DNA of 64,000 bases from Corallococcus sp. AS-1-6. Lineage in GTDB: Bacteria > Myxococcota > Myxococcia > Myxococcales > Myxococcaceae. Positions 1 to 64,000 of the stretch are shown here, one piece after another (the first letter of the stretch is position 1; every line of letters begins with the position of its first letter). The DNA is taken from positions 434,001 through 498,000 of the forward strand of contig NZ_JAIQDE010000002.1 in the NCBI RefSeq assembly GCF_020037015.1. The letters are read 5' to 3'. The notes under the pieces were generated by a model, which saw only the letters and a program-made list of their open reading frames with translations, made no database searches and was not told where the DNA came from. The position numbers were made by a program, and so were the translations under genes.

Positions 1-617
1 CCCAGCGCCGCGGCCTCCGCCAGCGAGGCCACCGCGTCCGCCTGGACGGCCTCCGCGCTCTGGCGCAGGGCGTGCGCCTGGTCCACCGCCGCGCGCACCG
101 CGCCCGCCCGGTCCTCCACCTTGGGGGACACCAGCGTGCTCAGCGCGTTCTCCAGCGCCACCAGCGCCTTGAGTCCGTCCTCGCCCAGCGGGCCGTTGAT
201 GGCGGCGTCGTCTGAGCCGGGGGCGGCCGGCTCCTCGTGGCCCAGGGCCTTGAGCAGCGCGGCCACGCCCTCCACCACGGGCTGCTCGCCCGCGTCGCCC
301 CGGTTGAGGGCGTTCTCGATGGCGGAGAGGCCTCGCAGCATCGCCTCCACGGCGCCCCGGGAGATGGGCTGATCCACGTCGACGTGGGACAGCCCGTCCT
401 CGATGGCGTGGACGATGCGTTCGATGTCGTCCAGCCCCAGGCTCGCCGCGGAGCCCTTGAGGCTGTGCACCACGCGCTTGAGCGACGGCAGCAGGTCCGC
501 GTCGCGGGCGCTGGCGGGCTGCTCCAGCCCCAGCACCTTCGACCCGATGGCCTGAATCTGCTCGCGCGTCTCCGCGGCGAACACCGGCCAGATGCTGCGC
601 AGCAACTGCGGATCCAT
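1..617 (-). CDS. cheA: CheA-type chemotaxis histidine kinase, N-terminal part (runs off the left edge)
   Basis: The first 205 residues are present; the gene continues beyond base 1. It starts at ATG with MDPQLLRSIWPVF. An Hpt phosphotransfer domain covers roughly residues 1-110, and the H-box (VVHSLKGSAASLG) puts the phospho-accepting His at residue 51. CheA autophosphorylates this His and passes phosphate to CheY- and CheB-type regulators. Residues 150-205 are Ala-rich and helical, probably the linker before the P2/dimerisation domains, which lie outside the window. It is the last visible gene of the che operon, 15 bases after the upstream cheW stop. A stand-alone Hpt protein cannot be excluded, but CheA is favoured by the neighbouring cheW, cheR and mcp. 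Confidence 0.85.
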   Translation of the reverse strand, partial: MDPQLLRSIWPVFAAETREQIQAIGSKVLGLEQPASARDADLLPSLKRVVHSLKGSAASLGLDDIERIVHAIEDGLSHVDVDQPISRGAVEAMLRGLSAIENALNRGDAGEQPVVEGVAALLKALGHEEPAAPGSDDAAINGPLGEDGLKALVALENALSTLVSPKVEDRAGAVRAAVDQAHALRQSAEAVQADAVASLAEAAAL

Positions 618-632
618 GAAACCCAGTCCCCT

Positions 633-1214
633 CTAGCCGCGCCGTGCGGCCGCCGGGTTGCCCAGCTGTGTGAGGTCCAGCACCGTGAGCCGGTCCGACG
701 TCAGGAACAGGAACGGCCCCGGCGGCGGCTGGGACAGCTCCGCGCGCGGCAACTCCAGCCGTCCGTCCACGACCTCCGCCGCCAGCCCGAACGCCTCGTC
801 CTCCACTTCCACCACCACGACCTTGCTCAGGTCGGACATGCCCCCGCCCTCCAACCCCAACAACTGCCGCAGGTCCAGCACCGGCACGATGCGCGAGCGC
901 GACAGCAGCGCCCCCAGCACGTGGCGCGGCGCCCCGGGAAGCGAGCACATCCCGCGCGACTCCAGCACGTGGTCCACGTAGTCGATCTTCACCGCGTAAC
1001 GCTCGCCGCCCACGTGGAAGGCGAGCACCGTGACGACCTCCTGGCGCGTCTCGTGGCGCGAGTTGGCCAGCGCCACCGCGCGCTGGTGCAACACCTCGCG
1101 CCGCTTGTGGGCGCTCACCACCGTGGCGCCCTCCAGCAGCATCTGGGCGGCGTCGAGCGAGGCCTTCAGCTCTTCGAAGTCGATGGGCTGGAGCTTGCGG
1201 TCTTCGTTGGACAT
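633..1214 (-). CDS. cheW: CheW-like coupling protein (second copy in operon)
   Basis: 193 residues with a CheW domain at about 62-185 (VLAFHVGGERYAVKIDYVDH, then a pattern like VLGALLSRSRIVPVLDLRQLL). CheW is an SH3-like adaptor that couples the receptor tip to CheA. A helical N-terminal extension of about 55 residues precedes the domain, longer than in canonical CheW. The ATG at 1214 (MSNEDRKLQPIDFEEL) is chosen because the reading frame upstream overlaps the response regulator. It lies 11 bases after that regulator's stop and 15 before cheA, so it is clearly co-transcribed. The same operon has another cheW at 4743-5306 with a different N-terminus. Confidence 0.85.
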   Translation of the reverse strand: MSNEDRKLQPIDFEELKASLDAAQMLLEGATVVSAHKRREVLHQRAVALANSRHETRQEVVTVLAFHVGGERYAVKIDYVDHVLESRGMCSLPGAPRHVLGALLSRSRIVPVLDLRQLLGLEGGGMSDLSKVVVVEVEDEAFGLAAEVVDGRLELPRAELSQPPPGPFLFLTSDRLTVLDLTQLGNPAAARRG

Positions 1215-1225
1215 GGGCGGGCGGC

Positions 1226-1639
1226 TCAGTACTTCGTGGCCGGCAGCTTGAGGATGTCCCGCACCTTGGAGCGCAGGTCGTCCACGGACACCGGCTTGTT
1301 GAGGAACGCGCTCGCGCCGACGAGCTTGCCCTTCTGGCGGCTCGCGTCGTCCTTCAGCGACGTGAGCAGCATGAAGGGCGTGTCGTGCAGCTTCGGGTCG
1401 CCCCGGATGGCCGCGCACAGCGCGAAGCCGTCCATCTCCGGCATCTGCACGTCGGAGATGATGAGGTCCGGCTTCTGCTCACGCGCCCGCTTCAGTCCCA
1501 CCGCGCCGTTGGGCGCGTCCAGGAAGTCCAGCCCCCACCCCATCAGATAGACCTGCAGGAGGTTGGTGATGGTCTTCGTGTCCTCCACGATGAGCACCTT
1601 GGCCGCCTTGCGTGCCCCGCCCGTCACGTTGCTGTTCAT
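1226..1639 (-). CDS. CheY-like single-domain response regulator
   Basis: 137 residues forming one receiver domain and no output domain. Acidic pocket E19/D20, phospho-acceptor Asp63 in IISDVQMPEMDG, Thr/Ser in LLTSLKDD, and conserved Lys in FLNKPVS. It probably receives phosphate from the operon's CheA. The output is unknown: CheY-type proteins bind flagellar motors in swimmers, but myxobacteria glide, so the target is likely a motility or developmental regulator. Its start overlaps the mcp stop by 4 bases (ATGA), which implies translational coupling. Confidence 0.88.
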   Translation of the reverse strand: MNSNVTGGARKAAKVLIVEDTKTITNLLQVYLMGWGLDFLDAPNGAVGLKRAREQKPDLIISDVQMPEMDGFALCAAIRGDPKLHDTPFMLLTSLKDDASRQKGKLVGASAFLNKPVSVDDLRSKVRDILKLPATKY

Positions 1640-3243
1640 AGCTGGTACCTGCCTACAAGTTCAGAGAAGCGCTTCGACAAGATGGAGAGGTTGCCGGCCA
1701 CCTGCTCGATGCGCCGGGTGCCCTCCACCGAATCACTCATGGCGGACGTCAGCTCGCCCATCGCCGTGGCGATCTGCTCCACGCCAATGGTCTGCTGCCG
1801 CGTGTTGCCCGCGATCTGCCGCGCCGCCCCGGACGACTCGCGGATGACCTCCGACAGGCCCAGGATGGTGGAGCCCGCGCCGCGCGCAAGCTCCATCGCC
1901 GCCTGGGCGCGCCGGCTGCCCTCGTCCGTCGTGGTGACGGCCACGCGGGTGCCCTTCTGCACCTCGCCCAGGAGCACGCGCACCTGGTCGGCGGCCATCC
2001 GGGACTGCTCCGCCAGCGTGCGCATCTCCGTGGCCACCACGGCGAAGCCGCGCCCGTGCTCGCCCGCCTTCGCCGCCTCGATGGAGGCGTTGAGGGCCAG
2101 CAGGTTGGACTGCTCCGCCACGTCCTTCACCTGACCGATGATGTCGCTGATCTGCAGCGTGCGCTCGTTCAGGTCGGTGATGGCCAGGGCAATGGCCTTC
2201 ACCTGTTCGCCCAGCTTCTCCATGCCCTCCACGCTCTCCGTGACGACCTTCTGGCCCTGGGCGCTGAGCGACTCCGACTTCTGCGTCTGGGCAATCACGG
2301 CGTCCGCGTAGGACGTGGCCTGCTTGGAGGTCTGGGCGATCTCCGCCACCGTGGTGCTGGTCTCGTTGATGGCGGACGCCTGCTGGTGCGCCATCGCGGA
2401 CTGCTGCGTGGACGTGGCCAGCACGCCCGCGGCCTCGTGCTCCAGGTCCGTGGCCGCGCCGCGCAGGTCGTGCAGCAGGTGCACCAGCGCGTCCGCCATG
2501 GTGGCGAAGCTGCGCGCCAGCTCGCCAATCTCGTCCGTGCCGGTGGTGTCGATCTGCTGGCGCAGGTCCCCCGCGGCGATTCCCACCGCCGCGCGGGCCA
2601 GCCGCTCCAGCGGCACGATGAAGAGGCTGGCCATGCCGGCCGCGGCCAGCAGGCCCAGCACCAGCACCAGCAGGCCCAGGCCCGCGGTGCGCCAGGTGCT
2701 GGAGGACAGCGACTCCGCCAGCGCCTCGCGGTCCAGCGCCAGTTGCACGGTGCCCACGCGCTTGAGCGCGCCGCCCGGCGGGCCGAAGAGGATGGGCGCC
2801 GTCGTCTCCACCACGGGCAGCGTGCCGGCCGTCAAGAGGCGGTCCACCACCCCGTCGCCGTCCGCGGGCTCCACGGCGGCGGCGGTCGCGAAGTGCTCGT
2901 CCGCGGAGCGCGCCAGCACCTTGCCGCTCGCGTCGCGGATGACGATGTACGCGATGTCCGGCACGCTCTTGAGGGCCGCGTCGGTGCCCAGTTGGAGCAT
3001 GGCCGCGTCGTTCGCCGCCGCGGACGCGGCCACGCTGAACGCCATGCCGATGCCCACCGCGCGCGAGCGCTTGGTGAGCTCATCCAGCAGACCGTCGCTC
3101 ATCTGCATCCAGAACGCGAAGGTCAGGATGCCGACCAGCACGATGCCGAAGATGCCCGTGCCCCCGAGGATCTTCGTCCGCAGGCTGAGCCTGGTCGAAT
3201 CCGCCCCTTGAGGCGACGCCATCTTCAAACCTTTCGCTTCCAC
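1636..3243 (-). CDS. mcp: Methyl-accepting chemotaxis protein, membrane bound
   Basis: 535 residues from a GTG start preceded by AGGTGGGG at good spacing. A second possible start is the ATG seven codons in. The first transmembrane helix is near residues 28-50. A periplasmic sensor of about 140 residues follows, then a second helix near 190-212 and a HAMP segment (FIVPLERLARAAVGIAAGD). The cytoplasmic coiled coil has the conserved hairpin tip around NLLALNASIEAAKAGEHGRG and RTLAEQSR. It senses an unknown ligand and controls CheA through CheW. No C-terminal CheR-binding pentapeptide is visible (the end is SELVGRYQL). It is flanked by cheR and the cheY-like gene. Confidence 0.92.
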   Translation of the reverse strand: MEAKGLKMASPQGADSTRLSLRTKILGGTGIFGIVLVGILTFAFWMQMSDGLLDELTKRSRAVGIGMAFSVAASAAANDAAMLQLGTDAALKSVPDIAYIVIRDASGKVLARSADEHFATAAAVEPADGDGVVDRLLTAGTLPVVETTAPILFGPPGGALKRVGTVQLALDREALAESLSSSTWRTAGLGLLVLVLGLLAAAGMASLFIVPLERLARAAVGIAAGDLRQQIDTTGTDEIGELARSFATMADALVHLLHDLRGAATDLEHEAAGVLATSTQQSAMAHQQASAINETSTTVAEIAQTSKQATSYADAVIAQTQKSESLSAQGQKVVTESVEGMEKLGEQVKAIALAITDLNERTLQISDIIGQVKDVAEQSNLLALNASIEAAKAGEHGRGFAVVATEMRTLAEQSRMAADQVRVLLGEVQKGTRVAVTTTDEGSRRAQAAMELARGAGSTILGLSEVIRESSGAARQIAGNTRQQTIGVEQIATAMGELTSAMSDSVEGTRRIEQVAGNLSILSKRFSELVGRYQL

Positions 3244-3282
3244 GTTGTCCCCACCTCACGTGTACCGGCGCGCCCCGGGCCT

Positions 3283-4746
3283 TCAGCGCGCGCCCTGCCA
3301 GCCCATCTGCGAAGAACGGGGAGCCAGCGCCTGCCGCAGGCCCCCCGCCGTCATCGTCGTCTCCACGCCTCGCAGCGGGTGCTCGTCATCCAATCCATCC
3401 AACGCACGCAGCGCGTTCTGCCGCGCGCGCTCCGCGTCCTCGCGCCGGTCCAGGCGGCTGTAGAGCGCCACCAGCGTCGCATGTCCCAGCGCCAACTGCG
3501 GCTCCAGGTACAACGCCTTTCGCACCGCCTCCACCGCCGCGTCCAGGTCGTTGCGCGACTCGGCCACCATCGCCAGGAGCAGGTACGCCTCCGGGGACAG
3601 CGCCCGCGCCGCCTCGCGCGCCAGCGCCTCCGCCTCGTCGAACTGGCCCGCGTGCGCCGCCTCCAGCGCCCGCGTCAGCAGGCCCGCGTCCTGGGCCGCG
3701 CGAGCCGCCGGCGTGGAGGCCGGGGCCTGGGACCGCGGAGCCTCCGCCACCGGCGCCGGGCTGGACGGCCGCGCCGAGAAGGCCTGCAGGGTCGCGGGCG
3801 TGGCGCGGGGCGAGAGCCGCAGGCTGCCCGGCACCGGCGTCTCCCGGCGGAGCGCGGCGGCGAGGGCCGCCTGGGCGTCGCGACGCGGAGCGGCCACGGT
3901 GGCGGACTCGCCCGCCGTCCACGGCTGCTCCAGCGGCAGGCGCAGCACGGGGGTGCCGTCCACGTCCAGCGTCTCCAGCCCCATCTCGTTGGTGAGCGGC
4001 ACCTCCGCGGGCGACACGAAGAGCAGCCCGCCCGGCGCGAGCGCGCTGACCAGCCGGCTCAGCACCGCGCGCACCAACTGCGGCGTGAAGTAGATGAGGA
4101 CGTTGCGGCAGAAGATGGCGTGGAAGCCCAGGGACGGCACCGCGTCCGTGGCCAGGTTGTGGCGGCGGAAGTCCACCGTGCGCGCGACCTCCGGGGTGAC
4201 GGTGTGCTGCGCGTCATTGCCCGCCGCGCCCGGGTGCGCAACCAGGAAGCGCTTCTCCAGGTCCGGCTCGATGCGCCGCAGCGACCACGGGCTGTACACG
4301 CCGGCCTTCGCGCGCTGCAGGGCCCGGCCGGACACGTCCGTCGCCAGCACGCGGAAGCGCCCGCCGTTGCCCAGCCCCGCGGCCATCAGCGCCATGGCGA
4401 TGCTGTAGGGCTCCTCGCCGCTCGCGCAGCCCGCGCTCCAGACGTGGAATGGGCCCCCCTGGTGCAGCCGGGCCCGCGAGGCCAGCGCGCGCAGGTGCTC
4501 CGGGTGGCGGAAGAAGTAGGTCTCGCCGATGACGGCGTGCTCGATGAACGCCTCCACCGCCGTCGGCTCGCGGATGAGCAACTGGCGCAGGAAGGCCGCC
4601 TCGGACATGTGGCGCGTCAGCGCCGCGCGGGACAGCGCGGGCTCCAACGAGCGACGCAGGCTGCTCGCGAGCGTCAGGCCGCAGGCGCCCTGGAGCACCT
4701 CCTCGACCTTCGCGAGCGTGGCGTCGTCGAGAAGCCCTTCGCTCAC
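3283..4746 (-). CDS. cheR: CheR-type MCP methyltransferase with C-terminal TPR region
   Basis: 487 residues from a GTG start with GGAGGG just upstream; the start overlaps the preceding cheW stop by 4 bases. The CheR N-domain is near residues 10-60. The methyltransferase fold spans about 75-275, with the SAM-binding segment WSAGCASGEEPYSIAMAL and FCRNVLIYF. A Pro/Ala-rich linker follows, then TPR-like helices near 385-480 (EAYLLLAMVAESRND, LGHATLVALYSR). It methylates receptor glutamates. TPR-fused CheR proteins such as FrzF of Myxococcus use the TPR part for protein contact or regulation. No cheB lies within the window; it may follow cheA. Confidence 0.9.
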   Translation of the reverse strand: MSEGLLDDATLAKVEEVLQGACGLTLASSLRRSLEPALSRAALTRHMSEAAFLRQLLIREPTAVEAFIEHAVIGETYFFRHPEHLRALASRARLHQGGPFHVWSAGCASGEEPYSIAMALMAAGLGNGGRFRVLATDVSGRALQRAKAGVYSPWSLRRIEPDLEKRFLVAHPGAAGNDAQHTVTPEVARTVDFRRHNLATDAVPSLGFHAIFCRNVLIYFTPQLVRAVLSRLVSALAPGGLLFVSPAEVPLTNEMGLETLDVDGTPVLRLPLEQPWTAGESATVAAPRRDAQAALAAALRRETPVPGSLRLSPRATPATLQAFSARPSSPAPVAEAPRSQAPASTPAARAAQDAGLLTRALEAAHAGQFDEAEALAREAARALSPEAYLLLAMVAESRNDLDAAVEAVRKALYLEPQLALGHATLVALYSRLDRREDAERARQNALRALDGLDDEHPLRGVETTMTAGGLRQALAPRSSQMGWQGAR

Positions 4747-5306
4747 AGGCCCTCCGTACCGTTCAGGAGCGCGCTCGTGCGCAAGAGCGGGCGCAGCCCC
4801 TCCGGCGTGCGGCACAGCCCGGCCATCAGCCCGGTGCCGTCCCAGGGCAGCTTCTCCTCGCCGTTGGGAGAGCCGTCCACCAGCACCGGCGTCTCCACCA
4901 GGTCCTTCACCCGGTCCACCAGCAGCGCCACCATCCGGCCCGCGTCCACCACCACCAGCAGCGAGTCCAGATCCGGCGTGCGCCGGACGCCCAGCAGGCG
5001 CGCCACGTCCACCACCACCGCCGGACTGCCGCGGTAGACGAAGGAACCGGACACGTGCGCCGGCGCGCCAGGCAGCGGATCCAACGCCACCAGGCGCACC
5101 ACCTCCTGCACCTGCTTCGCGGGCACGAGCGCGGTCGTGTCGCCTGCTTCCACGGTCAGGTAGAGGCCTGGCAGGCGGACCTCGCCCTGCAGGGAGACGA
5201 GCTCCTGGCGCAACTGGTTCTGCTCCGCCTCCAGCGCGCTCAGGCGCTGTTGCACGGAGATCCGGCGCGCTTGAGGAGCAACGGGGACTCTGGGGGTTTC
5301 GGCCAT
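4743..5306 (-). CDS. cheW: CheW-like coupling protein (first gene of che operon)
   Basis: 187 residues. A short coiled coil at about 18-45 (LSALEAEQNQLRQELVSLQ) precedes the CheW domain (residues about 50-180; LVPAKQVQEVVRLVALDPLP, then GSFVYRGSPAVVVDVARLLG). It is the first gene of the six-gene minus-strand che operon and lies divergent to the kinase at 5555 across a 248-bp shared upstream region. The ATG at 5306 (MAETPRVPV) is chosen because frames further upstream lack family similarity. Its ribosome site is weak. The coiled coil may mediate oligomerisation; that is inference. Confidence 0.82.
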   Translation of the reverse strand: MAETPRVPVAPQARRISVQQRLSALEAEQNQLRQELVSLQGEVRLPGLYLTVEAGDTTALVPAKQVQEVVRLVALDPLPGAPAHVSGSFVYRGSPAVVVDVARLLGVRRTPDLDSLLVVVDAGRMVALLVDRVKDLVETPVLVDGSPNGEEKLPWDGTGLMAGLCRTPEGLRPLLRTSALLNGTEGL

Positions 5307-5554
5307 CTGGAGAACTCGGCCCACCGCATGGCGGGCAGGAACAAAAACCGTAATCCGGGAGCCCTGCCCAACGCAATGCGGGCTTACCCGAAGGTCGCGA
5401 CTCACATCCCCCCCTGCGACCGGGGTCGCGCTTGCCCCGACGTGGTGGATTCCGGACCCCCTTGGCGTGCGCCGCACCGGCGAGTTGTGCTTGGATGCAG
5501 GTGCGCTGCTTTTGCCGGAGAAACCATGTTGCACGCAGCTTCTAGGGGACACGA

Positions 5555-7618
5555 ATGATCAAGAGCGATTCCCCGAGCCCAGAGGCGCCGGGAACGGATC
5601 CGCTCATCGGCCGGACGTTGAACGGCCGCTTCAGCATTCTGGAGCCCCTGGGCGTGGGTGGCATGGGCAAGGTGTACCGCGCCCTGCAAGCCCCCCTGGA
5701 GCGGGTCGTCGCGCTCAAGGTGCTCAACCCCAACTTCCCGAGCAGCCGCGACCCCGGCTTCCAGAAGCGCTTCCTGCGCGAGGCGTCGCTGACGTCGAAG
5801 CTGCGGCACCCGAACACCGTCACCGTCATCGACTACGGGCAGACGGACGACGGCATCTACTACATCGCGATGGAGTACCTGGAGGGTCGTACGCTCCAGC
5901 AGGTGCTGGGCCAGGCGGGCCCCCTGCCCTGGGCGCGCGCGGTGTCGGTGGCGCAGCAGGTGTGCCGCTCGCTGCGCGAGGCGCACGCGCTGGGCATCGT
6001 CCACCGCGACCTGAAGCCCGCGAACATCATGATCCTCAACGAGGCGGATCAGGACCTGGTGAAGGTCCTGGACTTCGGCCTCGTGAAGTCCGTGGCGCCG
6101 CAGCAGGAGGGGCCCGTCAGCCCCGAAATCACCCAGAACGGCACGTTCCTGGGCTCGCCCCAGTACATGGCGCCGGAGCAGGCGCGCAACATCGCGGACG
6201 CCCGCAGCGACGTGTACTCGCTGGGCATCATGCTGTTCCAGATGCTGATGGGCCGGCCGCCCTTCATCGCGCGCGACCACATCGAGCTCATCTTCGCCCA
6301 CTACAAGGAACCGCCCCCCACGTTCCAGTCCGTGCGCCCGGACCTCGCGGTGCCGCCGGAGATTGAAATGGTGGTGCGCCGCTGCCTGGAGAAGGATCCG
6401 GCGCGGCGCTTCCAGACGATGGACGAGCTGCTGGAGGGCCTGCGCGAGGCGCACATGGCCGCGGGCGGCAACAGCGGCGTGTTCCGCCGGCTGGGCGGCG
6501 CCTCGACGACGGGCCCCTACCCCTCGCCGCCGACGACGGGCCCCTACGCGTCCCCGCTGTTCGCCAACGTGGGCAACGCGGAGCCCGCGGACGGCGGGCT
6601 CGCGGTGGACATCAGCGTGGAGGTGCCGGCGGACGTGCAGCGCGCCCGCCAGCGCACGCTGATGATGGGCGCGCTGGGTGGCGTGATGGTGGCGGGCCTG
6701 GTGGGCATCACGCTGTTCCTCCTGCGCGGCAGCGGCCCCGAGGAGAGGCCCGCGCAGCCGGCGGCCCCGGCCACGGCCCCCACCGCGCAGGCCCCGGTGG
6801 CGGAGGCCCCCACGGCGGCGCCCGCGCCGGGCAAGGTGCGCTTCCGGCTGATGAGCCAGCCGTCCGGCGCGCGCGTCTACTACAAGGGCAAGGAGAAGGG
6901 CGTGACGCCCTTCGTGATGGAGCTGCCCCTGGGCAGCGAGGGCAGCATCACCGCGGAGCTGACCTTCGCGCTGGAGGGCTACCAGACGGAGACCATCATC
7001 ACCGGCGGCTCCGGTGAGGTGGTGCTGTCCCAGAAGCTGACCAAGCGCCGGGGCGGCGGCGAGCGCCCGAGCCGCGTGGACCTGGCCAGCGCCTCCACCC
7101 CTGAGGACTTCGAGAACGTGGCCCCAGCGACGCCGGGTGGGCTCGCGGCGCCGGTGATGATGCAGGCCACGGCCCCGGCCACCCCGGCGGCGGTCCCCGC
7201 CACGACGTCGGACAAGGCGCTGGGCGCGCTGGGCGCCTCCGCCGCGGCGCCGGTCAGCGCGGCGGGCAGCCTGGCGGTGCCGTCGCTGACGACCGGTGCG
7301 CTCGCCCCCGTCAACCCGAACGCCGTCATCCCCTTCAACGACGCCATGGAGCGGCCGGTGCTGCTGGAGGAGGGCCGGGACATCGCCTACACGCGCGAGG
7401 CGCTCGCCATCAAGGCGGAGGGGCTCGTGGCGGTGCGCTGCACCATCACCACCAAGGGGCTCGTGGAGAACTGCCGCATCCTGAAGATGGTGCAGCACAT
7501 GGACAAGGCGGTGCTCGACTCGCTCCAGTCCCGCGTCTACAAGCCCATCCAGTACCAGGGCCGCCCGGCGAACGTGGACTACACGTTCACCATGCGGCTC
7601 GTGTCCCCGCGCCGCTGA
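5555..7618 (+). CDS. Transmembrane Hanks-type Ser/Thr protein kinase with TonB-like C-terminus
   Basis: 687 residues. The kinase domain covers about 22-295: glycine loop LGVGGMGKVYRA, VAIK-type lysine in VVALKVLN, catalytic loop HRDLKPANIM, DFG in DFGLVKS and GSPQYMAPEQ, so it looks active. A single transmembrane helix lies at about 370-388 (GALGGVMVAGLVGITLFLL). Outside is a PEGA-like segment (SQPSGARVYYKGKEKGVTPF, about 430-480), a Pro/Ala linker, and a TonB-C-like domain (about 605-685, VAVRCTITTKGLVENCRILK). The protein should sense or contact the envelope through the periplasmic part and phosphorylate cytoplasmic targets. Possible ribosome site AGGGGAC. It is transcribed alone. Confidence 0.92.
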   Translation: MIKSDSPSPEAPGTDPLIGRTLNGRFSILEPLGVGGMGKVYRALQAPLERVVALKVLNPNFPSSRDPGFQKRFLREASLTSKLRHPNTVTVIDYGQTDDGIYYIAMEYLEGRTLQQVLGQAGPLPWARAVSVAQQVCRSLREAHALGIVHRDLKPANIMILNEADQDLVKVLDFGLVKSVAPQQEGPVSPEITQNGTFLGSPQYMAPEQARNIADARSDVYSLGIMLFQMLMGRPPFIARDHIELIFAHYKEPPPTFQSVRPDLAVPPEIEMVVRRCLEKDPARRFQTMDELLEGLREAHMAAGGNSGVFRRLGGASTTGPYPSPPTTGPYASPLFANVGNAEPADGGLAVDISVEVPADVQRARQRTLMMGALGGVMVAGLVGITLFLLRGSGPEERPAQPAAPATAPTAQAPVAEAPTAAPAPGKVRFRLMSQPSGARVYYKGKEKGVTPFVMELPLGSEGSITAELTFALEGYQTETIITGGSGEVVLSQKLTKRRGGGERPSRVDLASASTPEDFENVAPATPGGLAAPVMMQATAPATPAAVPATTSDKALGALGASAAAPVSAAGSLAVPSLTTGALAPVNPNAVIPFNDAMERPVLLEEGRDIAYTREALAIKAEGLVAVRCTITTKGLVENCRILKMVQHMDKAVLDSLQSRVYKPIQYQGRPANVDYTFTMRLVSPRR

Positions 7619-7654
7619 AGAAGGCGACGCGCCTCCACCGCGCCCGCCTCCTCA

Positions 7655-8374
7655 TCAGGGGCCGGTGGAGGGCACCAGCGGCGGCGACGGAGGGACGGAC
7701 GGGGTGGCGCCTCCCGGAGGCACGCCCCAGTCCACCACCGGCCAGCCCCGCCGCCGGGCCTCGCGGCGCAGCCGGTGGTCCGGGTTCACCACCACCGGGC
7801 GCCCCACCACCTCCAGCACCGGCAGGTCTGAGTACGAGTCCGTGTAGAAGGCGCACGCGGACAGCGGCACCCCCGCGTCCTTCGCGGCGGCCTCCGCGTA
7901 GAAGCGCTTGCCCTCGCCGAAGCACACGGCTCCCAGCGGGCGCCCGGTGTGCAGCCCCGCCGCGTCCACCTCGAAGCGGTTGCACAGCACGCCGTCCAGG
8001 CACAGCTCGCGCGCCACCAGGTCGGACAGGTAGCCCGAGGACGACGTCAGGAGCACCAGCCGGTCCCCGGCCTCGCGGTGGGCCTCCAGCGCCAGCAGGG
8101 CCCCGGGCCGGTACTGCCCGCGCACGGCCTCCGCGTAGAAGTCCGCGGAGCGCGCCTCCAGGGCCTTCGCGTCGGAGCCCGTGAGCAGCGCCGTGGCGCG
8201 CAGGAGCACGTCCTGCATGGCCACGAAGCCCAGGTGGTAACGGGTGAGCAGCAGGCTGGCGCGCAGGGCCTCCCAGCGGGAGATGTGGCCCAGCGCCAGC
8301 TCGCGGCGCACCCAGAGCGACGCGGAGTTCGCGGCGAGCAGCGTCCTGTCCAGGTCGAAGAAGGCGACGGCCAC
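7655..8374 (-). CDS. HAD-superfamily phosphatase, SerB/IB type
   Basis: 239 residues. HAD motif I is FFDLDRTLLAANS (nucleophile Asp and acid/base Asp), motif II LVLLTSSSGY, motif III Lys in GEGKRFYAEAA, and motif IV YTDSYSDLPVLE. An alpha-helical cap lies between motifs I and II, as in subclass IB enzymes related to phosphoserine phosphatase and phospholipid-head-group phosphatases. The substrate cannot be read from sequence. The last 25 residues are a Pro-rich tail outside the fold. It ends 37 bases from the convergent kinase stop. The gap of about 10 bases after the upstream metalloprotease gene suggests co-transcription. Confidence 0.85.
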   Translation of the reverse strand: MAVAFFDLDRTLLAANSASLWVRRELALGHISRWEALRASLLLTRYHLGFVAMQDVLLRATALLTGSDAKALEARSADFYAEAVRGQYRPGALLALEAHREAGDRLVLLTSSSGYLSDLVARELCLDGVLCNRFEVDAAGLHTGRPLGAVCFGEGKRFYAEAAAKDAGVPLSACAFYTDSYSDLPVLEVVGRPVVVNPDHRLRREARRRGWPVVDWGVPPGGATPSVPPSPPLVPSTGP

Positions 8375-8383
8375 GTCCAGAGT

Positions 8384-9349
8384 CTAACCGCGCGCTCCGC
8401 CCGGGGCAGCGCCAGGGGGGCCGGCCCGGGGGGCCGCTGACCGCCTGCCCCTGCGCAGCAGCGCCACGCCCCAGAGCAGCACGGCGGCCACGCCCGGCCC
8501 ACCCGCGGAGGCGCCGCAGCCGGTGCCCTTCCCGTCCGCCACCAGCTTCAAGCCCGGGTCCTCCGGGATGCGGCACTGCGTGGGCGGCAGGCCGCGCGGA
8601 TAGGCCGAGCAGAAGCCGGCCGCGGAGCCCGCGTCGATGACGCGCTTGGAGGTCTCTCCCTGGGAGGCCGTGGCCTCCATGGTGGAGCCCGCGGAGAAGA
8701 CGTGGTCCAGCCCGATGACGTGGCCAATCTCGTGCGTCATGGTGTTCTGCACGTCGTAGGCGACGCAGTCGGTGGACGGCGTGCCCGAGCACGGCGGGCC
8801 ATTCACGGTGGTGAACAGGAAGCTGGGCCCGTAGTCCGTCTCCGCCGCGTTGAGCTCGATGTCCGAGTCCACCACGGCGCCGTCCTTGAAGCTGAACGAC
8901 GACGTGGTGAGCCCGATGGTGGCGCCCCCGTGCGCCCAGCACCGGTAGACGTTGCCGCACGTCTCCTCCCCCCAGCACGCGTCGTCCGGCGGGGCCACGT
9001 CCTGGCAGTTGCGCTCGCGGAAGGTGACGACGTTGTAGTTGTCGAAGGGGTGCTCCTGGTCGTAGCCGATTTCGACGGAGCGCGACCAGTCCTCGCCCCG
9101 GATGAAGCGGAAGTCGCTGCACGTCGCGGACAGCGCCCGCCACGCGTCGAAGGCCGCCTCCATGGCGGCGAACTCCGTGTCCCCGGGCGTGCGCGTGCTG
9201 CCGGCCGCGTCCAGGTGGTAGACGTAGTCACGCCCCGGCCACACCAGGCACAGCGGGCGGCCCGGCACGAGCGTGCGCTTGAAGTCCTGCTGCGCGCCCG
9301 CCGCTCCCGCGCACAGCAGCACTCCCAGGAGCAGCAGGCGACAGCTCAC
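8384..9349 (-). CDS. Secreted metzincin-type metalloprotease with MYXO-CTERM tail
   Basis: 321 residues from a GTG start that overlaps the preceding stop by 4 bases. A signal peptide (LLLLGVLLCAGAAGAQ) precedes a matrixin-like domain with the zinc site HEIGHVIGLDH and Met-turn STMEA, both intact. Several Cys pairs suggest disulphides. The C-terminus has a Gly-Cys motif (GTGCGAS), a hydrophobic helix (VAAVLLWGVALL) and an Arg cluster (RRGRR). This is the MYXO-CTERM arrangement, thought to be cleaved by a myxosortase and displayed at the outer surface. It is a paralogue of the next gene, 9346-10248. The substrate is unknown. Confidence 0.88.
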   Translation of the reverse strand: MSCRLLLLGVLLCAGAAGAQQDFKRTLVPGRPLCLVWPGRDYVYHLDAAGSTRTPGDTEFAAMEAAFDAWRALSATCSDFRFIRGEDWSRSVEIGYDQEHPFDNYNVVTFRERNCQDVAPPDDACWGEETCGNVYRCWAHGGATIGLTTSSFSFKDGAVVDSDIELNAAETDYGPSFLFTTVNGPPCSGTPSTDCVAYDVQNTMTHEIGHVIGLDHVFSAGSTMEATASQGETSKRVIDAGSAAGFCSAYPRGLPPTQCRIPEDPGLKLVADGKGTGCGASAGGPGVAAVLLWGVALLRRGRRSAAPRAGPPGAAPGGARG

Positions 9350-10248
9350 CGTCCACCCCGCCGGCGGCGGGCCAGCAGCGAGGCCGCGGCCAGCAGCGGC
9401 AGCACCGCCAGTCCGCCGGCCGCCGCGGTGCAGCCGTCGTCGCCGCCGTCCCCGTCGCCGTTCCCATTGCCGTTGCCATTGCCGTTCACCGGCAGGCAGG
9501 GCTGGCTCGCGCTGCCCTTGGGGTACGCGGCGCACACGAAGCTGCGCGAACCGGAGTCGATGTTGCGCTTGGACGTCTCACCCGGCGGGGCGCTGGGGTT
9601 CATCGTGGAGCCCGTCGCCAGCGTGTGGTCCAGGCCCACGAAGTGGCCCACCTCATGGGTGGCCGTGTTCTGCACGTCCGTGTCCACGCAGTCCGGCGTG
9701 GCGACGATGCCGCACGGGCCGCCGTTGCCGGTGGTGAAGTTGAAGCGCGCGGCGTTGAAGGAGATGTCCGAGTCGTAGACGACGCCCGTGTTCTCGTCGT
9801 ACGTGGTGAGCGTGATGGCGATGGTGCCGTCGCTGTCATCCCAGCAGTCGTACGTGTTCGCGCACGTGTCCTGGGTGAAGCACGCGTCGTTGGCGTCCAC
9901 GACCTCGCGACAGGCGCGGCCCCGGAAGAGGATGAGGTTGATGTTGCCGCCGGAGCGGCTGTAGCCCACCGTCCGGGAGTTCACGCGCGCGCCCTCCGCC
10001 AGCGTCAGGTTGCCGCAGGAGGCGAAGATGTCCTGCCAGCTCTGGAACGAGCGGGTGATGGCGTCGAACTCCGTGTGGTTCGTCACCTTCGGGTTGCCCA
10101 CGGTGCTCTGCTGCCAGGTGACCTTGGACTGCGTCCAGTACAGGCACTGCGTGGCCTCGTCCCCGGGGGTCACCCGGCTGCGCACGTACGGCGCGGAGCT
10201 CTGTCCCATCACCGCCGCCAGCACCACCCATGACGCGAGCGCGCCCAT
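9346..10248 (-). CDS. Secreted metzincin-type metalloprotease with MYXO-CTERM tail (paralogue)
   Basis: 300 residues from ATG at 10248, or 301 from the adjacent GTG at 10251. The ATG is preferred because AGGGGG lies 8 bases upstream. A signal peptide (ALASWVVLAAVMGQSSA) is followed by a matrixin-like domain with intact HEVGHFVGLDH and STMNP Met-turn. It resembles the downstream protease in the Cys pattern and in blocks such as ACREVVDANDACF versus NCQDVAPPDDACW. A Gly-Asn/Gly-Asp repeat linker precedes the MYXO-CTERM tail (GCTAAAGG, hydrophobic helix, ARRRRGG). Likely tandem gene duplication. Confidence 0.88.
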   Translation of the reverse strand: MGALASWVVLAAVMGQSSAPYVRSRVTPGDEATQCLYWTQSKVTWQQSTVGNPKVTNHTEFDAITRSFQSWQDIFASCGNLTLAEGARVNSRTVGYSRSGGNINLILFRGRACREVVDANDACFTQDTCANTYDCWDDSDGTIAITLTTYDENTGVVYDSDISFNAARFNFTTGNGGPCGIVATPDCVDTDVQNTATHEVGHFVGLDHTLATGSTMNPSAPPGETSKRNIDSGSRSFVCAAYPKGSASQPCLPVNGNGNGNGNGDGDGGDDGCTAAAGGLAVLPLLAAASLLARRRRGGR

Positions 10249-10829
10249 CACTTCGCCCCCTTCTTCGCGGGCGCCGCCTGCTGCGCCTGGACCGCCGCGC
10301 GCACGGAGGCCTTCAGCTCCTCCAGCGTCACCGGCTTCGCGTTCGACACCGTCTCCTGGCGCGTCTTCGGATCAATCAGCACCGCGTCCCCGGTGGACGC
10401 CGGCACCGCCATCGCGCCCGGGCCGGCGCGCTGGACCTGGTACTTGCCCTGCGCCATGCCGGACAACTGGAACGCGGCCGCGCCGCGCTTCTCCAGGAAG
10501 ACGACGACCTCCTCGCCCTCGGAGAAGGACGCGAGCCCGCTCACCACCTGGCCGATGTCGCCCATCCGGCCTCCCGGCTGGGTGACGACCACCGTGCCGC
10601 CGGGCTGCCCCTTGAGGGCCTCCGTCACCTGGATCTCCACGTCGGTGACGATGCGGCGGTTGTCTCCGCTCCACCGGCTCTGCACGCGCCGGACGACCCC
10701 CTGCACCACCGCGTCCGACGTCTGCGCCATCTGCGGCAGGTCCGTCCGCAGCATCGTGGTGGCCCCCACCGGCAGCCCTCCGAGCAGGGTGGCCAGCACC
10801 ACCGTGCGAACCGCGTGTCGAATCGACAT
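10248..10829 (-). CDS. Secreted protein of unknown function, first gene of the metalloprotease operon
   Basis: 193 residues with a signal peptide (HAVRTVVLATLLGGLPVGA). The mature part begins TTMLRTDLPQMAQTSDAVVQ. It is predicted to be a beta-rich soluble domain, with VTEALKGQPGGTVVVTQPGG and FSEGEEVVVFLEKRG resembling a small barrel. I recognise no catalytic motif. The C-terminus is Ala/Lys-rich (AAPAKKGAK) without a MYXO-CTERM tail. Its stop overlaps the start of the downstream protease, so the three genes form a coupled operon. A role as partner, inhibitor or chaperone of the two proteases is inference from position only. Confidence 0.75.
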   Translation of the reverse strand: MSIRHAVRTVVLATLLGGLPVGATTMLRTDLPQMAQTSDAVVQGVVRRVQSRWSGDNRRIVTDVEIQVTEALKGQPGGTVVVTQPGGRMGDIGQVVSGLASFSEGEEVVVFLEKRGAAAFQLSGMAQGKYQVQRAGPGAMAVPASTGDAVLIDPKTRQETVSNAKPVTLEELKASVRAAVQAQQAAPAKKGAK

Positions 10830-10917
10830 GGATAGTCTCCTTGGCCGCGCAGCCTAACCCCAAGCGGGCGGCTTGCGTTGACCCTCGTGCACCCGTCCTG
10901 CTATCGCGCGCCTGCTC

Positions 10918-12369
10918 ATGGCTCCGTCAAAACCCCGCGTCCGCTTCGCTCCGTCACCTACTGGATACCTCCACATCGGAGGCGCCCGTACCGCGCTCTT
11001 CAACTACCTCTACGCGAAGCGCTACGGCGGGACCTTCATCCTGCGCATGGAAGATACGGACCAGGAGCGCTCCACGCCCGAGTCCGTCCAGGCCATCCTG
11101 GACGGCCTCGACTGGCTGGGCCTGGACTGGGATGAGGGCCCCGGCAAGGAGGACCCGAAGTACGGTCCCTACTTCCAGACCCAGCGGTTGGACACGTACC
11201 GGCGGCACGCCGAGCTGCTCATCTCCCAGGGCAAGGCGTTCCGGTGCTACTGCACCCGCGAGGAGATTACCCAGCGCCGCGAGGCCGTGGAGAAGGCGAA
11301 GGGCCCGGGGTCGTACAAGTACGAGGGCACCTGCCACGACCTGAAGGCCCCGCCCCCCGGCAAGAAGCTGGAGGACGCCGTCATCCGCTTCCGCATGCCC
11401 TCCGGCGAGGGCACCGTGTCGTTCAACGACAAGGTGCTGGGCACCATCACCAAGCCGTACTCGGACCTGGATGACTGGGTGATGATGCGGGCGGACGGCA
11501 TCCCGCTCTACAACTACGGCTGCGTCATCGACGACCACCTGATGGACATCACCCTGGTGTCGCGCGGCCAGGAGCACATCAACTCCACCTTCCCGCAGTT
11601 GATGCTCTACCAGGCGCTGGGGTGGACGCCGCCGGACTTCGCGCACCTGCCGCTCATCCTGGGGCCGGACCGGGAGAAGCTCTCCAAGCGCAAGCACCCG
11701 GAAGCGGACGTGATGCTGCACAAGCGCACGGGCATCATGCCGGAGGCCCTGCTCAACTTCGTCATCCGCCTGGGCTGGAGCCACGGCAACGACGAGGTCA
11801 TCAGCCGCGAGCAGATGGTGGAGTGGTTCGACTTCGACGGCGTGGGCAGCACCTCCGGCGTGTGGAACCCGGAGAAGCTCCAGTGGCTCAACCAGCAGTG
11901 GTTCAAGCTCCTGCCCCCGGCCGTGGTCGCGGAGCGGCTCGTCCCCTTCCTGGAGGCCCGCGGCTTCCAGGCGAAGGGGGACGCGCGCCTGGAGCCGCTG
12001 GTGCTCGCGCTGCGCGAGCGCTCGCGCACCCTGGAGGAGATGGCGAACACCGCGTCCATCTACTTCAAGAGCGGCGTCACCCTGGATGAGAAGGCCGCCG
12101 CCAAGCACCTGGGCGGGGACTCGCTCAACCTCCTGCGCCAGGCCCGGGAGAAGCTGGCCGCCCTGCCCGCCTGGACGGTGGAGCCGCTGGACGGAGTGGT
12201 GAAGACGGTGAGCGAGGCCGCCCAGGTGGGCATGGGCAAGGTGGCCCAGCCCATCCGCGTGGCCATCACCGGCAACACCACCAGCCCCGGCATCGGGGAG
12301 ACGCTGCTGCTCGTGGGGCGCGAGGAAGCCCTCAAGCGCATCGACGCGGCGCTCGCTCGCGGGACGTGA
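10918..12369 (+). CDS. gltX: Glutamyl-tRNA synthetase
   Basis: 483 residues, the usual length for bacterial GluRS. Class I motifs: HIGH equivalent in PSPTGYLHIGGARTALFNYL, and KMSKS equivalent KLSKRKHPEA. The C-terminal anticodon-binding domain follows from about residue 330. It charges tRNA-Glu, and in organisms lacking GlnRS also tRNA-Gln, which GatCAB then amidates; which applies here cannot be told from this window. It starts at ATG (MAPSKPRVRFAP) with a weak ribosome site. tRNA-Gln and tRNA-Glu genes lie about 525-680 bases downstream on the same strand. Confidence 0.97.
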   Translation: MAPSKPRVRFAPSPTGYLHIGGARTALFNYLYAKRYGGTFILRMEDTDQERSTPESVQAILDGLDWLGLDWDEGPGKEDPKYGPYFQTQRLDTYRRHAELLISQGKAFRCYCTREEITQRREAVEKAKGPGSYKYEGTCHDLKAPPPGKKLEDAVIRFRMPSGEGTVSFNDKVLGTITKPYSDLDDWVMMRADGIPLYNYGCVIDDHLMDITLVSRGQEHINSTFPQLMLYQALGWTPPDFAHLPLILGPDREKLSKRKHPEADVMLHKRTGIMPEALLNFVIRLGWSHGNDEVISREQMVEWFDFDGVGSTSGVWNPEKLQWLNQQWFKLLPPAVVAERLVPFLEARGFQAKGDARLEPLVLALRERSRTLEEMANTASIYFKSGVTLDEKAAAKHLGGDSLNLLRQAREKLAALPAWTVEPLDGVVKTVSEAAQVGMGKVAQPIRVAITGNTTSPGIGETLLLVGREEALKRIDAALARGT

Positions 12370-12388
12370 GATTGCCGGTGGACGCGGG

Positions 12389-12418
12389 CATCGCCGGGCC
12401 CTATCTTGGCCGGCGATG
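12389..12418 (+). promoter_or_regulatory. Inverted repeat covering the start codon of the downstream small gene
   Basis: The arms CATCGCCGG (12389-12397) and CCGGCGATG (12410-12418) are perfect 9-base complements around a 12-base loop. The right arm contains the ATG (12416) of the 136-residue gene, so an RNA hairpin would hide the start codon. No strong Shine-Dalgarno sequence is present. Function is inferred. Confidence 0.35.
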
Positions 12419-12826
12419 ACGCGACCGCTTGACAGCCTGAGACCGCATTTCTATAAGGCGCGCCCGCTCGGGGCGGTGCTGTTGGCCCTCTGGGCAACGG
12501 CTTCCGGCGCCGAGCTGGTGAACGGCGCGCAGATTCCGGATGGTGCCCAGAAGGTGGGCGAGAACAGGTACCGGGCTTCGCGAGACTTCGAAGCGACGCT
12601 CGACTACTACAAGAACGTCTACCCGACCTCGAGCTACCCGAGGCGGTCGATCGTCAACCAGCCGGGCGTCAAGGCCGTGCACATCTCCAACCCCTCCGGG
12701 AAGAACTTCGAGGGGCTGAATATTTACGAAGCGAACGAAGAGGTTCGCATCTACGTCGTCCCGCTGCAGGGGGCGGCGAAGCCGGCGAAGAAGAACGAAG
12801 GCAAGCCGGTCAGGAAAACGAAGTAG
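12416..12826 (+). CDS. Small exported protein of unknown function
   Basis: 136 residues. A signal-like segment (PLGAVLLALWATASGAEL) is followed by a mature domain of about 100 residues starting near LVNGAQIPDGAQKVGENRYR. Features include an aromatic-rich segment (FEATLDYYKNVYPTSSYPRR) and a C-terminal basic tail (KPAKKNEGKPVRKTK). The mature part looks like a small alpha/beta periplasmic domain; I do not recognise the family. It lies 46 bases after gltX and directly upstream of two tRNA genes, so transcripts could read through into them. Confidence 0.72.
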   Translation: MTRPLDSLRPHFYKARPLGAVLLALWATASGAELVNGAQIPDGAQKVGENRYRASRDFEATLDYYKNVYPTSSYPRRSIVNQPGVKAVHISNPSGKNFEGLNIYEANEEVRIYVVPLQGAAKPAKKNEGKPVRKTK

Positions 12827-12894
12827 TTGAAGTCAGCAGCAGAAGTCGGTAGTAGAAGCGCCCGCAACAACGCAGCCCGCAGCACGCAGCGCCT

Positions 12895-12965
12895 TGGGGA
12901 ATCGTCTAACGGCAGGACAGCAGACTCTGACTCTGCTTATCTAGGTTCGAATCCTAGTTCCCCAG
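12895..12965 (+). tRNA. tRNA-Gln, anticodon CTG
   Basis: Acceptor arms TGGGGAA (12895-12901) and TTCCCCA (12958-12964) pair fully, with discriminator G. The anticodon arm is GCAGA-CTCTGAC-TCTGC, which gives CTG at positions 34-36. The T arm is CTAGG-TTCGAAT-CCTAG. The CCA end is not encoded. The D arm has a short loop, as is usual for tRNA-Gln. Confidence 0.97.
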
Positions 12966-13046
12966 CTGAAAATCTCCGGTTGACGAAGCAAAACGGAGAA
13001 TGTAGGAAGCAGCAGCAGAAACGAAGCGGTTGTAGGGAAGCAAGCC

Positions 13047-13118
13047 GGCCCTGTCGTCTAGTGGTTAGGACGGAGCCCTCTCACGGCTCAAACTCGGGTT
13101 CGAATCCCGGCAGGGTCA
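13047..13118 (+). tRNA. tRNA-Glu, anticodon CTC
   Basis: Acceptor arms GGCCCTG (13047-13053) and CAGGGTC (13111-13117) pair with one G-U, followed by discriminator A. The anticodon arm is GAGCC-CTCTCAC-GGCTC, with CTC at 34-36. The T arm is CGGG-TTCGAAT-CCCG. CCA is not encoded. It is 81 bases after tRNA-Gln and immediately upstream of a hairpin terminator. Confidence 0.97.
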
Positions 13119-13126
13119 CAAATGAG

Positions 13127-13164
13127 ACGCCCACCTTCGGAAACGAAGGTGGGCGTTTCGCTTT
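13127..13164 (+). terminator. Rho-independent terminator after the tRNA genes
   Basis: A perfect 13-base stem (ACGCCCACCTTCG at 13127-13139 and its complement at 13144-13156) closes a GAAA tetraloop. A T-rich tail (TTTCGCTTT) follows. It lies 8 bases after tRNA-Glu. Confidence 0.9.
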
Positions 13165-13252
13165 GCGGGCCATGGGCCATGTTGCCCTGCCCTCGCGTCC
13201 AGGTGGCTGGACGCGGGCCTCGGCGGCCCGGTGGCCCGGGCGCTCCTCCGCT

Positions 13253-14221
13253 TCAGTTCGGGGCCGCGATGCTCTGACGGAAGGCGTCCAGCGCGGCGGT
13301 GAGCCGCTGCTGGGCGCGCTGGATGCCCCGGCGCATCAGCAGCATCCGCACCTTCTCCGGCAGGACGCGCGCGGCGTTGGACTGGCCGTAGCCCACCAGG
13401 TCCATGCGCAGGGTGATGGCATCCAGGAGGTCGCTCAGGTCGGCGTCCGCGCTGGCCAGGAGCACCACGTCCGGGGAGCGGCCCTGGAGGCGCTCCGCCA
13501 GCGTGTGCCACTGGGGGTCGCCGGTCTCCACCACCACCACGTCCGCGCTCTCCAACTGGGGCGAGTACGGCGGCAGCTCCACCACTTCAAAGGACGCGTC
13601 CCGCAGCACCTTCACGGCCTCGGCGCTGCCCACCACCGCGACGTTGCCGCCGTGGCCCAGGCGCACCGCCTGCTCGTAGTTGCGCAGCTCCGTCTCCAGC
13701 GCCTCGTGCGCGGGCTCCGGCGCGTCCCGGCCCGCGTCCAGCAACGCCGCCGCCTGCCGGGCCATCTCCCGGGCGCCGTCCCGCGTGCGCACGCGCTCCG
13801 AGCGGCGCTCCAGCGCGGCGCGCACCTTGGCCCGCAGCACGCGCAGGTCATCGAAGGGCTTCACGATGTAGTCGCTGGCACCGGCGGCGAACGCGGCGAT
13901 GACGGACTCGGAGCTGGCGTAGGCGGTGATCATCACCGCCTCCAGCGCGGGCTGCATCCGCCGCGCCTCGGCGATGAGCTCCACCCCGCCCATGCCGGGC
14001 AGGTTCTTGTCCGTCACCAGCACGTCGAAGCGCTGGTCCTTCAAGAGGACGAGCGCCTCCTCCGCGCTGCCCACGGGGGAGACGATGAGGTCCGCTTCGC
14101 GCGCCAACAGGCGCACGCAGATGTCGAGCACCACCGGCTCGTCATCCACCAGCAGCACCTTCGAGGCGAGCGTCCCCCGCCCTTCCCCTTCACCTTCACC
14201 GGTCTCGAACGGGAGATCCAT
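13253..14221 (-). CDS. Response regulator with N-terminal receiver and unassigned C-terminal domain
   Basis: 322 residues. The receiver domain covers about 20-140: acidic pocket D26/D27, phospho-Asp71 in VTDKNLPGMGG, Thr/Ala switch MITAYAS and Lys in YIVKPFDD. The rest (about 150-322) is helical, then an alpha/beta part (NVAVVGSAEAVKVLRDASFE, PDVVLLASADADLSDLLDAI) that looks like a degenerate second receiver-like fold with no clear Asp site. There is no DNA-binding or enzymatic output domain. Gly/Glu repeats lie in the N-terminal 16 residues. The ATG at 14221 is used because upstream frame extensions are not conserved in type. It is divergent from the membrane protein at 14294. Confidence 0.82.
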   Translation of the reverse strand: MDLPFETGEGEGEGRGTLASKVLLVDDEPVVLDICVRLLAREADLIVSPVGSAEEALVLLKDQRFDVLVTDKNLPGMGGVELIAEARRMQPALEAVMITAYASSESVIAAFAAGASDYIVKPFDDLRVLRAKVRAALERRSERVRTRDGAREMARQAAALLDAGRDAPEPAHEALETELRNYEQAVRLGHGGNVAVVGSAEAVKVLRDASFEVVELPPYSPQLESADVVVVETGDPQWHTLAERLQGRSPDVVLLASADADLSDLLDAITLRMDLVGYGQSNAARVLPEKVRMLLMRRGIQRAQQRLTAALDAFRQSIAAPN

Positions 14222-14293
14222 GAATTGGGAGGATCGCACAGCTCTCGTCCAACTTCGAGGGTGGGAAACAGGCGCGCCCACTATGCTCTCCCG

Positions 14294-14866
14294 GTGAGCT
14301 TCGAAGACGCGCTGCGGGAGAACCGGGTGCCCCCGCGGCTGGGCGACGTGCGGCTTTTCTACGACGGGGGGCGGCTGGTGGGGGAGTCCCTGCCGCCGCC
14401 CTGGACGCTGCGGCTGTTGCCCACGCTCCTCGTGGCCGGGGCCGCCGTATGCACGGGGGTGGGCTTGCTGCTGCTCGTGCTGGACACCGCCCCGACGCCG
14501 GGCCCCGCGACGCTGCTGCTCCTGCTGGCGGGGGGACTGGTGGGCGGCGCGCTGGTGACGGAGGCGCGGCTGCGGCGGCGGCGCTTCGTGCTGCACTTCA
14601 AGACGGAGTCGCTGCGGCTGGAGACGCTCGCGTGGGCGCCGGGCGCGGCCCGCACGGAGGTCTTCCCCTTCGACGATGTGCGCGCGGTGCACATCGTCCA
14701 GCCTCCGAAGGGCGGATACGCACTCGTGGTGGAGTACGGCCCGGAGGCCGCGCCCCGGCGCGCACTCCTGGTGCGGGACGTGCGGGCGCAGGAGAGCGAC
14801 ACCCTCTACCGGGTGTGGCGGCTGCTGCACAACGCCTTCGGGCTCAAGGGAGCGGGGCTCGCTTGA
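14294..14866 (+). CDS. Membrane protein with two transmembrane helices, unknown function
   Basis: 190 residues from a GTG start (VSFEDALRENRVP), the only plausible in-frame start. A hydrophobic hairpin covers about 42-92 (LLPTLLVAGAAVCTGVGLLL and ATLLLLLAGGLVGGALV). A cytoplasmic beta-rich domain of about 90 residues follows (RRRRFVLHFKTESLRLETLA, FPFDDVRAVHIVQP). The layout resembles PH-like bacterial membrane proteins, but I assign no family. Its last 23 bases overlap the 3' end of the convergent sensor kinase gene. Confidence 0.72.
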   Translation: MSFEDALRENRVPPRLGDVRLFYDGGRLVGESLPPPWTLRLLPTLLVAGAAVCTGVGLLLLVLDTAPTPGPATLLLLLAGGLVGGALVTEARLRRRRFVLHFKTESLRLETLAWAPGAARTEVFPFDDVRAVHIVQPPKGGYALVVEYGPEAAPRRALLVRDVRAQESDTLYRVWRLLHNAFGLKGAGLA

Positions 14867-16001
14867 AGGTGAGCTCGATTTCGGTGCCCTCGCCCGGCGT
14901 GGACGCCAGGCGGAGCTGACCGCCGAACTGCGTCACCAGCTCCCGGCAGATGGACAGGCCCAGCCCCGTGCCGATGCCCACGGGCTTCGTGGTGAACAGC
15001 GGCTGGAACACCTTCTCCTGGAGCGCCATGGGGATGCCGCAGCCGTTGTCCGACACGGTCAGCACCACGTCCTCTTCCCGCGCCGCCCACCGCACGTCGA
15101 TGCGGCCCGGACGGTCCGTGCCCTCCATGGCCTGCGCCGCGTTGACGATGAGGTTGAGCAGCACCTGGCACAGCTTCACCGGCCCGAAGACGATGCGGAT
15201 GGGCTCGCCGTTGCTGGTGAGCCGCGCCCGGTCGCGCACCTCCGCTCGCGCCAGCTTCACCGCGAAGGAGACGACCTCCGCCACCTCCGCGGTGGCCTCC
15301 ATGTCCTCGCCACGCGCCTGCGCGCGCAGGCCCAGCGCCACGCCGCGCAGGTGGGTGGCACCCTCGGACAGGTCCTTGATGAGGGACGGCAGGTCCTCGA
15401 TGGTGGAGGACACCTCCGCGTCCGGATCCGTGGCCAGGTGCTTCGACACGTACTGCACCACCCGCTCCATGTCCCGCTGGAGCGAGGACACGTTCTGCGT
15501 GAGGTAGCCCACCGGGCCCATCAGCTCGTGCGCGATGCCCGCCGTCACCTGCCCCAGCGTGGCCAGACGCTCGGACTTCATCATCCGGCCCTCCACCTCG
15601 CGGATGCGCAGCTCCAGCCGGGCAATCTTGAGCGAGTCCTCCAGCGCCGCGAGCAGCTCCGCGCGGTCCCACGGCTTGACGAAGTAGCGCGTCACCTGTC
15701 CGCGGTTCACCGCGTCGATGACGGCCTGCATGTCCGCGTACGCCGTCACCAGCATGCGCTTGGCGTCCGGCGCGATGGTGCGGGCCCGCTCCAGCAGCTC
15801 CACGCCCGTCATCCCCGGCATGCGCTGGTCGGACAGCACCACGCCAATCTCCGAGCGCCGCTGCTCCAGGAGCGCCAGGGCCTCGTTGGGGGACGAGCAC
15901 CGGAAGATGCGAAACCGCTGCCCGAAGTTGGCGTCGAACACCCTCAGGTTGAGGGCGTCGTCGTCCACGTACAGCACGGCGGGCAGGTCCGAGGCGTTCA
16001 T
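14844..16001 (-). CDS. Hybrid REC-histidine kinase (receiver at N-terminus)
   Basis: 385 residues. A receiver domain covers residues 8-125, with phospho-Asp58 in VLSDQRMPGMTG and Lys in RYFVKPWDR. A HisKA-type helix follows (H-box GIAHELMGPVGYL, near residue 165). The HATPase domain has N-box NLIVNAAQAM, G1 DNGCGIP and G2 GTGLGLSICREL. There is no transmembrane helix, so it is cytoplasmic and probably responds to phosphorylation from another kinase. The ATG at 16001 has GGAGGAGC just upstream. The partner regulator may be the one at 13253, which is on the same strand but separated by the opposing gene. Confidence 0.9.
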   Translation of the reverse strand: MNASDLPAVLYVDDDALNLRVFDANFGQRFRIFRCSSPNEALALLEQRRSEIGVVLSDQRMPGMTGVELLERARTIAPDAKRMLVTAYADMQAVIDAVNRGQVTRYFVKPWDRAELLAALEDSLKIARLELRIREVEGRMMKSERLATLGQVTAGIAHELMGPVGYLTQNVSSLQRDMERVVQYVSKHLATDPDAEVSSTIEDLPSLIKDLSEGATHLRGVALGLRAQARGEDMEATAEVAEVVSFAVKLARAEVRDRARLTSNGEPIRIVFGPVKLCQVLLNLIVNAAQAMEGTDRPGRIDVRWAAREEDVVLTVSDNGCGIPMALQEKVFQPLFTTKPVGIGTGLGLSICRELVTQFGGQLRLASTPGEGTEIELTFKRAPLP

Positions 16002-16136
16002 GGAGCTCCTCCAGACCGTGGCTTCCTCATCCGGAAGACAGGCTGGTCGCGCCGAGGATAACGCGCACGTCCGGCCGCGCGCCTGGGGGTACCTTGTACC
16101 CAGGCCGAAAGCGAACGTCGCGCACAGCACTCCGCC

Positions 16137-16409
16137 TCAGACGGAGGCGTTCCCGAGCGCGAGGGCCACGGTGTCCACCGACGGGAAACGGCCCCGCGGC
16201 AGTGTGCCCAGGAGCGACACCACGTGGGAGGGCGCTTCGTTCTCGCGCGCCACCCAGATCAACTGCTCCGCGGTCAGCGGATACACCGCGCCGCGCAGCG
16301 CCTGCTGCAGCGAGTGCGCCAGGGACACCACCGGGGTCAGCGGGGCCTCTGAAGGCTCCACCTCCCGCAGTCCAAGTCCCAGGCGCTCACGAGTCATGTC
16401 GTCGTTCAT
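16137..16409 (-). CDS. Small protein with DUF2795-like fold
   Basis: 90 residues. The C-terminal half (YPLTAEQLIWVARENEAP, then VVSLLGTLPRGRFPSVDTV) has the pattern of DUF2795: a helix with a conserved Leu near its start, an acidic/Asn turn, then a helix ending LPxxxF and a short C-terminal helix. DUF2795 proteins are small and of unknown role. Here the domain is preceded by an N-terminal segment of about 45 residues. It has no signal peptide. It sits between the hybrid kinase and the small gene at 16593. Family assignment is by pattern memory, so moderate. Confidence 0.65.
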   Translation of the reverse strand: MNDDMTRERLGLGLREVEPSEAPLTPVVSLAHSLQQALRGAVYPLTAEQLIWVARENEAPSHVVSLLGTLPRGRFPSVDTVALALGNASV

Positions 16410-16592
16410 TGAGTGAGAAGTTAAGCAGCGAACCCCGCCGCCTGCCGACCTTTTTTCGCCGTCCGAAGGGAGTCAGGCAGGCAGGCGCTCTGCCCCTCCA
16501 TCCCACCGGGTGGCCACACCAGCGCGGGCATCCCACCGTACCGCCACGGAAGTCCTACCCACACCCCCGACTCCGGGGAGGAGTAACGCACC

Positions 16593-16799
16593 ATGGCGAA
16601 CACGAAGAACGAGGACGTGAAGCCGGTGAAGCACGTGGAGGCCACGCGCCCGGAGCCGTGGCCCGGCATCCAGGGCCGCAGCCAGGAGCACGAGGAGGAG
16701 CTGGAGACGGGCACGCGCCGCGCGGAACAGGCGGACGTCACCGAGGCCCAGCGCAAGCTGGAGAAGGACGTCGAGAAGGACGAGCCGACGCGGGAGTAG
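16593..16799 (+). CDS. Small hydrophilic protein, unknown function
   Basis: 68 residues, almost entirely charged and polar (Glu/Lys/Arg/Thr), with a C-terminal helix EAQRKLEKDVEKDEPTRE. It is probably disordered. Its reality is supported by a strong ribosome site (GGGGAGGAG, 9 bases before ATG) and by the hairpin directly after the stop. No family is recognised. Confidence 0.6.
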   Translation: MANTKNEDVKPVKHVEATRPEPWPGIQGRSQEHEEELETGTRRAEQADVTEAQRKLEKDVEKDEPTRE

Positions 16800-16813
16800 C
16801 CCCATGCCAGGCC

Positions 16814-16842
16814 CCGCCCCCGTGCGTGTCACACGGGGGCGG
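16814..16842. terminator. Bidirectional hairpin between convergent genes
   Basis: The arms CCGCCCCCGTG (16814-16824) and CACGGGGGCGG (16832-16842) form an 11-base stem with a 7-base loop. There is no T-tract. It lies between the stop at 16799 and the E2 stop at 16865, so it could serve both strands. Confidence 0.6.
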
Positions 16843-16864
16843 AAGCCGGCGGACCGCTCGACCG

Positions 16865-18514
16865 CTAGAACAGCAGCCGCGAGGGGTGCTCCAACAGCCC
16901 CTTCAGCTCGCGGAGGTACTCCGCGCCGGTGGCCCCGTCGATGACGCGGTGGTCACCCGACAGCGTCACCGTCATCATCTTGCGCACCGCCAGTTGGCCG
17001 TCACGCACCACGGCCTTCTCCGCCACGGCGCCCACCGCGATGATGGCGGACTGGGGCGGGTTGATGACGGCGATGAACTGGTCGATGCCGTACATGCCCA
17101 GGTTGCTCACCGTGAGCGAGCCGCCGTTGTACTCGGCCGGCTTCAGGGCGCGCTTGCGGGCGCGCTCCGCCATGTCGCGGGACTCGGCGGAGATGGCCTG
17201 CAGGCCCTTGAGGTCCGCGTCGCGGATGATGGGGGTGATGAGCCCGTCCTCGATGGCGACCGCGATGCCCACGTCCACGGTGCCGTAGTGCAGCACCTGG
17301 TCGCCCTGGAGCGACACGTTCATCTTCGGTGAACGGCGCAGCGCGATGGCCGCCGCCTTCACGATGATGTCGTTGACGGACACCTTGAGGTCCAGCGCCT
17401 TGGCCTCCTCACGGATCTTCACCGCGGCGTCCATCTCCACCTCCACCGTCAGGTAGAAGTGCGGCACGCCGGGCTTCACCTCCGACATGCGCTGGCCAAT
17501 GACCTTGCGCATGGAGGACATGGGCACCGCCTGCGGCTCCGGACGCGTGCCGAAGGCGCGAACCTCCGGCTGCGCGGCCTTCTTCGCCGCCGGCGCCTGC
17601 GCGGGAGCCTTCGCCAGGCCCTGGCCCAGCGCCTGCTCCACGTCGCGCTTCACCACGCGGCCCAGCGGGCCGGTGCCGCGCACCTGGCTGATGTCCAGCC
17701 CGCGCTCCTGGGCCATGCGCTTCGCCAGGGGGCTTGCGCGCAGCCGGCCGCCAGCGCCGGAGGCCGGAGCCTGGGGCTCGCGGCGCAGCGGGACGACCTG
17801 TCCCCCGGCGGGCGCGGACGGAGCCGCGGCGGCGGGAGCGGAAGCCTTCGGGGCGGCCGGAGCCTGGGGCGCGGCCGCCGGAGCGGAGGCCCCGGCCCTG
17901 GCACCCTTGGGCGCGAGGAACGCGATGGGCGCGCCGACCTTGGCCATGTCACCCGCCTGCACCGTGATGCGCGCGAGCGTGCCGTCGTCGTACGCCTCCA
18001 CCTCGAGGTTGGACTTGTCCGTCTCCACCTCGGCGATGGCGTCCCCGGAGGAGACCTTGTCCCCTTCCTTCTTCAGCCACTTGACGATCTTCCCCTCCGT
18101 CATCGTCGGAGAGAGGCTGGGCATCAGGATGGCAATCCCCTCGCCCGCGCCGCTGGCGGCGGGAGCCGAGGCCTGCTCGGGAGGCTTCGGGGCGGCGGCG
18201 GGAGCGGCGGCCTTGGGGGCCTCCGCCTTCTGGGGCGCGGGGGCCGAAGGCGCACCACCACCGGTGGCCTTCTCACCCTTGGCACCGAGGAAGCCGATGG
18301 GCGAACCCACCGTGGCGACCTCGCCCTCGGGCACGGCGATTTCAATGAGGTAGCCGTCGTCGAAGGCCTCCACCTCGAGGTTGGACTTGTCCGTCTCAAC
18401 CTCGGCGATGGCGTCTCCGGAGGAGATCTTGTCTCCCACCTTCTTCAGCCATTTGACGATCTTCCCCTCCTTCATCGTCGGGGAGAGGCTGGGCATCTGG
18501 ATGGGCGTCGCCAT
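16865..18514 (-). CDS. pdhC: Pyruvate dehydrogenase E2, dihydrolipoamide acetyltransferase with two lipoyl domains
   Basis: 549 residues. Two lipoyl domains lie at about 1-76 and 125-205, each with ETDKSNLEVEA; the first lipoyl Lys is residue 43. A long Ala/Pro linker and a peripheral-subunit-binding domain (ASPLAKRMAQERGLDISQVR) follow. The acetyltransferase core ends with the catalytic HRVIDG motif. It transfers acetyl groups from E1 to CoA. The two lipoyl domains are nearly identical over stretches of their DNA (around 18001-18120 and 18361-18480), which indicates recent duplication or gene conversion. It follows E1-beta with a 6-base gap. lpd (E3) is not in the window. Confidence 0.96.
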   Translation of the reverse strand: MATPIQMPSLSPTMKEGKIVKWLKKVGDKISSGDAIAEVETDKSNLEVEAFDDGYLIEIAVPEGEVATVGSPIGFLGAKGEKATGGGAPSAPAPQKAEAPKAAAPAAAPKPPEQASAPAASGAGEGIAILMPSLSPTMTEGKIVKWLKKEGDKVSSGDAIAEVETDKSNLEVEAYDDGTLARITVQAGDMAKVGAPIAFLAPKGARAGASAPAAAPQAPAAPKASAPAAAAPSAPAGGQVVPLRREPQAPASGAGGRLRASPLAKRMAQERGLDISQVRGTGPLGRVVKRDVEQALGQGLAKAPAQAPAAKKAAQPEVRAFGTRPEPQAVPMSSMRKVIGQRMSEVKPGVPHFYLTVEVEMDAAVKIREEAKALDLKVSVNDIIVKAAAIALRRSPKMNVSLQGDQVLHYGTVDVGIAVAIEDGLITPIIRDADLKGLQAISAESRDMAERARKRALKPAEYNGGSLTVSNLGMYGIDQFIAVINPPQSAIIAVGAVAEKAVVRDGQLAVRKMMTVTLSGDHRVIDGATGAEYLRELKGLLEHPSRLLF

Positions 18515-18520
18515 ACGCGT

Positions 18521-19507
18521 TCAGGCTCCCTCGCGGTACAGGACCTTCTTGATGGCGGCGATGATCTTGGGCGCGTCCGGCTGGGTCGCGTTCTCCAGGT
18601 TCGCCGCATAGGACATGTTCACATCCAACCCGGTGACGCGCACGACCGGCGCGTCCAGGTCGTCGAACGCCTGGGACTGGATGAGGTCCACCACGGACGC
18701 GCCCACACCGGCCAGCGCCCAGCCCTCTTCGCAGATGACCGCGCGGTTCGTCTTGCGCACGCTCGCGAGGATGGCCTCCTCGTCCAAGGGGCGCAGGGTG
18801 CGCAGGTCCAGCACCTCCACGCTGATGCCTTCCTTCGCCAGGGCCTCCGCGGCCTCCATGCAGAAGTAGTACATCCGGCTCCAGGTGATCAGCGTGACGT
18901 CCGTGCCCTCACGCTTCACGTCCGCCTTGCCCAGCGGGACGATGTGCTCGCCTTCCGGCACCTCGCCCTTGATGGCGTAGAGGCGCTCGCCCTCGAACAT
19001 GACCACCGGGTTCTCGTCCCGGATGGCGCTCTTGAGCATGCCCTTGGCGTCCGCCGGGGTCGCCGGGGCAATCACCTTCAGGCCGGGGAAGTGCGCGTAG
19101 TTGGCCTCCAGCGCCTGGCTGTGCTGGCTGGAGAGCCGGCCGCCCGCGCCGCCCGGGCCGCGGAACACGATGGGGCAGCGCAACTGGCCGCCGCTCATGT
19201 GGCGCAGCTTGGCCGCGTTGTTGACGATCTGGTCCATCGCCAGGATGGCGAAGTTCCAGGTCATCATCTCCACCACCGGACGCAGGCCCACCGCCGCCGC
19301 GCCCACGGAGAGGCCCGTGAAGCCCAGCTCGCTGATGGGCGCGTCGATGATGCGCGCGCTGCCAAACCTGTCCAGCAGGCCCTGGGACACCTTGAACGCG
19401 CCGTTGTAGCGGCCCACTTCCTCGCCAATGAGGAACACATTGGCGTCGCGCTCCATCTCCTCGGCGAGCGCCTGGTTCAACGCTTCGCGATACATCAACT
19501 CGGGCAT
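18521..19507 (-). CDS. pdhB: Pyruvate dehydrogenase E1 component, beta subunit
   Basis: 328 residues, normal family length. Conserved blocks are NQALAEEMERDANVFLIGEE, DAPISELGFTGLSVGAA, PIVFRGPGGAGGRLSSQHSQ and the transketolase C-domain (VEVLDLRTLRPLDEEAI). With the alpha subunit it decarboxylates pyruvate using thiamine diphosphate. It starts at ATG (MPELMYREAL), with GGAG upstream. It lies between pdhA (55-base gap) and pdhC (6-base gap), in one operon. Confidence 0.96.
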   Translation of the reverse strand: MPELMYREALNQALAEEMERDANVFLIGEEVGRYNGAFKVSQGLLDRFGSARIIDAPISELGFTGLSVGAAAVGLRPVVEMMTWNFAILAMDQIVNNAAKLRHMSGGQLRCPIVFRGPGGAGGRLSSQHSQALEANYAHFPGLKVIAPATPADAKGMLKSAIRDENPVVMFEGERLYAIKGEVPEGEHIVPLGKADVKREGTDVTLITWSRMYYFCMEAAEALAKEGISVEVLDLRTLRPLDEEAILASVRKTNRAVICEEGWALAGVGASVVDLIQSQAFDDLDAPVVRVTGLDVNMSYAANLENATQPDAPKIIAAIKKVLYREGA

Positions 19508-19562
19508 CGTCGGCTCCGAACTCGAATCTCGAAAGGGTAGTGGCTTGGAGGGAACGTGAGCG

Positions 19563-20690
19563 CTAGCGGCTCAGGCCCGCCTTCTTGTCCGCCTGCTCGG
19601 CCTCGGCGCGGGGCTCCAGGTCCCAGGTCACCTTCAGCTCCTGGCCCGACGGGTACTTCGGCCAGTTGGTGACCTTCACGCCCAGCACGCGCTCGCGCGG
19701 GCGCACGTCCTCCTCGCCCGGCTCCACGATGGTGTCGCGCCACAGCTCGTCCACGCTGGGCTCGGGCGACTCGTCGGCGAACTTCACCGCCGCGTCCACC
19801 GCGCGCTTCTCTTCCTCTTCAATGGCCTCGAAGTCCGCCTCGGACAGGCCAAGGCCCTGCTTCATCGCGAACTCGCGCAGCTTCGGGATGGGGTCGTTCT
19901 TGCGCTCGTCCTCCACCTCCTGCTTGGTGCGGTAGTTCGCGGGGTCCGCCATGGAGTGGCCGCGGAAGCGGTACGTGTTCGCCTCCATCAGCACGGGGCC
20001 CTTGCCCGCGCGGCAGTACTCGGCGGCGTCCTTCACGGCCTCGTACATCTTGAGGACGTCCATGCCGTCCACGGCCTCACCGCGCATGCCGTACGCGGAG
20101 GCGCGCTTGTGGATCTCCGGCACCGCGGACGTGCGCGCGATGGCCGTGCCCATGCCGTAGCGGTTGTTCTCGCAGATGTAGATGACCGGCAGCTTCCACT
20201 TCTGCGCCATGTTGAAGGTCTCGTGGAACGAGCCCTGGTTGGCGGCCGCGTCGCCGAAGAAGCACACCGTGACGCGGTCTTCGTTGCGGTAGCGGCTGGC
20301 GAAGGCCATGCCCGCCGCGAGCGGAATCTGCCCGCCGACGATGCCGTAGCCGCCGTAGAAGTGGTGCTCGATGTCGAAGATGTGCATCGAGCCGCCCTTG
20401 CCCTTGCTGTAGCCGGAGCCCCGGCCGAACAGCTCCGCCATGACCATCCCGGCGTCGCTGCCACGCGCCAGCGGCTGGCCGTGGTCGCGGTAGGCGGACA
20501 GCATGTAGTCATCCGGGCGGATGGCCTCGTTGCAGCCCACCGCCACGGCCTCCTGGCCGATGTAGAGGTGGCAGAAGCCGGCGATCTTCCCCAGCGTGTA
20601 CTGCTGGCCGGCCCGCTCCTCGAAGCGGCGCAGGAGGTACATCTTCCGGTACATCGTCAACAACAGGTCCTTCGAGTACGCGCTGGCCAC
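19563..20690 (-). CDS. pdhA: Pyruvate dehydrogenase E1 component, alpha subunit
   Basis: 375 residues from GTG at 20690, with GGAGG 9 bases upstream. The fold is clear from RFEERAGQQYTLGKIAGFCH, GGSMHIFDIEHHFYGGYGIV and the phosphorylation-loop block YRFRGHSMADPANYR. The thiamine-diphosphate motif, usually GDG...NN, reads GDAAANQGSFHE...CENN, so its second Gly is Ala (checked at base level). The C-terminal 60 residues are a charged extension beyond the usual core, ending KKAGLSR. First gene of the pdhABC operon; the promoter should lie in 20691-20821. Confidence 0.95.
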   Translation of the reverse strand: MASAYSKDLLLTMYRKMYLLRRFEERAGQQYTLGKIAGFCHLYIGQEAVAVGCNEAIRPDDYMLSAYRDHGQPLARGSDAGMVMAELFGRGSGYSKGKGGSMHIFDIEHHFYGGYGIVGGQIPLAAGMAFASRYRNEDRVTVCFFGDAAANQGSFHETFNMAQKWKLPVIYICENNRYGMGTAIARTSAVPEIHKRASAYGMRGEAVDGMDVLKMYEAVKDAAEYCRAGKGPVLMEANTYRFRGHSMADPANYRTKQEVEDERKNDPIPKLREFAMKQGLGLSEADFEAIEEEEKRAVDAAVKFADESPEPSVDELWRDTIVEPGEEDVRPRERVLGVKVTNWPKYPSGQELKVTWDLEPRAEAEQADKKAGLSR

Positions 20691-20821
20691 CGCGGCATGC
20701 CTCCGTCTGGGCCGCCCCTGAAGACCCGAGGGGGAAGGGCGGCGAACGCCGTGCGCCTCTTAGCGCGCGGCCATGGGACTTCCAAAGCCTTTCAGAAACC
20801 GTCGTCCATCACGCCTTTCTT

Positions 20822-21607
20822 TCAGGCGCGCTGCGTCACGTCCTCCATGGAGAAATGGGGCACCGACACGATGCCATCCATCAATTCCACGGCCCGTCCC
20901 GAGTGGTCCGTGGCCAGGTGGATGACCGTCGCCTCCGGGAAGCGGTGGCGGTAGTCATTGGCGTGTGTGGGTTCATTGTCGAACGCCGCCACGACGGTGC
21001 CCATGCGGCCCAGGCGCGCGTGCGCGTCGCGCTTGAAGGCGTCGTCGTTCTCCGCGAGCGTGGGCTTCATGATGAGGTGCACGCGCCCGTCCGCGCCGGG
21101 GGGCGTCACCATCCCGCAGCGCGCGAGGCAGGCCACGGTGCCCTCGCGCATCGCCTCGTGGCGGCCCGTCAGGTAGACGACCTGCGCGCCCGTGGCGGCC
21201 ACCGCCTGGGTGAAGTCCGCCGCGCCATCAATGGCCTCGTCGGAGACGCAGTAGGCGCTGGTGAAGAAGCGCTCCTGCCAGAAGGCGCGCGCGTCCGCGT
21301 AGCGCTGCTCCACCTCCGCGTCCTCCAGGCCGCACGCGCGCATGGCGGCGCGCATGTCCCAGCCGGTGTCCCAGTGGCGCGGCTCGCACACGGAGAGCAG
21401 GTGCAGGGACCGCGCGTCGCCGTACTCGCGCAGGATGCGCGCCTGGCGGGGGCGGTTGTCGAAGAGGGTGGAGTCCAGGTCGAAAGCCAGGACCGCCTGG
21501 GGGCCGAGCGAGCGGGCCTTGTCCAGGATGTTCCGGAGGGCCTCGCGCCAGTCCGGCTTCACGCGCTGCTTGAGATCTTCAAAAGCCATGGACGCCGGAA
21601 GATACAT
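20822..21607 (-). CDS. HAD-family hydrolase, unknown substrate
   Basis: 261 residues from ATG at 21607; the ATG at 21589 (MAFEDLKQRV) is equally possible, as neither has a good ribosome site. HAD motif I is VLAFDLDSTLFDN, motif II VVYLTGRHEAM, a Lys in IMKPTLAEND, and the final acidic motif AFDNEPTHANDY. An inserted cap (residues about 55-130) is rich in aromatic residues. The arrangement resembles class III acid-phosphatase-like or 5'-nucleotidase-like HADs; the substrate is unknown. It lies 27 bases after the preceding gene and is probably co-transcribed with it. Confidence 0.82.
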   Translation of the reverse strand: MYLPASMAFEDLKQRVKPDWREALRNILDKARSLGPQAVLAFDLDSTLFDNRPRQARILREYGDARSLHLLSVCEPRHWDTGWDMRAAMRACGLEDAEVEQRYADARAFWQERFFTSAYCVSDEAIDGAADFTQAVAATGAQVVYLTGRHEAMREGTVACLARCGMVTPPGADGRVHLIMKPTLAENDDAFKRDAHARLGRMGTVVAAFDNEPTHANDYRHRFPEATVIHLATDHSGRAVELMDGIVSVPHFSMEDVTQRA

Positions 21608-21634
21608 GCCCCCGGCGCGGGGCGGCCCATCAAA

Positions 21635-23218
21635 TCACGCGCCCTGGCGCCACGCGGCCGGTTGGATGGGCACCGACCCCGCGGGCTCCGTGCCCTCCGC
21701 AAGGACTCCGGGGGCGCGGGCGAAGTTCTGCATGCGCTGGATGCCGTTGCGGTCCAACACCAGGCGGACCAGTTGCGCGGATTCATGACGCACGCCGTCT
21801 TCCATCACCGTGAAGCGGAAGACCAGGTCCACCGGGTAGCGCTTCGCGCCGCGGATGTGGCCCACGGAGAAGTCCCCCAGGTCCACGTATTCCAGCGCGA
21901 ACTCCGGCTCGTCCATGTCGCGCAGGAAGCGCCCCACGTTCAGCCGGAGGATGTCCGTGACGCCCGTGAGGCCGCGCTCGGAGCGGGGCAGCAGGCGCGC
22001 GTCCAGCACGATGCGCTTCTGGTAGCGGATGACGGCCTCGGACAGCTCGCCCTGGGACACGGTGAGGAAGTCGTCCTGCAGCCGCAGCGACGACACCGCC
22101 TGCGGCACCTTCACCGCCGCGCCGTAGTCCACGCGCTCCTCGCACGTGCCGATGGCGCGCGCCGTGACGGGGTCCACCAGGTCCGTGGTGCGGTCGTAGA
22201 GGTGCGTGGCGGCCACGCGGCTGAACATGCGCCGCAGCCCTTCCTTGATGCGGTCCTTCATCATGTAGCCGACCACGGCCACCAGGAAGAAGTTGAGGCT
22301 CACCTGCGTGAAGCGCACCTGCGCCCAGAGCGCCACCGACGTGGCGAAGGCCATGGCCACGCCCGCCGCGATGGCGAACAGCACCTCCTCCCAGCCCTGC
22401 CGCCGCTGGCGCCTGCGCGAGGACAGGAAGAGCACGTTCATGCAGAACTTCTTCAGGAAGCCCAGCCGCTGCATGTACTCCTCGTTGTCCCCGGTGGGGC
22501 TCAACACGGAGCGCAGCCGGTGCTCCTTGCGGTAGGACTCCTCGCGCAGCACCGCCTCCATCAGCCCCTTGCGCAGGGGCAGCCACGGGCCGGTGCGCGG
22601 CAGCGCGTCCATGTCCGCCACCGCGCGGCGGAAGAACTGCTCCACCAGCAGGCTGACGTACTCGTCCACCAGCCGCAGCGACGCGCGCGTCTTCTCCTGG
22701 AGCTTCGCCTCGCCGGTGGCGCGCAGCCACGCCCGGAAGCGCTCCAGCACCACGGGCACGGAGTCCCCCGCCTGCCGCACCACCGCCTCAAGGTCCACCC
22801 TCCCCGCCTCGCCGACCTTCGCGTCACAGCGCGTCTCCACCGTGGTGGCGAACCGGCGCAGCGCGCCCCGCAGCACGCACGAGAAGAGCTTCGCCTGGTA
22901 GACGACGTCCGCCTCCGGCGCCACGCCCGTGCGCTGCCACGCCTCCAGCTTCACCAGCGGCGAGCCCTCCGACGACAGGAGCTCTCCCAGCCCCATCACC
23001 GGCGTCTTGAAGCGCACGTAGTTGTGGATGTCCGCGTAGAAGTCCGCGCGCGGGTACGTCTCCGCGTCGATGTTCAGGCTCGACGGCAGGAAGAGGTAGG
23101 CCTCCACCAGGTAGCGCGTCTCGTCCGCGCCCGTGGGCTGGTACTCGAGCTTGATCTCGAACTGCTTGCGGTCGTGGACGTCGAACCGGCTGTGGAGTGC
23201 TTCAGGGGCCTGGGACAC
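21635..23218 (-). CDS. Conserved-looking membrane protein of unknown function
   Basis: 527 residues. The soluble N-terminal half (about 1-265) begins with a beta segment (KQFEIKLEYQPTGADETRYL) and continues helical. It is followed by a basic patch (SSRRRQRRQGWEEV) and two closely spaced hydrophobic helices (FAIAAGVAMAFATSVALWAQ and VSLNFFLVAVVGYMM, about 283-325). The cytoplasmic C-terminal half has DLVDPVTARAIGTCEERVDY and a beta-rich end. No catalytic motif is seen. The two halves flank a membrane hairpin, so both probably face the cytoplasm. I do not recognise the family. It is upstream of, and probably in an operon with, the HAD gene. Confidence 0.75.
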   Translation of the reverse strand: MSQAPEALHSRFDVHDRKQFEIKLEYQPTGADETRYLVEAYLFLPSSLNIDAETYPRADFYADIHNYVRFKTPVMGLGELLSSEGSPLVKLEAWQRTGVAPEADVVYQAKLFSCVLRGALRRFATTVETRCDAKVGEAGRVDLEAVVRQAGDSVPVVLERFRAWLRATGEAKLQEKTRASLRLVDEYVSLLVEQFFRRAVADMDALPRTGPWLPLRKGLMEAVLREESYRKEHRLRSVLSPTGDNEEYMQRLGFLKKFCMNVLFLSSRRRQRRQGWEEVLFAIAAGVAMAFATSVALWAQVRFTQVSLNFFLVAVVGYMMKDRIKEGLRRMFSRVAATHLYDRTTDLVDPVTARAIGTCEERVDYGAAVKVPQAVSSLRLQDDFLTVSQGELSEAVIRYQKRIVLDARLLPRSERGLTGVTDILRLNVGRFLRDMDEPEFALEYVDLGDFSVGHIRGAKRYPVDLVFRFTVMEDGVRHESAQLVRLVLDRNGIQRMQNFARAPGVLAEGTEPAGSVPIQPAAWRQGA

Positions 23219-23319
23219 GGACGCCAGTCTATGTCACAGGCCTGTCACACGGGAGCCACCCTCACCGAAGGATGGGCAAGCGTCCGGGGCGACACACCCG
23301 GACGCGCTCCCGTGGAGCT

Positions 23320-24792
23320 TCAACCGTTGGTGCCCGTACGGGAAGAGGACGCGCCCGGCAGGGCGCCCGGGACGACGTCGCCCACCGGCAGGGGCGCCGC
23401 CCTGGGCTGGGGCTTCGCGTTCCACACGCGCGACGCCAGCACCAGGCCCACGACGGCCAGCGGCAGCATGGCCAGGGGCCACGGCTTCCAGTTGGCGGGG
23501 TCCTTCATGGCGTCGCCGGTGGGGAGGATCCGCCCGTAGACGAGCGCGTGGATGGCCGTGCCCGCGTACACCGCGCCGTCGATGATGCCCACCACGATGC
23601 CCGCGTTCTTCTTGCCGCCGAAGTCCATGGTGGCCGTGCCGGACAGCATGCCGTGCACGCCGATGACGCACAGGGACATGAACACCACGGACCAGCCGGC
23701 GCCCACCGTGCCCAGCAGGAACACCGCGCCGACCGCGCCCAGCAGCAGGCCCGCGTAGAGCACCGCGGACACGGGGCCCCGGCGCGAGTCGAAGAGGCGG
23801 TCGCTGATGACGCCCGCGAACATGCCGCCCAGGATGCCGGCGACGCACGACAGCATGCCCCAGTTGGAGGCCACGAAGCCGCCGGACTCCCCCACCGCCT
23901 TGGCGTACTTGGGGAACCACTGCATCACCGCGTTGCGCAGGAAGCCGCTGCAGAACTCCACGCCCAGGATGATGAGGATGACGCGGTTGCTCAGGAGCTT
24001 GCCGAACAACTGCGGCACGCTGAGCGCGGGGCCCGTCTCACCGCTGGACGCGTCCGCCGTGTCGAAGTCCGGGTGGCCCGTCTGGGACGGCGTGTCGCGG
24101 ATGACGAAGAAGTCCAGCACCAGGAAGGCCAGGAGCAGCGCCGCGGGCACGAAGAACACCCACCACACCGGCGCCGCGTCCGCGATGAAGCGGCACCAGT
24201 CGAACGCGAAGTACAGGCCCAGCGAGATGAGGATGCCGAACACGCCGCCCAACTGGCCGCGCTCGCGCACGTGGAACCACGACGCGTTCACCTTGACGAT
24301 GGAGACCGCGCCGAAGCTCTGGAAGTACATGTTCACGCTGTAGAGGAACGCGAGCCACGCGACCACGCCGCCCGGCGGGGCCCAGCCGTTCTTCAGCACC
24401 GCGTACACCAGGCCGCCCATGGCGATGTTCGCCGCCGCGCTGCCGCCCGCGGACAGGAGGATGGTGAAGCGGCCGCCCAGCTTGTCCGTCAGCGGGCCGT
24501 TGAGCAGGAAGGCCACGCCGTACGTCAGCGTCCCCCAGAAGAAGATGGTGGCGAAGTCCGCGTTGGACGTCTGCGCGCCCATGGCGCTGGTCGCCACGTT
24601 GACGTTGTAGCGCCCCATGTAGAGGAACGCGTACGTCAGGCCCAGCGGGAACCAGTTGAAGAAGCGGCGGCGGCGGAACGCATCGGTGTGCCCCAGCTCC
24701 ACCTTCGGCAGCCGGGAGAGCACCAGGCCAATGGCCCCGAGCAGGATGACGATGGGGAGGAGCTGGGCCAGCCACGGGGGCAGCGACGACAT
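23320..24792 (-). CDS. MFS transporter of the organophosphate/phosphate antiporter type
   Basis: 490 residues with about 12 transmembrane helices. Typical blocks are GLTYAFLYMGRYNVNVATSA (helix 1 with the Arg conserved in GlpT/UhpT), WGTLTYGVAFLLNGPLTDKL, GRFTILLSAGGSAAANI and FAGVISDRLFDSRRGPVSAV in the second half. Family knowledge suggests exchange of a sugar- or glycerol-phosphate for inorganic phosphate; the substrate is inference. The central loop (residues about 230-260) is longer and Asp/Ser-rich. It is transcribed alone, with a gap of 84 bases from the upstream Nudix gene. Confidence 0.87.
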   Translation of the reverse strand: MSSLPPWLAQLLPIVILLGAIGLVLSRLPKVELGHTDAFRRRRFFNWFPLGLTYAFLYMGRYNVNVATSAMGAQTSNADFATIFFWGTLTYGVAFLLNGPLTDKLGGRFTILLSAGGSAAANIAMGGLVYAVLKNGWAPPGGVVAWLAFLYSVNMYFQSFGAVSIVKVNASWFHVRERGQLGGVFGILISLGLYFAFDWCRFIADAAPVWWVFFVPAALLLAFLVLDFFVIRDTPSQTGHPDFDTADASSGETGPALSVPQLFGKLLSNRVILIILGVEFCSGFLRNAVMQWFPKYAKAVGESGGFVASNWGMLSCVAGILGGMFAGVISDRLFDSRRGPVSAVLYAGLLLGAVGAVFLLGTVGAGWSVVFMSLCVIGVHGMLSGTATMDFGGKKNAGIVVGIIDGAVYAGTAIHALVYGRILPTGDAMKDPANWKPWPLAMLPLAVVGLVLASRVWNAKPQPRAAPLPVGDVVPGALPGASSSRTGTNG

Positions 24793-24876
24793 GCGACGAA
24801 CCTCGCCTGCTAAAGGAAGCGGAACGGGGCGGCACCCTACCCCGTCCGTCCTCGGCCCGGAAACAGCAAGCGGCTT

Positions 24877-25557
24877 TCAGGAAAGCCGGGCGAGCAGCCG
24901 CGTGAGGGAGACCTCCGTCTTCGCGTCCGCGATGTCACCCCGGCGGCACGCGTCCAGCACCGCCAGGAGCGGCCGCCACTGCAGGTGGATGCCCTCCTCC
25001 AGGGGAGAGCCGTCTCCCTCCACCTCACCCTGCGCCACGCCGGTGACGTCCACCGCGGCCGGGAAGACCTTCTCCGACAGGATGCCCGGCGCGAGGAAGA
25101 ACGCGCCGCCCAGGAGCTGGATGTCCTCCGGCCGCACCGTGTAGCCCGCCTCCTCCTTGACCTCCTCCGCCGCGCGGCGGCGAAGCCCCTCCTCGCCCTT
25201 GTCCGCGGGCTCCAGCAGGCCCGCGACGATCTCCTCCACGCGCAGATGGCTCACCGTGTCAGGCACGGTCATGGACGCGGTCTGCTCGCGGCGGAAGTAC
25301 GCCGCGGGCCGCAAATTCATGCGCGTCAGGACTTCCACGTTTCCATCCGGGGCGCGGCGGTAGATGAGCACCGACACCGCGTCCAACCGGGGCCGGTCCA
25401 CCACGTCCACCCGGTACACCGGAGACGACGAGCCATCCGCGCGCCGGTTGCGGCAGCGCAGCCGGCGCACCCGGAGGAAACCTTCGTCACAACGCGCCGT
25501 GGCGGAGAAATCCTCGATGATCTCGATGTCAGTCACATTGGAACTGCTGGGACGCAT
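24877..25557 (-). CDS. Nudix hydrolase (ADP-ribose pyrophosphatase-like)
   Basis: 226 residues from the ATG at 25557, preceded by AGGAG. An in-frame start 14 codons upstream is possible. The Nudix helix reads EGLRRRAAEEVKEEAGYTV. The consensus REUxEExGU appears as EEVKEEAGY, so the Arg is Glu while the metal-binding EExG glutamates remain. N-terminal beta strands and the overall length fit the ADP-sugar pyrophosphatase group. It is divergent from the phosphatase gene at 25688 across a 130-bp region that should hold both promoters. Confidence 0.82.
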   Translation of the reverse strand: MRPSSSNVTDIEIIEDFSATARCDEGFLRVRRLRCRNRRADGSSSPVYRVDVVDRPRLDAVSVLIYRRAPDGNVEVLTRMNLRPAAYFRREQTASMTVPDTVSHLRVEEIVAGLLEPADKGEEGLRRRAAEEVKEEAGYTVRPEDIQLLGGAFFLAPGILSEKVFPAAVDVTGVAQGEVEGDGSPLEEGIHLQWRPLLAVLDACRRGDIADAKTEVSLTRLLARLS

Positions 25558-25687
25558 GTCTGCCTGCTCTCCTGGTGTCCTGGTAGGTGGAGGTGCCACG
25601 GTGGCGTTGCTTGCCCGTGCACCCTTGATCCCGTAGGTTGCGCCGTCCTCAAGTCGTCACTCCCTACGAATCACGGATCCGCCACGA

Positions 25688-28084
25688 ATGTGTCGCGCAC
25701 TGCTCGGCCTCTTCTGCGCCTGCGCCCTGGCCCTCGCCTCGTGCATGCCTGTGCTGGAAGGCCAGGATTACCACCTTGAAGGTCAGGAGGTGCGGCTTAC
25801 CCTCCTCCATACCTCTGACATCCACTCGCGGCTCGTCCCGTACGACTTCACGCCGCTGAAGACAGACCAGGACCTGGAACTCATCCCGGAGGCCGGTCCG
25901 TTCGGCGGTGCCACGCGCATCGCGTCCATCCTCAAGCGCGAGCGCGCCAAGGGCGACCGCGTCCTGCACCTGGACTCCGGTGACTGCTTCCAGGGCGCGC
26001 CCATCTTCAACGTGAACACGGGCGAGGCGGAGTTCCGCTTCCTCTCCGAGTCCCGTCTGGACGCCGCCGTGGTGGGCAACCACGAGTTCGACGCGGGCGC
26101 GCTCAACTTCGTCCAGAAGGCGCGCAACTTCGCCAACTTCCCGCTGCTGGCCGCCAACTACTACTGGGACGACCCGAAGACGACCGGCACCAACGGCGCC
26201 TCCATGGTGACCAACCCCTACACCATCCGGACGGTGAAGGGCCTGCGGGTGGGCATCATCGGCATGGCGAACATCTCGTCGCTCAACTCCATCGTGGAGG
26301 GCGGCAACAGCCTGCAGGTGACGCCGCTGGAGCAGAACGAGGCCGCGCGCTCCTACGTGGAGCTGCTGCGTCCGGTGACGGACCTGATTGTCATCGTCAG
26401 CCACCTGGGCCTCACCGAGGACCAGGATCTCATCCAGGGCTACGAGGCCTACTATGAGTACGGCCGCGCCAAGCCCTTCATCAACCGCGCGCACGACGCG
26501 TGGAAGGTGCTGGAGTGGTTCGGGCCGGAAGGCAACGACAAGTCGGTGGTGCGCGTGCACATCGCGGGCGTCAGCGGCATGGACGTGGTCCTGGGCGGCC
26601 ACCTGCACGTGGTGCTCAACCCGCCGCAGTTGGTGACGGACCCCGCCGGACGCAAGGTCGTGCTGTCGCACTCGGGCGCGTTCGCCAAGTACGTGGGCCG
26701 CCTGGAGCTGGTCGTGAAGATGCCGAACCAGCGGGGCGAGGAGAACGGCGCCGAGGTCGTCAGCCAGGACTACCACGCGTTCCCGGTGGACGGCCTCTGG
26801 TGCAACGAGGCGATGCGCAAGTACCGCTTCGACGACAACATCTTCTGGGACCCGGGCGAGTTCATCAACGCGCCGGGCGTGCGCGAGGCCATGGTGGAGT
26901 GCGGCAAGCAGGAGGACGCGCAGACGACGGACCTGCTCATCCCGTACCTGCTGGGCATGGACGTGAAGCTGCAGCTCACCTCCATCTTCTCCTACGCGCC
27001 GCTGGACGTGCAGCGCCGCAACAACTCCAACGGCGGTGACAGCCCGCTGGGCAACATCGCCGCGGACTCCATGCGCAAGCGCAACCGCGTGGAGGCGGAG
27101 ATGGCGCTCACCAACTCCCTGGGCATCCGCGACAACCTCTACGCGGGCGTGGTGACGCAGGAGGCGATGTTCAACGTGTTCCCCTTCGAGAACACCATCA
27201 ACATCATGTACCTGTCCGGCGTGGAGATGCAGGAGATGTTCGACTTCGTCACCGAGCGCTCCGCGGAGCGCGGGTGCGTGAGCCAGGCGCAGATCTCCGG
27301 CGCCCGCTTCACCATGGACTGCGCCCAGGTGCAGCTCAACGACCTGCGCATCGCGTGCACGCCGGCCACGGTGGCCACGGACTGCCCCCAGGAGAACCGC
27401 GAGGGCCACGCGCCCTGGACCTGCCTGGAGGACACCGCCGGTTCGCGCTGCTGGGCGCACACGGGCATCGACATCGAGATCAACGGCAAGCCGCTGGACA
27501 CCAACGGCACCTACAAGGTCGCGGTGAACGACTACATCGCCAAGGGCGGCTCCGGCTTCACGGTGCTCAAGCGCAACACCACGCGCATCGAGACGGGCAT
27601 CAGCCTGCGCGACTCGCTCATCGGCTACATGCAGGGCTTCTGCAACTGCGACGACCTGCTCAACGGCCGCGAGACGTCCAGCAACGGCACGCGCTGCGGG
27701 TCGCTGGTCGGCGGCAAGTGGACGGTGGACGAGAAGACGCTGAACTCCTGCAAGGTGTCCAAGGACTTCGAGCAGGGGCTCGACAGGACCGTGGGCAGTT
27801 GCTCGTGCCGGGACCTGCTCAAGGTGACGGACGACCCGAAGGAGCAGCCGGCGGCCATGGCCCGCTGCGGCCTGCCGGACATGACGAAGCAGGCCGCCGT
27901 GGAGCAGTGCGCGCTGCCCCAGGGCCCCTACACCGGCCGCTGCACCTGCCGGGACCTGCTGGTGGGCGGCAACCCCACCTGCGGCAACGTGACCAGCCAA
28001 CTGCGTTCGTTCTGTGAGAAGCCCACAGCCATGCCCATCGCGAGCGCCATCGAGGATGGCCGCATCGGGCGGAGGGTGAAGTGA
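25688..28084 (+). CDS. 5'-nucleotidase/UshA-like metallophosphatase lipoprotein with Cys-rich C-terminal repeats
   Basis: 798 residues. The lipoprotein signal ends at a lipobox (LALASC). The metallophosphatase domain (about 36-400) has LLHTSDIHSRL, LDSGDCFQG, VVGNHEFDAG, VIVSHLG and GGHLHVVLNP, so all metal-site motifs are present. The 5'-nucleotidase C-terminal domain (about 440-640) has SPLGNIAADSM and SGVEMQEMFDFV. Beyond the usual end there are about 150 residues with three CxC-x-DLL motifs (residues near 651, 704, 751: CNCDDLL, CSCRDLL, CTCRDLL), likely a disulphide-bonded repeat domain. It is followed by a lipoprotein gene with a 1-base overlap. It probably releases phosphate from nucleotides at the cell surface. 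Confidence 0.9.
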   Translation: MCRALLGLFCACALALASCMPVLEGQDYHLEGQEVRLTLLHTSDIHSRLVPYDFTPLKTDQDLELIPEAGPFGGATRIASILKRERAKGDRVLHLDSGDCFQGAPIFNVNTGEAEFRFLSESRLDAAVVGNHEFDAGALNFVQKARNFANFPLLAANYYWDDPKTTGTNGASMVTNPYTIRTVKGLRVGIIGMANISSLNSIVEGGNSLQVTPLEQNEAARSYVELLRPVTDLIVIVSHLGLTEDQDLIQGYEAYYEYGRAKPFINRAHDAWKVLEWFGPEGNDKSVVRVHIAGVSGMDVVLGGHLHVVLNPPQLVTDPAGRKVVLSHSGAFAKYVGRLELVVKMPNQRGEENGAEVVSQDYHAFPVDGLWCNEAMRKYRFDDNIFWDPGEFINAPGVREAMVECGKQEDAQTTDLLIPYLLGMDVKLQLTSIFSYAPLDVQRRNNSNGGDSPLGNIAADSMRKRNRVEAEMALTNSLGIRDNLYAGVVTQEAMFNVFPFENTINIMYLSGVEMQEMFDFVTERSAERGCVSQAQISGARFTMDCAQVQLNDLRIACTPATVATDCPQENREGHAPWTCLEDTAGSRCWAHTGIDIEINGKPLDTNGTYKVAVNDYIAKGGSGFTVLKRNTTRIETGISLRDSLIGYMQGFCNCDDLLNGRETSSNGTRCGSLVGGKWTVDEKTLNSCKVSKDFEQGLDRTVGSCSCRDLLKVTDDPKEQPAAMARCGLPDMTKQAAVEQCALPQGPYTGRCTCRDLLVGGNPTCGNVTSQLRSFCEKPTAMPIASAIEDGRIGRRVK

Positions 28085-30066
28085 TGAAGCGGCTCTTCCT
28101 GCTGTCCACGCTGGCCCTGGCGGCCGGCTGCTACACGAAGGAGTCCGAGGCGCCCACCGGGCTCACCTCCTTCCGCGTGGAGGTGACCAGCATCACCACC
28201 GCGGGCTCGCCCGGGACGCTGCTGCCGGTGGTGAACGCCTGCGCGGCGAAGTACGGCAACGACCAGGCGGCGGTGCCGCCGGAGATGCGCGGCACGGCGG
28301 ACTGCCCCTACACCCTGCCCCGCGGGGACGTGGACATCGGCCTGTCCATCACCGCGCTGGACGGCCTGGGCGGGGAGATGACGTCCTTCAACGGGCCGGT
28401 GTCCTTCCGGATCATCCCGGGCGACCTGACCGGTGAGTACCGCCACCGCTGGGCGCAGCTCACCAACGGCAAGGGCACCGGCAGCGTGCGCGTGGCCCAC
28501 CTGTACGGCGAGACGCACGTCTGGGTGCAGGACCAGGACCTGGAGCTGCTCTACGCGGACGGCGGCGTCGTGGGCGACCTGTCCCAACTGCCCCAGGAGC
28601 CGGCCACGCGCACCCTCGCGACCGGCCTGTCCCCGGGCATCCGCTTCGAGGAGCCGTCGCTCGCCACCATCAACCTGCCGGAGGGCGGCTCGGAGACGAG
28701 CGTCTTCACCAAGCAGTTCATGCGCGTGGGCCGCAACCCGGAGTCCGGCGAGCCGCTGACGCAGAACTGCGACCCGTCCGACCCGAACAACGGCAAGCAG
28801 ATGATGCTGCTGGTGACGGGCACGGACTCCAGCGGCTTCTACGTCACGGACATGACGGCCTGCCGCGTGCTGGAGAAGAGCGTCGCGGGCGCCAACGTCC
28901 AGACGGCGGAGCCGGACGGCTACAACCCCGGCCGCTTCAACAGCATCTACATCTACAACTACTCCTTCCCGGAGGGGCTGGACTCCGGCGACCTGCTCTG
29001 GACGCTGTCCGGCACGGTGGCGGAGTTCACCAACACCACGCAGATGAGCTTCCCCGCGTGGACGCTGCGGGAGAACGTGCGCCTCCTGCCGCAGGACCAG
29101 TGGAACAAGTACCTGGACCAGGTGCCGCCCGTGGAGGTCAACGGCCGGCTGTGCGGCTACAGCAACTCGCCGTACCTGGACGACATCCTGTGCGGCTACA
29201 GCTACAAGAACTACAAGATGGAGAGCCTGGAGTCCTCCCTGGTGAAGCTGCGCCGGGTGAAGTTCCCCAAGGTCTTCCGCAACTGCGACGCCAACGGCAA
29301 CAACGACATGCCCATGTTCTGCCCGGTGGGCAGCAGCGCGTCGCGCACCTGGCAGAACTGCTTCGAGGAGCCGCCGGATGATCCGGACCTGCCGGAGCGC
29401 AAGTGCGTCATCGACTGCACGCTGGGCATTGGCGAGTACGCCGGCACCATCTGCGCGGAGAAGACGACGTACACGAACTTCGGTCAGTTCGTGGTGGAGA
29501 TGAACGCCACCGGCCCGGCGTCCCTGGGCATGGACGAGTCCGTCCCCGGCCGCATCATGAACGTCAACGTGGGCACCACGTCCGTGCGGCCGGACAAGGC
29601 GCTGCCCGCGGGCTACCGGATGAACATCATCTGCACCCAGCCGGTGCGCGCGCGCTTCGGCGCGGTGAACGTGACGGCGGACCAGACGGACACGCTCATC
29701 CCGGCGGACACCCGCTACGAGTACACCCTGAAGGGCTCCGAGGTGACGGTCGCGCTGGTGCGCGACGCCGCCGCCACGGCCAACGCCGCCTGCAAGGTCG
29801 CGCCGGACACGCGCTCGCGCATCAGCCTGCAGATCAAGGACGCGGTGCCGGACCTGAACCCGGACTGCAACGAGAACGACGCCGACGCGGCGAAGGCGCT
29901 CCAGTGCAAGCAACTGCGGGCGGCCACCTTCGACGTCGTGGGTCACCTGAAGCACGTGGGTCCGGCGCGTCCGCGCTGGAACGTCCTGCCGAGAGACCAG
30001 GACGACCTGTGCTGCTACCCCGGGCCCGGGATGGAGTGCCCGAAGCCCATCAAGCCGTGCCCGTAG
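28084..30066 (+). CDS. Large Cys-rich lipoprotein of unknown function
   Basis: 660 residues. The lipobox is LALAAGC near residue 16, so this is an envelope lipoprotein. ATG at 28084 is preferred (GGAGGG 7 bases upstream); GTG at 28081 is the alternative. The sequence shows repeated beta-rich segments (VDIGLSITALDGLGGEMTSF) and about 20 Cys, mostly in the last 350 residues. One segment (SLVKLRRVKFPKVFRNCDAN) recalls OB-fold-like surface domains, but I do not assign it. The gene overlaps the upstream phosphatase by 1 base and lies 96 bases before a barrel gene. I infer a three-part surface complex. Confidence 0.8.
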   Translation: MKRLFLLSTLALAAGCYTKESEAPTGLTSFRVEVTSITTAGSPGTLLPVVNACAAKYGNDQAAVPPEMRGTADCPYTLPRGDVDIGLSITALDGLGGEMTSFNGPVSFRIIPGDLTGEYRHRWAQLTNGKGTGSVRVAHLYGETHVWVQDQDLELLYADGGVVGDLSQLPQEPATRTLATGLSPGIRFEEPSLATINLPEGGSETSVFTKQFMRVGRNPESGEPLTQNCDPSDPNNGKQMMLLVTGTDSSGFYVTDMTACRVLEKSVAGANVQTAEPDGYNPGRFNSIYIYNYSFPEGLDSGDLLWTLSGTVAEFTNTTQMSFPAWTLRENVRLLPQDQWNKYLDQVPPVEVNGRLCGYSNSPYLDDILCGYSYKNYKMESLESSLVKLRRVKFPKVFRNCDANGNNDMPMFCPVGSSASRTWQNCFEEPPDDPDLPERKCVIDCTLGIGEYAGTICAEKTTYTNFGQFVVEMNATGPASLGMDESVPGRIMNVNVGTTSVRPDKALPAGYRMNIICTQPVRARFGAVNVTADQTDTLIPADTRYEYTLKGSEVTVALVRDAAATANAACKVAPDTRSRISLQIKDAVPDLNPDCNENDADAAKALQCKQLRAATFDVVGHLKHVGPARPRWNVLPRDQDDLCCYPGPGMECPKPIKPCP

Positions 30067-30096
30067 TCGCCATTCACCTTTGACGAGTCGCATTGC

Positions 30097-30121
30097 GCGC
30101 CCCGGCCGAAAGCCGGGGCGC
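30097..30121 (+). repeat. GC-rich hairpin in the leader of the barrel gene
   Basis: The arms GCGCCCCGGC (30097-30106) and GCCGGGGCGC (30112-30121) flank a CGAAA loop. There is no T-tract, so it may act as an mRNA processing or stabilising element, or a weak terminator between the lipoprotein and barrel genes. Confidence 0.5.
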
Positions 30122-30162
30122 AGGGAGGAGCGGTCTCCCCCGGACCGCTTCCTGGAGGGACA

Positions 30163-31695
30163 TTGAAAACGTTGCAGACGCTGGCCCTGGCGGGCCTGAC
30201 AACCCTTTCCGCGCCCGCTTGGGCCGGGGACTTCGTGGACACCCGTTTGTCGTTCGTCTTCGCGGACGACAACGTGCTGGCGGGCGCGGGAGAGACGACT
30301 CCCAACAGCCCCAACGCGCGCTTTGGCGCGGGCAACCAGAACACGCAGTTCTACGACAACTTCAACACCCGGTTCTCCGGCTTCGAGTCGCTGTCGAACG
30401 TCGTGCTCTACAAGCGCATGCCGGCGTTCTTCGAGGGCCTCACCACGGAGGCGGCCCTCACGCTGCTGGTGCTGGAGCGCCCGTCCGGCGGTGTCGACAT
30501 CTTCGACAACTCCAGCTACGTGCGCCTGAACTACCAGCCGCCGGGCTGGGGTGAGAAGGAAGGCCTGTCGCTCACCGGCTTCCCGGTGTCCGCGGACCGC
30601 TTCCGTCTGGGCTATGCGTACCGCATCTCCTGGGGCGGCAGTTCCATCTTCACCAACCGCGCCACCGCGTCGGGTGTGCCGGGCGCCAAGTTCCAGGTGA
30701 CGCGCGACCGCTGGTACGCGTACGTGGGCGGCAAGACGGCGCTGGTGCTCAACGACCTCATCCTGGAGCAGGAGACGCTCTACGGCGTGATGGCGGGCGC
30801 GGGCTGGGACATCCTGGAGACGCTGCGCGTGGAGGCCGGCGGCGGCTACTTCCAGAAGGGCATCGTCCCGGGCCTGGCGAACCAGTCCATCGAGGCGGGC
30901 GTCAACTCGGCCGGCGTGTCCGCGCAGGTCGTCTACCACGTGGGCGTGCCGGTGGGCACGAGCGTGGACTTCCGGCTCTACAAGAACGACCCGGAAATCT
31001 ACCAGCGCTTCTTCGCGCCGGAGACGTACCCGGGCGGCCTGTCCTACTCCCTGTCGCTGGAGGGCAGCTACCTCACGCAGACGCTGCAGGACCCGGACAA
31101 GTTCGGCGCCACCAAGCCCCAGGGCGCCGTGGCGCTCGCCTTCCAGGGCCGCGCGAAGCTGAACCGCTTCCGCTTCAACGCGCTGGCGCTGGTGCGCAGC
31201 CTGTCCTTCATCCAGTTCGACGTGCCGGGCTTCCCCCCGTTCCAGGACTTCCCCACGGGTACGGTGCTGAAGCCCGAGGTCTTCGGCGCGGTGGGCGTGG
31301 ACTACAACATCGCGGACCTGCACCTGACGCCGGGCTTCATCATCGGCGCGCAGCAGCCGGCGTCCTTCCGCAGCCCGGTTCCGCTCGTGGGCGGCAGCAA
31401 CCCGCCCCCCGCCCTCACGGGCACGCGCACGGTGGTGGTGCGTGACGCCAACCAGTTGAGCATCCTGCCCAGCACCTGCGGCGGCACCAGCGCCTGCGAG
31501 GCGGAGCTCATCTGGTCCGCCAAGGCCACCTTCCGGTGGGACCTGTCGGAGACGGTCGCGGCCGTGGGTGAGGTCTACTACACGTACGACACCAACCGGA
31601 CCACGTTCGAGGACGACGTGACGGGCATCGCGCAGCCGAACTTCGAGAAGCCGCACGCGCTGGGCTTCAACACGCTGCTGCAGGCGCGCTTCTAG
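30163..31695 (+). CDS. Outer-membrane beta-barrel protein
   Basis: 510 residues from a TTG start. GGAGGG lies only 3 bases upstream, but the start gives a clean signal peptide (KTLQTLALAGLTTLSAPAWA). Alternating aromatic/polar strands run throughout (for example RWYAYVGGKTALVLNDLILE, GLSYSLSLEGSYLTQTLQ). The protein ends in Phe (NTLLQARF), typical for recognition by the BAM complex. It is probably a porin or large channel; no specific family is recognised. The final position after a surface phosphatase and a lipoprotein suggests uptake of the released product. A strong terminator follows. Confidence 0.85.
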   Translation: MKTLQTLALAGLTTLSAPAWAGDFVDTRLSFVFADDNVLAGAGETTPNSPNARFGAGNQNTQFYDNFNTRFSGFESLSNVVLYKRMPAFFEGLTTEAALTLLVLERPSGGVDIFDNSSYVRLNYQPPGWGEKEGLSLTGFPVSADRFRLGYAYRISWGGSSIFTNRATASGVPGAKFQVTRDRWYAYVGGKTALVLNDLILEQETLYGVMAGAGWDILETLRVEAGGGYFQKGIVPGLANQSIEAGVNSAGVSAQVVYHVGVPVGTSVDFRLYKNDPEIYQRFFAPETYPGGLSYSLSLEGSYLTQTLQDPDKFGATKPQGAVALAFQGRAKLNRFRFNALALVRSLSFIQFDVPGFPPFQDFPTGTVLKPEVFGAVGVDYNIADLHLTPGFIIGAQQPASFRSPVPLVGGSNPPPALTGTRTVVVRDANQLSILPSTCGGTSACEAELIWSAKATFRWDLSETVAAVGEVYYTYDTNRTTFEDDVTGIAQPNFEKPHALGFNTLLQARF

Positions 31696-31727
31696 AAGCC
31701 GCCCTGCCCTCTCCGGGCAGCTTCGCG

Positions 31728-31765
31728 GGGCCCGCCGTGCATCACGGCGGGCCCTTCGTGTTTCT
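31728..31765. terminator. Bidirectional rho-independent terminator
   Basis: A 12-base perfect stem, GGGCCCGCCGTG (31728-31739) and CACGGCGGGCCC (31743-31754), has a CAT loop and is followed by TTCGTGTTTCT. It separates the barrel gene (plus) from the ATPase gene (minus), whose stop codon lies at the edge of the T-rich tail. Confidence 0.88.
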
Positions 31766-33602
31766 AGAAGGCGGACGTCATCCGCACCACCTCGTCGAAG
31801 GCGGTGAGGCCCTGCGCCAGCTTGCGCACGGCGGCCTCGCGCAGCGTGCGCATGCCCCCGCGCCGCGCCGCCTGCACCAGGTGCTCGTGGGGCGCCTCGC
31901 GGGCGATGAGTTCGCGCACCTCGCGGTTGGTGGAGACGATTTCGAAGACGCCGGTGCGGCCGGAGAAGCCGGTGCCCCGGCAGCGCACGCACCCCGCCCC
32001 CCTGGACAGCTTCACGCCGCCGGGCAGGAGCGGCAGGGGCACCTCCAGGGCGAGCAGCTCGTCCGGCGTGAGCACCGCCTCCTCCGCGCAGTGCACGCAG
32101 ACGCGGCGCAAAAGGCGCTGGGCCATGACGCCCAGCAGGCTCTGCGCCAGGAGGAAGGCCGGCACGCCCAGGTCCTTCATGCGCGCCACCGCGCCCAGCG
32201 CGTCGTTGGTGTGCAGCGTGGAGAGCACCAGGTGGCCGGTGAGCGCGGCCTGGATGGCGTTCTCCGCCGTCTCCGCGTCGCGGATCTCTCCCACCATGAT
32301 GACGTCCGGGTCCTGGCGCAGGATGTGGCGCAGCGCCCCCGCGAAGTCCAGGCCCACCTTGGGCTGCACCTGCACCTGGTTGAAGGTGTCCCACACCATT
32401 TCGATGGGGTCTTCAATCGTGGTGACGTTGACGTCCGGCCCCGCCACCGCCTTGAGCGCGGAGTAGAGCGTCGTCGTCTTGCCGCTGCCCGTGGGGCCCG
32501 TCACCAGGATGAGGCCGTGGGGCTGGTCAATCCACGACTCGAAGTGGCCCTTCTCGTCCGGGTCGAAGCCCAACTGGGCGATGTCCTGCACCAGCGTCTC
32601 CGGGTCGAAGATGCGGATGACCACCTTCTCACCGAAGGCGGTGGGCAGCGTGGAGACGCGCAGCTCCACCTCGCGGCCATCGCGCTCCGTCTTGATGCGG
32701 CCGTCCTGGGGGCGGCGCTTCTCCGAGATGTCGATGCGCGAGAGCATCTTCACGCGCGACACGATGGGCGGGTGCACCTGCGCGGGCAGCGTGTAGACGG
32801 GGTGCAGCACGCCGTCGATGCGCAGGCGCACCACGGCGGTGGCCCGCTTGGGCTCGATGTGGATGTCCGACGCGCGATTGTCGAAGGCGTAGCGCAGGAG
32901 GTAGTCCACCGCCTGCACCACCGGCCGGTCGGACGCCTCCAGCTCCTGCGTGCCGCTGAGCGACACCAGTTGCTCGAAGTTGGCGATCTGCGCGTTCGCG
33001 CCGCCGAAGTCGTCCGCGGCCTTGGCCAGCGTGTTCTTGAAGCCGTAGATGTCCGCGATGGAGCGCAGGATGTCCGTCTTCGCGGACAGCACGGGCTCCA
33101 CCGGCTCGCCGGTGAGCCGGTGGAAGGACTCGAAGAGTTCGCGGTCGAAGGGGTTGGCCACCGCCACGCGCAGCCGCCCCTGCTCGGTGCGCTCCAGGGG
33201 CAGCAGCACGTGCTTCTGCGCGTAGGGCCGGGACACCGTGCGGGTGGCCAGCGCCATGTCCATCTTCAGCGGATCCAACTTCCGGTAGGCCAGCCCCGCG
33301 GCGCGCGCGGCGGCCTCCGTGACGCGGTCCTCGTCCAGCACGCCCCGCCCCCCCGGCGCCGGAATCTGGAAGGCCGCGACCACCTCCACGGGCGACACGT
33401 CATACCGGGCCGAGTCCTTGCCCGTCCCCCCCTGGGCCTTGAGGACGCGGGCGCGCGCGGCGGGCTCCCGCGCCTGCACCTCCTGCGCCTGCTGCGGGGT
33501 CAGCAGGCGCTGGGCGACCAGGGCCTCCAGGAGGAAGCCCAGGGTGAAGTCCGTGGCCGCGCGCGAGGGGCCGCTGCTTCCGGGGGGAGCCGCCTGGGTC
33601 AC
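31764..33602 (-). CDS. GspE/PilB-family secretion ATPase
   Basis: 612 residues from a GTG start overlapping the upstream stop by 4 bases. An N-terminal GspE-N/MshEN-like domain covers about 15-170 (VTEAAARAAGLAYRKLDP). The ATPase core has Walker A GPTGSGKTTTLYS, Asp box TIEDPIEMVWDTFNQ, Walker B GEIRDAETAENAIQAALTGH and His box STLHTND. A four-Cys zinc motif (CVHC...CVRC) follows. It powers assembly in type II secretion or type IV pili; no gspF/pilC, pilT or pseudopilin genes are near, so it is an orphan. It is coupled to the degenerate metzincin gene. Confidence 0.93.
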   Translation of the reverse strand: MTQAAPPGSSGPSRAATDFTLGFLLEALVAQRLLTPQQAQEVQAREPAARARVLKAQGGTGKDSARYDVSPVEVVAAFQIPAPGGRGVLDEDRVTEAAARAAGLAYRKLDPLKMDMALATRTVSRPYAQKHVLLPLERTEQGRLRVAVANPFDRELFESFHRLTGEPVEPVLSAKTDILRSIADIYGFKNTLAKAADDFGGANAQIANFEQLVSLSGTQELEASDRPVVQAVDYLLRYAFDNRASDIHIEPKRATAVVRLRIDGVLHPVYTLPAQVHPPIVSRVKMLSRIDISEKRRPQDGRIKTERDGREVELRVSTLPTAFGEKVVIRIFDPETLVQDIAQLGFDPDEKGHFESWIDQPHGLILVTGPTGSGKTTTLYSALKAVAGPDVNVTTIEDPIEMVWDTFNQVQVQPKVGLDFAGALRHILRQDPDVIMVGEIRDAETAENAIQAALTGHLVLSTLHTNDALGAVARMKDLGVPAFLLAQSLLGVMAQRLLRRVCVHCAEEAVLTPDELLALEVPLPLLPGGVKLSRGAGCVRCRGTGFSGRTGVFEIVSTNREVRELIAREAPHEHLVQAARRGGMRTLREAAVRKLAQGLTAFDEVVRMTSAF

Positions 33603-35359
33603 ACCTTCCTCCTTCTGCGGGTGGCCAGGAACAACACCCCGAGCCCCACGAGGAATGCCGCGGAGGAGGGCGCGCTCTGGCAGCCGCAGCCGCCGGGGTC
33701 GTTGGTCGTGTCATCCGTGCCGCCGTCCACCGGCGGGGGCGGCGGCGTGCCACCGTCACTGCACAGGGTGCAGGTGCCGCCGTCCGTCTGCGCGTACGGG
33801 TCGTAGCACTGGCCGCCGTTGCCGCAGTACAGGCCGTTGGGGCAGTCCTGGTTGCTGCGGCAGGGGGCGATGCAGGCGGTCCCCTCCTGGAACGGCACGC
33901 ACTGGAGCGGCGAGGAGCAGGTGCCCGCGCCGCAGTCGCGGAAGCAGAAGCGGTCCTCGCCGGTGCCCGCCGGGCGGCAGGTGTTGCCGGGGCTGCACGT
34001 GCAGGTGGACACCGAGCACGGCTCCGCGCACACGCCCTGCGGGTTGCCGTTGAGCTTCAGGCACTGCTGGTTGAAGCCGCACTCCGAATCCTGGAGGCAC
34101 GGGTCGCCGACGCTGCGCGTGCCCGTGAGCTGCTGCACGCAGGCGTGGTCGCAGGAGCGGCAGGCGTAGTTGGAGCCGCAGTCGCTGTTGGTGGCGCAGT
34201 CGGCGACGCACACGTCGCCGCCGTTGTCGGGCAGCGTGTTGCAGGTATAGCCCTCGCGGCAGTCGCCCTTGCCCGGGCGGCAGTTCTTCAGACAGCGCTT
34301 GCCCACGGAGCCCACGGACGTGCAGGTGGAGCCGGTGGGGCAGTCCGCGTTGGCCACGCAGGACTCCGTGCAGTAGCCGTCCGTCCACGCCGGGAAGGCC
34401 GTGGTCTTGTCCGCGGCCGTGAGGCAGCGCGACTCCGGCGCGCCGCACGTGGAGGCGCTGGCGCAGGGGTTGCCCACCTTGGTGCCCGTGCCAATCGCCT
34501 CCGGCAGACAGGCGTACTGCGAGCCGGCGATGAGGGTGGACGCGCGGCACTGGTAGGGGTCCGGGCAGGCCCCGGGCGAACCGGACGGGCACGCCTTGGA
34601 GCAGATCTTCATCGAGTTGCCGCTGGTGGTGGACTGGGTGGTGACGCAGGTGAGGCCCGCGGAGCACGCGGTGGTGTCACACGGCGAGCCCACCGCGCCC
34701 GTCTGGGGGTAGCGCTGGCAGAACGCGCCGCGGTCGTAGGACGACAGGGTGCGCCGCTGCGTGCCCGCGTTCAGCGAGAAGTACATCACCGCGTCCGGGT
34801 ACTCGTACGTGCTGCCCAGGCCCAGGCAGTGGCCCACCTCGCGCATCACCGCCGTCTGGATGTCCACGTAGCCGGCGGGCGTGGGGGAGAACGTGGTGAA
34901 GCGGTGGCTCACGCCGTCCAGGAAGATGTCGCACTGGTAGACGTTGCCGCCGTGGCTCAGCGGCACCGCGGCGGCCACGTTGGCGCCGGCGTTGAGCACG
35001 TCCTTGTATTCGGTGCTGTTCGGGTCGGTGACCCAGATGGCGGCGACGCTGAAGCCGTCCAGCCGGTCGTTCACGTCCGGGATGGGGACGATGGTGGAGC
35101 GGCCCTTGTAGGTGAAGGCGGGCCACGCGCAGTCCACGTCCTGCCAGGCCTGGAAGGCCTTCTTCACCGCGTCCTCCACCAGCGAGATGTCATTGCCCGC
35201 GGGCTGGTTGGTGCGCGCGTCCACGTAGTACGGGAACGGGTCCTGGCTGTTGTTGAGCACCCAGTGTTCCAGGAACTGGTAGCCCCCCTGGGCGTGGGCC
35301 GTCGTGGCCAGCGCCAGCAGCCCAAGGAGGAAGACACTCCGCTGCGTCCCACGCATCAT
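33599..35359 (-). CDS. Metzincin-like surface protein with degenerate active site, Cys-rich repeats and MYXO-CTERM tail
   Basis: 586 residues from ATG at 35359. GAGGTG lies 6 bases upstream, and GTG at 35368 is possible. A signal peptide (FLLGLLALATTAHAQ) precedes a matrixin-like domain at about 20-220. The zinc site HExxHxxGxxH reads REVGHCLGLGS, so the first and third His are Arg and Ser (checked at base level); a Met-turn-like VMYF remains. About 300 residues of short Cys-rich repeats follow (patterns such as CxxDxDCxxG, CRPGKGDCREGYTC), then GGCGC, a hydrophobic helix and TRRRRKV. It is probably a non-catalytic surface adhesin. It is co-translated with the downstream ATPase. Confidence 0.85.
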   Translation of the reverse strand: MMRGTQRSVFLLGLLALATTAHAQGGYQFLEHWVLNNSQDPFPYYVDARTNQPAGNDISLVEDAVKKAFQAWQDVDCAWPAFTYKGRSTIVPIPDVNDRLDGFSVAAIWVTDPNSTEYKDVLNAGANVAAAVPLSHGGNVYQCDIFLDGVSHRFTTFSPTPAGYVDIQTAVMREVGHCLGLGSTYEYPDAVMYFSLNAGTQRRTLSSYDRGAFCQRYPQTGAVGSPCDTTACSAGLTCVTTQSTTSGNSMKICSKACPSGSPGACPDPYQCRASTLIAGSQYACLPEAIGTGTKVGNPCASASTCGAPESRCLTAADKTTAFPAWTDGYCTESCVANADCPTGSTCTSVGSVGKRCLKNCRPGKGDCREGYTCNTLPDNGGDVCVADCATNSDCGSNYACRSCDHACVQQLTGTRSVGDPCLQDSECGFNQQCLKLNGNPQGVCAEPCSVSTCTCSPGNTCRPAGTGEDRFCFRDCGAGTCSSPLQCVPFQEGTACIAPCRSNQDCPNGLYCGNGGQCYDPYAQTDGGTCTLCSDGGTPPPPPVDGGTDDTTNDPGGCGCQSAPSSAAFLVGLGVLFLATRRRRKV

Positions 35360-35432
35360 CACCCGCACCTCGTCACGTCACGTCCGCACGGGGCGCTCCG
35401 CCTGGGCGCCCGGACGTCACCGGGCGGACACT

Positions 35433-36194
35433 CTACCCGTGAACGGCGCGAACGGTGGCATCCACCAGCGCTTCGGGCGTGGGGCGCTCCGCGACGGCGG
35501 CCACGGGGATGCCCAACTGCGTCAGCGCGGTCGCCGTGGTGGGGCCAATGGCCACCACCTTCGCCTGGGCCAGCGGCTCGCGGCCCACCCCCTCCACGAA
35601 GGCCTCCGCGGTGCGCGGCGAGGCGAAGAGCACCACCTGGGGCGGGGCCGCGGCCAACTGGGCCAGCGCCTCCGGTTCGACGACGGCCGGAGCGCTGCGG
35701 TAGGCCGTCACGCGGGTGACGCGCACGCCCAGGTCGCGCAAGCCGTCCTCCAGCTCCCGCCGCCCCTCCTCCGCCGCGGGCAGGAGCACGTCGTCCTCCG
35801 GCCCCAGCACGTCGCGCAGGGCGGTGAAGAGCGCCGCGCCGGTGCCCTCGTTGGGTTCGGCCTCCACCTTCAGGCCGTAGCCCTCCACGGCCCTCGCGGT
35901 GCGCGGCCCCACGGCGGCCAGCTTCACGCGGGACAGCCGGTCCAGCGTCCCCGCGAGCCGCAGGGCCTCCAGGAAGGCCTCCACGGCGGAGGGGCTGGCG
36001 AACACCACCCAGTGGTAGCGCTGCACGTGCTCCGCGGCGGACGCGAGCGGGCGCGGGTCCTCCGGCGGATGCAGCTCCAGCAGCGGCAGGCTGAGGACGT
36101 CCGCGCCCTCGTCCTCCAGGAGGAAGCACAGCTCCTCGGCCCGCTCACGGGGGCGCGTCACCAAGATTCGGATGCCATCCAGTCGCCGGTCCAC
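35433..36194 (-). CDS. hemD: Uroporphyrinogen-III synthase
   Basis: 253 residues. HemD-like features are ILVTRPRERAEELCFLLEDE, the YHWVVFASPSAVEAFLEAL block, AAVGPRTARAVEGYGLKVEA and VVLFASPRTAEAFVEGVG, with two similar Rossmann-like lobes. It closes hydroxymethylbilane into uroporphyrinogen III. The start is uncertain: GTG at 36194 (VDRRLDGIRIL) is the best in-frame codon, 11 bases after the hemC stop. HemD is poorly conserved in general, so the call leans on operon position as well as on these blocks. Confidence 0.9.
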   Translation of the reverse strand: MDRRLDGIRILVTRPRERAEELCFLLEDEGADVLSLPLLELHPPEDPRPLASAAEHVQRYHWVVFASPSAVEAFLEALRLAGTLDRLSRVKLAAVGPRTARAVEGYGLKVEAEPNEGTGAALFTALRDVLGPEDDVLLPAAEEGRRELEDGLRDLGVRVTRVTAYRSAPAVVEPEALAQLAAAPPQVVLFASPRTAEAFVEGVGREPLAQAKVVAIGPTTATALTQLGIPVAAVAERPTPEALVDATVRAVHG

Positions 36195-36205
36195 GGGCCG
36201 GCACT

Positions 36206-37147
36206 CTAGGCGCGGGGCGCGCCTTCGCGGCGGCCGAAATCGCGCAGGATGTCTCCCGCCCCGCGCGACAGCAGCTCGTCCGCGAGCGCCTCGCCCAGCC
36301 GCTCCGCTTCCGGTACGGGGCCCTTCACCTCGCCCCGCACCACCAGCGAACCGTCCGGCCGGCCCACCAGGCCGCGCAGGTACACCTGGCCGTCCTCCAC
36401 CGTGGCGTGGCCGGCCAGCGGCACGGTGCAGCCGCCCTCCAGCTTCGCCAGGAAGGCGCGCTCGGCCCGCACGGCGTTGCGCGTGGGGATGTCCTCCAGG
36501 GGAGAAAGCAGCGCGCGCACGTCCGCGTCCGCCTCGCGGCACTGGATGGCCAGCACGCCCTGCCCCACCGCCGGCAGGCTCTCCGCCACCGGCACCACCT
36601 GCGTGATGTGGTGGTCCAGGCCCAGGCGCTTGAGCCCCGCCGCCGCGAGCATGGCGCCCGAAAGCTCCAGGTCGCGCGTCTTCTGCAGGCGCGTCTGCAC
36701 GTTGCCGCGCAGGGAGACGATCTCCAGGTCCGGCCGGCGCGCGCGCAGGATGCAGCTTCGCCTGAGCGACGACGTGCCCACCCTCGCGCCCGCGGGCAGC
36801 ATCGCCAGCGTGTGCCCACCCGGGCTGCAGAACGCGTCGCGCGGGTCCTCGCGCACCGGCACCGCCGCCAGGATGAGCCCGTCCGGGAACACCGACGTCA
36901 TGTCCTTGAGGCTGTGCACCGCCACGTCCGCGCGGCCATCCAGCAGGGCCTGCTCTATCTCCTTCACGAACAGGCCCTTGCCGCCCACCTGGGACAGCGG
37001 CGCGGACAGGAAGCGGTCCCCCTCCGTGGTCATCTTCACCAGGGTGACCTCCAGACCGGGGTGGTGCCGGGTGAGGAGCGAGGCCACGTGGTTCGCCTGC
37101 CACAGCGCCAGCGGGCTCTCCCGCGTCGCGATGCGCACCGTCTTCAT
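36206..37147 (-). CDS. hemC: Porphobilinogen deaminase (hydroxymethylbilane synthase)
   Basis: 313 residues, normal length. Signatures: [60 protein letters not shown], and the dipyrromethane cofactor Cys in [13 protein letters not shown] (about residue 242). It polymerises four porphobilinogens into hydroxymethylbilane. Its ATG overlaps the hemA stop by 4 bases (ATGA), and hemD follows 11 bases later. Confidence 0.97.
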
Positions 37148-38484
37148 CGCCGGCTCCCGTTGGCCACCACGGTGTTGCGCGCCTCCTGCGGGGGCGCGGC
37201 GGGGTCCTCCGGAGTGATGGCGGCGGCCTCCGCCTCCGTGAGGCCGAACAGCTCCGCGGCGGCGCCGGCCAGCCGGTTGCCCTCGCCCTGGGGACCCACG
37301 GCGCGCAGGCGCGCGGTGGGCTCATGCAACAGTTTGTTCACGATGGCTCGCCCCATGGCTTCAATGCTCTTCTTCTGCTTGTCGGTGAGCCCGTCGCCCA
37401 GGCCCAGCAGCGTGCGCTCCACCTCCGCGCGGGCGATGGCCTCCGCGCGCTGACGCAGGCGCGCCAGCACGGGCATCCCGTCGCGCAGCGCGCGCTCCCG
37501 GGCGAAGCGCGCCACCTCCTGCGCCACCAGCCCGCCCGCCTTGTGCGCTTCCTCCGCGCGCGCGGCGGTGTTGTCCGCGACGAACTTCTGGATGTCATCC
37601 ACGTCGTACGCGTGCACCCAGTCCAGCGTCCCCACCGCCGGGTCGATGTCTCGCGGCACCGCCAGGTCCACCATGAACAGCGGCCGTCCCTTGCGCGCCT
37701 TGCCCAGCGCCCCCACGTTGTCGCGCGTGAAGAGGGGCACCGGCGACGCGGTGCTCGTCACCACCACGTCCGCGCCAGCGAGCAGCGTGAAGAGCTCCTC
37801 GAAGGGCTTCGCCACGCCGCCCACCTCCGCCACCAGTGCCTCCGCGCGGGCGAGCGTGCGGTTGGTCACGAGGAGCTTCCCGGCGCCCGCGTTCTTCAGG
37901 TGCCGCGCCGCCAATTCCCCCATCTCTCCCGCGCCGACCACCAGGACGGTCTTGTCCTTGAGCCCGTCGAACACCTTGCTCGCGAGCTGCACGGCCGCGG
38001 ACGCCATGGACGTCGCCGCGCGCCCCACCGCCGTCTCCGTGCGCACGCGCTTGGCGCAGCCGAACGCCGCCGCGCACGCGCGCGTCAATTCCCCGCGCAC
38101 CGCGCCCGCGCCCTGGCCGCGCTCGAACGCGTCCTTCACCTGCCCCAATATCTGCGCCTCGCCCAGCACCATGGAGTCCAGGCTGGACGCCACGCGGAAC
38201 AGGTGCACGAGCGCCGCCTCGCCCTGGTGCTCGTACAGGTGCTCCAGCGCCTCCGCGCCGCCCAGCGAGTGCAGCGCCTCCCGCGCGCGCTCCCGCGCCA
38301 GGTCCGCGCTGGGGGCCGCCAGGTACACCTCCACGCGGTTGCACGTGGACACCCAGAGCGCCTCCACGGGCGCCTGCGCCAGCCGCTGCAACACTTCCGT
38401 CTGCCGGGCTTCCGGCAATGCCAGCCGCTCCCGGACCCCCAGGGGCGCGGTGCGGTGTGACACGCCAATACAGATGAATTCCAT
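37144..38484 (-). CDS. hemA: Glutamyl-tRNA reductase
   Basis: 446 residues starting at ATG ([20 protein letters not shown]). The catalytic Cys lies in [16 protein letters not shown]-binding fold: [20 protein letters not shown]; the [11 protein letters not shown] block is also present. The C-terminal dimerisation helices are followed by an Ala/Pro tail. It reduces Glu-tRNA to glutamate-1-semialdehyde, the first committed haem step in the C5 pathway. It follows hemX by 2 bases and overlaps hemC by 4. Its substrate tRNA-Glu and gltX lie about 25 kb away in the same window. Confidence 0.97.
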
Positions 38485-38486
38485 GG

Positions 38487-39299
38487 CTACGGCATCCCCG
38501 GGCCAGCGGCGGACAGGTCGTAGGACGACAGGAAGGAGACCAGCACCAGGCAGAAGCCGGCCATGGTGAGCAGCGCCACCCGCCGGCCGCGCCAGCCGGC
38601 GAAGATGCGCGCGTTGACGAGCGCGGCGAAGACGCCCCAGGCGACGAACGTCGCCACGTGCTTGGCTTCCAGCGCCCAGGTGAGCCCCCGCAGGGTGGTG
38701 GTGAACAGGGCGCCGGTCGCCAGCGTGAGCGACAGCGCGATGAAGCCCCACACCACGAGCCGCCGGTTGAGCGTGTCCAGGAACTCCAGGGACGGCAGCC
38801 GGGAGAAGAGCAGCCCGAAGTGCTTGGCCTTCACCTCCCGCTCCATCAGCAGGTACATCACCCCCACCCCCGCCGCGACGCCGAAGGCCGTCAGGCCGAG
38901 CAGCGCGATGGTGACGTGCACCGGCAACAGCGGCTGGCGCACCGCCTCCGGCAGCGGCGTGGACCCGCCGTGCAGCAGCATGCCGATGAGCAGCACCGCC
39001 ACCGCCAGCGGCGTGAGGAACGCGCCGATGACGGGCTTGCGGTAGCGCACGTCCAGCGCCAGGAACAGCGCCAGCAGCAGGAAGGCGAAGGTGGACATGC
39101 CCTGCGCGGGGCCCACCAGCCGGCCCCCCTGCGCGCCCAGCATCTGCATGAGCGCAACGCAATGCATCAGCAGCCCGGCCCCCACCAGCACCCGGCCGGT
39201 GACGGCGAGCACCTGGGACTGGCGGACCAGGAAGGCGAGGTAGACGAGCGCGGCCAGGCCGTAGGCGTGGCAGGCGAGCGAGACGAGCGTATGGCTCAT
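38487..39299 (-). CDS. hemX: CcsA/HemX-type membrane protein, haem operon
   Basis: 270 residues with about eight transmembrane helices (for example MSTFAFLLLALFLALDVRY, HVTIALLGLTAFGVAAGVGV, FCLVLVSFLSSYDL). His residues at helix ends (LMHCVAL, LHGGSTPL, PVHVTIALLG, EAKHVATFVAWG) fit the cytochrome c assembly/CcsA family, though the CcsA WWD loop is not evident. In Bacillus, HemX of this family modulates HemA levels. The position directly before hemA supports that role here. The ATG at 39299 (MSHTLVSLACHAYG) is preferred over upstream frames. Confidence 0.82.
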   Translation of the reverse strand: MSHTLVSLACHAYGLAALVYLAFLVRQSQVLAVTGRVLVGAGLLMHCVALMQMLGAQGGRLVGPAQGMSTFAFLLLALFLALDVRYRKPVIGAFLTPLAVAVLLIGMLLHGGSTPLPEAVRQPLLPVHVTIALLGLTAFGVAAGVGVMYLLMEREVKAKHFGLLFSRLPSLEFLDTLNRRLVVWGFIALSLTLATGALFTTTLRGLTWALEAKHVATFVAWGVFAALVNARIFAGWRGRRVALLTMAGFCLVLVSFLSSYDLSAAGPGMP

Positions 39300-39354
39300 G
39301 GCGGCAGGCTCATAACCCCGGCCGAGGAGGCATTCACTCCTGCCCCGGCCCTTT

Positions 39355-39717
39355 TTACATCTTGTTGAGAATGAAGGCCGCCAGCAGGTCGGTCTCCGAA
39401 TTGGGCTTGCGCTCGGGGGCGGGTGCCCCCACCTCCGCGACATAACCCGGAACCACCTCGTAGGCGGAGTCCCCGACCAGGATGGAGTCGGCCATCTGTT
39501 CAGCCCCCAGGCGGCCGAGCTGCTCCTCGGTCTTCACCCGGGATACCAGTTGGTGCGTGTCCTCCCCGGACACCAACTGCACCACGTGGACGGCGGGTGT
39601 GAGCGGCCAGGCGCTCCCACCCTCGGCGGCGACCACCAGGCGGCCTTCGCGCAGGTCTGCTTTGTCCGCCAGTGCCCACTCCTCGAGCTGGGCCTGGGAC
39701 AGGAAGAGCTTCGTCAC
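39355..39717 (-). CDS. Small cytoplasmic protein of unknown function upstream of the haem operon
   Basis: 120 residues: MTKLFLSQAQLEEWALADKA, then a beta-rich middle (REGRLVVAAEGGSAWPLTPA, VHVVQLVSGEDTHQLVSRV) and a C-terminal helix (SETDLLAAFILNKM). No signal peptide. The length and pattern suggest a small regulator or PilZ/SH3-like module, but I recognise no family. It precedes hemX by 55 bases on the same strand and is divergent from thioredoxin. Confidence 0.7.
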   Translation of the reverse strand: MTKLFLSQAQLEEWALADKADLREGRLVVAAEGGSAWPLTPAVHVVQLVSGEDTHQLVSRVKTEEQLGRLGAEQMADSILVGDSAYEVVPGYVAEVGAPAPERKPNSETDLLAAFILNKM

Positions 39718-39891
39718 GCCGGGCAGCCTACACCACCCTCATCCCCGGCGGGCCCGGAAATGGGGTGCAACCCCCGGGCAGATGCGGCATCCGTTCCACC
39801 AGAGCGGCCCGGCATTCCCGCCCCCTTGGGCGCCCGCCGGGCGCGAAGCTCAGGACGTACCCCATTCAAGCAGCAGACACGAGGTGACGAC

Positions 39892-40218
39892 ATGGCTGGC
39901 GACGTGATCAACATCGGTGATTCGGACTTCCAGAAGCAGGTCCTGGATTCGCAACAACCCGTGCTCGTGGACTTCTGGGCCACCTGGTGCGCCCCCTGCC
40001 GCGCGATCGCGCCCTCCGTCGAGGCGCTGTCCGCCCAGTACAAGGGCCAGGTGACGTTCGCGAAGATGGACATCGACGCGAACCAGGACACGCCCCAGAA
40101 GTATGGCATCCGCTCCATCCCCACCCTGTTGCTCTTCAAGGGCGGCAAGGTCGTGGACCAGATTGTCGGCGCGGTGCCCAAGTCGCGCATCGAGGAAGTG
40201 GTCCGGAAGAATCTCTGA
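39892..40218 (+). CDS. trxA: Thioredoxin
   Basis: 108 residues, single thioredoxin fold without a signal peptide. The active site is WCAPC (Cys33, Cys36), with Ala in place of the usual Gly, which may shift redox potential. Conserved VLVDFWATW, cis-Pro in SIPTLLLFKGG, and Gly in VGAVPKS. It is a cytoplasmic disulphide reductase for ribonucleotide reductase, peroxiredoxins and others. The ATG at 39892 has GAGGTGA upstream. It is monocistronic; a GC hairpin lies about 64 bases after the stop. Confidence 0.94.
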   Translation: MAGDVINIGDSDFQKQVLDSQQPVLVDFWATWCAPCRAIAPSVEALSAQYKGQVTFAKMDIDANQDTPQKYGIRSIPTLLLFKGGKVVDQIVGAVPKSRIEEVVRKNL

Positions 40219-40655
40219 GCCCGTGTGTTCCCGGGGACGGGCCCGCTTCACCCACCGTCCCCGCCGTCCCCTCCCACCCGTGGCGCCCCTGGCCTTCACC
40301 GCCAGGACTGGCGCCCGGTGAGAGGGGACGCCGTGGCCGCGCTCCCAACCAGACACCCGGGCGTGACACGGCCAACGGTTCGATATGTCTGTAGAAAGAC
40401 AACTCACCGCAACGGTAAGGGCTTTCACGTACCGGGGGACGGACGCGCCCTGACGCAGACGTTTCTCTGCCCTTGAGACAAACGCCCTCCTGGGACAGCC
40501 GGACGATCCTCCCGTCGTGTTTTGTTCAACAGACATTGAAATTGCATTACGAGTCAAACACGACCCCAACATGTCTTGTTGACAGAGTTCGCCACAACAG
40601 ACACAAGTCGCGAGTACACGCCTGTCTTGATTGGCGAGTTTCTACAGGAGTTTTC
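40219..40655 (+). promoter_or_regulatory. 437-bp non-coding region with hairpin and repeated TGTCT/AGACA elements
   Basis: No convincing gene. 40282-40315 forms a hairpin (GGCGCC-CCTGGC, 7-base loop, GCCAGG-ACT-GGCGCC), a possible thioredoxin terminator without a T-tract. A perfect dyad TGTCT-N6-AGACA sits at 40386-40401. CAACAGACA occurs at 40527-40535 and 40595-40603, and its near-complement ATGTCTTGTTG at 40571-40581. TTGACA at 40579-40584 could be a -35 box, but no good -10 follows at 17 bases. Bases 40500-40655 are clearly richer in A/T than the surroundings. Confidence 0.55.
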
Positions 40656-40997
40656 ATGGCACGCCTTCGCAAAGAATTGACCTCGCAAGCACCGTTGACC
40701 CCTGCCCTGACGTCATGGGCGGAGGCCCTGGGTGATGCCATCGGCCGCGGCATGCTGCGCGCGCTGAACACGGGAATGCCGGGCATGGGCGCCGTCGCGG
40801 CGTCGCCGGGCAATGGCGCGGTGATGGCGGGTCGCCGCCGCGGCCGTCCCCCCAAGACGGTGGCGGGCGGGCCGGTGCCCATGGACCGCCGCTGCACGGT
40901 GAGCGGTTGCACGCGCGAGCAGCGCTCCAAGGGTCTGTGTTCCGCGCACTACCAGGCCGAGCGCCGCAGGCAGATCGCCACCGGCAAGCCGGCCTGA
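40656..40997 (+). CDS. AT-hook protein with Cys/His motif, probable DNA-binding protein
   Basis: 113 residues. The ATG is preceded by AGGAG at ideal spacing. The N-terminal 45 residues are helical and amphipathic (TPALTSWAEALGDAIGRGML). An AT-hook follows (GRRRGRPPKT, about 60-70), then CTVSGCTREQRSKGLCSAHY, a C-x4-C-x8-C-x2-H arrangement that could bind zinc, and a basic tail (QAERRRQ). The combination suggests a chromatin-like architectural or regulatory protein. The long upstream gap with repeated dyads suggests it is itself tightly controlled, perhaps by its own product. The family is not recognised. Confidence 0.82.
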   Translation: MARLRKELTSQAPLTPALTSWAEALGDAIGRGMLRALNTGMPGMGAVAASPGNGAVMAGRRRGRPPKTVAGGPVPMDRRCTVSGCTREQRSKGLCSAHYQAERRRQIATGKPA

Positions 40998-41015
40998 GCT
41001 TCACACGCCGGGGCC

Positions 41016-41663
41016 CTACTCGCCGCGCCAGGGGTCTCCGGGCGTGGTGGCCTTGAGCAGCTCCCAGGCCGCCATCACGTCGATGACCCGCTCCAGCTCA
41101 TTGGGCAGGGAGCGGGCGCGCTGGGACTTGAGGTAGTCCTCCGTGAAGGCTCTCAGGCGCATGCCCAGGAAGAGCCGGGCGAGCGCCACCTCCGTCTGAC
41201 CGGAGAAGTCCAGGAAGCGCAGGGCGAACCCGCTGCGGCCCTGGTCCTCCGGGCCCCGCTCCTCCCGCACGATTTCCGCGCGAGCCTCCACGGGGGAGGC
41301 GCCCTCCTCCAGCGCGAAGCGCGTGCGCACCACCGTGCCCATGGGCAGGAAGAAGGTGCTCGCGAGGAAGGCCCCGCTGACGCTCACGTTCACGGACGTG
41401 AGCCCGGCGGAGAAGCGCCGCCCGCCCGCGCCGTCCTCCACCCAGAGGTCGAAGTGCGTGGCCAACTGCGCGCGCGGGAAGTGCCGGTGCTCCGGCTCCC
41501 CCTGGTTCATTTCAATGCGGGGCGCGGCACCGGGCGCGGGGACGGGCACGCCGCGCGAAGCGCCCACCGGCGGAACGAACGGCCGGGGTGCCTGCGTGTC
41601 CTCCGGCCCGCGGACCGCCGTGCCGGCCTTCCCCGTCGTCACACCCTTCCTCTGCACCACCAT
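41016..41663 (-). CDS. PilZ-domain protein, probable c-di-GMP receptor, in the rod-shape operon
   Basis: 215 residues. A disordered Pro/Gly-rich N-terminus of about 55 residues is followed by a PilZ domain (about 58-165) with the c-di-GMP-binding RxxxR in HRHFPRAQL and NVSVSGAFL matching (D/N)xSxxG. Both motifs are intact. A helical C-terminal part (LARLFLGMRLRAFTEDYLKS, VIDVMAAWELLKA) may be an output helix bundle. It begins 18 bases after the rodA stop, so it is the last gene of mreCD-mrdA-rodA. This suggests c-di-GMP input to lateral wall growth or polarity; that link is inference. Confidence 0.87.
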   Translation of the reverse strand: MVVQRKGVTTGKAGTAVRGPEDTQAPRPFVPPVGASRGVPVPAPGAAPRIEMNQGEPEHRHFPRAQLATHFDLWVEDGAGGRRFSAGLTSVNVSVSGAFLASTFFLPMGTVVRTRFALEEGASPVEARAEIVREERGPEDQGRSGFALRFLDFSGQTEVALARLFLGMRLRAFTEDYLKSQRARSLPNELERVIDVMAAWELLKATTPGDPWRGE

Positions 41664-41681
41664 CGGAAGCCTCCGCGGCCG

Positions 41682-42833
41682 TCAGAACATGTGACGGCGC
41701 ATGCTGATGTTCACCAGCAGCCCGATGCACAACATCACCGACAGCATCGAGGAGCCGCCGTAGCTCATGAGGGGCAGCGTGATGCCCGTCACCGGCAACA
41801 GGCCAATGACCATGCCGATGTTTTCGAACACCTGCCAGAAAAGTGTGGCCACCACCCCTACGGCAACGAACGCTCCAAAACGGTCTCGTGCGTTGAATCC
41901 CACGCCCAACCCGAGAATGAAGATGCCGCCGTAGAGCACGAGCAACAGGAGACAGGAGAAGAAGCCGTGCTCCTCGGCCCACACGGAGAAGATGAAATCC
42001 GTGTGCTGTTCCGGCAGGAAACGCAGGCCTGTCTGGGTTCCCTCACGCCAGCCCTTGCCGGTGAGGCCCCCGGAGCCCACGGCGATCTTGGATTGGGCGG
42101 CGTGATAGCCGCTGCCGCGCAGGTCCGCTTCCGGGTCCAACCACCCGGAGATGCGCTGGCTCTGGTGTTTCTTCAGGTAGTGGCGCACGACGGTGGTGCG
42201 CGGCTCGGGCATCTCCCGGACGTAGTCGTTCCAGATGATGAGGCCGCCCACCAGCACGCCCGCCACGATGGTGGCGGCCAGGTACCAGCGCACCTTGCCG
42301 AAGAGGATGACGGTGCCGGAGGACAGGAAGATCATCAGCGCGGTGCCCAGGTCCGGCTGCACCAGCACCAGCGTGAAGGGCACCATCACCACCAGCACCG
42401 GCTTCCACAACCGGACGAGCCCGTAGGACGGCTGATTGGGCTGGAAGTCGTCGTGGTAGACCTTGGCCAGCATCAGCACCACGCCAATCTTCATGAACTC
42501 CGCGGGCTGCAGGCGGAACGGGCCAATGACGAACCAGCTCTCCGCGCCCTTCGCCGTGTGCCCCACCAGCCGCAGCGCCAGGAGCGCCAGGATGTTGAGC
42601 ACGTAGATGGGGAAGGCCATCCGCTGAATCCAGCGGTAGTCCACCAGGCACACCATCAGGACGGCGCCCAGGCCCACGCCCAGGTAGAGCGCCTGGCTGG
42701 TCCACACCGGCGCCATGGGGGGGCGGGACGCGGACGCCAGGTTCCAGATGCCCAGCGCGCACACGCCCAGCACGCACACGATGAGCCCCCACGGCACGTG
42801 GGGCATCATCCGGCGCTCAATCCGCAGTTGCAC
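41682..42833 (-). CDS. rodA: Rod-shape SEDS glycosyltransferase RodA
   Basis: 383 residues from a GTG start, about ten transmembrane helices. SEDS signatures: IGPFRLQPAEFMKIGVVLML, QPDLGTALMIFLSSG, FLPEQHTDFIFSVWAEEHGF, and LPLMSYGGSSMLSVMLCIGL. It polymerises lipid II glycans together with PBP2. It overlaps the mrdA 3' end by 17 bases. Its pairing with mrdA and mreCD separates it from FtsW. Confidence 0.96.
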   Translation of the reverse strand: MQLRIERRMMPHVPWGLIVCVLGVCALGIWNLASASRPPMAPVWTSQALYLGVGLGAVLMVCLVDYRWIQRMAFPIYVLNILALLALRLVGHTAKGAESWFVIGPFRLQPAEFMKIGVVLMLAKVYHDDFQPNQPSYGLVRLWKPVLVVMVPFTLVLVQPDLGTALMIFLSSGTVILFGKVRWYLAATIVAGVLVGGLIIWNDYVREMPEPRTTVVRHYLKKHQSQRISGWLDPEADLRGSGYHAAQSKIAVGSGGLTGKGWREGTQTGLRFLPEQHTDFIFSVWAEEHGFFSCLLLLVLYGGIFILGLGVGFNARDRFGAFVAVGVVATLFWQVFENIGMVIGLLPVTGITLPLMSYGGSSMLSVMLCIGLLVNISMRRHMF

Positions 42834-44877
42834 TGTCGTCTCCGGTTTCCGAGGGCGGCTGGATGGGCTCTCCCGGCAGGTTCACGCGCGGCGGGGGCAC
42901 CACGGCGCGGGTGAGCGCCGCTTCATCCAGGCTGGGCGCCGGCGGCAGGGAAGGCGTGTAGGGCTGGTTGGCGCGGGGCGGCGGTGACGTGGCGTCCTGC
43001 GCCTTCAACTCGAAGTACTTCTTCATCACGGCCAGCGCCGTGGGCGCCGCGTCCACGCCGCCGTGGCCGCCGTGCTCGTTGAGCACCACCACGGCCAGCT
43101 CCGGCTTGTCCGCGGGCGCGAAGCCGGCGAACCACGCGTGGTCGCGCTCGAAGTAGCTCATCTGGTGCGTCTTCAGGCGCACGGTGCCAATGCGCGCCAC
43201 CTGCGCGGTGCCCGTCTTGGCCGCCACCAGGAAGTCCGCGGGCAGGCCCGACTTGAGCTTCGCGCGGTACGCCGTGCCGCCGGGCTCCTGCGCCACCGCC
43301 TCCAGGCCCTCCACGATGGCCTTCAGGTGCGCGGGGTTGATGTCCACCTTGGACACCACCTCCGGCTTGAACTCCTCCATCACCTGCCCGTCCAGGTTCT
43401 CCAGCCGCTGCACCATCTGCGGCTTGTAGAGCTTCCCGCCGTTGGCCACGGCCGCGTACACCAGCGCCAGTTGCAGGGGCGTCACGTTGTCGTCGCCCTG
43501 CCCGATGGCGCTGTTGAGCGCCATGCCCTTGGTGTAGCCGCCCGGCGAGGCTTTGTCGTGGTACGCGCTGGACGGCATGATGCCCGGCACCTCCGCCACC
43601 ACGCCGATGCCGGTGGGGCGGCCCAGGCCCAGCGACTTGCCCATCTCCGCGATGGGGTCCAGGCCGATGGTGTCCGCCACCTTGTAGAACCACGCGTCGC
43701 ACGACGCCTTCATGGCGCCCCGGCCGTCCAGCGGCCCGTGGCCGCTGTCCTTGTGGCAGCGCCACACGCGCGCGCCCAGCCGGTAGCCGCCGGAGCAGTG
43801 CACCACCGTCTCCGGCCGGAACGCGCCGGACTTGAACGCCGCCAACTGCGTCACGACCTTGAATGTGGAGCCCGGGCTGTAGTGCTCGGCGGCCACGCGG
43901 TTGATCATCGGGTGGAGCGGATCTCTTGCCAGCGTGGCCATCTGCGACGGCGTCACGCGGCCCGTGAGGAGGTTGGGGTCGAAGCCGGGGCGGGACACCA
44001 GCGCCTTGATGAAGCCGGTGTTCACGTCGATGGCCACCACCGCGCCCGTCACGCCCGGGAACGCGCGCTCCGCCTCCTCCTGCAGGCGCATGTCGATGGA
44101 GAGCACCACGTTGCTGCCGGCCGTGGGAGGGATGACGGCGTTCTCCCCCAGCTTGTCGTTGAGCTCCTCAATCGTCTGGCCGCGCGCGTTCACCACTTCC
44201 TTGCGCACGCCGTCCTGCCCGCGCAGCTTGGACTCGAAGTAGCGCTCCAGGCCGCGCCGGCCGATGTAGTCCCCCAGCGCGTACTTCGCGCCGTCCCCGT
44301 TGAGGCGCTCCAGCTCCTCCTGGGTGATTTCGTTCATGTAGCCCAGCACGTGCGACAGCACCGTGTCCGCGCGGTAGTTGCGGTGCGGCACGGGCACCAC
44401 CTCCACGCCATCCAGGATGTCGCGCCGGGCGTTGAGCCGGTCGTACTCGTCGCGCGTCAGGTCCACGCGCACCGGCACCGGCTGGAAGGGCGCGTTGCGG
44501 CGGCTGGCGCGCACCAGGTCTTCAATCTTCTTGCGCTGCTCGGGGTCCCACTGGAGCAGCTCGCCCAGGCGCGGAATCACCTGCTCGAAGCAGTCCGTGC
44601 AGAAGGCGGGCGTGACGAAGGCGTCGAAAGACGGGCGGCTGTCCACCAGGATGGTGCCGCGCGCGTCCTTGATGACGCCGCGGTCGGCGCGCAGGCGCAC
44701 CTCCTTGACGAAGTTCGCCACGCTCTTGGCGGCGTACTCCTCATGGCGGATGAGCTGGAGCCGGTAGAGCTGGATGGCCAGCGCCACCAGGCCCAGCGAC
44801 ATGGCCAGGCCCAGCCACAGGAAGCGGCGCTTCAGGTCCCGGCCCGGGGTGGTGTTGCCAATGGTCGGAGGCGTCAA
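42817..44877 (-). CDS. mrdA: Penicillin-binding protein 2
   Basis: 686 residues from a TTG start whose TTGA overlaps the mreD stop. One N-terminal transmembrane helix (RFLWLGLAMSLGLVALAIQL) is followed by a dimerisation domain and a transpeptidase with SxxK (SPGSTFKVV), SxD/N (KASCDAWF) and KTG (AAKTGTAQV). The C-terminal tail after about 630 is Pro-rich and acidic. It crosslinks peptidoglycan in lateral growth with RodA. The rod operon context supports MrdA rather than FtsI. Confidence 0.95.
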   Translation of the reverse strand: MTPPTIGNTTPGRDLKRRFLWLGLAMSLGLVALAIQLYRLQLIRHEEYAAKSVANFVKEVRLRADRGVIKDARGTILVDSRPSFDAFVTPAFCTDCFEQVIPRLGELLQWDPEQRKKIEDLVRASRRNAPFQPVPVRVDLTRDEYDRLNARRDILDGVEVVPVPHRNYRADTVLSHVLGYMNEITQEELERLNGDGAKYALGDYIGRRGLERYFESKLRGQDGVRKEVVNARGQTIEELNDKLGENAVIPPTAGSNVVLSIDMRLQEEAERAFPGVTGAVVAIDVNTGFIKALVSRPGFDPNLLTGRVTPSQMATLARDPLHPMINRVAAEHYSPGSTFKVVTQLAAFKSGAFRPETVVHCSGGYRLGARVWRCHKDSGHGPLDGRGAMKASCDAWFYKVADTIGLDPIAEMGKSLGLGRPTGIGVVAEVPGIMPSSAYHDKASPGGYTKGMALNSAIGQGDDNVTPLQLALVYAAVANGGKLYKPQMVQRLENLDGQVMEEFKPEVVSKVDINPAHLKAIVEGLEAVAQEPGGTAYRAKLKSGLPADFLVAAKTGTAQVARIGTVRLKTHQMSYFERDHAWFAGFAPADKPELAVVVLNEHGGHGGVDAAPTALAVMKKYFELKAQDATSPPPRANQPYTPSLPPAPSLDEAALTRAVVPPPRVNLPGEPIQPPSETGDDSATAD

Positions 44878-45374
44878 CGGAGCAACCCCGCCGGGCGCTC
44901 CTGCGCCACTTCAAACCGCTTGAACACCGGGAAGAGCAGCAGCGCCGCCACGCCCGTGAGCGCCAACTGCACCGGCATTCCGGAGAGCAGCGGCGCCGTG
45001 GAGCCGTCCTTCACCGTGAGCCAGGTGAAGAACGTGGACAGGAGGCCGTGCCCCAGGTCCGCGCCCATGGCGAACAGCGCGAAGGCCACGGGCCCCCGGA
45101 CATCCACGAAGGACGCCACCAGCCGGCCCACCAGGAAGGTGAACACCGCCAGGAAGGTGAAGAGGCCCGTGGGCTGGCCGCTCATCAGGTCCAGGAGGTA
45201 GCCCACCGCGAAGGCGGAGCACGCCCCTTCCGTGAGGCTCGCGCGCAGCGCCAGGAAGGCCACCAGCACCACTGTGACGTCCACGCGGCCCAGCACCAGC
45301 CCCGCCTGCTGGACGAACACGGACTCCAGCGTGAGCAGCACCAACGCCAGGATGACGGTCACCAGGAACTTCAT
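44874..45374 (-). CDS. mreD: Rod shape-determining protein MreD
   Basis: 166 residues with five or six transmembrane helices (FLVTVILALVLLTLESVFVQ, FLALRASLTEGACSAFAVGY, GLFTFLAVFTFLVGRLVASF). Typical MreD features are small size and a LDLMSGQPTGL-type conserved turn. It is the membrane partner of MreC. Its start overlaps the mreC stop by 4 bases. Confidence 0.93.
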   Translation of the reverse strand: MKFLVTVILALVLLTLESVFVQQAGLVLGRVDVTVVLVAFLALRASLTEGACSAFAVGYLLDLMSGQPTGLFTFLAVFTFLVGRLVASFVDVRGPVAFALFAMGADLGHGLLSTFFTWLTVKDGSTAPLLSGMPVQLALTGVAALLLFPVFKRFEVAQERPAGLLR

Positions 45375-46237
45375 TTCTGCGCGCCCTCCGCGGAGGCCCC
45401 GCCGGTGGCGGTCATCTCACTGTATGGACTGCCCACCACCAGGACCTCCTCCAGCCGGCTGGTGTCCACCGCGGGCGTGATGTCCGCGCCCTGGAACATG
45501 CCGTGCTCCTTCTTCTCCAACTGCGTCACCCGCCCCACCACCAGCCCCGGCGGATAGATGCCGTCCGTGCCGGAGGTGATGATGAGGTCGCCGTCCTCCA
45601 CGTCCTCCGTGCGCAGCATGTTCTCCAGCGTCAGGGGGCCGTTGCCCGCGCCCGCCGCCGTGCCGCGCGCCCGCGAGCGCTGCACCCGCACCGCCACCCG
45701 GCTCTGCGGATCCGTCACCAGCGCCACGTCCGCGTAGCCGCCCGTGGACCGGATGACCTGCCCGACGATGCCGTCCGGCGTCACCACCGACATGCCCCGG
45801 AACACGCCGTCCTTCTCCCCGCTGCTGATCCGCACCGACAGGAGCTTCGCCACCGGGTTGACGCCCACCACCCGCGCCGGAATCTCCGGCCCGGGCACGG
45901 CCTCCGCGTACGCCAGCAGCTTGCGCAGCCGCCCGTTCTCCGAGCGCGCCTCGCCCAGGGCCTGCACCGTCGCCCGGAGCTGCAGGTTCTCCAGCCGCAA
46001 CGCGTCATTGTCCTGACGGACGCCGCGCAGATCCAGGTAGTTGCGCACGGCGGCCACGGCGCCGTCGATGCCAGCGGTGAGCCCCTGCTGCACGGGGGCC
46101 GTGAGCGCGATGACGCCCCGGTCGACGAAGTTCGGGTCGCGGCCGCGCCGCCCGCCCAGCAGGAAGGCGCCGAGCGGGTACAAGAGGAGGGCGGCCACGA
46201 GGAGGAAGCGGCGGTACCGCTTGAGAAGAGACAGCAC
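45371..46237 (-). CDS. mreC: Rod shape-determining protein MreC
   Basis: 288 residues from GTG at 46237 (VLSLLKRYRRFLLVAALLLY). An N-terminal transmembrane helix is followed by a coiled coil (DNDALRLENLQLRATVQALG) and the beta-barrel MreC domain (PARVVGVNPVAKLLSVRISS, GIVGQVIRSTGGYADVALVT, DGDLIITSGTDGIYPPGLVV). A start further upstream is less likely, since it adds a Pro-rich non-conserved stretch before the helix. It is a periplasmic scaffold that activates RodA/PBP2. First gene of the operon; mreB is not adjacent. Confidence 0.93.
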   Translation of the reverse strand: MLSLLKRYRRFLLVAALLLYPLGAFLLGGRRGRDPNFVDRGVIALTAPVQQGLTAGIDGAVAAVRNYLDLRGVRQDNDALRLENLQLRATVQALGEARSENGRLRKLLAYAEAVPGPEIPARVVGVNPVAKLLSVRISSGEKDGVFRGMSVVTPDGIVGQVIRSTGGYADVALVTDPQSRVAVRVQRSRARGTAAGAGNGPLTLENMLRTEDVEDGDLIITSGTDGIYPPGLVVGRVTQLEKKEHGMFQGADITPAVDTSRLEEVLVVGSPYSEMTATGGASAEGAQK

Positions 46238-46467
46238 GGACGGGGGCTTTCCCGGGGTGGGCGAAGGACGCGGGTGGAAGGGGGAGAGGGGCGGGCTAAG
46301 CTGGCTGAATCGCTTGCATTTTCCGGTCTGTTGTCCTAGGCAGTCAAGGCCCGGATGAGGGGGTGTTGACACTCATGCATCCCCACCGGCCGGGCTACCA
46401 ACAACACGGCGCCGCGAGACCTTCCGCAAGGTGATTCGCGGGCGCTTCCGACCGTGAAGTGACGACA

Positions 46468-48045
46468 ATGGACGGTTTGAATCCCCGGAAGGTCTTCTCC
46501 CTCCTGTTCATCATCGGCATCGCCGTGGTGTTCACGCTCCAGTTCGGCCCTGGCAGCAACGGGTTCGCGGACACGGGCAGCCAGGCGCCCACCGCCGGCG
46601 CGGTCGCCACGGTGAACGGCAAGGAGATCCCTGTTCGCGACTTCAGCATGGCCTGGTCGCGGCAGATGAACTTCCTGCGCTCGCAGGGCAACCCCATTCC
46701 GGAATCGGTGGCCCGCCAGTTCGGCCTGGACAAGCAGGTGCTCGACCGGCTGGTGAACGCGGAGCTGCTCGCCCAGTCGGCGGAGCGCCACGGCATCACC
46801 CCCTCGGACGAGGAGCTGCGCAAGGTCATCCACGAGAACACCGACTTCCACACCAAGGAGGGCGCGTTCGACTTCGCCCGCTACCAGCAGGTGCTGCGCG
46901 ACTTCTACCGCCGCACGCCGCAGGAGTACGAGCAGGAGCTGCGCCGCCAGATGGCCGCCCAGAAGATGCTGGACGTGGTGCGCACGGGCGCCGTGGTGTC
47001 GGACGACGAGGTCCGCGCCCGCTACGAGAAGGAAGGCAACCAGGCGAAGCTGGTGTTCGCCCGCTTCCTGCCCACGATGTACGCGGACAAGGTCCCCGCG
47101 CCCACGCCCGCGAAGCTCGCGGAGTTCCAGAAGACGCACGAGAAGGAGATCGCCGACTATTACGCGGCGAACAGCTTCGTCTACAACGTGCCGGAGCGGA
47201 TCCGCGCCCGTCAGATCCTGGTGAAGGTTGCCCCGGACGCCACGCCCGAGCAGAAGGCCCAGGCGAAGGCGAAGGCGGAGGGCCTGCGCAAGGAGCTGGA
47301 GGGCGGCAAGGACTTCGCCACGCTGGCCCGCGCGAGCAGCGACGACGACGCCACCAAGGCCAAGGGCGGCGAGCTGGGCTGGGTGGAGCGCACCACGTGG
47401 GACCCGGCGCTGGCCGACGCGGCGTTCGCGCTCAAGGCCGGGGAAGTGACGCAGCCGGTGGAGTCCGCGCTGGGCGTGCACCTGGTGAAGGTGGAGGAGA
47501 AGAAGGAGGCCCAGGCCCGGAAGCTGGAGGACGTGAAGGGCGAGATCGCCACCACCCTCTTCAAGCAGGAAGAGGCCAAGGGGCTGGCGAAGGCGGAGGC
47601 CGAGAAGGCCCTGGCGGCGGCGAAGGCCGGCAAGTCCCTGAAGGAGCAGTTCCCGGTGCCCGCCGGTCAGCAGCCCGCGCTGCTGCGCTTCGAGGCGGAG
47701 ACGAAGCCGGAGGCCGTGGAGACGGACAGCTTCACCGCGCAGGGTGACTCCGTGCCGCACCTGGGTCCGGCGCCGGGCCTGGTGAAGGCCACCTTCGAGG
47801 CCAACGGCCCGGCGGTGCTGGGCGAGGTCTTCACCGTGGGCGAGGCGAACATCGTCGCGCAGGTGGTGGAGCGCGAGAAGCCGGACACCGCGGGCTTCGA
47901 CAAGCGCAAGGACGAGCTGCGCACCCAGGCCCGTCAGGCCAAGCAGATTGAGTTGACGGAGTCCTTCCTCAAGTCGCTCAAGAAGAGCGGCAACGTCGTC
48001 ACCAACACCGAGGCCATCGACTCGGTGCTGGGCTCCGCGGGGTAG
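46468..48045 (+). CDS. Membrane-anchored periplasmic foldase, PpiD/SurA family
   Basis: 525 residues from ATG at 46468 (MDGLNPRKVFSLLFIIGIAV); GTG at 46459 adds three. A single N-terminal transmembrane anchor is followed by a SurA-N-like chaperone region (about 45-200; ATVNGKEIPVRDFSMAWSRQ, RHGITPSDEELRKVI). One parvulin-type prolyl isomerase domain (about 240-345) has RARQILVKVAPDATPEQ, DFATLARASSDD and GGELGWVERTTW. The Lys/Ala/Glu-rich C-terminal region is helical. It assists folding of envelope proteins, such as the many barrel and surface proteins seen here. It ends exactly one base before the convergent cyclase stop. Confidence 0.9.
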   Translation: MDGLNPRKVFSLLFIIGIAVVFTLQFGPGSNGFADTGSQAPTAGAVATVNGKEIPVRDFSMAWSRQMNFLRSQGNPIPESVARQFGLDKQVLDRLVNAELLAQSAERHGITPSDEELRKVIHENTDFHTKEGAFDFARYQQVLRDFYRRTPQEYEQELRRQMAAQKMLDVVRTGAVVSDDEVRARYEKEGNQAKLVFARFLPTMYADKVPAPTPAKLAEFQKTHEKEIADYYAANSFVYNVPERIRARQILVKVAPDATPEQKAQAKAKAEGLRKELEGGKDFATLARASSDDDATKAKGGELGWVERTTWDPALADAAFALKAGEVTQPVESALGVHLVKVEEKKEAQARKLEDVKGEIATTLFKQEEAKGLAKAEAEKALAAAKAGKSLKEQFPVPAGQQPALLRFEAETKPEAVETDSFTAQGDSVPHLGPAPGLVKATFEANGPAVLGEVFTVGEANIVAQVVEREKPDTAGFDKRKDELRTQARQAKQIELTESFLKSLKKSGNVVTNTEAIDSVLGSAG

Positions 48046-49146
48046 TCACCCGCCGGAGCGGGCGTAGGGGACCTCCTGCGGGGTCCCCTCCGTCGACGGG
48101 GCCTCGGCGACCGCGATGCGGTCCCGGCCCCGGCCCTTGGCCGCGTACATGGCGAAGTCCGCCGCGCGGATGAGGTCGGTGGCGGTGGTGGCATGCCTTG
48201 GGAAGGAGGCCACCCCGACGCTCGCGGTGAGCGCCACGTCCAGCCCCTGCTCGCGCAGGAAGCGCTGGGCGCGGAACGCCTCGCAGATGCGCTGGGCGAT
48301 GACCTGGGCCCCCTCCGTGTCCGTCTCAATCAACATCACCGCGAACTCGTCGCCGCCGTAGCGGAAGACGGCGTCCAGGTTGTGGCGGCCCAGGCTGATG
48401 AGCAGGTCCCCCACCTCCTTGAGCGTGGCGCTGCCCACCAGGTGCCCGTGCCGGTCGTTGATGGACTTGAAGTGGTCCAGGTCCAGGAACACGAGCGACA
48501 GCGGGTGGCGGAAGCGCGCCGAGCGCTTCACCTCCTGCTCCAACTGCGCGCGCAGGTGCCGCGCGTTGAAGCAGCCGGTGTGCTCGTCCGTGATGGTGAG
48601 CTCCTGGACGCGGCGGAAGTTGCGCGCGTTCTCGATGGCGATGGCCGCGTAGTCCGCGATGGCGGACAGGGCGGTGAGGTCGTCATGCGTGAAGCCGGGC
48701 TCCGCGGGCCCGTTGACCAGCTCAATCACGCCCAGCACGCGCTCGCGCGCCACCAGGGGTACGGCGAGCAGCGAGCGGGTGTGGAAGGCGGAGGCCTCGT
48801 CGAAGCGGGGCGCGAAGCTGGAGTCTCCGGCCACGTCGTGGACGAGCCGCGCGACGCCGGAGGAGAACACCGCCCCGGCGATGCCCTCGCCCGGGTTGAG
48901 CTGGAGGGCCTTGAGCGCCTCCGCGCCCTCGCCCACGGCGATTTCGAAGTAGAGCTTTCCGCTGCGCTCGTCCTGGAGGATGAGCGACCAGTTGCGCGGC
49001 TTGAGCAGCGCGCTGACCTTCTGCATCACCAGCGCGAGCACTTCGCGCAGCTCCAGCGTGGAGGTCAGCGCCTTGGCCATCTCGTTGTAGGCGGCCAGTT
49101 GCTCCACTGTCCGCTTCATGGCCGACAGGAGGTCCGCGGGGTTCAT
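48046..49146 (-). CDS. GAF-GGDEF diguanylate cyclase
   Basis: 366 residues. The GAF domain (about 20-175) has LILQDERSGKLYFEIAVGEG and LLAVPLVARERVLGVIELVN. The GGDEF domain (about 185-350) has FLDLDHFKSINDRHGH, active-site RYGGDEFAVML and ASVGVASFPRHA. It should synthesise c-di-GMP. The inhibitory I-site, normally RxxD five residues before GGDEF, reads HNLD here (in GRHNLDAVFRY), so feedback inhibition is probably weak. Cytoplasmic, with no transmembrane helix. The c-di-GMP receptor candidate at 41016 is nearby. Confidence 0.92.
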   Translation of the reverse strand: MNPADLLSAMKRTVEQLAAYNEMAKALTSTLELREVLALVMQKVSALLKPRNWSLILQDERSGKLYFEIAVGEGAEALKALQLNPGEGIAGAVFSSGVARLVHDVAGDSSFAPRFDEASAFHTRSLLAVPLVARERVLGVIELVNGPAEPGFTHDDLTALSAIADYAAIAIENARNFRRVQELTITDEHTGCFNARHLRAQLEQEVKRSARFRHPLSLVFLDLDHFKSINDRHGHLVGSATLKEVGDLLISLGRHNLDAVFRYGGDEFAVMLIETDTEGAQVIAQRICEAFRAQRFLREQGLDVALTASVGVASFPRHATTATDLIRAADFAMYAAKGRGRDRIAVAEAPSTEGTPQEVPYARSGG

Positions 49147-49210
49147 CGAGGTGCCCTCTGGAGCGCAAGTCTGCTAAGGCCCGCGAGCGCGAAACCTTCC
49201 GCACCCGCCC

Positions 49211-49804
49211 ATGGATCCAACCGCTCGCTTCGTTCTCGCCTCCGCATCGCCCCGGCGCAAGGATTTATTGGCCCAGTTGGGCCTTCGCTTCACCGTGGCG
49301 GCGGCGGATATCGATGAAACGCCGGTGGCCGGAGAAATTGCGCCGGACTACGTGCTCCGGCTGGCTGTGGAGAAGGCCCGCACGGTCGCCACCCGACACC
49401 CGGACGCGTGGGTGCTGGCCGCGGACACCACCGTGGCCCTGGGGTCGGAGCTGCTCGGCAAGCCCCGGGACGCGGAGGAGGCGCGGCGGATGATCGCCCG
49501 GCTGTCCGGCCGGGTCCACGAGGTCTTCACCGGCATCGCGGTGGCGGGCCGCGCCCGGGAGGCCCAGGTGGTGCGCACGCAGGTGACCTTCCGCGCGCTC
49601 TCTCCGGAGGAGATCGCCTGGTACGCGGACACCGGCGAGCCCCTGGACAAGGCGGGCGCCTACGCCATCCAGGGCAAGGGCGGCTTCCTGGTGCAGGGCA
49701 TCGAGGGCAGCCACTCCAACGTCGTGGGCCTGCCCCTGGGAGAGACGCTGGCGCTGCTGGGGCGCGTGGGCATGCCGCTGCCCTGGACGGAGGCTCGGCC
49801 ATGA
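49211..49804 (+). CDS. maf: Maf-family nucleotide pyrophosphatase (dTTP/UTP type)
   Basis: 197 residues, standard length. Maf signatures: [50 protein letters not shown], and [20 protein letters not shown]. It hydrolyses dTTP, UTP and possibly modified nucleotides to monophosphates. The ATG at 49211 is divergent from the cyclase gene by 64 bases. The stop overlaps the yggS start by 4 bases (ATGA). Confidence 0.95.
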
Positions 49805-50469
49805 GCAGCGTGGCGGACAACCTGGCGCGGGTGCGCGAGCGCGTGGCGAAGGCCTGCGCGAGCGCGGGGCGGCCGGAGTCGTCGGTGACGCTGGTGGCCG
49901 TGTCCAAGCTCAAGCCGGCGGCGCTCATCCGCGAGGCGTACGCCGCGGGACAGCGCGACTTCGGGGAGAACTACGCCCAGGAGCTGCGGGACAAGGCCGA
50001 GGAGCTCAAGGACCTGGACGGCCTGCGCTGGCACGCCATCGGGTCGCTGCAGACGAACAAGGTGAAGTACGTGGCCCGCGTCGCGCACGCCTTCCACGCG
50101 CTGGAGCGGCTGGACGTCGCCACGGAGCTGTCCAAGCGCAGGGCGGGCACCCCTGCCCTGCCCTGCTACGTGGAGCTCAACCTGGGCGGCGAGGACACCA
50201 AGCACGGCCTCGCCCCGGACGCGCTGGGCGGCTTCCTGTCCCAGGTGCGCGAGCTGCCGAACCTCCAGGTGGTGGGGCTGATGGCGCTGCCGCCGCCCAC
50301 GGACGACGTGGCGCGGATGCGCGAGGGCTTCGCCCGGCTGCGAGAGCTGGCGCGGGCCCATGCGCTGACGGCCCTGTCCATGGGCACCACGCACGACTTC
50401 GAGCAGGCCATCCTGGAAGGCGCCACCGTCGTGCGCGTGGGCACCGCCATCTTCGGCGAGCGCGCCTGA
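49801..50469 (+). CDS. yggS: PLP homeostasis protein (YggS/PLPBP family)
   Basis: 222 residues, single-domain alanine-racemase-like TIM barrel. The PLP Lys36 lies in [14 protein letters not shown]. Conserved [28 protein letters not shown] and the phosphate-binding end [11 protein letters not shown]...VRVGTAIFG. It binds pyridoxal phosphate and controls vitamin B6 pools; no catalysis is known. It is translationally coupled to maf. Confidence 0.95.
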
Positions 50470-50476
50470 AGCCCGC

Positions 50477-50698
50477 TCACAGCTCGCGGAACCGCAGCCG
50501 CCCCTCCTGGTTGACGAGCGCCTTGAACTCGCAGCCACAGTAGTTGCAGCGCACCTCGTCCCCGTCGGTGAACGTGTCGTCCACGGGGTTGTTGGCGTTG
50601 CAGCCGGGGCAGTCGAACTCCTTGAAGATACGGCTGCCGGCGCCGGCGCCCGATTCCTTGGCGAAGTCGTCGTCGTCGAAATGGAAGTCGTTGGCCAT
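50477..50698 (-). CDS. Small zinc-ribbon protein
   Basis: 73 residues from ATG at 50698. The acidic N-terminus (MANDFHFDDDDFAKES) is followed by a two-knuckle ribbon with FDCPGCNANNPVDD and VRCNYCGCEF (CxxC...CxxC). It is of the kind that binds Zn and acts as a small adaptor; a specific role cannot be given. The start is placed at this ATG because the upstream frame lacks a ribosome site. It is convergent with yggS (8 bases apart). Confidence 0.78.
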   Translation of the reverse strand: MANDFHFDDDDFAKESGAGAGSRIFKEFDCPGCNANNPVDDTFTDGDEVRCNYCGCEFKALVNQEGRLRFREL

Positions 50699-50991
50699 GG
50701 GCCCGGACGCTAGCACCGGGCATGGCGTCCGGGGGTGCCCTGCCGGGCATCCAGGCAGGCTCGCCGGACTGTCCGCCATTTGTCAGCGGCCCTTGCGGGC
50801 GTGTACCCCTGCGGACCGCCATTTCCGTCACCTGTCAGTCTTTCCCTGGCGCGTCTGGAGGGCGGCCGGACGGCTTTGAATGCTGTCCCACGGCCGTCCG
50901 TCCTGGAAATGTCCGGTGGCGGGGGCGGTTGCGCAGCACGGCTGGCCAGGGCGGGCCGGCCACCTAGCTTGCAAGCAAGGGAGCACACCCG

Positions 50992-51798
50992 ATGCGCGGT
51001 CTGTCCAGGTGGGGGTTCACGGCGGCGGTGGTGGGACTCATGGGGTCCACGCTGGCGCATGCCCAGGAGCCCACCGGCGCGGCGTTCGGCCCGGGTGAGC
51101 AGGCCCAGTACCGGGTGCGCTACCTGGGGCTGACGGCCGGCACGGCGACGGTGACGGTGGGCGCGCCCATGACGCAGTGGGGCCAGAGCGTGTGGCCCAT
51201 CGTGTCCACGGCGAAGTCGGACGACCTGGTGGGCGTCTATCCCATCAAGAGCCGCTTCGTGACGTACTGGGACGCGGGCGCCCGGCGGGTGACGGGCAGC
51301 GACCTGCACTCGGAGGAGAACCGCAAGCGCCGCCGCCAGCGCATCCAGTTGTCGGCGGACGGGGCGGGCGCGAAGGTCATCAAGCAGAAGGAGAGCGACC
51401 CGCCGCGCGAGTCCGAGCACACGCTGCCCGAGGGCACCCTGGACGTGGCGGGCGCGACGTTCGCGCTGCGCGGCCAGGAGCTGGTGGTGGGCCGCTCCTA
51501 TGCGTACCCGGTGTTCACCGGCAGCAAGCAGTTCACCATGAGCGCCACGGTGGAGGGCCGCGAGACGGTGACGACGCCCGCGGGGGCGCGGGACGCCTGG
51601 CGCGTGCGCGTGCACACCGACTTCGGCGGCAAGCTGGAATCCAAGCGCGACATGGTGGCGTACCTCAGCGCGGATGCGCATCAGGTGCCGGTGCGAATCG
51701 AAGCGGACTTCGCGCTGGGCACCGTCGTGGCGGAGCTGACGGACTACAAGCCGGGCCGCGTGGTGGCGGTGGCCCGGGCGGACAACTCGGGCGACTGA
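50992..51798 (+). CDS. Exported DUF3108-family protein
   Basis: 268 residues with a signal peptide (AAVVGLMGSTLAHAQ). DUF3108 pattern: EQAQYRVRYLGLTAGTATVT, the central VYPIKSRFVTYWDA, basic YxxE-type segment (HSEENRKRRRQRI) and C-terminal LESKRDMVAYLSADAHQVPV. The fold is likely a lipocalin-like or LolA-like barrel that binds hydrophobic ligands; this is inference. AAGGGAG lies upstream of the ATG. It forms a plus-strand group with the genes at 51834 and 53545, the last of which is a second DUF3108. Confidence 0.85.
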   Translation: MRGLSRWGFTAAVVGLMGSTLAHAQEPTGAAFGPGEQAQYRVRYLGLTAGTATVTVGAPMTQWGQSVWPIVSTAKSDDLVGVYPIKSRFVTYWDAGARRVTGSDLHSEENRKRRRQRIQLSADGAGAKVIKQKESDPPRESEHTLPEGTLDVAGATFALRGQELVVGRSYAYPVFTGSKQFTMSATVEGRETVTTPAGARDAWRVRVHTDFGGKLESKRDMVAYLSADAHQVPVRIEADFALGTVVAELTDYKPGRVVAVARADNSGD

Positions 51799-51833
51799 GC
51801 AGGTCGTCCGCCAACCAGGGGAAGGCAGGGGGC

Positions 51834-53519
51834 ATGGGCGTGGGTTGGGCATGGGCAGTGGCGGCGGCGCTTTCCGCCGCGCCGGGCGGCGTGCAGGTCG
51901 TGTCGCCGCTGGTGAAGGTGCGGCCGGACGCGACGCCGAAGGGCGCGAAGGAGGCCCGCCTCAGCGCGGCCCGGGGTGAATGCGAGGGCACGCAGTTGGT
52001 GCTCCCCCAGGGCGTGACGCGCGTGACGATGAAGCCCCTGGCCCTCAAGGGGCCGGGCGCGCCGCTCACCGCGGACGCATGGCGCGAGGCCTACCTGGAC
52101 GTGAAGACGCCCTCCAACGGCGAGGGCAGGCCGGGCCTGTGGCCCGACGCGCTGGTGCCCCTGTCGGCGCCCGCCAATCCCAGACATCCGACGGTCGTCT
52201 ACGTGGAGGTCTGCGTCCCGGCGAAGCAGGCCCCGGGCACCTATACGGGGGTCCTGAGCGCGGCGGTGGACGGGAAGGAGCTGCCGGCCGTTCCCTTCAG
52301 CGTGGAGGTGCAGCCCTTCGGCATCCCCGCGACGTCGTCCCTGCCCAACAGCTTCGGCATCTCGCTGTACAGCATCGCGAAGGGGCACGGCCTCCCGGCG
52401 GAGTCGCCGGAGGCGAAGGCGCTCCTGCGCGAGTACGGCAAGGCGCTGCTGGAGCACCGCGTGAGCGCGCACGGCATGGGCATGGACCCGCCGCCGGTGA
52501 AGTTCCAGGACGGCCGCGCGGTGCTGGACTGGACCGCGTACGACGCGGAGATGACGCCCTTCCTGGACGGGAGCGTGCTGCCCTCCGGCGCGCGCTTCAC
52601 CACGGCGGACGTGCGTGACAACCGCAAGGCCTCCACGGACGCGGAGAAGTCCGCGTACTACCGCGCCTTCCAGAAGCACTTCGCGGACAAGGGCTGGAAG
52701 GCGCAGCTCTTCTTCTACGCCAAGGACGAACCGAAGCCCGCGGACTTCCCGCTGGTGAAGGCGCAGTCCCAGCGCGTGCGCGACGCGGGGGCGGACATCC
52801 CGGTGCTCGTCACCACGGCGTTGAACCCGGCGCTGCTGGGCTCCGTGGACATCCTCACGCCCATCATCAACTGCTTCTACCCGCGCGAGGGGCCCCAGAC
52901 GTGCCACAACGTGGCCAACGCCGCGACCGCGCGCGCGCGGCTGACGTCGCGCGCGAAGGTGTGGTGGTACCAGAGCTGTATGTCCCATGGCTGCACGGGC
53001 GGCCCGCCCGGGGACAAGGCGCTGGACAAGGCGTACAGCGACTGGGCCTCGTACATGGTGGACCACCCCGCCCCGCTCAACCGCGCCATGGGCCCGCTGG
53101 CCTTCGAGAGCGGCGTGGACGGCGAGCTCTATTTCGACACCGTGTTCGCCTACAACACGAAGAAGGATGTCTGGGCGGACCTCTTCGAGTTCGGCGGCAA
53201 CGGCGACGGCACCCTCTTCTACCCGGGCACGCCCGCGAAGCTGGGCGGCACGGAGCACCAACCCGTGGTGTCCCTGCGGCTGAAACACATCCGTGACGGC
53301 CTGGAGGACTACGAATACCTGCGCCTGCTCACGTCGCTGGGCGACGGCGCCTTCGCGAAGACGGCGGCGAAGCGGCTGGCGAAGTCCGGGTACGAAATCT
53401 CCCGGGACCCGGCGGAGTGGGAAGCGGTGCGCAAGGAAATGACCGAGCGCATCGTGAAGCGGCAATCGGCTGAACAAGCGAAGCGCTCCGGACGTCGGAC
53501 TTCCGGGGGAACCCCGTAG
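51834..53519 (+). CDS. Exported DUF4091 protein, glycoside-hydrolase-like
   Basis: 561 residues; ATG at 51834 with AGGGGG upstream. A short signal-like N-terminus (VGWAWAVAAALSAAPGG) precedes a beta-sandwich domain (about 20-165), then a probable TIM-barrel region, and the DUF4091 hallmark near the C-terminus (LRLKHIRDGLEDYEYLRLL). Aromatic/acidic patches such as FFYAKDEPKPADFP and WWYQSCMSHGCTGG may form the sugar site. Family members are found next to polysaccharide genes and are presumed glycosidases; the substrate is unknown. The last 20 residues are a charged tail (RSGRRTSGGTP). Confidence 0.85.
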   Translation: MGVGWAWAVAAALSAAPGGVQVVSPLVKVRPDATPKGAKEARLSAARGECEGTQLVLPQGVTRVTMKPLALKGPGAPLTADAWREAYLDVKTPSNGEGRPGLWPDALVPLSAPANPRHPTVVYVEVCVPAKQAPGTYTGVLSAAVDGKELPAVPFSVEVQPFGIPATSSLPNSFGISLYSIAKGHGLPAESPEAKALLREYGKALLEHRVSAHGMGMDPPPVKFQDGRAVLDWTAYDAEMTPFLDGSVLPSGARFTTADVRDNRKASTDAEKSAYYRAFQKHFADKGWKAQLFFYAKDEPKPADFPLVKAQSQRVRDAGADIPVLVTTALNPALLGSVDILTPIINCFYPREGPQTCHNVANAATARARLTSRAKVWWYQSCMSHGCTGGPPGDKALDKAYSDWASYMVDHPAPLNRAMGPLAFESGVDGELYFDTVFAYNTKKDVWADLFEFGGNGDGTLFYPGTPAKLGGTEHQPVVSLRLKHIRDGLEDYEYLRLLTSLGDGAFAKTAAKRLAKSGYEISRDPAEWEAVRKEMTERIVKRQSAEQAKRSGRRTSGGTP

Positions 53520-53544
53520 TCACTCCCCCCTGGGAGGAAGCAGA

Positions 53545-54525
53545 ATGAAACCCATGCGCACCCTCGTCGCGGCCTGCCTCGCCTTCAGCGCCCTTGGCGC
53601 CATCCCGGGTCAGGCCCAGGAGGCCCAGCCCCGCCCGTTCAACCTCCTGAGCCCCGCCAGGCTCCCGGCGCCGGCGGATCCCGCCGACCCGGCGAAGCCC
53701 GCGGCGACTCCCGAGAACACCGGCGACGCGTCCTCCACCCCGGCCCCCGACGAGCCCGTCGTCGCGGTGAAGCCGTGTGAGCAGGGCCTGCCGGTGCTGC
53801 GCACGCCGCTGGCCTTCAAGCCCGGGGAGCTGCTCGAGTTCGACATGGACGCCATGGGCGCGAAGGCGGGCAAGCTCACCATGCGCGTGCAGCGCCCCGC
53901 CAACGGCTCGCTGCCGGTGGTGGTGGAGGCGCAGACGAACACGCTCTTCTCCAAGGTGCGCCGGGTGCGCGGCAGCGCGACCAGCTACCTGAACCCCAAG
54001 ACGCTGCGCCCCTCGCGCTACAGCGAGGAGGCCGTGGAGAACGAGCAGCGCCGCAAGGTGAACGTGGACTTCGGCGCGCAGGACAAGAGCGTCAAGGTGG
54101 ACTACCAGATTGGAGACCGCCCCAAGGGCCACTTCGACTACGCCTACGACAAGGACGGCCTGGACGTCGCGGGCGCCATCTACCTCATCCGCCAGTTGCC
54201 CCTGAAGAAGGACCTGCCGGTGTGCTTCGACGTGTACGGCATCCGCCGCATGTGGCGCATGACGGCCACCGTGGTGGAGCGCGAGCACGTGTCGCTGCCC
54301 CTGGGCGAGTTCGACGCCTGGCACCTGGCCGGCACCGCCGTGCGCCTGGACCGGCCGTCGCAGACGCGCGACGTGCACGTGTGGATCACCGACGACGACC
54401 GCCGCCTCCCGCTGGCCGCCGTGGGCGCCATCGACCTGGGCGCGGTGCGGCTGACGCTGTCCGGCGTGAAGCGCCCCGGTGAGAAGCCCCTGGAGGCGCA
54501 GGGCAAGGAAGACCTCAAGTGGTGA
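53545..54525 (+). CDS. Exported DUF3108-family protein with Pro-rich N-terminal linker
   Basis: 326 residues. Signal peptide (TLVAACLAFSALGAIPGQA), then about 60 residues of Pro/Ala linker, then a DUF3108 domain (LAFKPGELLEFDMDAMGAKA, SYLNPKTLRPSRYSEEAVEN, KGHFDYAYDKDGLDVAGAIY, HVWITDDDRRLPLAAVGAID). Paralogous to 50992-51798 by pattern. It starts 25 bases after the DUF4091 stop with GGGAGGA upstream, so it is in the same operon. A hairpin follows the stop. Confidence 0.85.
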   Translation: MKPMRTLVAACLAFSALGAIPGQAQEAQPRPFNLLSPARLPAPADPADPAKPAATPENTGDASSTPAPDEPVVAVKPCEQGLPVLRTPLAFKPGELLEFDMDAMGAKAGKLTMRVQRPANGSLPVVVEAQTNTLFSKVRRVRGSATSYLNPKTLRPSRYSEEAVENEQRRKVNVDFGAQDKSVKVDYQIGDRPKGHFDYAYDKDGLDVAGAIYLIRQLPLKKDLPVCFDVYGIRRMWRMTATVVEREHVSLPLGEFDAWHLAGTAVRLDRPSQTRDVHVWITDDDRRLPLAAVGAIDLGAVRLTLSGVKRPGEKPLEAQGKEDLKW

Positions 54526-54547
54526 TGCGCGGTTGAGACTCCGCGCC

Positions 54548-54575
54548 GGGAGGCGCGCTCGGTGCGCGTCCTCCC
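54548..54575. terminator. Hairpin between convergent genes
   Basis: GGGAGGCGCGC (54548-54558) pairs with GCGCG-T-CCTCCC (54564-54575), giving an 11-bp stem with one bulge and a 5-base loop. No T-tract. It lies between the stops at 54525 (plus) and 54596 (minus). Confidence 0.5.
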
Positions 54576-54595
54576 GCGCGAGGGAGCGCCCGGCC

Positions 54596-54946
54596 TCAGC
54601 CGTGGCGGATCATCCCGGCGGCCTGCGACAGGCGGCGGCGCAGTTGCGTCACCACCTCGTTCAGGTCCTCCAGGCGCTGGAGCACGTGCAGGTTCTCGCC
54701 CGCGTTCATCAGGGCGACCGGCGTCAGCGTCTCGCGGTGGAGGGCCAGGAGCAGGTCGTAGAAGTGCGCCTGCACGTCGCCCAGGGCATCCAGGCCTTCG
54801 CGGAGGTCGTCCTCTACGAAGTCCAGGAGGACGGTGGCGTCCTCACGCGCAGGCAGCGTCCGGGCCAGACGCTCCACCGCCCCGCGGACGGGGTCGGTAC
54901 GGCGCAACATCGCGGGGGTGGCGAGGGCTGCGACGGGAGGGGCCAT
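54596..54946 (-). CDS. Small helical protein of unknown function
   Basis: 116 residues from ATG at 54946 (MAPPVAALATPAMLRRTD). It is almost all helix, with heptad-like Leu spacing (VLLDFVEDDLREGLDALGDV, FYDLLLALHRETLTPVALMN, LQRLEDLNEVVTQLRRRLSQ), suggesting a helical bundle or coiled-coil dimer. There is no signal peptide or catalytic motif, and I do not recognise the family. Its promoter must lie in or next to the 120-bp repeat array immediately upstream. Confidence 0.65.
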   Translation of the reverse strand: MAPPVAALATPAMLRRTDPVRGAVERLARTLPAREDATVLLDFVEDDLREGLDALGDVQAHFYDLLLALHRETLTPVALMNAGENLHVLQRLEDLNEVVTQLRRRLSQAAGMIRHG

Positions 54947-54990
54947 GCCTAGGACGCTACAGGCCCGTAGCGTCCGGTCAATTTTCCCAA

Positions 54991-55335
54991 CCCCCGCCCG
55001 CCGGTGCGAAGGGCCGCCCCGCCAGAGGCGCAGGTCGCGAACCTGTCCGACTGTCGGACAGGTTCTCGCCATGCCGGGCCGGCAGGTGCAGCCCATGTGG
55101 TCTGGCCTTCCCCGTGGCCGCCGGGGCGAAGGGCCGCCCCGCCAGAGGCGCAGGTCGCGAACCTGTCCGACTGTCGGACAGGTTCTCGCCAAGCCGGGCC
55201 GGCAGGTGCAGCCCTTGAGGTCTGGCCTTCCCCCCGCCCGCCGGTGCGGAGGGCCACCCCGCCAGAGGTACGCGTCGCGGACCTGTCCGACTGTCGGACA
55301 GGTTCTCGCCAAGCCGGGCCGGCAGGAGGAGCCCA
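54991..55335. repeat. Array of three 120-bp tandem repeats, each with a 25-base palindrome
   Basis: Units begin at 54991, 55111 and 55231 and align base for base at exactly 120-bp spacing; the third is truncated after about 105 bases. Each unit has a palindrome with arms AACCTGTCCGAC and GTCGGACAGGTT around a central T: 55040-55064, 55160-55184, and 55280-55304, where one end base differs. Flanks are also shared (GGGCCGCCCCGCCAGAGG, TTCTCGCCAAGCCGGGCCGG, TCTGGCCTTCCCC). The region is non-coding: the frames give the same short peptide on both strands because of the palindrome. It could be a binding-site array, a REP-like element or structured RNA. Confidence 0.9.
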
Positions 55336-55389
55336 GGACGCATGGCGCCGCGCCCATCACGGGCAGGGAGCGGCGGCGCGGGGCCCCCT

Positions 55390-56802
55390 TCAGCGCGCGG
55401 GCCCCGCGGCACCGCCTGGCGCGGCCACGGGAGCCGTGGCGGGCGCGGCGTTGGCCGGGGCCGGGGTGGCCGGCAACGCGATGCCCGGCGAGGAATTGAG
55501 CGGCGCGGGCGTGCCCACCAACGGCGTGGGCGTGCTGGTGTTGAGCGGCGCGGGCGTGCCCACGATGGGCGAGGCCGGCGTGCCGGAGGACTGCGACAGC
55601 GGCGGCACCGTGGAGGGGATGCCCGGGCTCACCTGGGTGGTCCCCACGAAGGTGTTGAAGTCCGGCGCGGACACCTGCGGCGCGGTGAAGCCCCCCACGG
55701 ACACGCCCGCCACCGTCGGCGGCGTGGCGAACGTCCCCTGCCCCACCGTGGCCGTGGAGCCCGGCGACACGCCCGACACCACCGGGGGCGGATTGGTGGG
55801 CGCCGAGGGCGCGAACGAACCGCTGAATGTCTCAGGCCCCGCTGAAGGCAGCGCGGGCGCCGAGGGCAGGATGACCGTCGTCGTCCCGGCCGCGCCCGCC
55901 CCCCGGGACACCGCGCCGGTCGCCGGCCCCGCCGTGGTCGCGACGCCCGTTGTCCCCGCCGTGCCGCTGCCTCCCGTGCCCTGCGAGAAGCGCGGCGCGG
56001 GCATGGGCGCCACCGCCGCCGGGAACGCCGTGGGCGACACCGGCGTCAATACCGCGAGCGACGAGGGCAGATCCCCCGTCGTGGGCACCACCTCCACCGA
56101 CGGCACCCGCGTCCCCTCCACCTCGATGGAGACGTTGTCGAAGAGGAACTGGATGAACCCGCGCGGCTCCGCTTGCGGCGGCAGGTTCCACACCACCACG
56201 ACCACCTCCGCGTCCCCGGGCCGCGCTTCGCGCAACAGCCGCTTCGTGTCGTCGTCCGCGTACGTGCCCGCGTCCAAGGCCGCCGCGTGCACCAGCGCCG
56301 AGTCCGTCAACAGCGCCCCGTTGCGCCACACGCTGCCAATGCCCCAGACGGCCATCGCCGCGTGCGCGCGCGTGGTGGCACGCCAGCCAATGCCTGTCTC
56401 ACCGTAGATGGGCGTGCCCATCAGCACCCCGCCCTCGATGAGGTGCGGCGGCGGTGGAGGGAGCGGCCCGGCGGGCGCTGGCGACATCGCCTGGGCTGGC
56501 GGGAAGCCCGCCTGCGTCAGCTCCACGCGGTACTCGGCGCCACCCACGCGCAGGCTCGCGGAGAGCCGCGCCTTGTCGCCGAAGGTCGCGCTCGACACCC
56601 CGACCCGGTCCTGCACGGAGAGCGATACCTGCCCCGTACCGCGCTCGGTCAGGTCACCGAATGGAAGCGAACCCTGGAAGAAGTAACCGTCCGGCTGCTC
56701 GGTCCTCGCGCTGGCCTCCCGGCCCTCGAACGTGACCCCTTCGCCCCCTGGCGCCGCCGCCAGGACACCGGACAGCAAGATGCTCGTGATTGGACCCGCC
56801 AT
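55390..56802 (-). CDS. Low-complexity exported protein of unknown function
   Basis: 470 residues; ATG preceded by GGGAGG. A signal-like N-terminus (GPITSILLSGVLAAAPGGEG) is followed by a beta-rich domain to about residue 245 (GQVSLSVQDRVGVSSATFGD, EVVVVVWNLPPQAEPRGFIQ). The last 220 residues are Pro/Ala/Thr/Ser/Gly-rich with an imperfect repeat (VGTPAPLNTS, VGTPAPLNSS). There is no MYXO-CTERM tail. The first half may be a surface domain and the second a wall-spanning stalk; both are inference. No family is recognised. It lies between the repeat array and the DUF507 gene. Confidence 0.75.
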   Translation of the reverse strand: MAGPITSILLSGVLAAAPGGEGVTFEGREASARTEQPDGYFFQGSLPFGDLTERGTGQVSLSVQDRVGVSSATFGDKARLSASLRVGGAEYRVELTQAGFPPAQAMSPAPAGPLPPPPPHLIEGGVLMGTPIYGETGIGWRATTRAHAAMAVWGIGSVWRNGALLTDSALVHAAALDAGTYADDDTKRLLREARPGDAEVVVVVWNLPPQAEPRGFIQFLFDNVSIEVEGTRVPSVEVVPTTGDLPSSLAVLTPVSPTAFPAAVAPMPAPRFSQGTGGSGTAGTTGVATTAGPATGAVSRGAGAAGTTTVILPSAPALPSAGPETFSGSFAPSAPTNPPPVVSGVSPGSTATVGQGTFATPPTVAGVSVGGFTAPQVSAPDFNTFVGTTQVSPGIPSTVPPLSQSSGTPASPIVGTPAPLNTSTPTPLVGTPAPLNSSPGIALPATPAPANAAPATAPVAAPGGAAGPAR

Positions 56803-56863
56803 CGACGCTGCCTCCCTTGAAGTTGAAGGTAGGCAGCGGAGCGGGCCGTGGCACGCCCCGGGA

Positions 56864-57382
56864 CTAAATCAGACCGCGGGCGCGGCGGATCTGCTCGACC
56901 GTCTTGTTGTACTCGATGTCGAAGGCGCTCGTGCCTTCCTGCAGGTGCTTCAGCCGCGAGCGGGCCTCCCGGTCGATCTCGTCGTCGACGTCCAGGTGCT
57001 TCTTCATGCCCTGGAACATCTTCTGACGCAGCACGTTGTCGGGGGAGTAGACCTCCTCGACGTTCCGGCTGATGAGGAGGAACTCAATCATCTGGTTGAT
57101 GACGTACTCGATGCCCTCGTCCCCCATCTTGAAGCCGCGCACGTCCGCCATCTCGCGCTTCACCTGGTTGAACTTGGAGTAGTCATATCCCCGACGCTCC
57201 AGGGCCTCGCGCGTCGCCTGGTTCACACGCTCTTCGTTGGCGAGGTACTCGCGCATGATGGCGGAGAGATCCATCTCGGCGTCGGCCACGCGCATCGGCT
57301 CCACCTCGATGTCCCCGTCCTGCATGAGCTGCTGAATGGCCTCGCGCGAGATGATCGGGATCACCTTCGGATACAGCCTCAT
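56864..57382 (-). CDS. DUF507-family protein
   Basis: 172 residues, two similar halves of the DUF507 type: MRLYPKVIPIISREAIQQLM, VEPMRVADAEMDLSAIMREY, then VIEFLL-like helices and LRQKMFQGMKKHLDVDDEID. It is highly charged, helical and cytoplasmic. Function of the family is unknown; it is widespread in deltaproteobacteria and related groups. It is followed by the gene at 55390 after a 61-base gap and preceded by a plausible promoter. Confidence 0.88.
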   Translation of the reverse strand: MRLYPKVIPIISREAIQQLMQDGDIEVEPMRVADAEMDLSAIMREYLANEERVNQATREALERRGYDYSKFNQVKREMADVRGFKMGDEGIEYVINQMIEFLLISRNVEEVYSPDNVLRQKMFQGMKKHLDVDDEIDREARSRLKHLQEGTSAFDIEYNKTVEQIRRARGLI

Positions 57383-57424
57383 GTCGGTCCCTCGTCCTCT
57401 TCAAACGTGCTCGGATCTTCAACC

Positions 57425-57454
57425 GCTATAAATCAGCGCCGAGCATGGTCGCAA
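57425..57454 (-). promoter_or_regulatory. Possible sigma-70-type promoter for the DUF507 gene
   Basis: On the minus strand TTGCGA (57449-57454) and TATAGC (57425-57430) are separated by 18 bases, in a locally A/T-richer stretch, 42 bases upstream of the ATG at 57382. Matches are 4 of 6 for each box. Evidence is pattern only. Confidence 0.4.
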
Positions 57455-57520
57455 TGAAAAACCCTAGGAACGTCGCGGGTTCCAGCGGCCAGTCCCCCCG
57501 GCGTCCGAAGCGGAACTTAA

Positions 57521-59461
57521 TCATGCCGCACCGGGTGGCGACCCTCCATCCGCTTTTTCATGCACGGGTTCGGAAGCGTCATCCAGGGACGCCTCGCGCA
57601 CGGGGTCCTCGGTGTCGTCCTCGGGGTCGCCATGAAGGCCCGCGTGGACGCGCTCGGCCATCGCCGGGCCCACGACCTCGGTCAGCTCCTCGATGCTGGC
57701 CTCCCCCACCCGCTTGAGGGAACCGAAGTGGCGCAGCAACATCTTCCGCCGGCCTTCGCCCACGCCGGGAATGTCCTCCAGCGCCGAGCGCAAGGAACTC
57801 TTGCGCATGGATTTGCCCTGGAAGGTGATGGCGAAGCGGTGGGCTTCGTCCCGCATGCGCGTGAGCATGAACATTTCCGCGGAGTTCTGCGGCAGGACGA
57901 TGGGGTCCTTGCGGCCCAGGACGAAGACGCGCTCCGGGCTCCTGGCGCTCTCCGCGTCCCGGTCGAAGACGTCCTGGTCGCGGCTCTTGGCCAGGCCCAC
58001 CACGTCCACGCCCTCCACGCCCAGGTCCTTCATGGCCGCGTGCGCGCTGGCGAGTTGGCCCTTGCCGCCGTCGATGACGAGCAGGTCCGGCAGGTCGTGG
58101 TCCTCCAGGCCGCGCTTGAGCCGGCGGGTGATGACCTCGTACATGCTGGCGAAGTCGTCCTGCTTCTCCACCGTCTTGATCTTGTATTTGCGGTAGCGCG
58201 ACTTGTCCGTCTCCCCGTCCGTCACGGCCACCTGGGACGCCACGATGGAGGAGCTCTGGAAGTGGGAGATGTCGTAGCACTCCATGCGGCGCGGGAAGTT
58301 GCGCAGGCCCAGCTTGGACTGGAGCCGTGACAGGACCGTGTCCGTTTCGTCCTTGGTGCGCTTTCGCTCCACGAACGCCTGCTCCGCGTTCTTCACCGCC
58401 ATGTTCACCAGCTCATGCTTCTCCCCGCGCTTGGGGACGAAGACGCGCACGCGCTCGCCCTTGCGCTCCGTGAGCAGGGCCTCCAGGCCGTCCGTGCCGT
58501 CGCCGGGCTCCAGGGGCAGGAGGACCTCCTCCGGCACGAAGCCGCCCTGGTCGTAGTAGAGGTTCACGAACGAGGCGAGCAGCTCGTCGTCCGGGAACTC
58601 CTGGCTGCCGAAGGGGAAGGCCTGGCCGCCGTTGAGCCGGCCCTGCCGCACGTGCAGCACGTAGAACAGGATGCGGTCGCCCTCGCGGTACAGGGCGAAC
58701 ACGTCCTGGTCCTTGAAGTCCGTGGTGGCCACCTTCTGGCGCTCCAGGCTGCGCTCGATGGCGAGCAACTGGTCGCGCACCCGCGCGGCCTCCTCGAACT
58801 TCAGCTCCATGGACGCGCGCTTCATCCGCGCGCGCAGCCCTTCGATGAGCTGCCCCGCCTTGCCCTCCAGGAACATGGCCACCTCGTCCACGCTCTTGCG
58901 GTAGTCCTCCGGGGGCACGGGGTGGACGCACGGGGCCGGGCACCGTCCAATCTGGTACAGCAGGCACGGCCGCTTGCGGTTGGCGAGCACGTGGTCCGTG
59001 CAGGTGCGCAGGCGGAAGAAGCGGTTGATGAGGCGCAGCGTTTCGCGGATGGCGCCCGCGCTGGAGTACGGGCCGAAGTAGCGCGCGCCGTCCTTCTCGT
59101 ACTTGCGCACCACCTCCAGCCGGGGGAACGGCTGGGTGCGGTCCAGGCGCAGGGAGATGAACTGCTTGTCGTCCTTGAGCAGGACGTTGAAGCGCGGCTT
59201 GTGCTTCTTGATCAGCTCGTTCTCGAGAAGGAGCGCCTCCTTCTCGTTGTGGACGAGCACCGTCTCCAGGTCGCCCAGCATCGTGTCCAGGAGCGACACG
59301 AAGACGCGGGTGTCTCCGGAGCGGTTGAAGTAGCTGCGCACGCGGCTGCGCAGGTTGATGGCCTTGCCCACGTAGATGATGGTCCCGCGCTTGTCCTTCA
59401 TCAGGTACACGCCGGGCTCGGTGGGCAGCGCGTCCAGCTTCTCCTGCAGCCGGATGTCCAT
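57521..59461 (-). CDS. uvrC: Excinuclease ABC subunit C
   Basis: 646 residues. GIY-YIG nuclease at 15-95 ([20 protein letters not shown]), a Cys motif ([16 protein letters not shown]), a UVR motif near 205-240 ([20 protein letters not shown]), the RNase H-like C-terminal nuclease ([35 protein letters not shown]) and a helix-hairpin-helix end ([20 protein letters not shown]). It makes both incisions around a lesion with UvrB. It lies 11 bases after uvrB. Confidence 0.97.
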
Positions 59462-59472
59462 GGCGAAGGCCC

Positions 59473-61629
<2,157 letters not shown>

Positions 61630-61662
61630 GGAGGACAGATCTAACATCCCCGCTGCCTGTGT

Positions 61663-61679
61663 ACTGAACCTTCGTGCAC
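61663..61679 (-). promoter_or_regulatory. Possible LexA-like box upstream of uvrB
   Basis: Minus strand GTGCACGAAG-GTTCAG-T, 34 bases upstream of the uvrB ATG. The GTTCAG core and part of the left half match the myxobacterial LexA motif that I recall (CTRHAMRYBYGTTCAGS), about 12 of 17 positions. Weak evidence. Confidence 0.3.
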
Positions 61680-61708
61680 GTCCGTCCGGCAAAGGACGGG
61701 GCGCCCCC

Positions 61709-63394
61709 CTACTTCGCGGCCGGGGCCTTCAGCGCCTCCAGGGACTTCAGGCGAGCGGCCTCGAATTCGTCGCCCTTGTTCCACGCGGGCAGCTCCGGGG
61801 CCTTCGCCACCTGGGCGCCCACGAGGAAGAAGAGCCGGGTGTCCTCCACGGCGCCGGACAGGTCCCACTCCGGGCGGACCTCGTCGGAGGGCTGGTGGTA
61901 GTGCTTCGCCTCCCACTGGCCGCGCTGCTGCTTGCCCCAGCCCTCCGGCCGGCCGATGAAGTCCATGCCGCTGCCGAAGTAGGCGGCGGGAATGCCCTGC
62001 CGCGCGAAGTTGAATTGATCCGAGCGGTAGAAGAACCCGCGGTCGGAGAGCTGATCCGCCTTCACCGTGCGCCCCTGCGTCTTCGCCATCGCGGTGACGT
62101 AGGTGTCCAGGGAGGACTTGCCCAGGCCGATGACGGTGATGTCGCGCGTGCGGCCCAGCACGTTGCCGCCGTCCACGTTGATGTTCGCGGCGATGCGGCC
62201 CGGGGGCACGGGCGGATGCGCCGCCAGGTACGCGGAGCCCAGCAGGCCGTACTCCTCCGCGGCCACCGCGGCGAAGAGGATGGAGCGGCGCGGAGGCGTG
62301 GGCAGCGCGGTGAAGGCGCGGGCCACGGACAGCATCGAGGCCACGCCGGCCGCGTTGTCCAGCGCGCCGTTGTAGATGACGTCCTCGCCGGGCTTGCCGT
62401 CGTCCTTCTTGCCCAGGTGATCATGGTGCGCGCTGTAGAGCACCACCTGCTTCGCCAGCGTGGGATCGCTTCCGGGCAGCAGGCCCAGAACGTTCGCGGT
62501 GGGCCGGCGGCGCACCTCGTTGGACAGGCGCAGGGACAGCGTCACGCCCAGCGGCACCGGGCGGAAGTCGCGCTTCTGGGCGGCGGCGCGCAGCGCGTCC
62601 AGGTCCTGCCCCGCGAGCTTCATCACCTGCTTCGTGGCGTCCTCGGTGGTCCACGCCTTCACCTGGAGGCGGGGCGCGTCCCCCGCGGGCAGCTCGAACT
62701 GCTCGCCGGTCCACGACGTGCGCACCACCTGCCACGGATAGCCCGCGCTGGGCGTGGTGTGGATGATGATGGCGCCCGCCGCGCCCGTCTTCGCCGCCTG
62801 CTCGTATTTGTAATCCCAGCGGCCGTACCAGAGGCGCGTCTTGCCGGCGAAGAGGCGCGGGTCGTCCTCCGGATCATTGTTGAGGATGACCAGCGTCTTG
62901 CCCTTCAGGTCCGCGCCCTTGAAGTCATCCCACTGGTACTCCGGCGCGACGATGCCGTAGCCCACGAACACCAGCTCGGATGCGTCCAGGGTCGCCTCCG
63001 GGGCCTGCACGCCGGACACGGCGATGAAGTCCTCGCGCGGCTTAAGCTCCACGCGGCCCGCCTTCGCCTGGAAGGACATGGGGCCCGGGCGGCTGTGGAT
63101 GCCCATCAGGTCGAAGCGCTGGAGGTAGCCGCCGTCCTCCGCGCCCGGCTTGAGGCCCAGGGCTTCGAACTGCGTGGCGATGTACTCCTGCGCCAGCGCG
63201 TCGCCGCGCGTGCCGGGGCCTCGGCCCTCCAGCAGGTCGCTCGCGAGGAAGCGCACGTGCGCGCGCAGGAGGTCCGCGGTGATGGCCTGTTCGGCCGTCT
63301 TCTCCTGCGGCGTGACGGTGGGCGCGCCCGCCGCCAGGACGGGCACCGGGCCCAGGGAGCACAGCGAGATGAACAGCGCTGGGAGGAGCCTCAT
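61709..63394 (-). CDS. Exported M28-family zinc peptidase
   Basis: 561 residues. Signal peptide ([20 protein letters not shown]). A PA-like inserted domain covers about 110-290 ([40 protein letters not shown]). The M28 catalytic domain has metal ligands in [32 protein letters not shown] and [17 protein letters not shown], and NVDGGNVLG further on; the late His is probably in [10 protein letters not shown]. It is an aminopeptidase-like enzyme of the periplasm or exterior, which fits a predatory bacterium. The ATG at 63394 lacks a strong ribosome site but gives the signal peptide. Confidence 0.9.
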
Positions 63395-63440
63395 GGGTCC
63401 AGGTGCGTAGCATGGCCGCACGGGCGCCCCCAGCGGGTTT

Positions 63441-64000
63441 TCAGGAGGCTGTCGCCGCCACCTTCCAGGAGGTGCCAGCAGGCGTGTCCATGATGTCCAC
63501 GCCCAGGGCCTTGAGGGCGCCTCGCACCTGGTCCGCCCTGGCGAAGTCCTTCGCAGCGCGCGCGGCGGTCCGCTCGGAGAGCAGCCGCTCCACCTCCGCC
63601 ACGTCGATGCCGCGCTCACGCACCGCGCGGTCGCGGCGGCGCAGCAGCCACGCGCCCGGGTCGTCCTCGAAGAGGCCCAGGACGCGGGACGTCTCACGCA
63701 CCTGCTCGCGCAGGGCCTGGAGCGTGCGGCCCACCAACGGCTTGTCTTTCACGGGCGGCTTGTCGGTGAGCTCGTTCATGAAGCCGAAGAGCCCGGACAG
63801 CGCTCCCAGCGCGCCCGCGGTGTTGAAGTCGTCGTCCATGGCGGACTCGAACTCCGTGAGGAAGCGCGCGGGGTCGCCGTGCAGCGGGCCCTTGCCGAAG
63901 TCCTTGCCCGCCACGCGCTCGTCCACCTTGCGCAGCGTTTCGTAGAAGTACTCCATGCGCCCTTCGGCGTCCTGGAGCGCCTTCTCCCCGAAGTTGAGCG
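63441..64000 (-). CDS. cysS: Cysteinyl-tRNA synthetase, C-terminal part (runs off the right edge)
   Basis: 186 residues remain, read from the window edge to the stop at 63441. The DALR/anticodon-binding region is seen: LNFGEKALQDAEGRMEYFYE at the edge, FLTEFESAMDDDFNTAGALG, and the C-terminal helix RTAARAAKDFARADQVRGAL with ALGVDIMDTPAGTSWKV, the usual CysRS ending. The catalytic core lies outside. It ends 46 bases upstream of the M28 peptidase start, so the two may be co-transcribed. Confidence 0.93.
   Translation of the reverse strand, partial: LNFGEKALQDAEGRMEYFYETLRKVDERVAGKDFGKGPLHGDPARFLTEFESAMDDDFNTAGALGALSGLFGFMNELTDKPPVKDKPLVGRTLQALREQVRETSRVLGLFEDDPGAWLLRRRDRAVRERGIDVAEVERLLSERTAARAAKDFARADQVRGALKALGVDIMDTPAGTSWKVAATAS

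Follow-up and report, generated by a model that had tools for sequence, protein, structure and literature searches.

Three tandem units of 120 bp, each carrying a 25-base palindrome, occupy positions 54991 to 55350 of a 64,000-nucleotide stretch of the Corallococcus sp. AS-1-6 genome (the whole stretch that was analysed is hereafter called the window). Comparison of this array with related sequences suggests that it probably belongs to a dispersed REP-like hairpin repeat family, non-autonomous in nature, whose copy at this site was multiplied locally by tandem duplication. In the mechanism that we propose, elements would be copied to new places by a putative trans-acting factor that recognises the hairpin, and copies arriving in genes or promoter gaps would be removed by selection. 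At some sites, slippage or unequal recombination would then amplify the element in tandem along with its neighbouring DNA, a process that would have generated the three 120-bp units at the window site.

The array in the window and its neighbouring genes

Self-alignment delimited unit 1 (54991–55110, the reference copy), unit 2 (55111–55230) and unit 3 (55231–55350), which can be aligned without gaps. TRF analysis reported a period of 120, 2.9 copies and a score of 578, and placed the end of the array at 55335. An earlier note on this DNA had described three exact 120-bp repeats. The three ungapped units are present, but 'exact' was an overstatement because, over 120 bp, identity to unit 1 is only 94% for unit 2 and 84% for unit 3. 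Differences between units amounted to 7/120 (units 1 and 2), 10/105 (units 1 and 3) and 14/105 (units 2 and 3). The 25-mer AACCTGTCCGACTGTCGGACAGGTT consists of 12-base arms around a T and is located at 55040–55064, 55160–55184 and 55280–55304. It is constant save for one end base, as previously noted: the sequence is the same in units 1 and 2, and the copy in unit 3 opens with G in place of A. The further claim that the palindrome looks selected could not be established from the window array alone. Only 1 of the 15 variable columns falls within the palindrome, which accounts for 25 of 105 columns, and the palindrome is thus not significantly less variable than the rest of the array (Fisher p = 0.11).

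Chance is ruled out as the origin of the array by counts of the 21-base core of the palindrome. This core was matched three times in the 64-kb window compared to an expectation of 0.03, and the 9.5-Mb host genome contains 57 exact and 186 near copies and no copy of the reversed pattern. A simple local minisatellite with a palindrome in it by coincidence is highly improbable; tandem duplication has clearly occurred in place, and its period depends on the locus, but the same 25-mer is found at many unlinked loci with differing spacing, as well as in other genera. The array also does not have the organisation of a CRISPR, as the DNA between the palindromes is itself repeated in the window array and, by eye, in other arrays. 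Rfam gave three matches, every one far under its gathering score.

The intergenic placement described in the earlier note was confirmed. The array is upstream of a minus-strand gene at 54596–54946, at a distance of 45 bases from its start codon (54946). It is also downstream of a second minus-strand gene at 55390–56802, whose stop codon (55390) is just beyond the array. These genes encode proteins of 116 and 470 aa, respectively, neither of which has a Pfam match. The 116-aa gene was matched in all 16 genomes of the genus, whether the array was present or not. A 254-aa minus-strand frame (54596–55360) containing a repeated TCPTVGQV motif spans the entire array and probably represents the 116-aa gene with a spurious extension; arrays of this type can yield spurious open reading frames in annotation. 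A separate 9-bp inverted repeat (GGACGCTAC/GTAGCGTCC) was observed at 54952–54975, six bases upstream of the start codon of the 116-aa gene. The adjoining sequence GGTCAATTTT is identical in 16 orthologous sequences and the right arm of the inverted repeat is nearly so, and this structure is possibly an operator or a leader hairpin.

The dispersed family and its element

When up to four mismatches were allowed, 36 copies of the core were present in host contig C22, which contains the window, and 51 in 700 kb of genome G059, compared to 0 and 2 for the reversed pattern. The exact core was found in 16 of 145 genomes of the order. A scan of 195 genomes of the phylum, using a degenerate 25-base pattern with one mismatch allowed, yielded matches in 24: all 16 Corallococcus genomes (6 to 256 copies), all six genomes of genus g3, which we take to be Archangium-like (6 to 37 copies), one genome of genus g7 (4 copies) and 1 of the 27 genomes of genus g19. 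This last genome, G120, contains 11 near-consensus copies that may have been acquired horizontally; the other 26 contain none. An exact 23-base pattern was present in at least 93 stretches among the matches listed, in records from Corallococcus, Hyalangium versicolor and the Myxococcaceae MAG PMG_225. No match to the repeat was found in the phage, plasmid and viral collections searched. The earlier note had proposed counting the palindrome in this genome and in other myxobacteria, with its absence elsewhere as a refutation. Many copies, mostly intergenic, were found, and absence elsewhere is contradicted by the near copies in the host genome and by the presence of the palindrome in other genera. 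In an older report, a Myxococcus repeat was reportedly named RMX. A search of the open-licence literature found no paper title naming the present repeat; the available text of PMC6306037 does not mention repeats or palindromes, and the sole palindrome passage in the portion of PMC8538405 at hand concerns CRISPR.

Two Corallococcus clades differ in copy number. The host, G057–G061, G063, G069 and G070 contain 89–256 copies, and 8 of these 9 genomes contain more than 100. In the lower-copy clade of the site tree described below, G062, G064–G067 and G071 contain 6–21 copies, and G068, which groups here, contains 81. These clades are probably the published Groups A and B, judging from the available part of PMC6306037, as six genomes that were matched to named strains fell on the expected sides. 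This contrast between nine high-copy genomes and the other seven amounts to a natural series in which the factor responsible could be sought.

The anatomy of the element was determined using 189 copies from two genomes, picked by no more than four mismatches to the core. Their consensus is AA-CCTGTCCGAC-T-GTCSGACAGG-TT(T), in which the AA and TT were outside the search pattern. With one copy taken per cluster (126 clusters, which may include one possible Hyalangium locus), weak mirrored conservation extended to ~42 bases on each side of the centre and was near zero further out, so that an element length of ~84 bp is likely. These alignments suggest an element composed of a 25-base near-perfect hairpin and weakly conserved GC-rich arms that are mirrored at the consensus level. 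For the first palindrome of the window (centre 55052), the family-wide information content places the approximate span of one element at 55010–55094. The predicted DNA fold of the bare 25-mer has a stem of 11 bp closed by a loop of 3 bases (z −5.6), and predicted RNA folds of the 120-bp unit gave z-scores of −1.9 for the plus strand and −3.4 for the minus strand. When the palindrome was considered as a series of 8-base half sites, 238 of 251 cases were two-unit palindromes, 13 were one-unit and none were longer; a slippage ladder of half sites was rejected on this distribution.

Sequence subfamilies differ between lineages. Among the matches listed, AACCT arms are widespread in Corallococcus, AACTG arms form a second subfamily in G057, G063, G060, G058 and G068 as well as in five of the six g3 genomes, and AACTT arms dominate in the g3 genomes G046 and G047. 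In addition, most listed copies of the Archangium-like genomes G044 and G045 have a TGG/CCA centre with the stem kept. One tentative scenario, possible although not the one that we would expect, is that in one Corallococcus clade the ~84-bp repeat spread, without a Y1/RAYT transposase, until each genome contained 89–256 near-consensus copies. It would have done so via a putative factor that recognises the hairpin and that changed its preference from lineage to lineage (AACCT, AACTG and AACTT arms). The repeat would also have expanded in place into long tandem arrays.

Several results count against the REP-like reading. Compensating changes were absent in the 189 copies from two genomes; pairing equalled the expectation at positions 1–12 and was below it at positions 13–15. 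Flanks paired with their own partner no better than with that of another element (z of 0.6 for 126 elements and 0.7 for 12 elements from g3), and a wider pairing scan of the 126 clusters identified isolated positions only. Among 385 core-anchored copies, a symmetric excess was present at positions 8–9 (277 versus 235 expected), mainly from the AACTG subfamily, which contributed 14 of the 23 non-consensus symmetric copies; the ±4 pair was mismatched in 77 of the 385 (20%). Within arrays (21 pairs from 14 loci, one evidently misaligned pair being retained), mismatches were 8.5% in the palindrome versus 20% in the flanks, but the fair figure for the palindrome is ~17% because the reference copies were picked intact, and the difference was not significant (p = 0.07). 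Selection on RNA or hairpin structure within Corallococcus is thus unsupported by the pairing statistics, the wider scan or the own-versus-cross duplex energies.

The absence of compensatory pairing in Corallococcus is in keeping with a different explanation, in which the palindrome would be the double-stranded site of a dimeric DNA-binding protein (an operator, nucleoid or partition protein) and several dimers would be loaded on an array. In Corallococcus, conservation of the core GTCCGACWGTCGGAC continues through its centre, albeit among copies picked by similarity to the core, and the arm letters at positions 8–9 are mostly CT, CG, TT or TG. We nevertheless consider a protein-binding site rather unlikely. 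The centre is replaced by TGG/CCA, with retention of the stem, in the two Archangium-like genomes described above, and 26 of the 27 genomes of the related genus g19 are without a match. The genomic placement of the copies, described next, also bears on this explanation.

Genomic placement, orthologous sites and transposase search

Gene calls were made with a simple gene finder written for this analysis. In 630 kb of host contig C22, all 10 clusters (no more than three mismatches) were outside called genes; these genes cover 88% of the sequence. A larger set, drawn from six sources, comprised 129 clusters with 353 copies, and 16 of these copies were inside called genes. Gene orientation was analysed for 92 of these clusters, once 33 that lacked a called neighbour and 4 that lay in genes had been excluded, against a background of 1,107 gaps of at least 60 bases. 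Convergent gaps contained 30 of the 92 clusters (33%) compared to 125 of 1,107 background gaps (11%; Fisher p 2e-7), and divergent gaps contained 10 clusters (11%) compared to 334 background gaps (30%; Fisher p 3e-5). These p-values are only nominal because orthologous clusters stayed in the set. Clusters were also nearer to gene 3' ends than to 5' ends (medians of 87 versus 211 bases).

Depletion from divergent gaps, which bear promoters, argues against a protein-binding site, as does the finding that in 12 of 16 genomes the 116-aa gene is present but no copy can be recognised at the site. The protein-binding array raised in the earlier note is therefore disfavoured as an operator, and an operator of the 116-aa gene was rejected as the main reading on the same two grounds.

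The convergent-gap enrichment and the proximity to 3' ends are also what would be expected of RNA hairpins at transcript 3' ends, acting as bidirectional terminators or mRNA stabilisers and retained because genes benefit. A hairpin is predicted on both strands, with an A-run before the stem and a T-run after it. In co-directional gaps the centre base in the sense orientation was A in 88 copies, T in 59, G in 2 and C in 1; this split favours the RNA hairpins, but arrays may inflate it, and we did not rely on it because array copies are not independent. The three RNA hairpins suggested in the earlier note are structurally possible according to the predicted DNA and RNA folds, but terminator prediction gave no intrinsic terminator call on the palindromes, and the consensus has merely two to three T residues after the stem. 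Moreover, termination does not need 13 tandem copies, site occupancy varies between species, and compensatory changes are absent in Corallococcus. We conclude that RNA hairpins of this kind are an unlikely explanation for the family.

Orthologous sites were compared to determine how the dispersed repeat is distributed among genomes. At the window site, 4 of the 16 genus genomes contain copies: 3 in the host, 1 in G059, 1 in G063 and 11 to 13, mostly 60 bp apart, in G069. The other 12 have no copy at up to five mismatches. A tree of the site placed the host, G059 and G069 together, with G061, which has no copy, as their sister and G063 elsewhere. This arrangement makes repeated gain or loss likely but not firm, because node support was 0.58 to 0.86 and G069 was represented by a partial sequence. 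Of 11 clusters of host contig C22 that were compared to G059, 10 could be scored, and all 10 had copies between the corresponding anchors in G059, two host singletons being weak matches. Copy number differed at 8 of these 10. As array positions are largely common to the sister genome, no case is made for recent jumping. Some host arrays are missing in other genomes; for example, three further genomes are without copies between the anchors of the array at C22:388647. A region of ~2.7 kb without a called gene (C22:519341–522027) holds several palindrome clusters, and the anchor distance of its main array is 1,142 bases in the host and 4,479 in G059. Arrays of this type could be used as strain markers.

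Five loci were aligned to identify junctions, and neither a clean empty/filled junction nor a target-site duplication was found, which counts against the REP-like reading. The mobile REP-like element proposed in the earlier note fared differently in its two parts. Its REP-like kind is borne out by many intergenic copies, position bias and lineage-specific copy numbers, and its movement is not. A search for an autonomous element bounded by two palindromes yielded nine intervals of 0.6–4 kb, six of which contained no called gene, and this candidate was set aside on that listing of intervals.

REP-like hairpins are usually attributed to a RAYT transposase, and Corallococcus has many copies with no such enzyme detected. 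PF01797 (Y1_Tnp) gave no match in the 16 Corallococcus genomes at E ≤ 0.001, with controls positive in 5 of 14. At E ≤ 5, weak matches of 10.8 to 15.9 bits, none above the cut-off, were found in 6 of the 16 genomes, the host having none, and controls were positive in 10 of 14. Of the six weak Corallococcus frames retrieved, four (L348, L349, L350 and L353) did not look like transposases on visual inspection. Y1 matches were present in four of the six g3 genomes (22.6 to 26.1 bits, cut-off 23). For one of these g3 Y1 proteins, 310 aa long, the Pfam score was 22.2 bits where the cut-off is 23, and the NCBIfam model for REP-associated transposases gave 50.9 bits where the cut-off is 80. When used as a query, this protein identified relatives in 50 of 145 genomes of the order, including all six of g3 and all four of g6, and none in the 16 Corallococcus genomes, in which 15 of 19–39 candidates per genome were scored. 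A divergent Corallococcus enzyme could have been missed by these searches.

The core palindrome was absent within ~1.5 kb at all eight g3 loci with Y1 matches (L354–L361, ~3.2 kb each). These loci include a divergent Y1/RAYT-like transposase family with an HFHLLVW motif (L355:1267–2286 and L358:1342–2286), which is present as many full and partial copies in g3 and g6. The transposase at L358 has on either side an inverted repeat of 30 bases (80% complementary) and tandem repeats of 13 bases. In genus g6, the palindrome was found in none of the four genomes and transposase relatives in all four. Thus, the presence of the transposase and that of the palindrome are uncoupled among the genomes searched. 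As Corallococcus is rich in palindromes without a detected transposase and g6 has the opposite pattern, the link between the two is testable by comparison.

Comparison with known repeat systems

The family fits the known REP-like kind, yet it is without the usual tags or a detected RAYT transposase. It consists of many dispersed copies of a short palindrome that are extragenic and under-represented in divergent gaps. According to the available text of PMC3733652, REPs are mostly intergenic and follow coding regions, chiefly in gaps whose flanking genes are unidirectional or convergent. Like the GTAG/CGTC-tagged REPs in that text, the Corallococcus repeat is short, palindromic, mostly intergenic and present in high copy, and has the same placement bias. 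Unlike them, it is not enriched for GTAG or CGTC, which occurred at or under background frequency within 14 bases of the palindrome (318 sites). Its conserved region is also longer (~84 bp compared to 20–40 bp in the same source), and its arrays are head-to-tail with a locus-specific period, whereas the text at hand stresses neighbouring units in opposite orientation.

The portion of PMC2817692 available to us describes RAYTs as having an obligate association with REPs, which flank them. In contrast to the REPs described there, no RAYT was found in the 16 Corallococcus genomes and no core at the eight g3 Y1 loci. The Corallococcus repeat does resemble these RAYT-associated REPs and BIMEs in its abundance in the high-copy clade and in a sequence that varies between lineages. 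The REPIN and MITE-like elements covered in the accessible part of PMC3116915 differ from the Corallococcus repeat in that neither a parent transposon nor terminal repeats nor a target duplication could be identified for the latter, its mirrored arms being weak and no junction being resolved at the five loci. Like those elements, the Corallococcus repeat is small, palindromic, dispersed and apparently non-autonomous.
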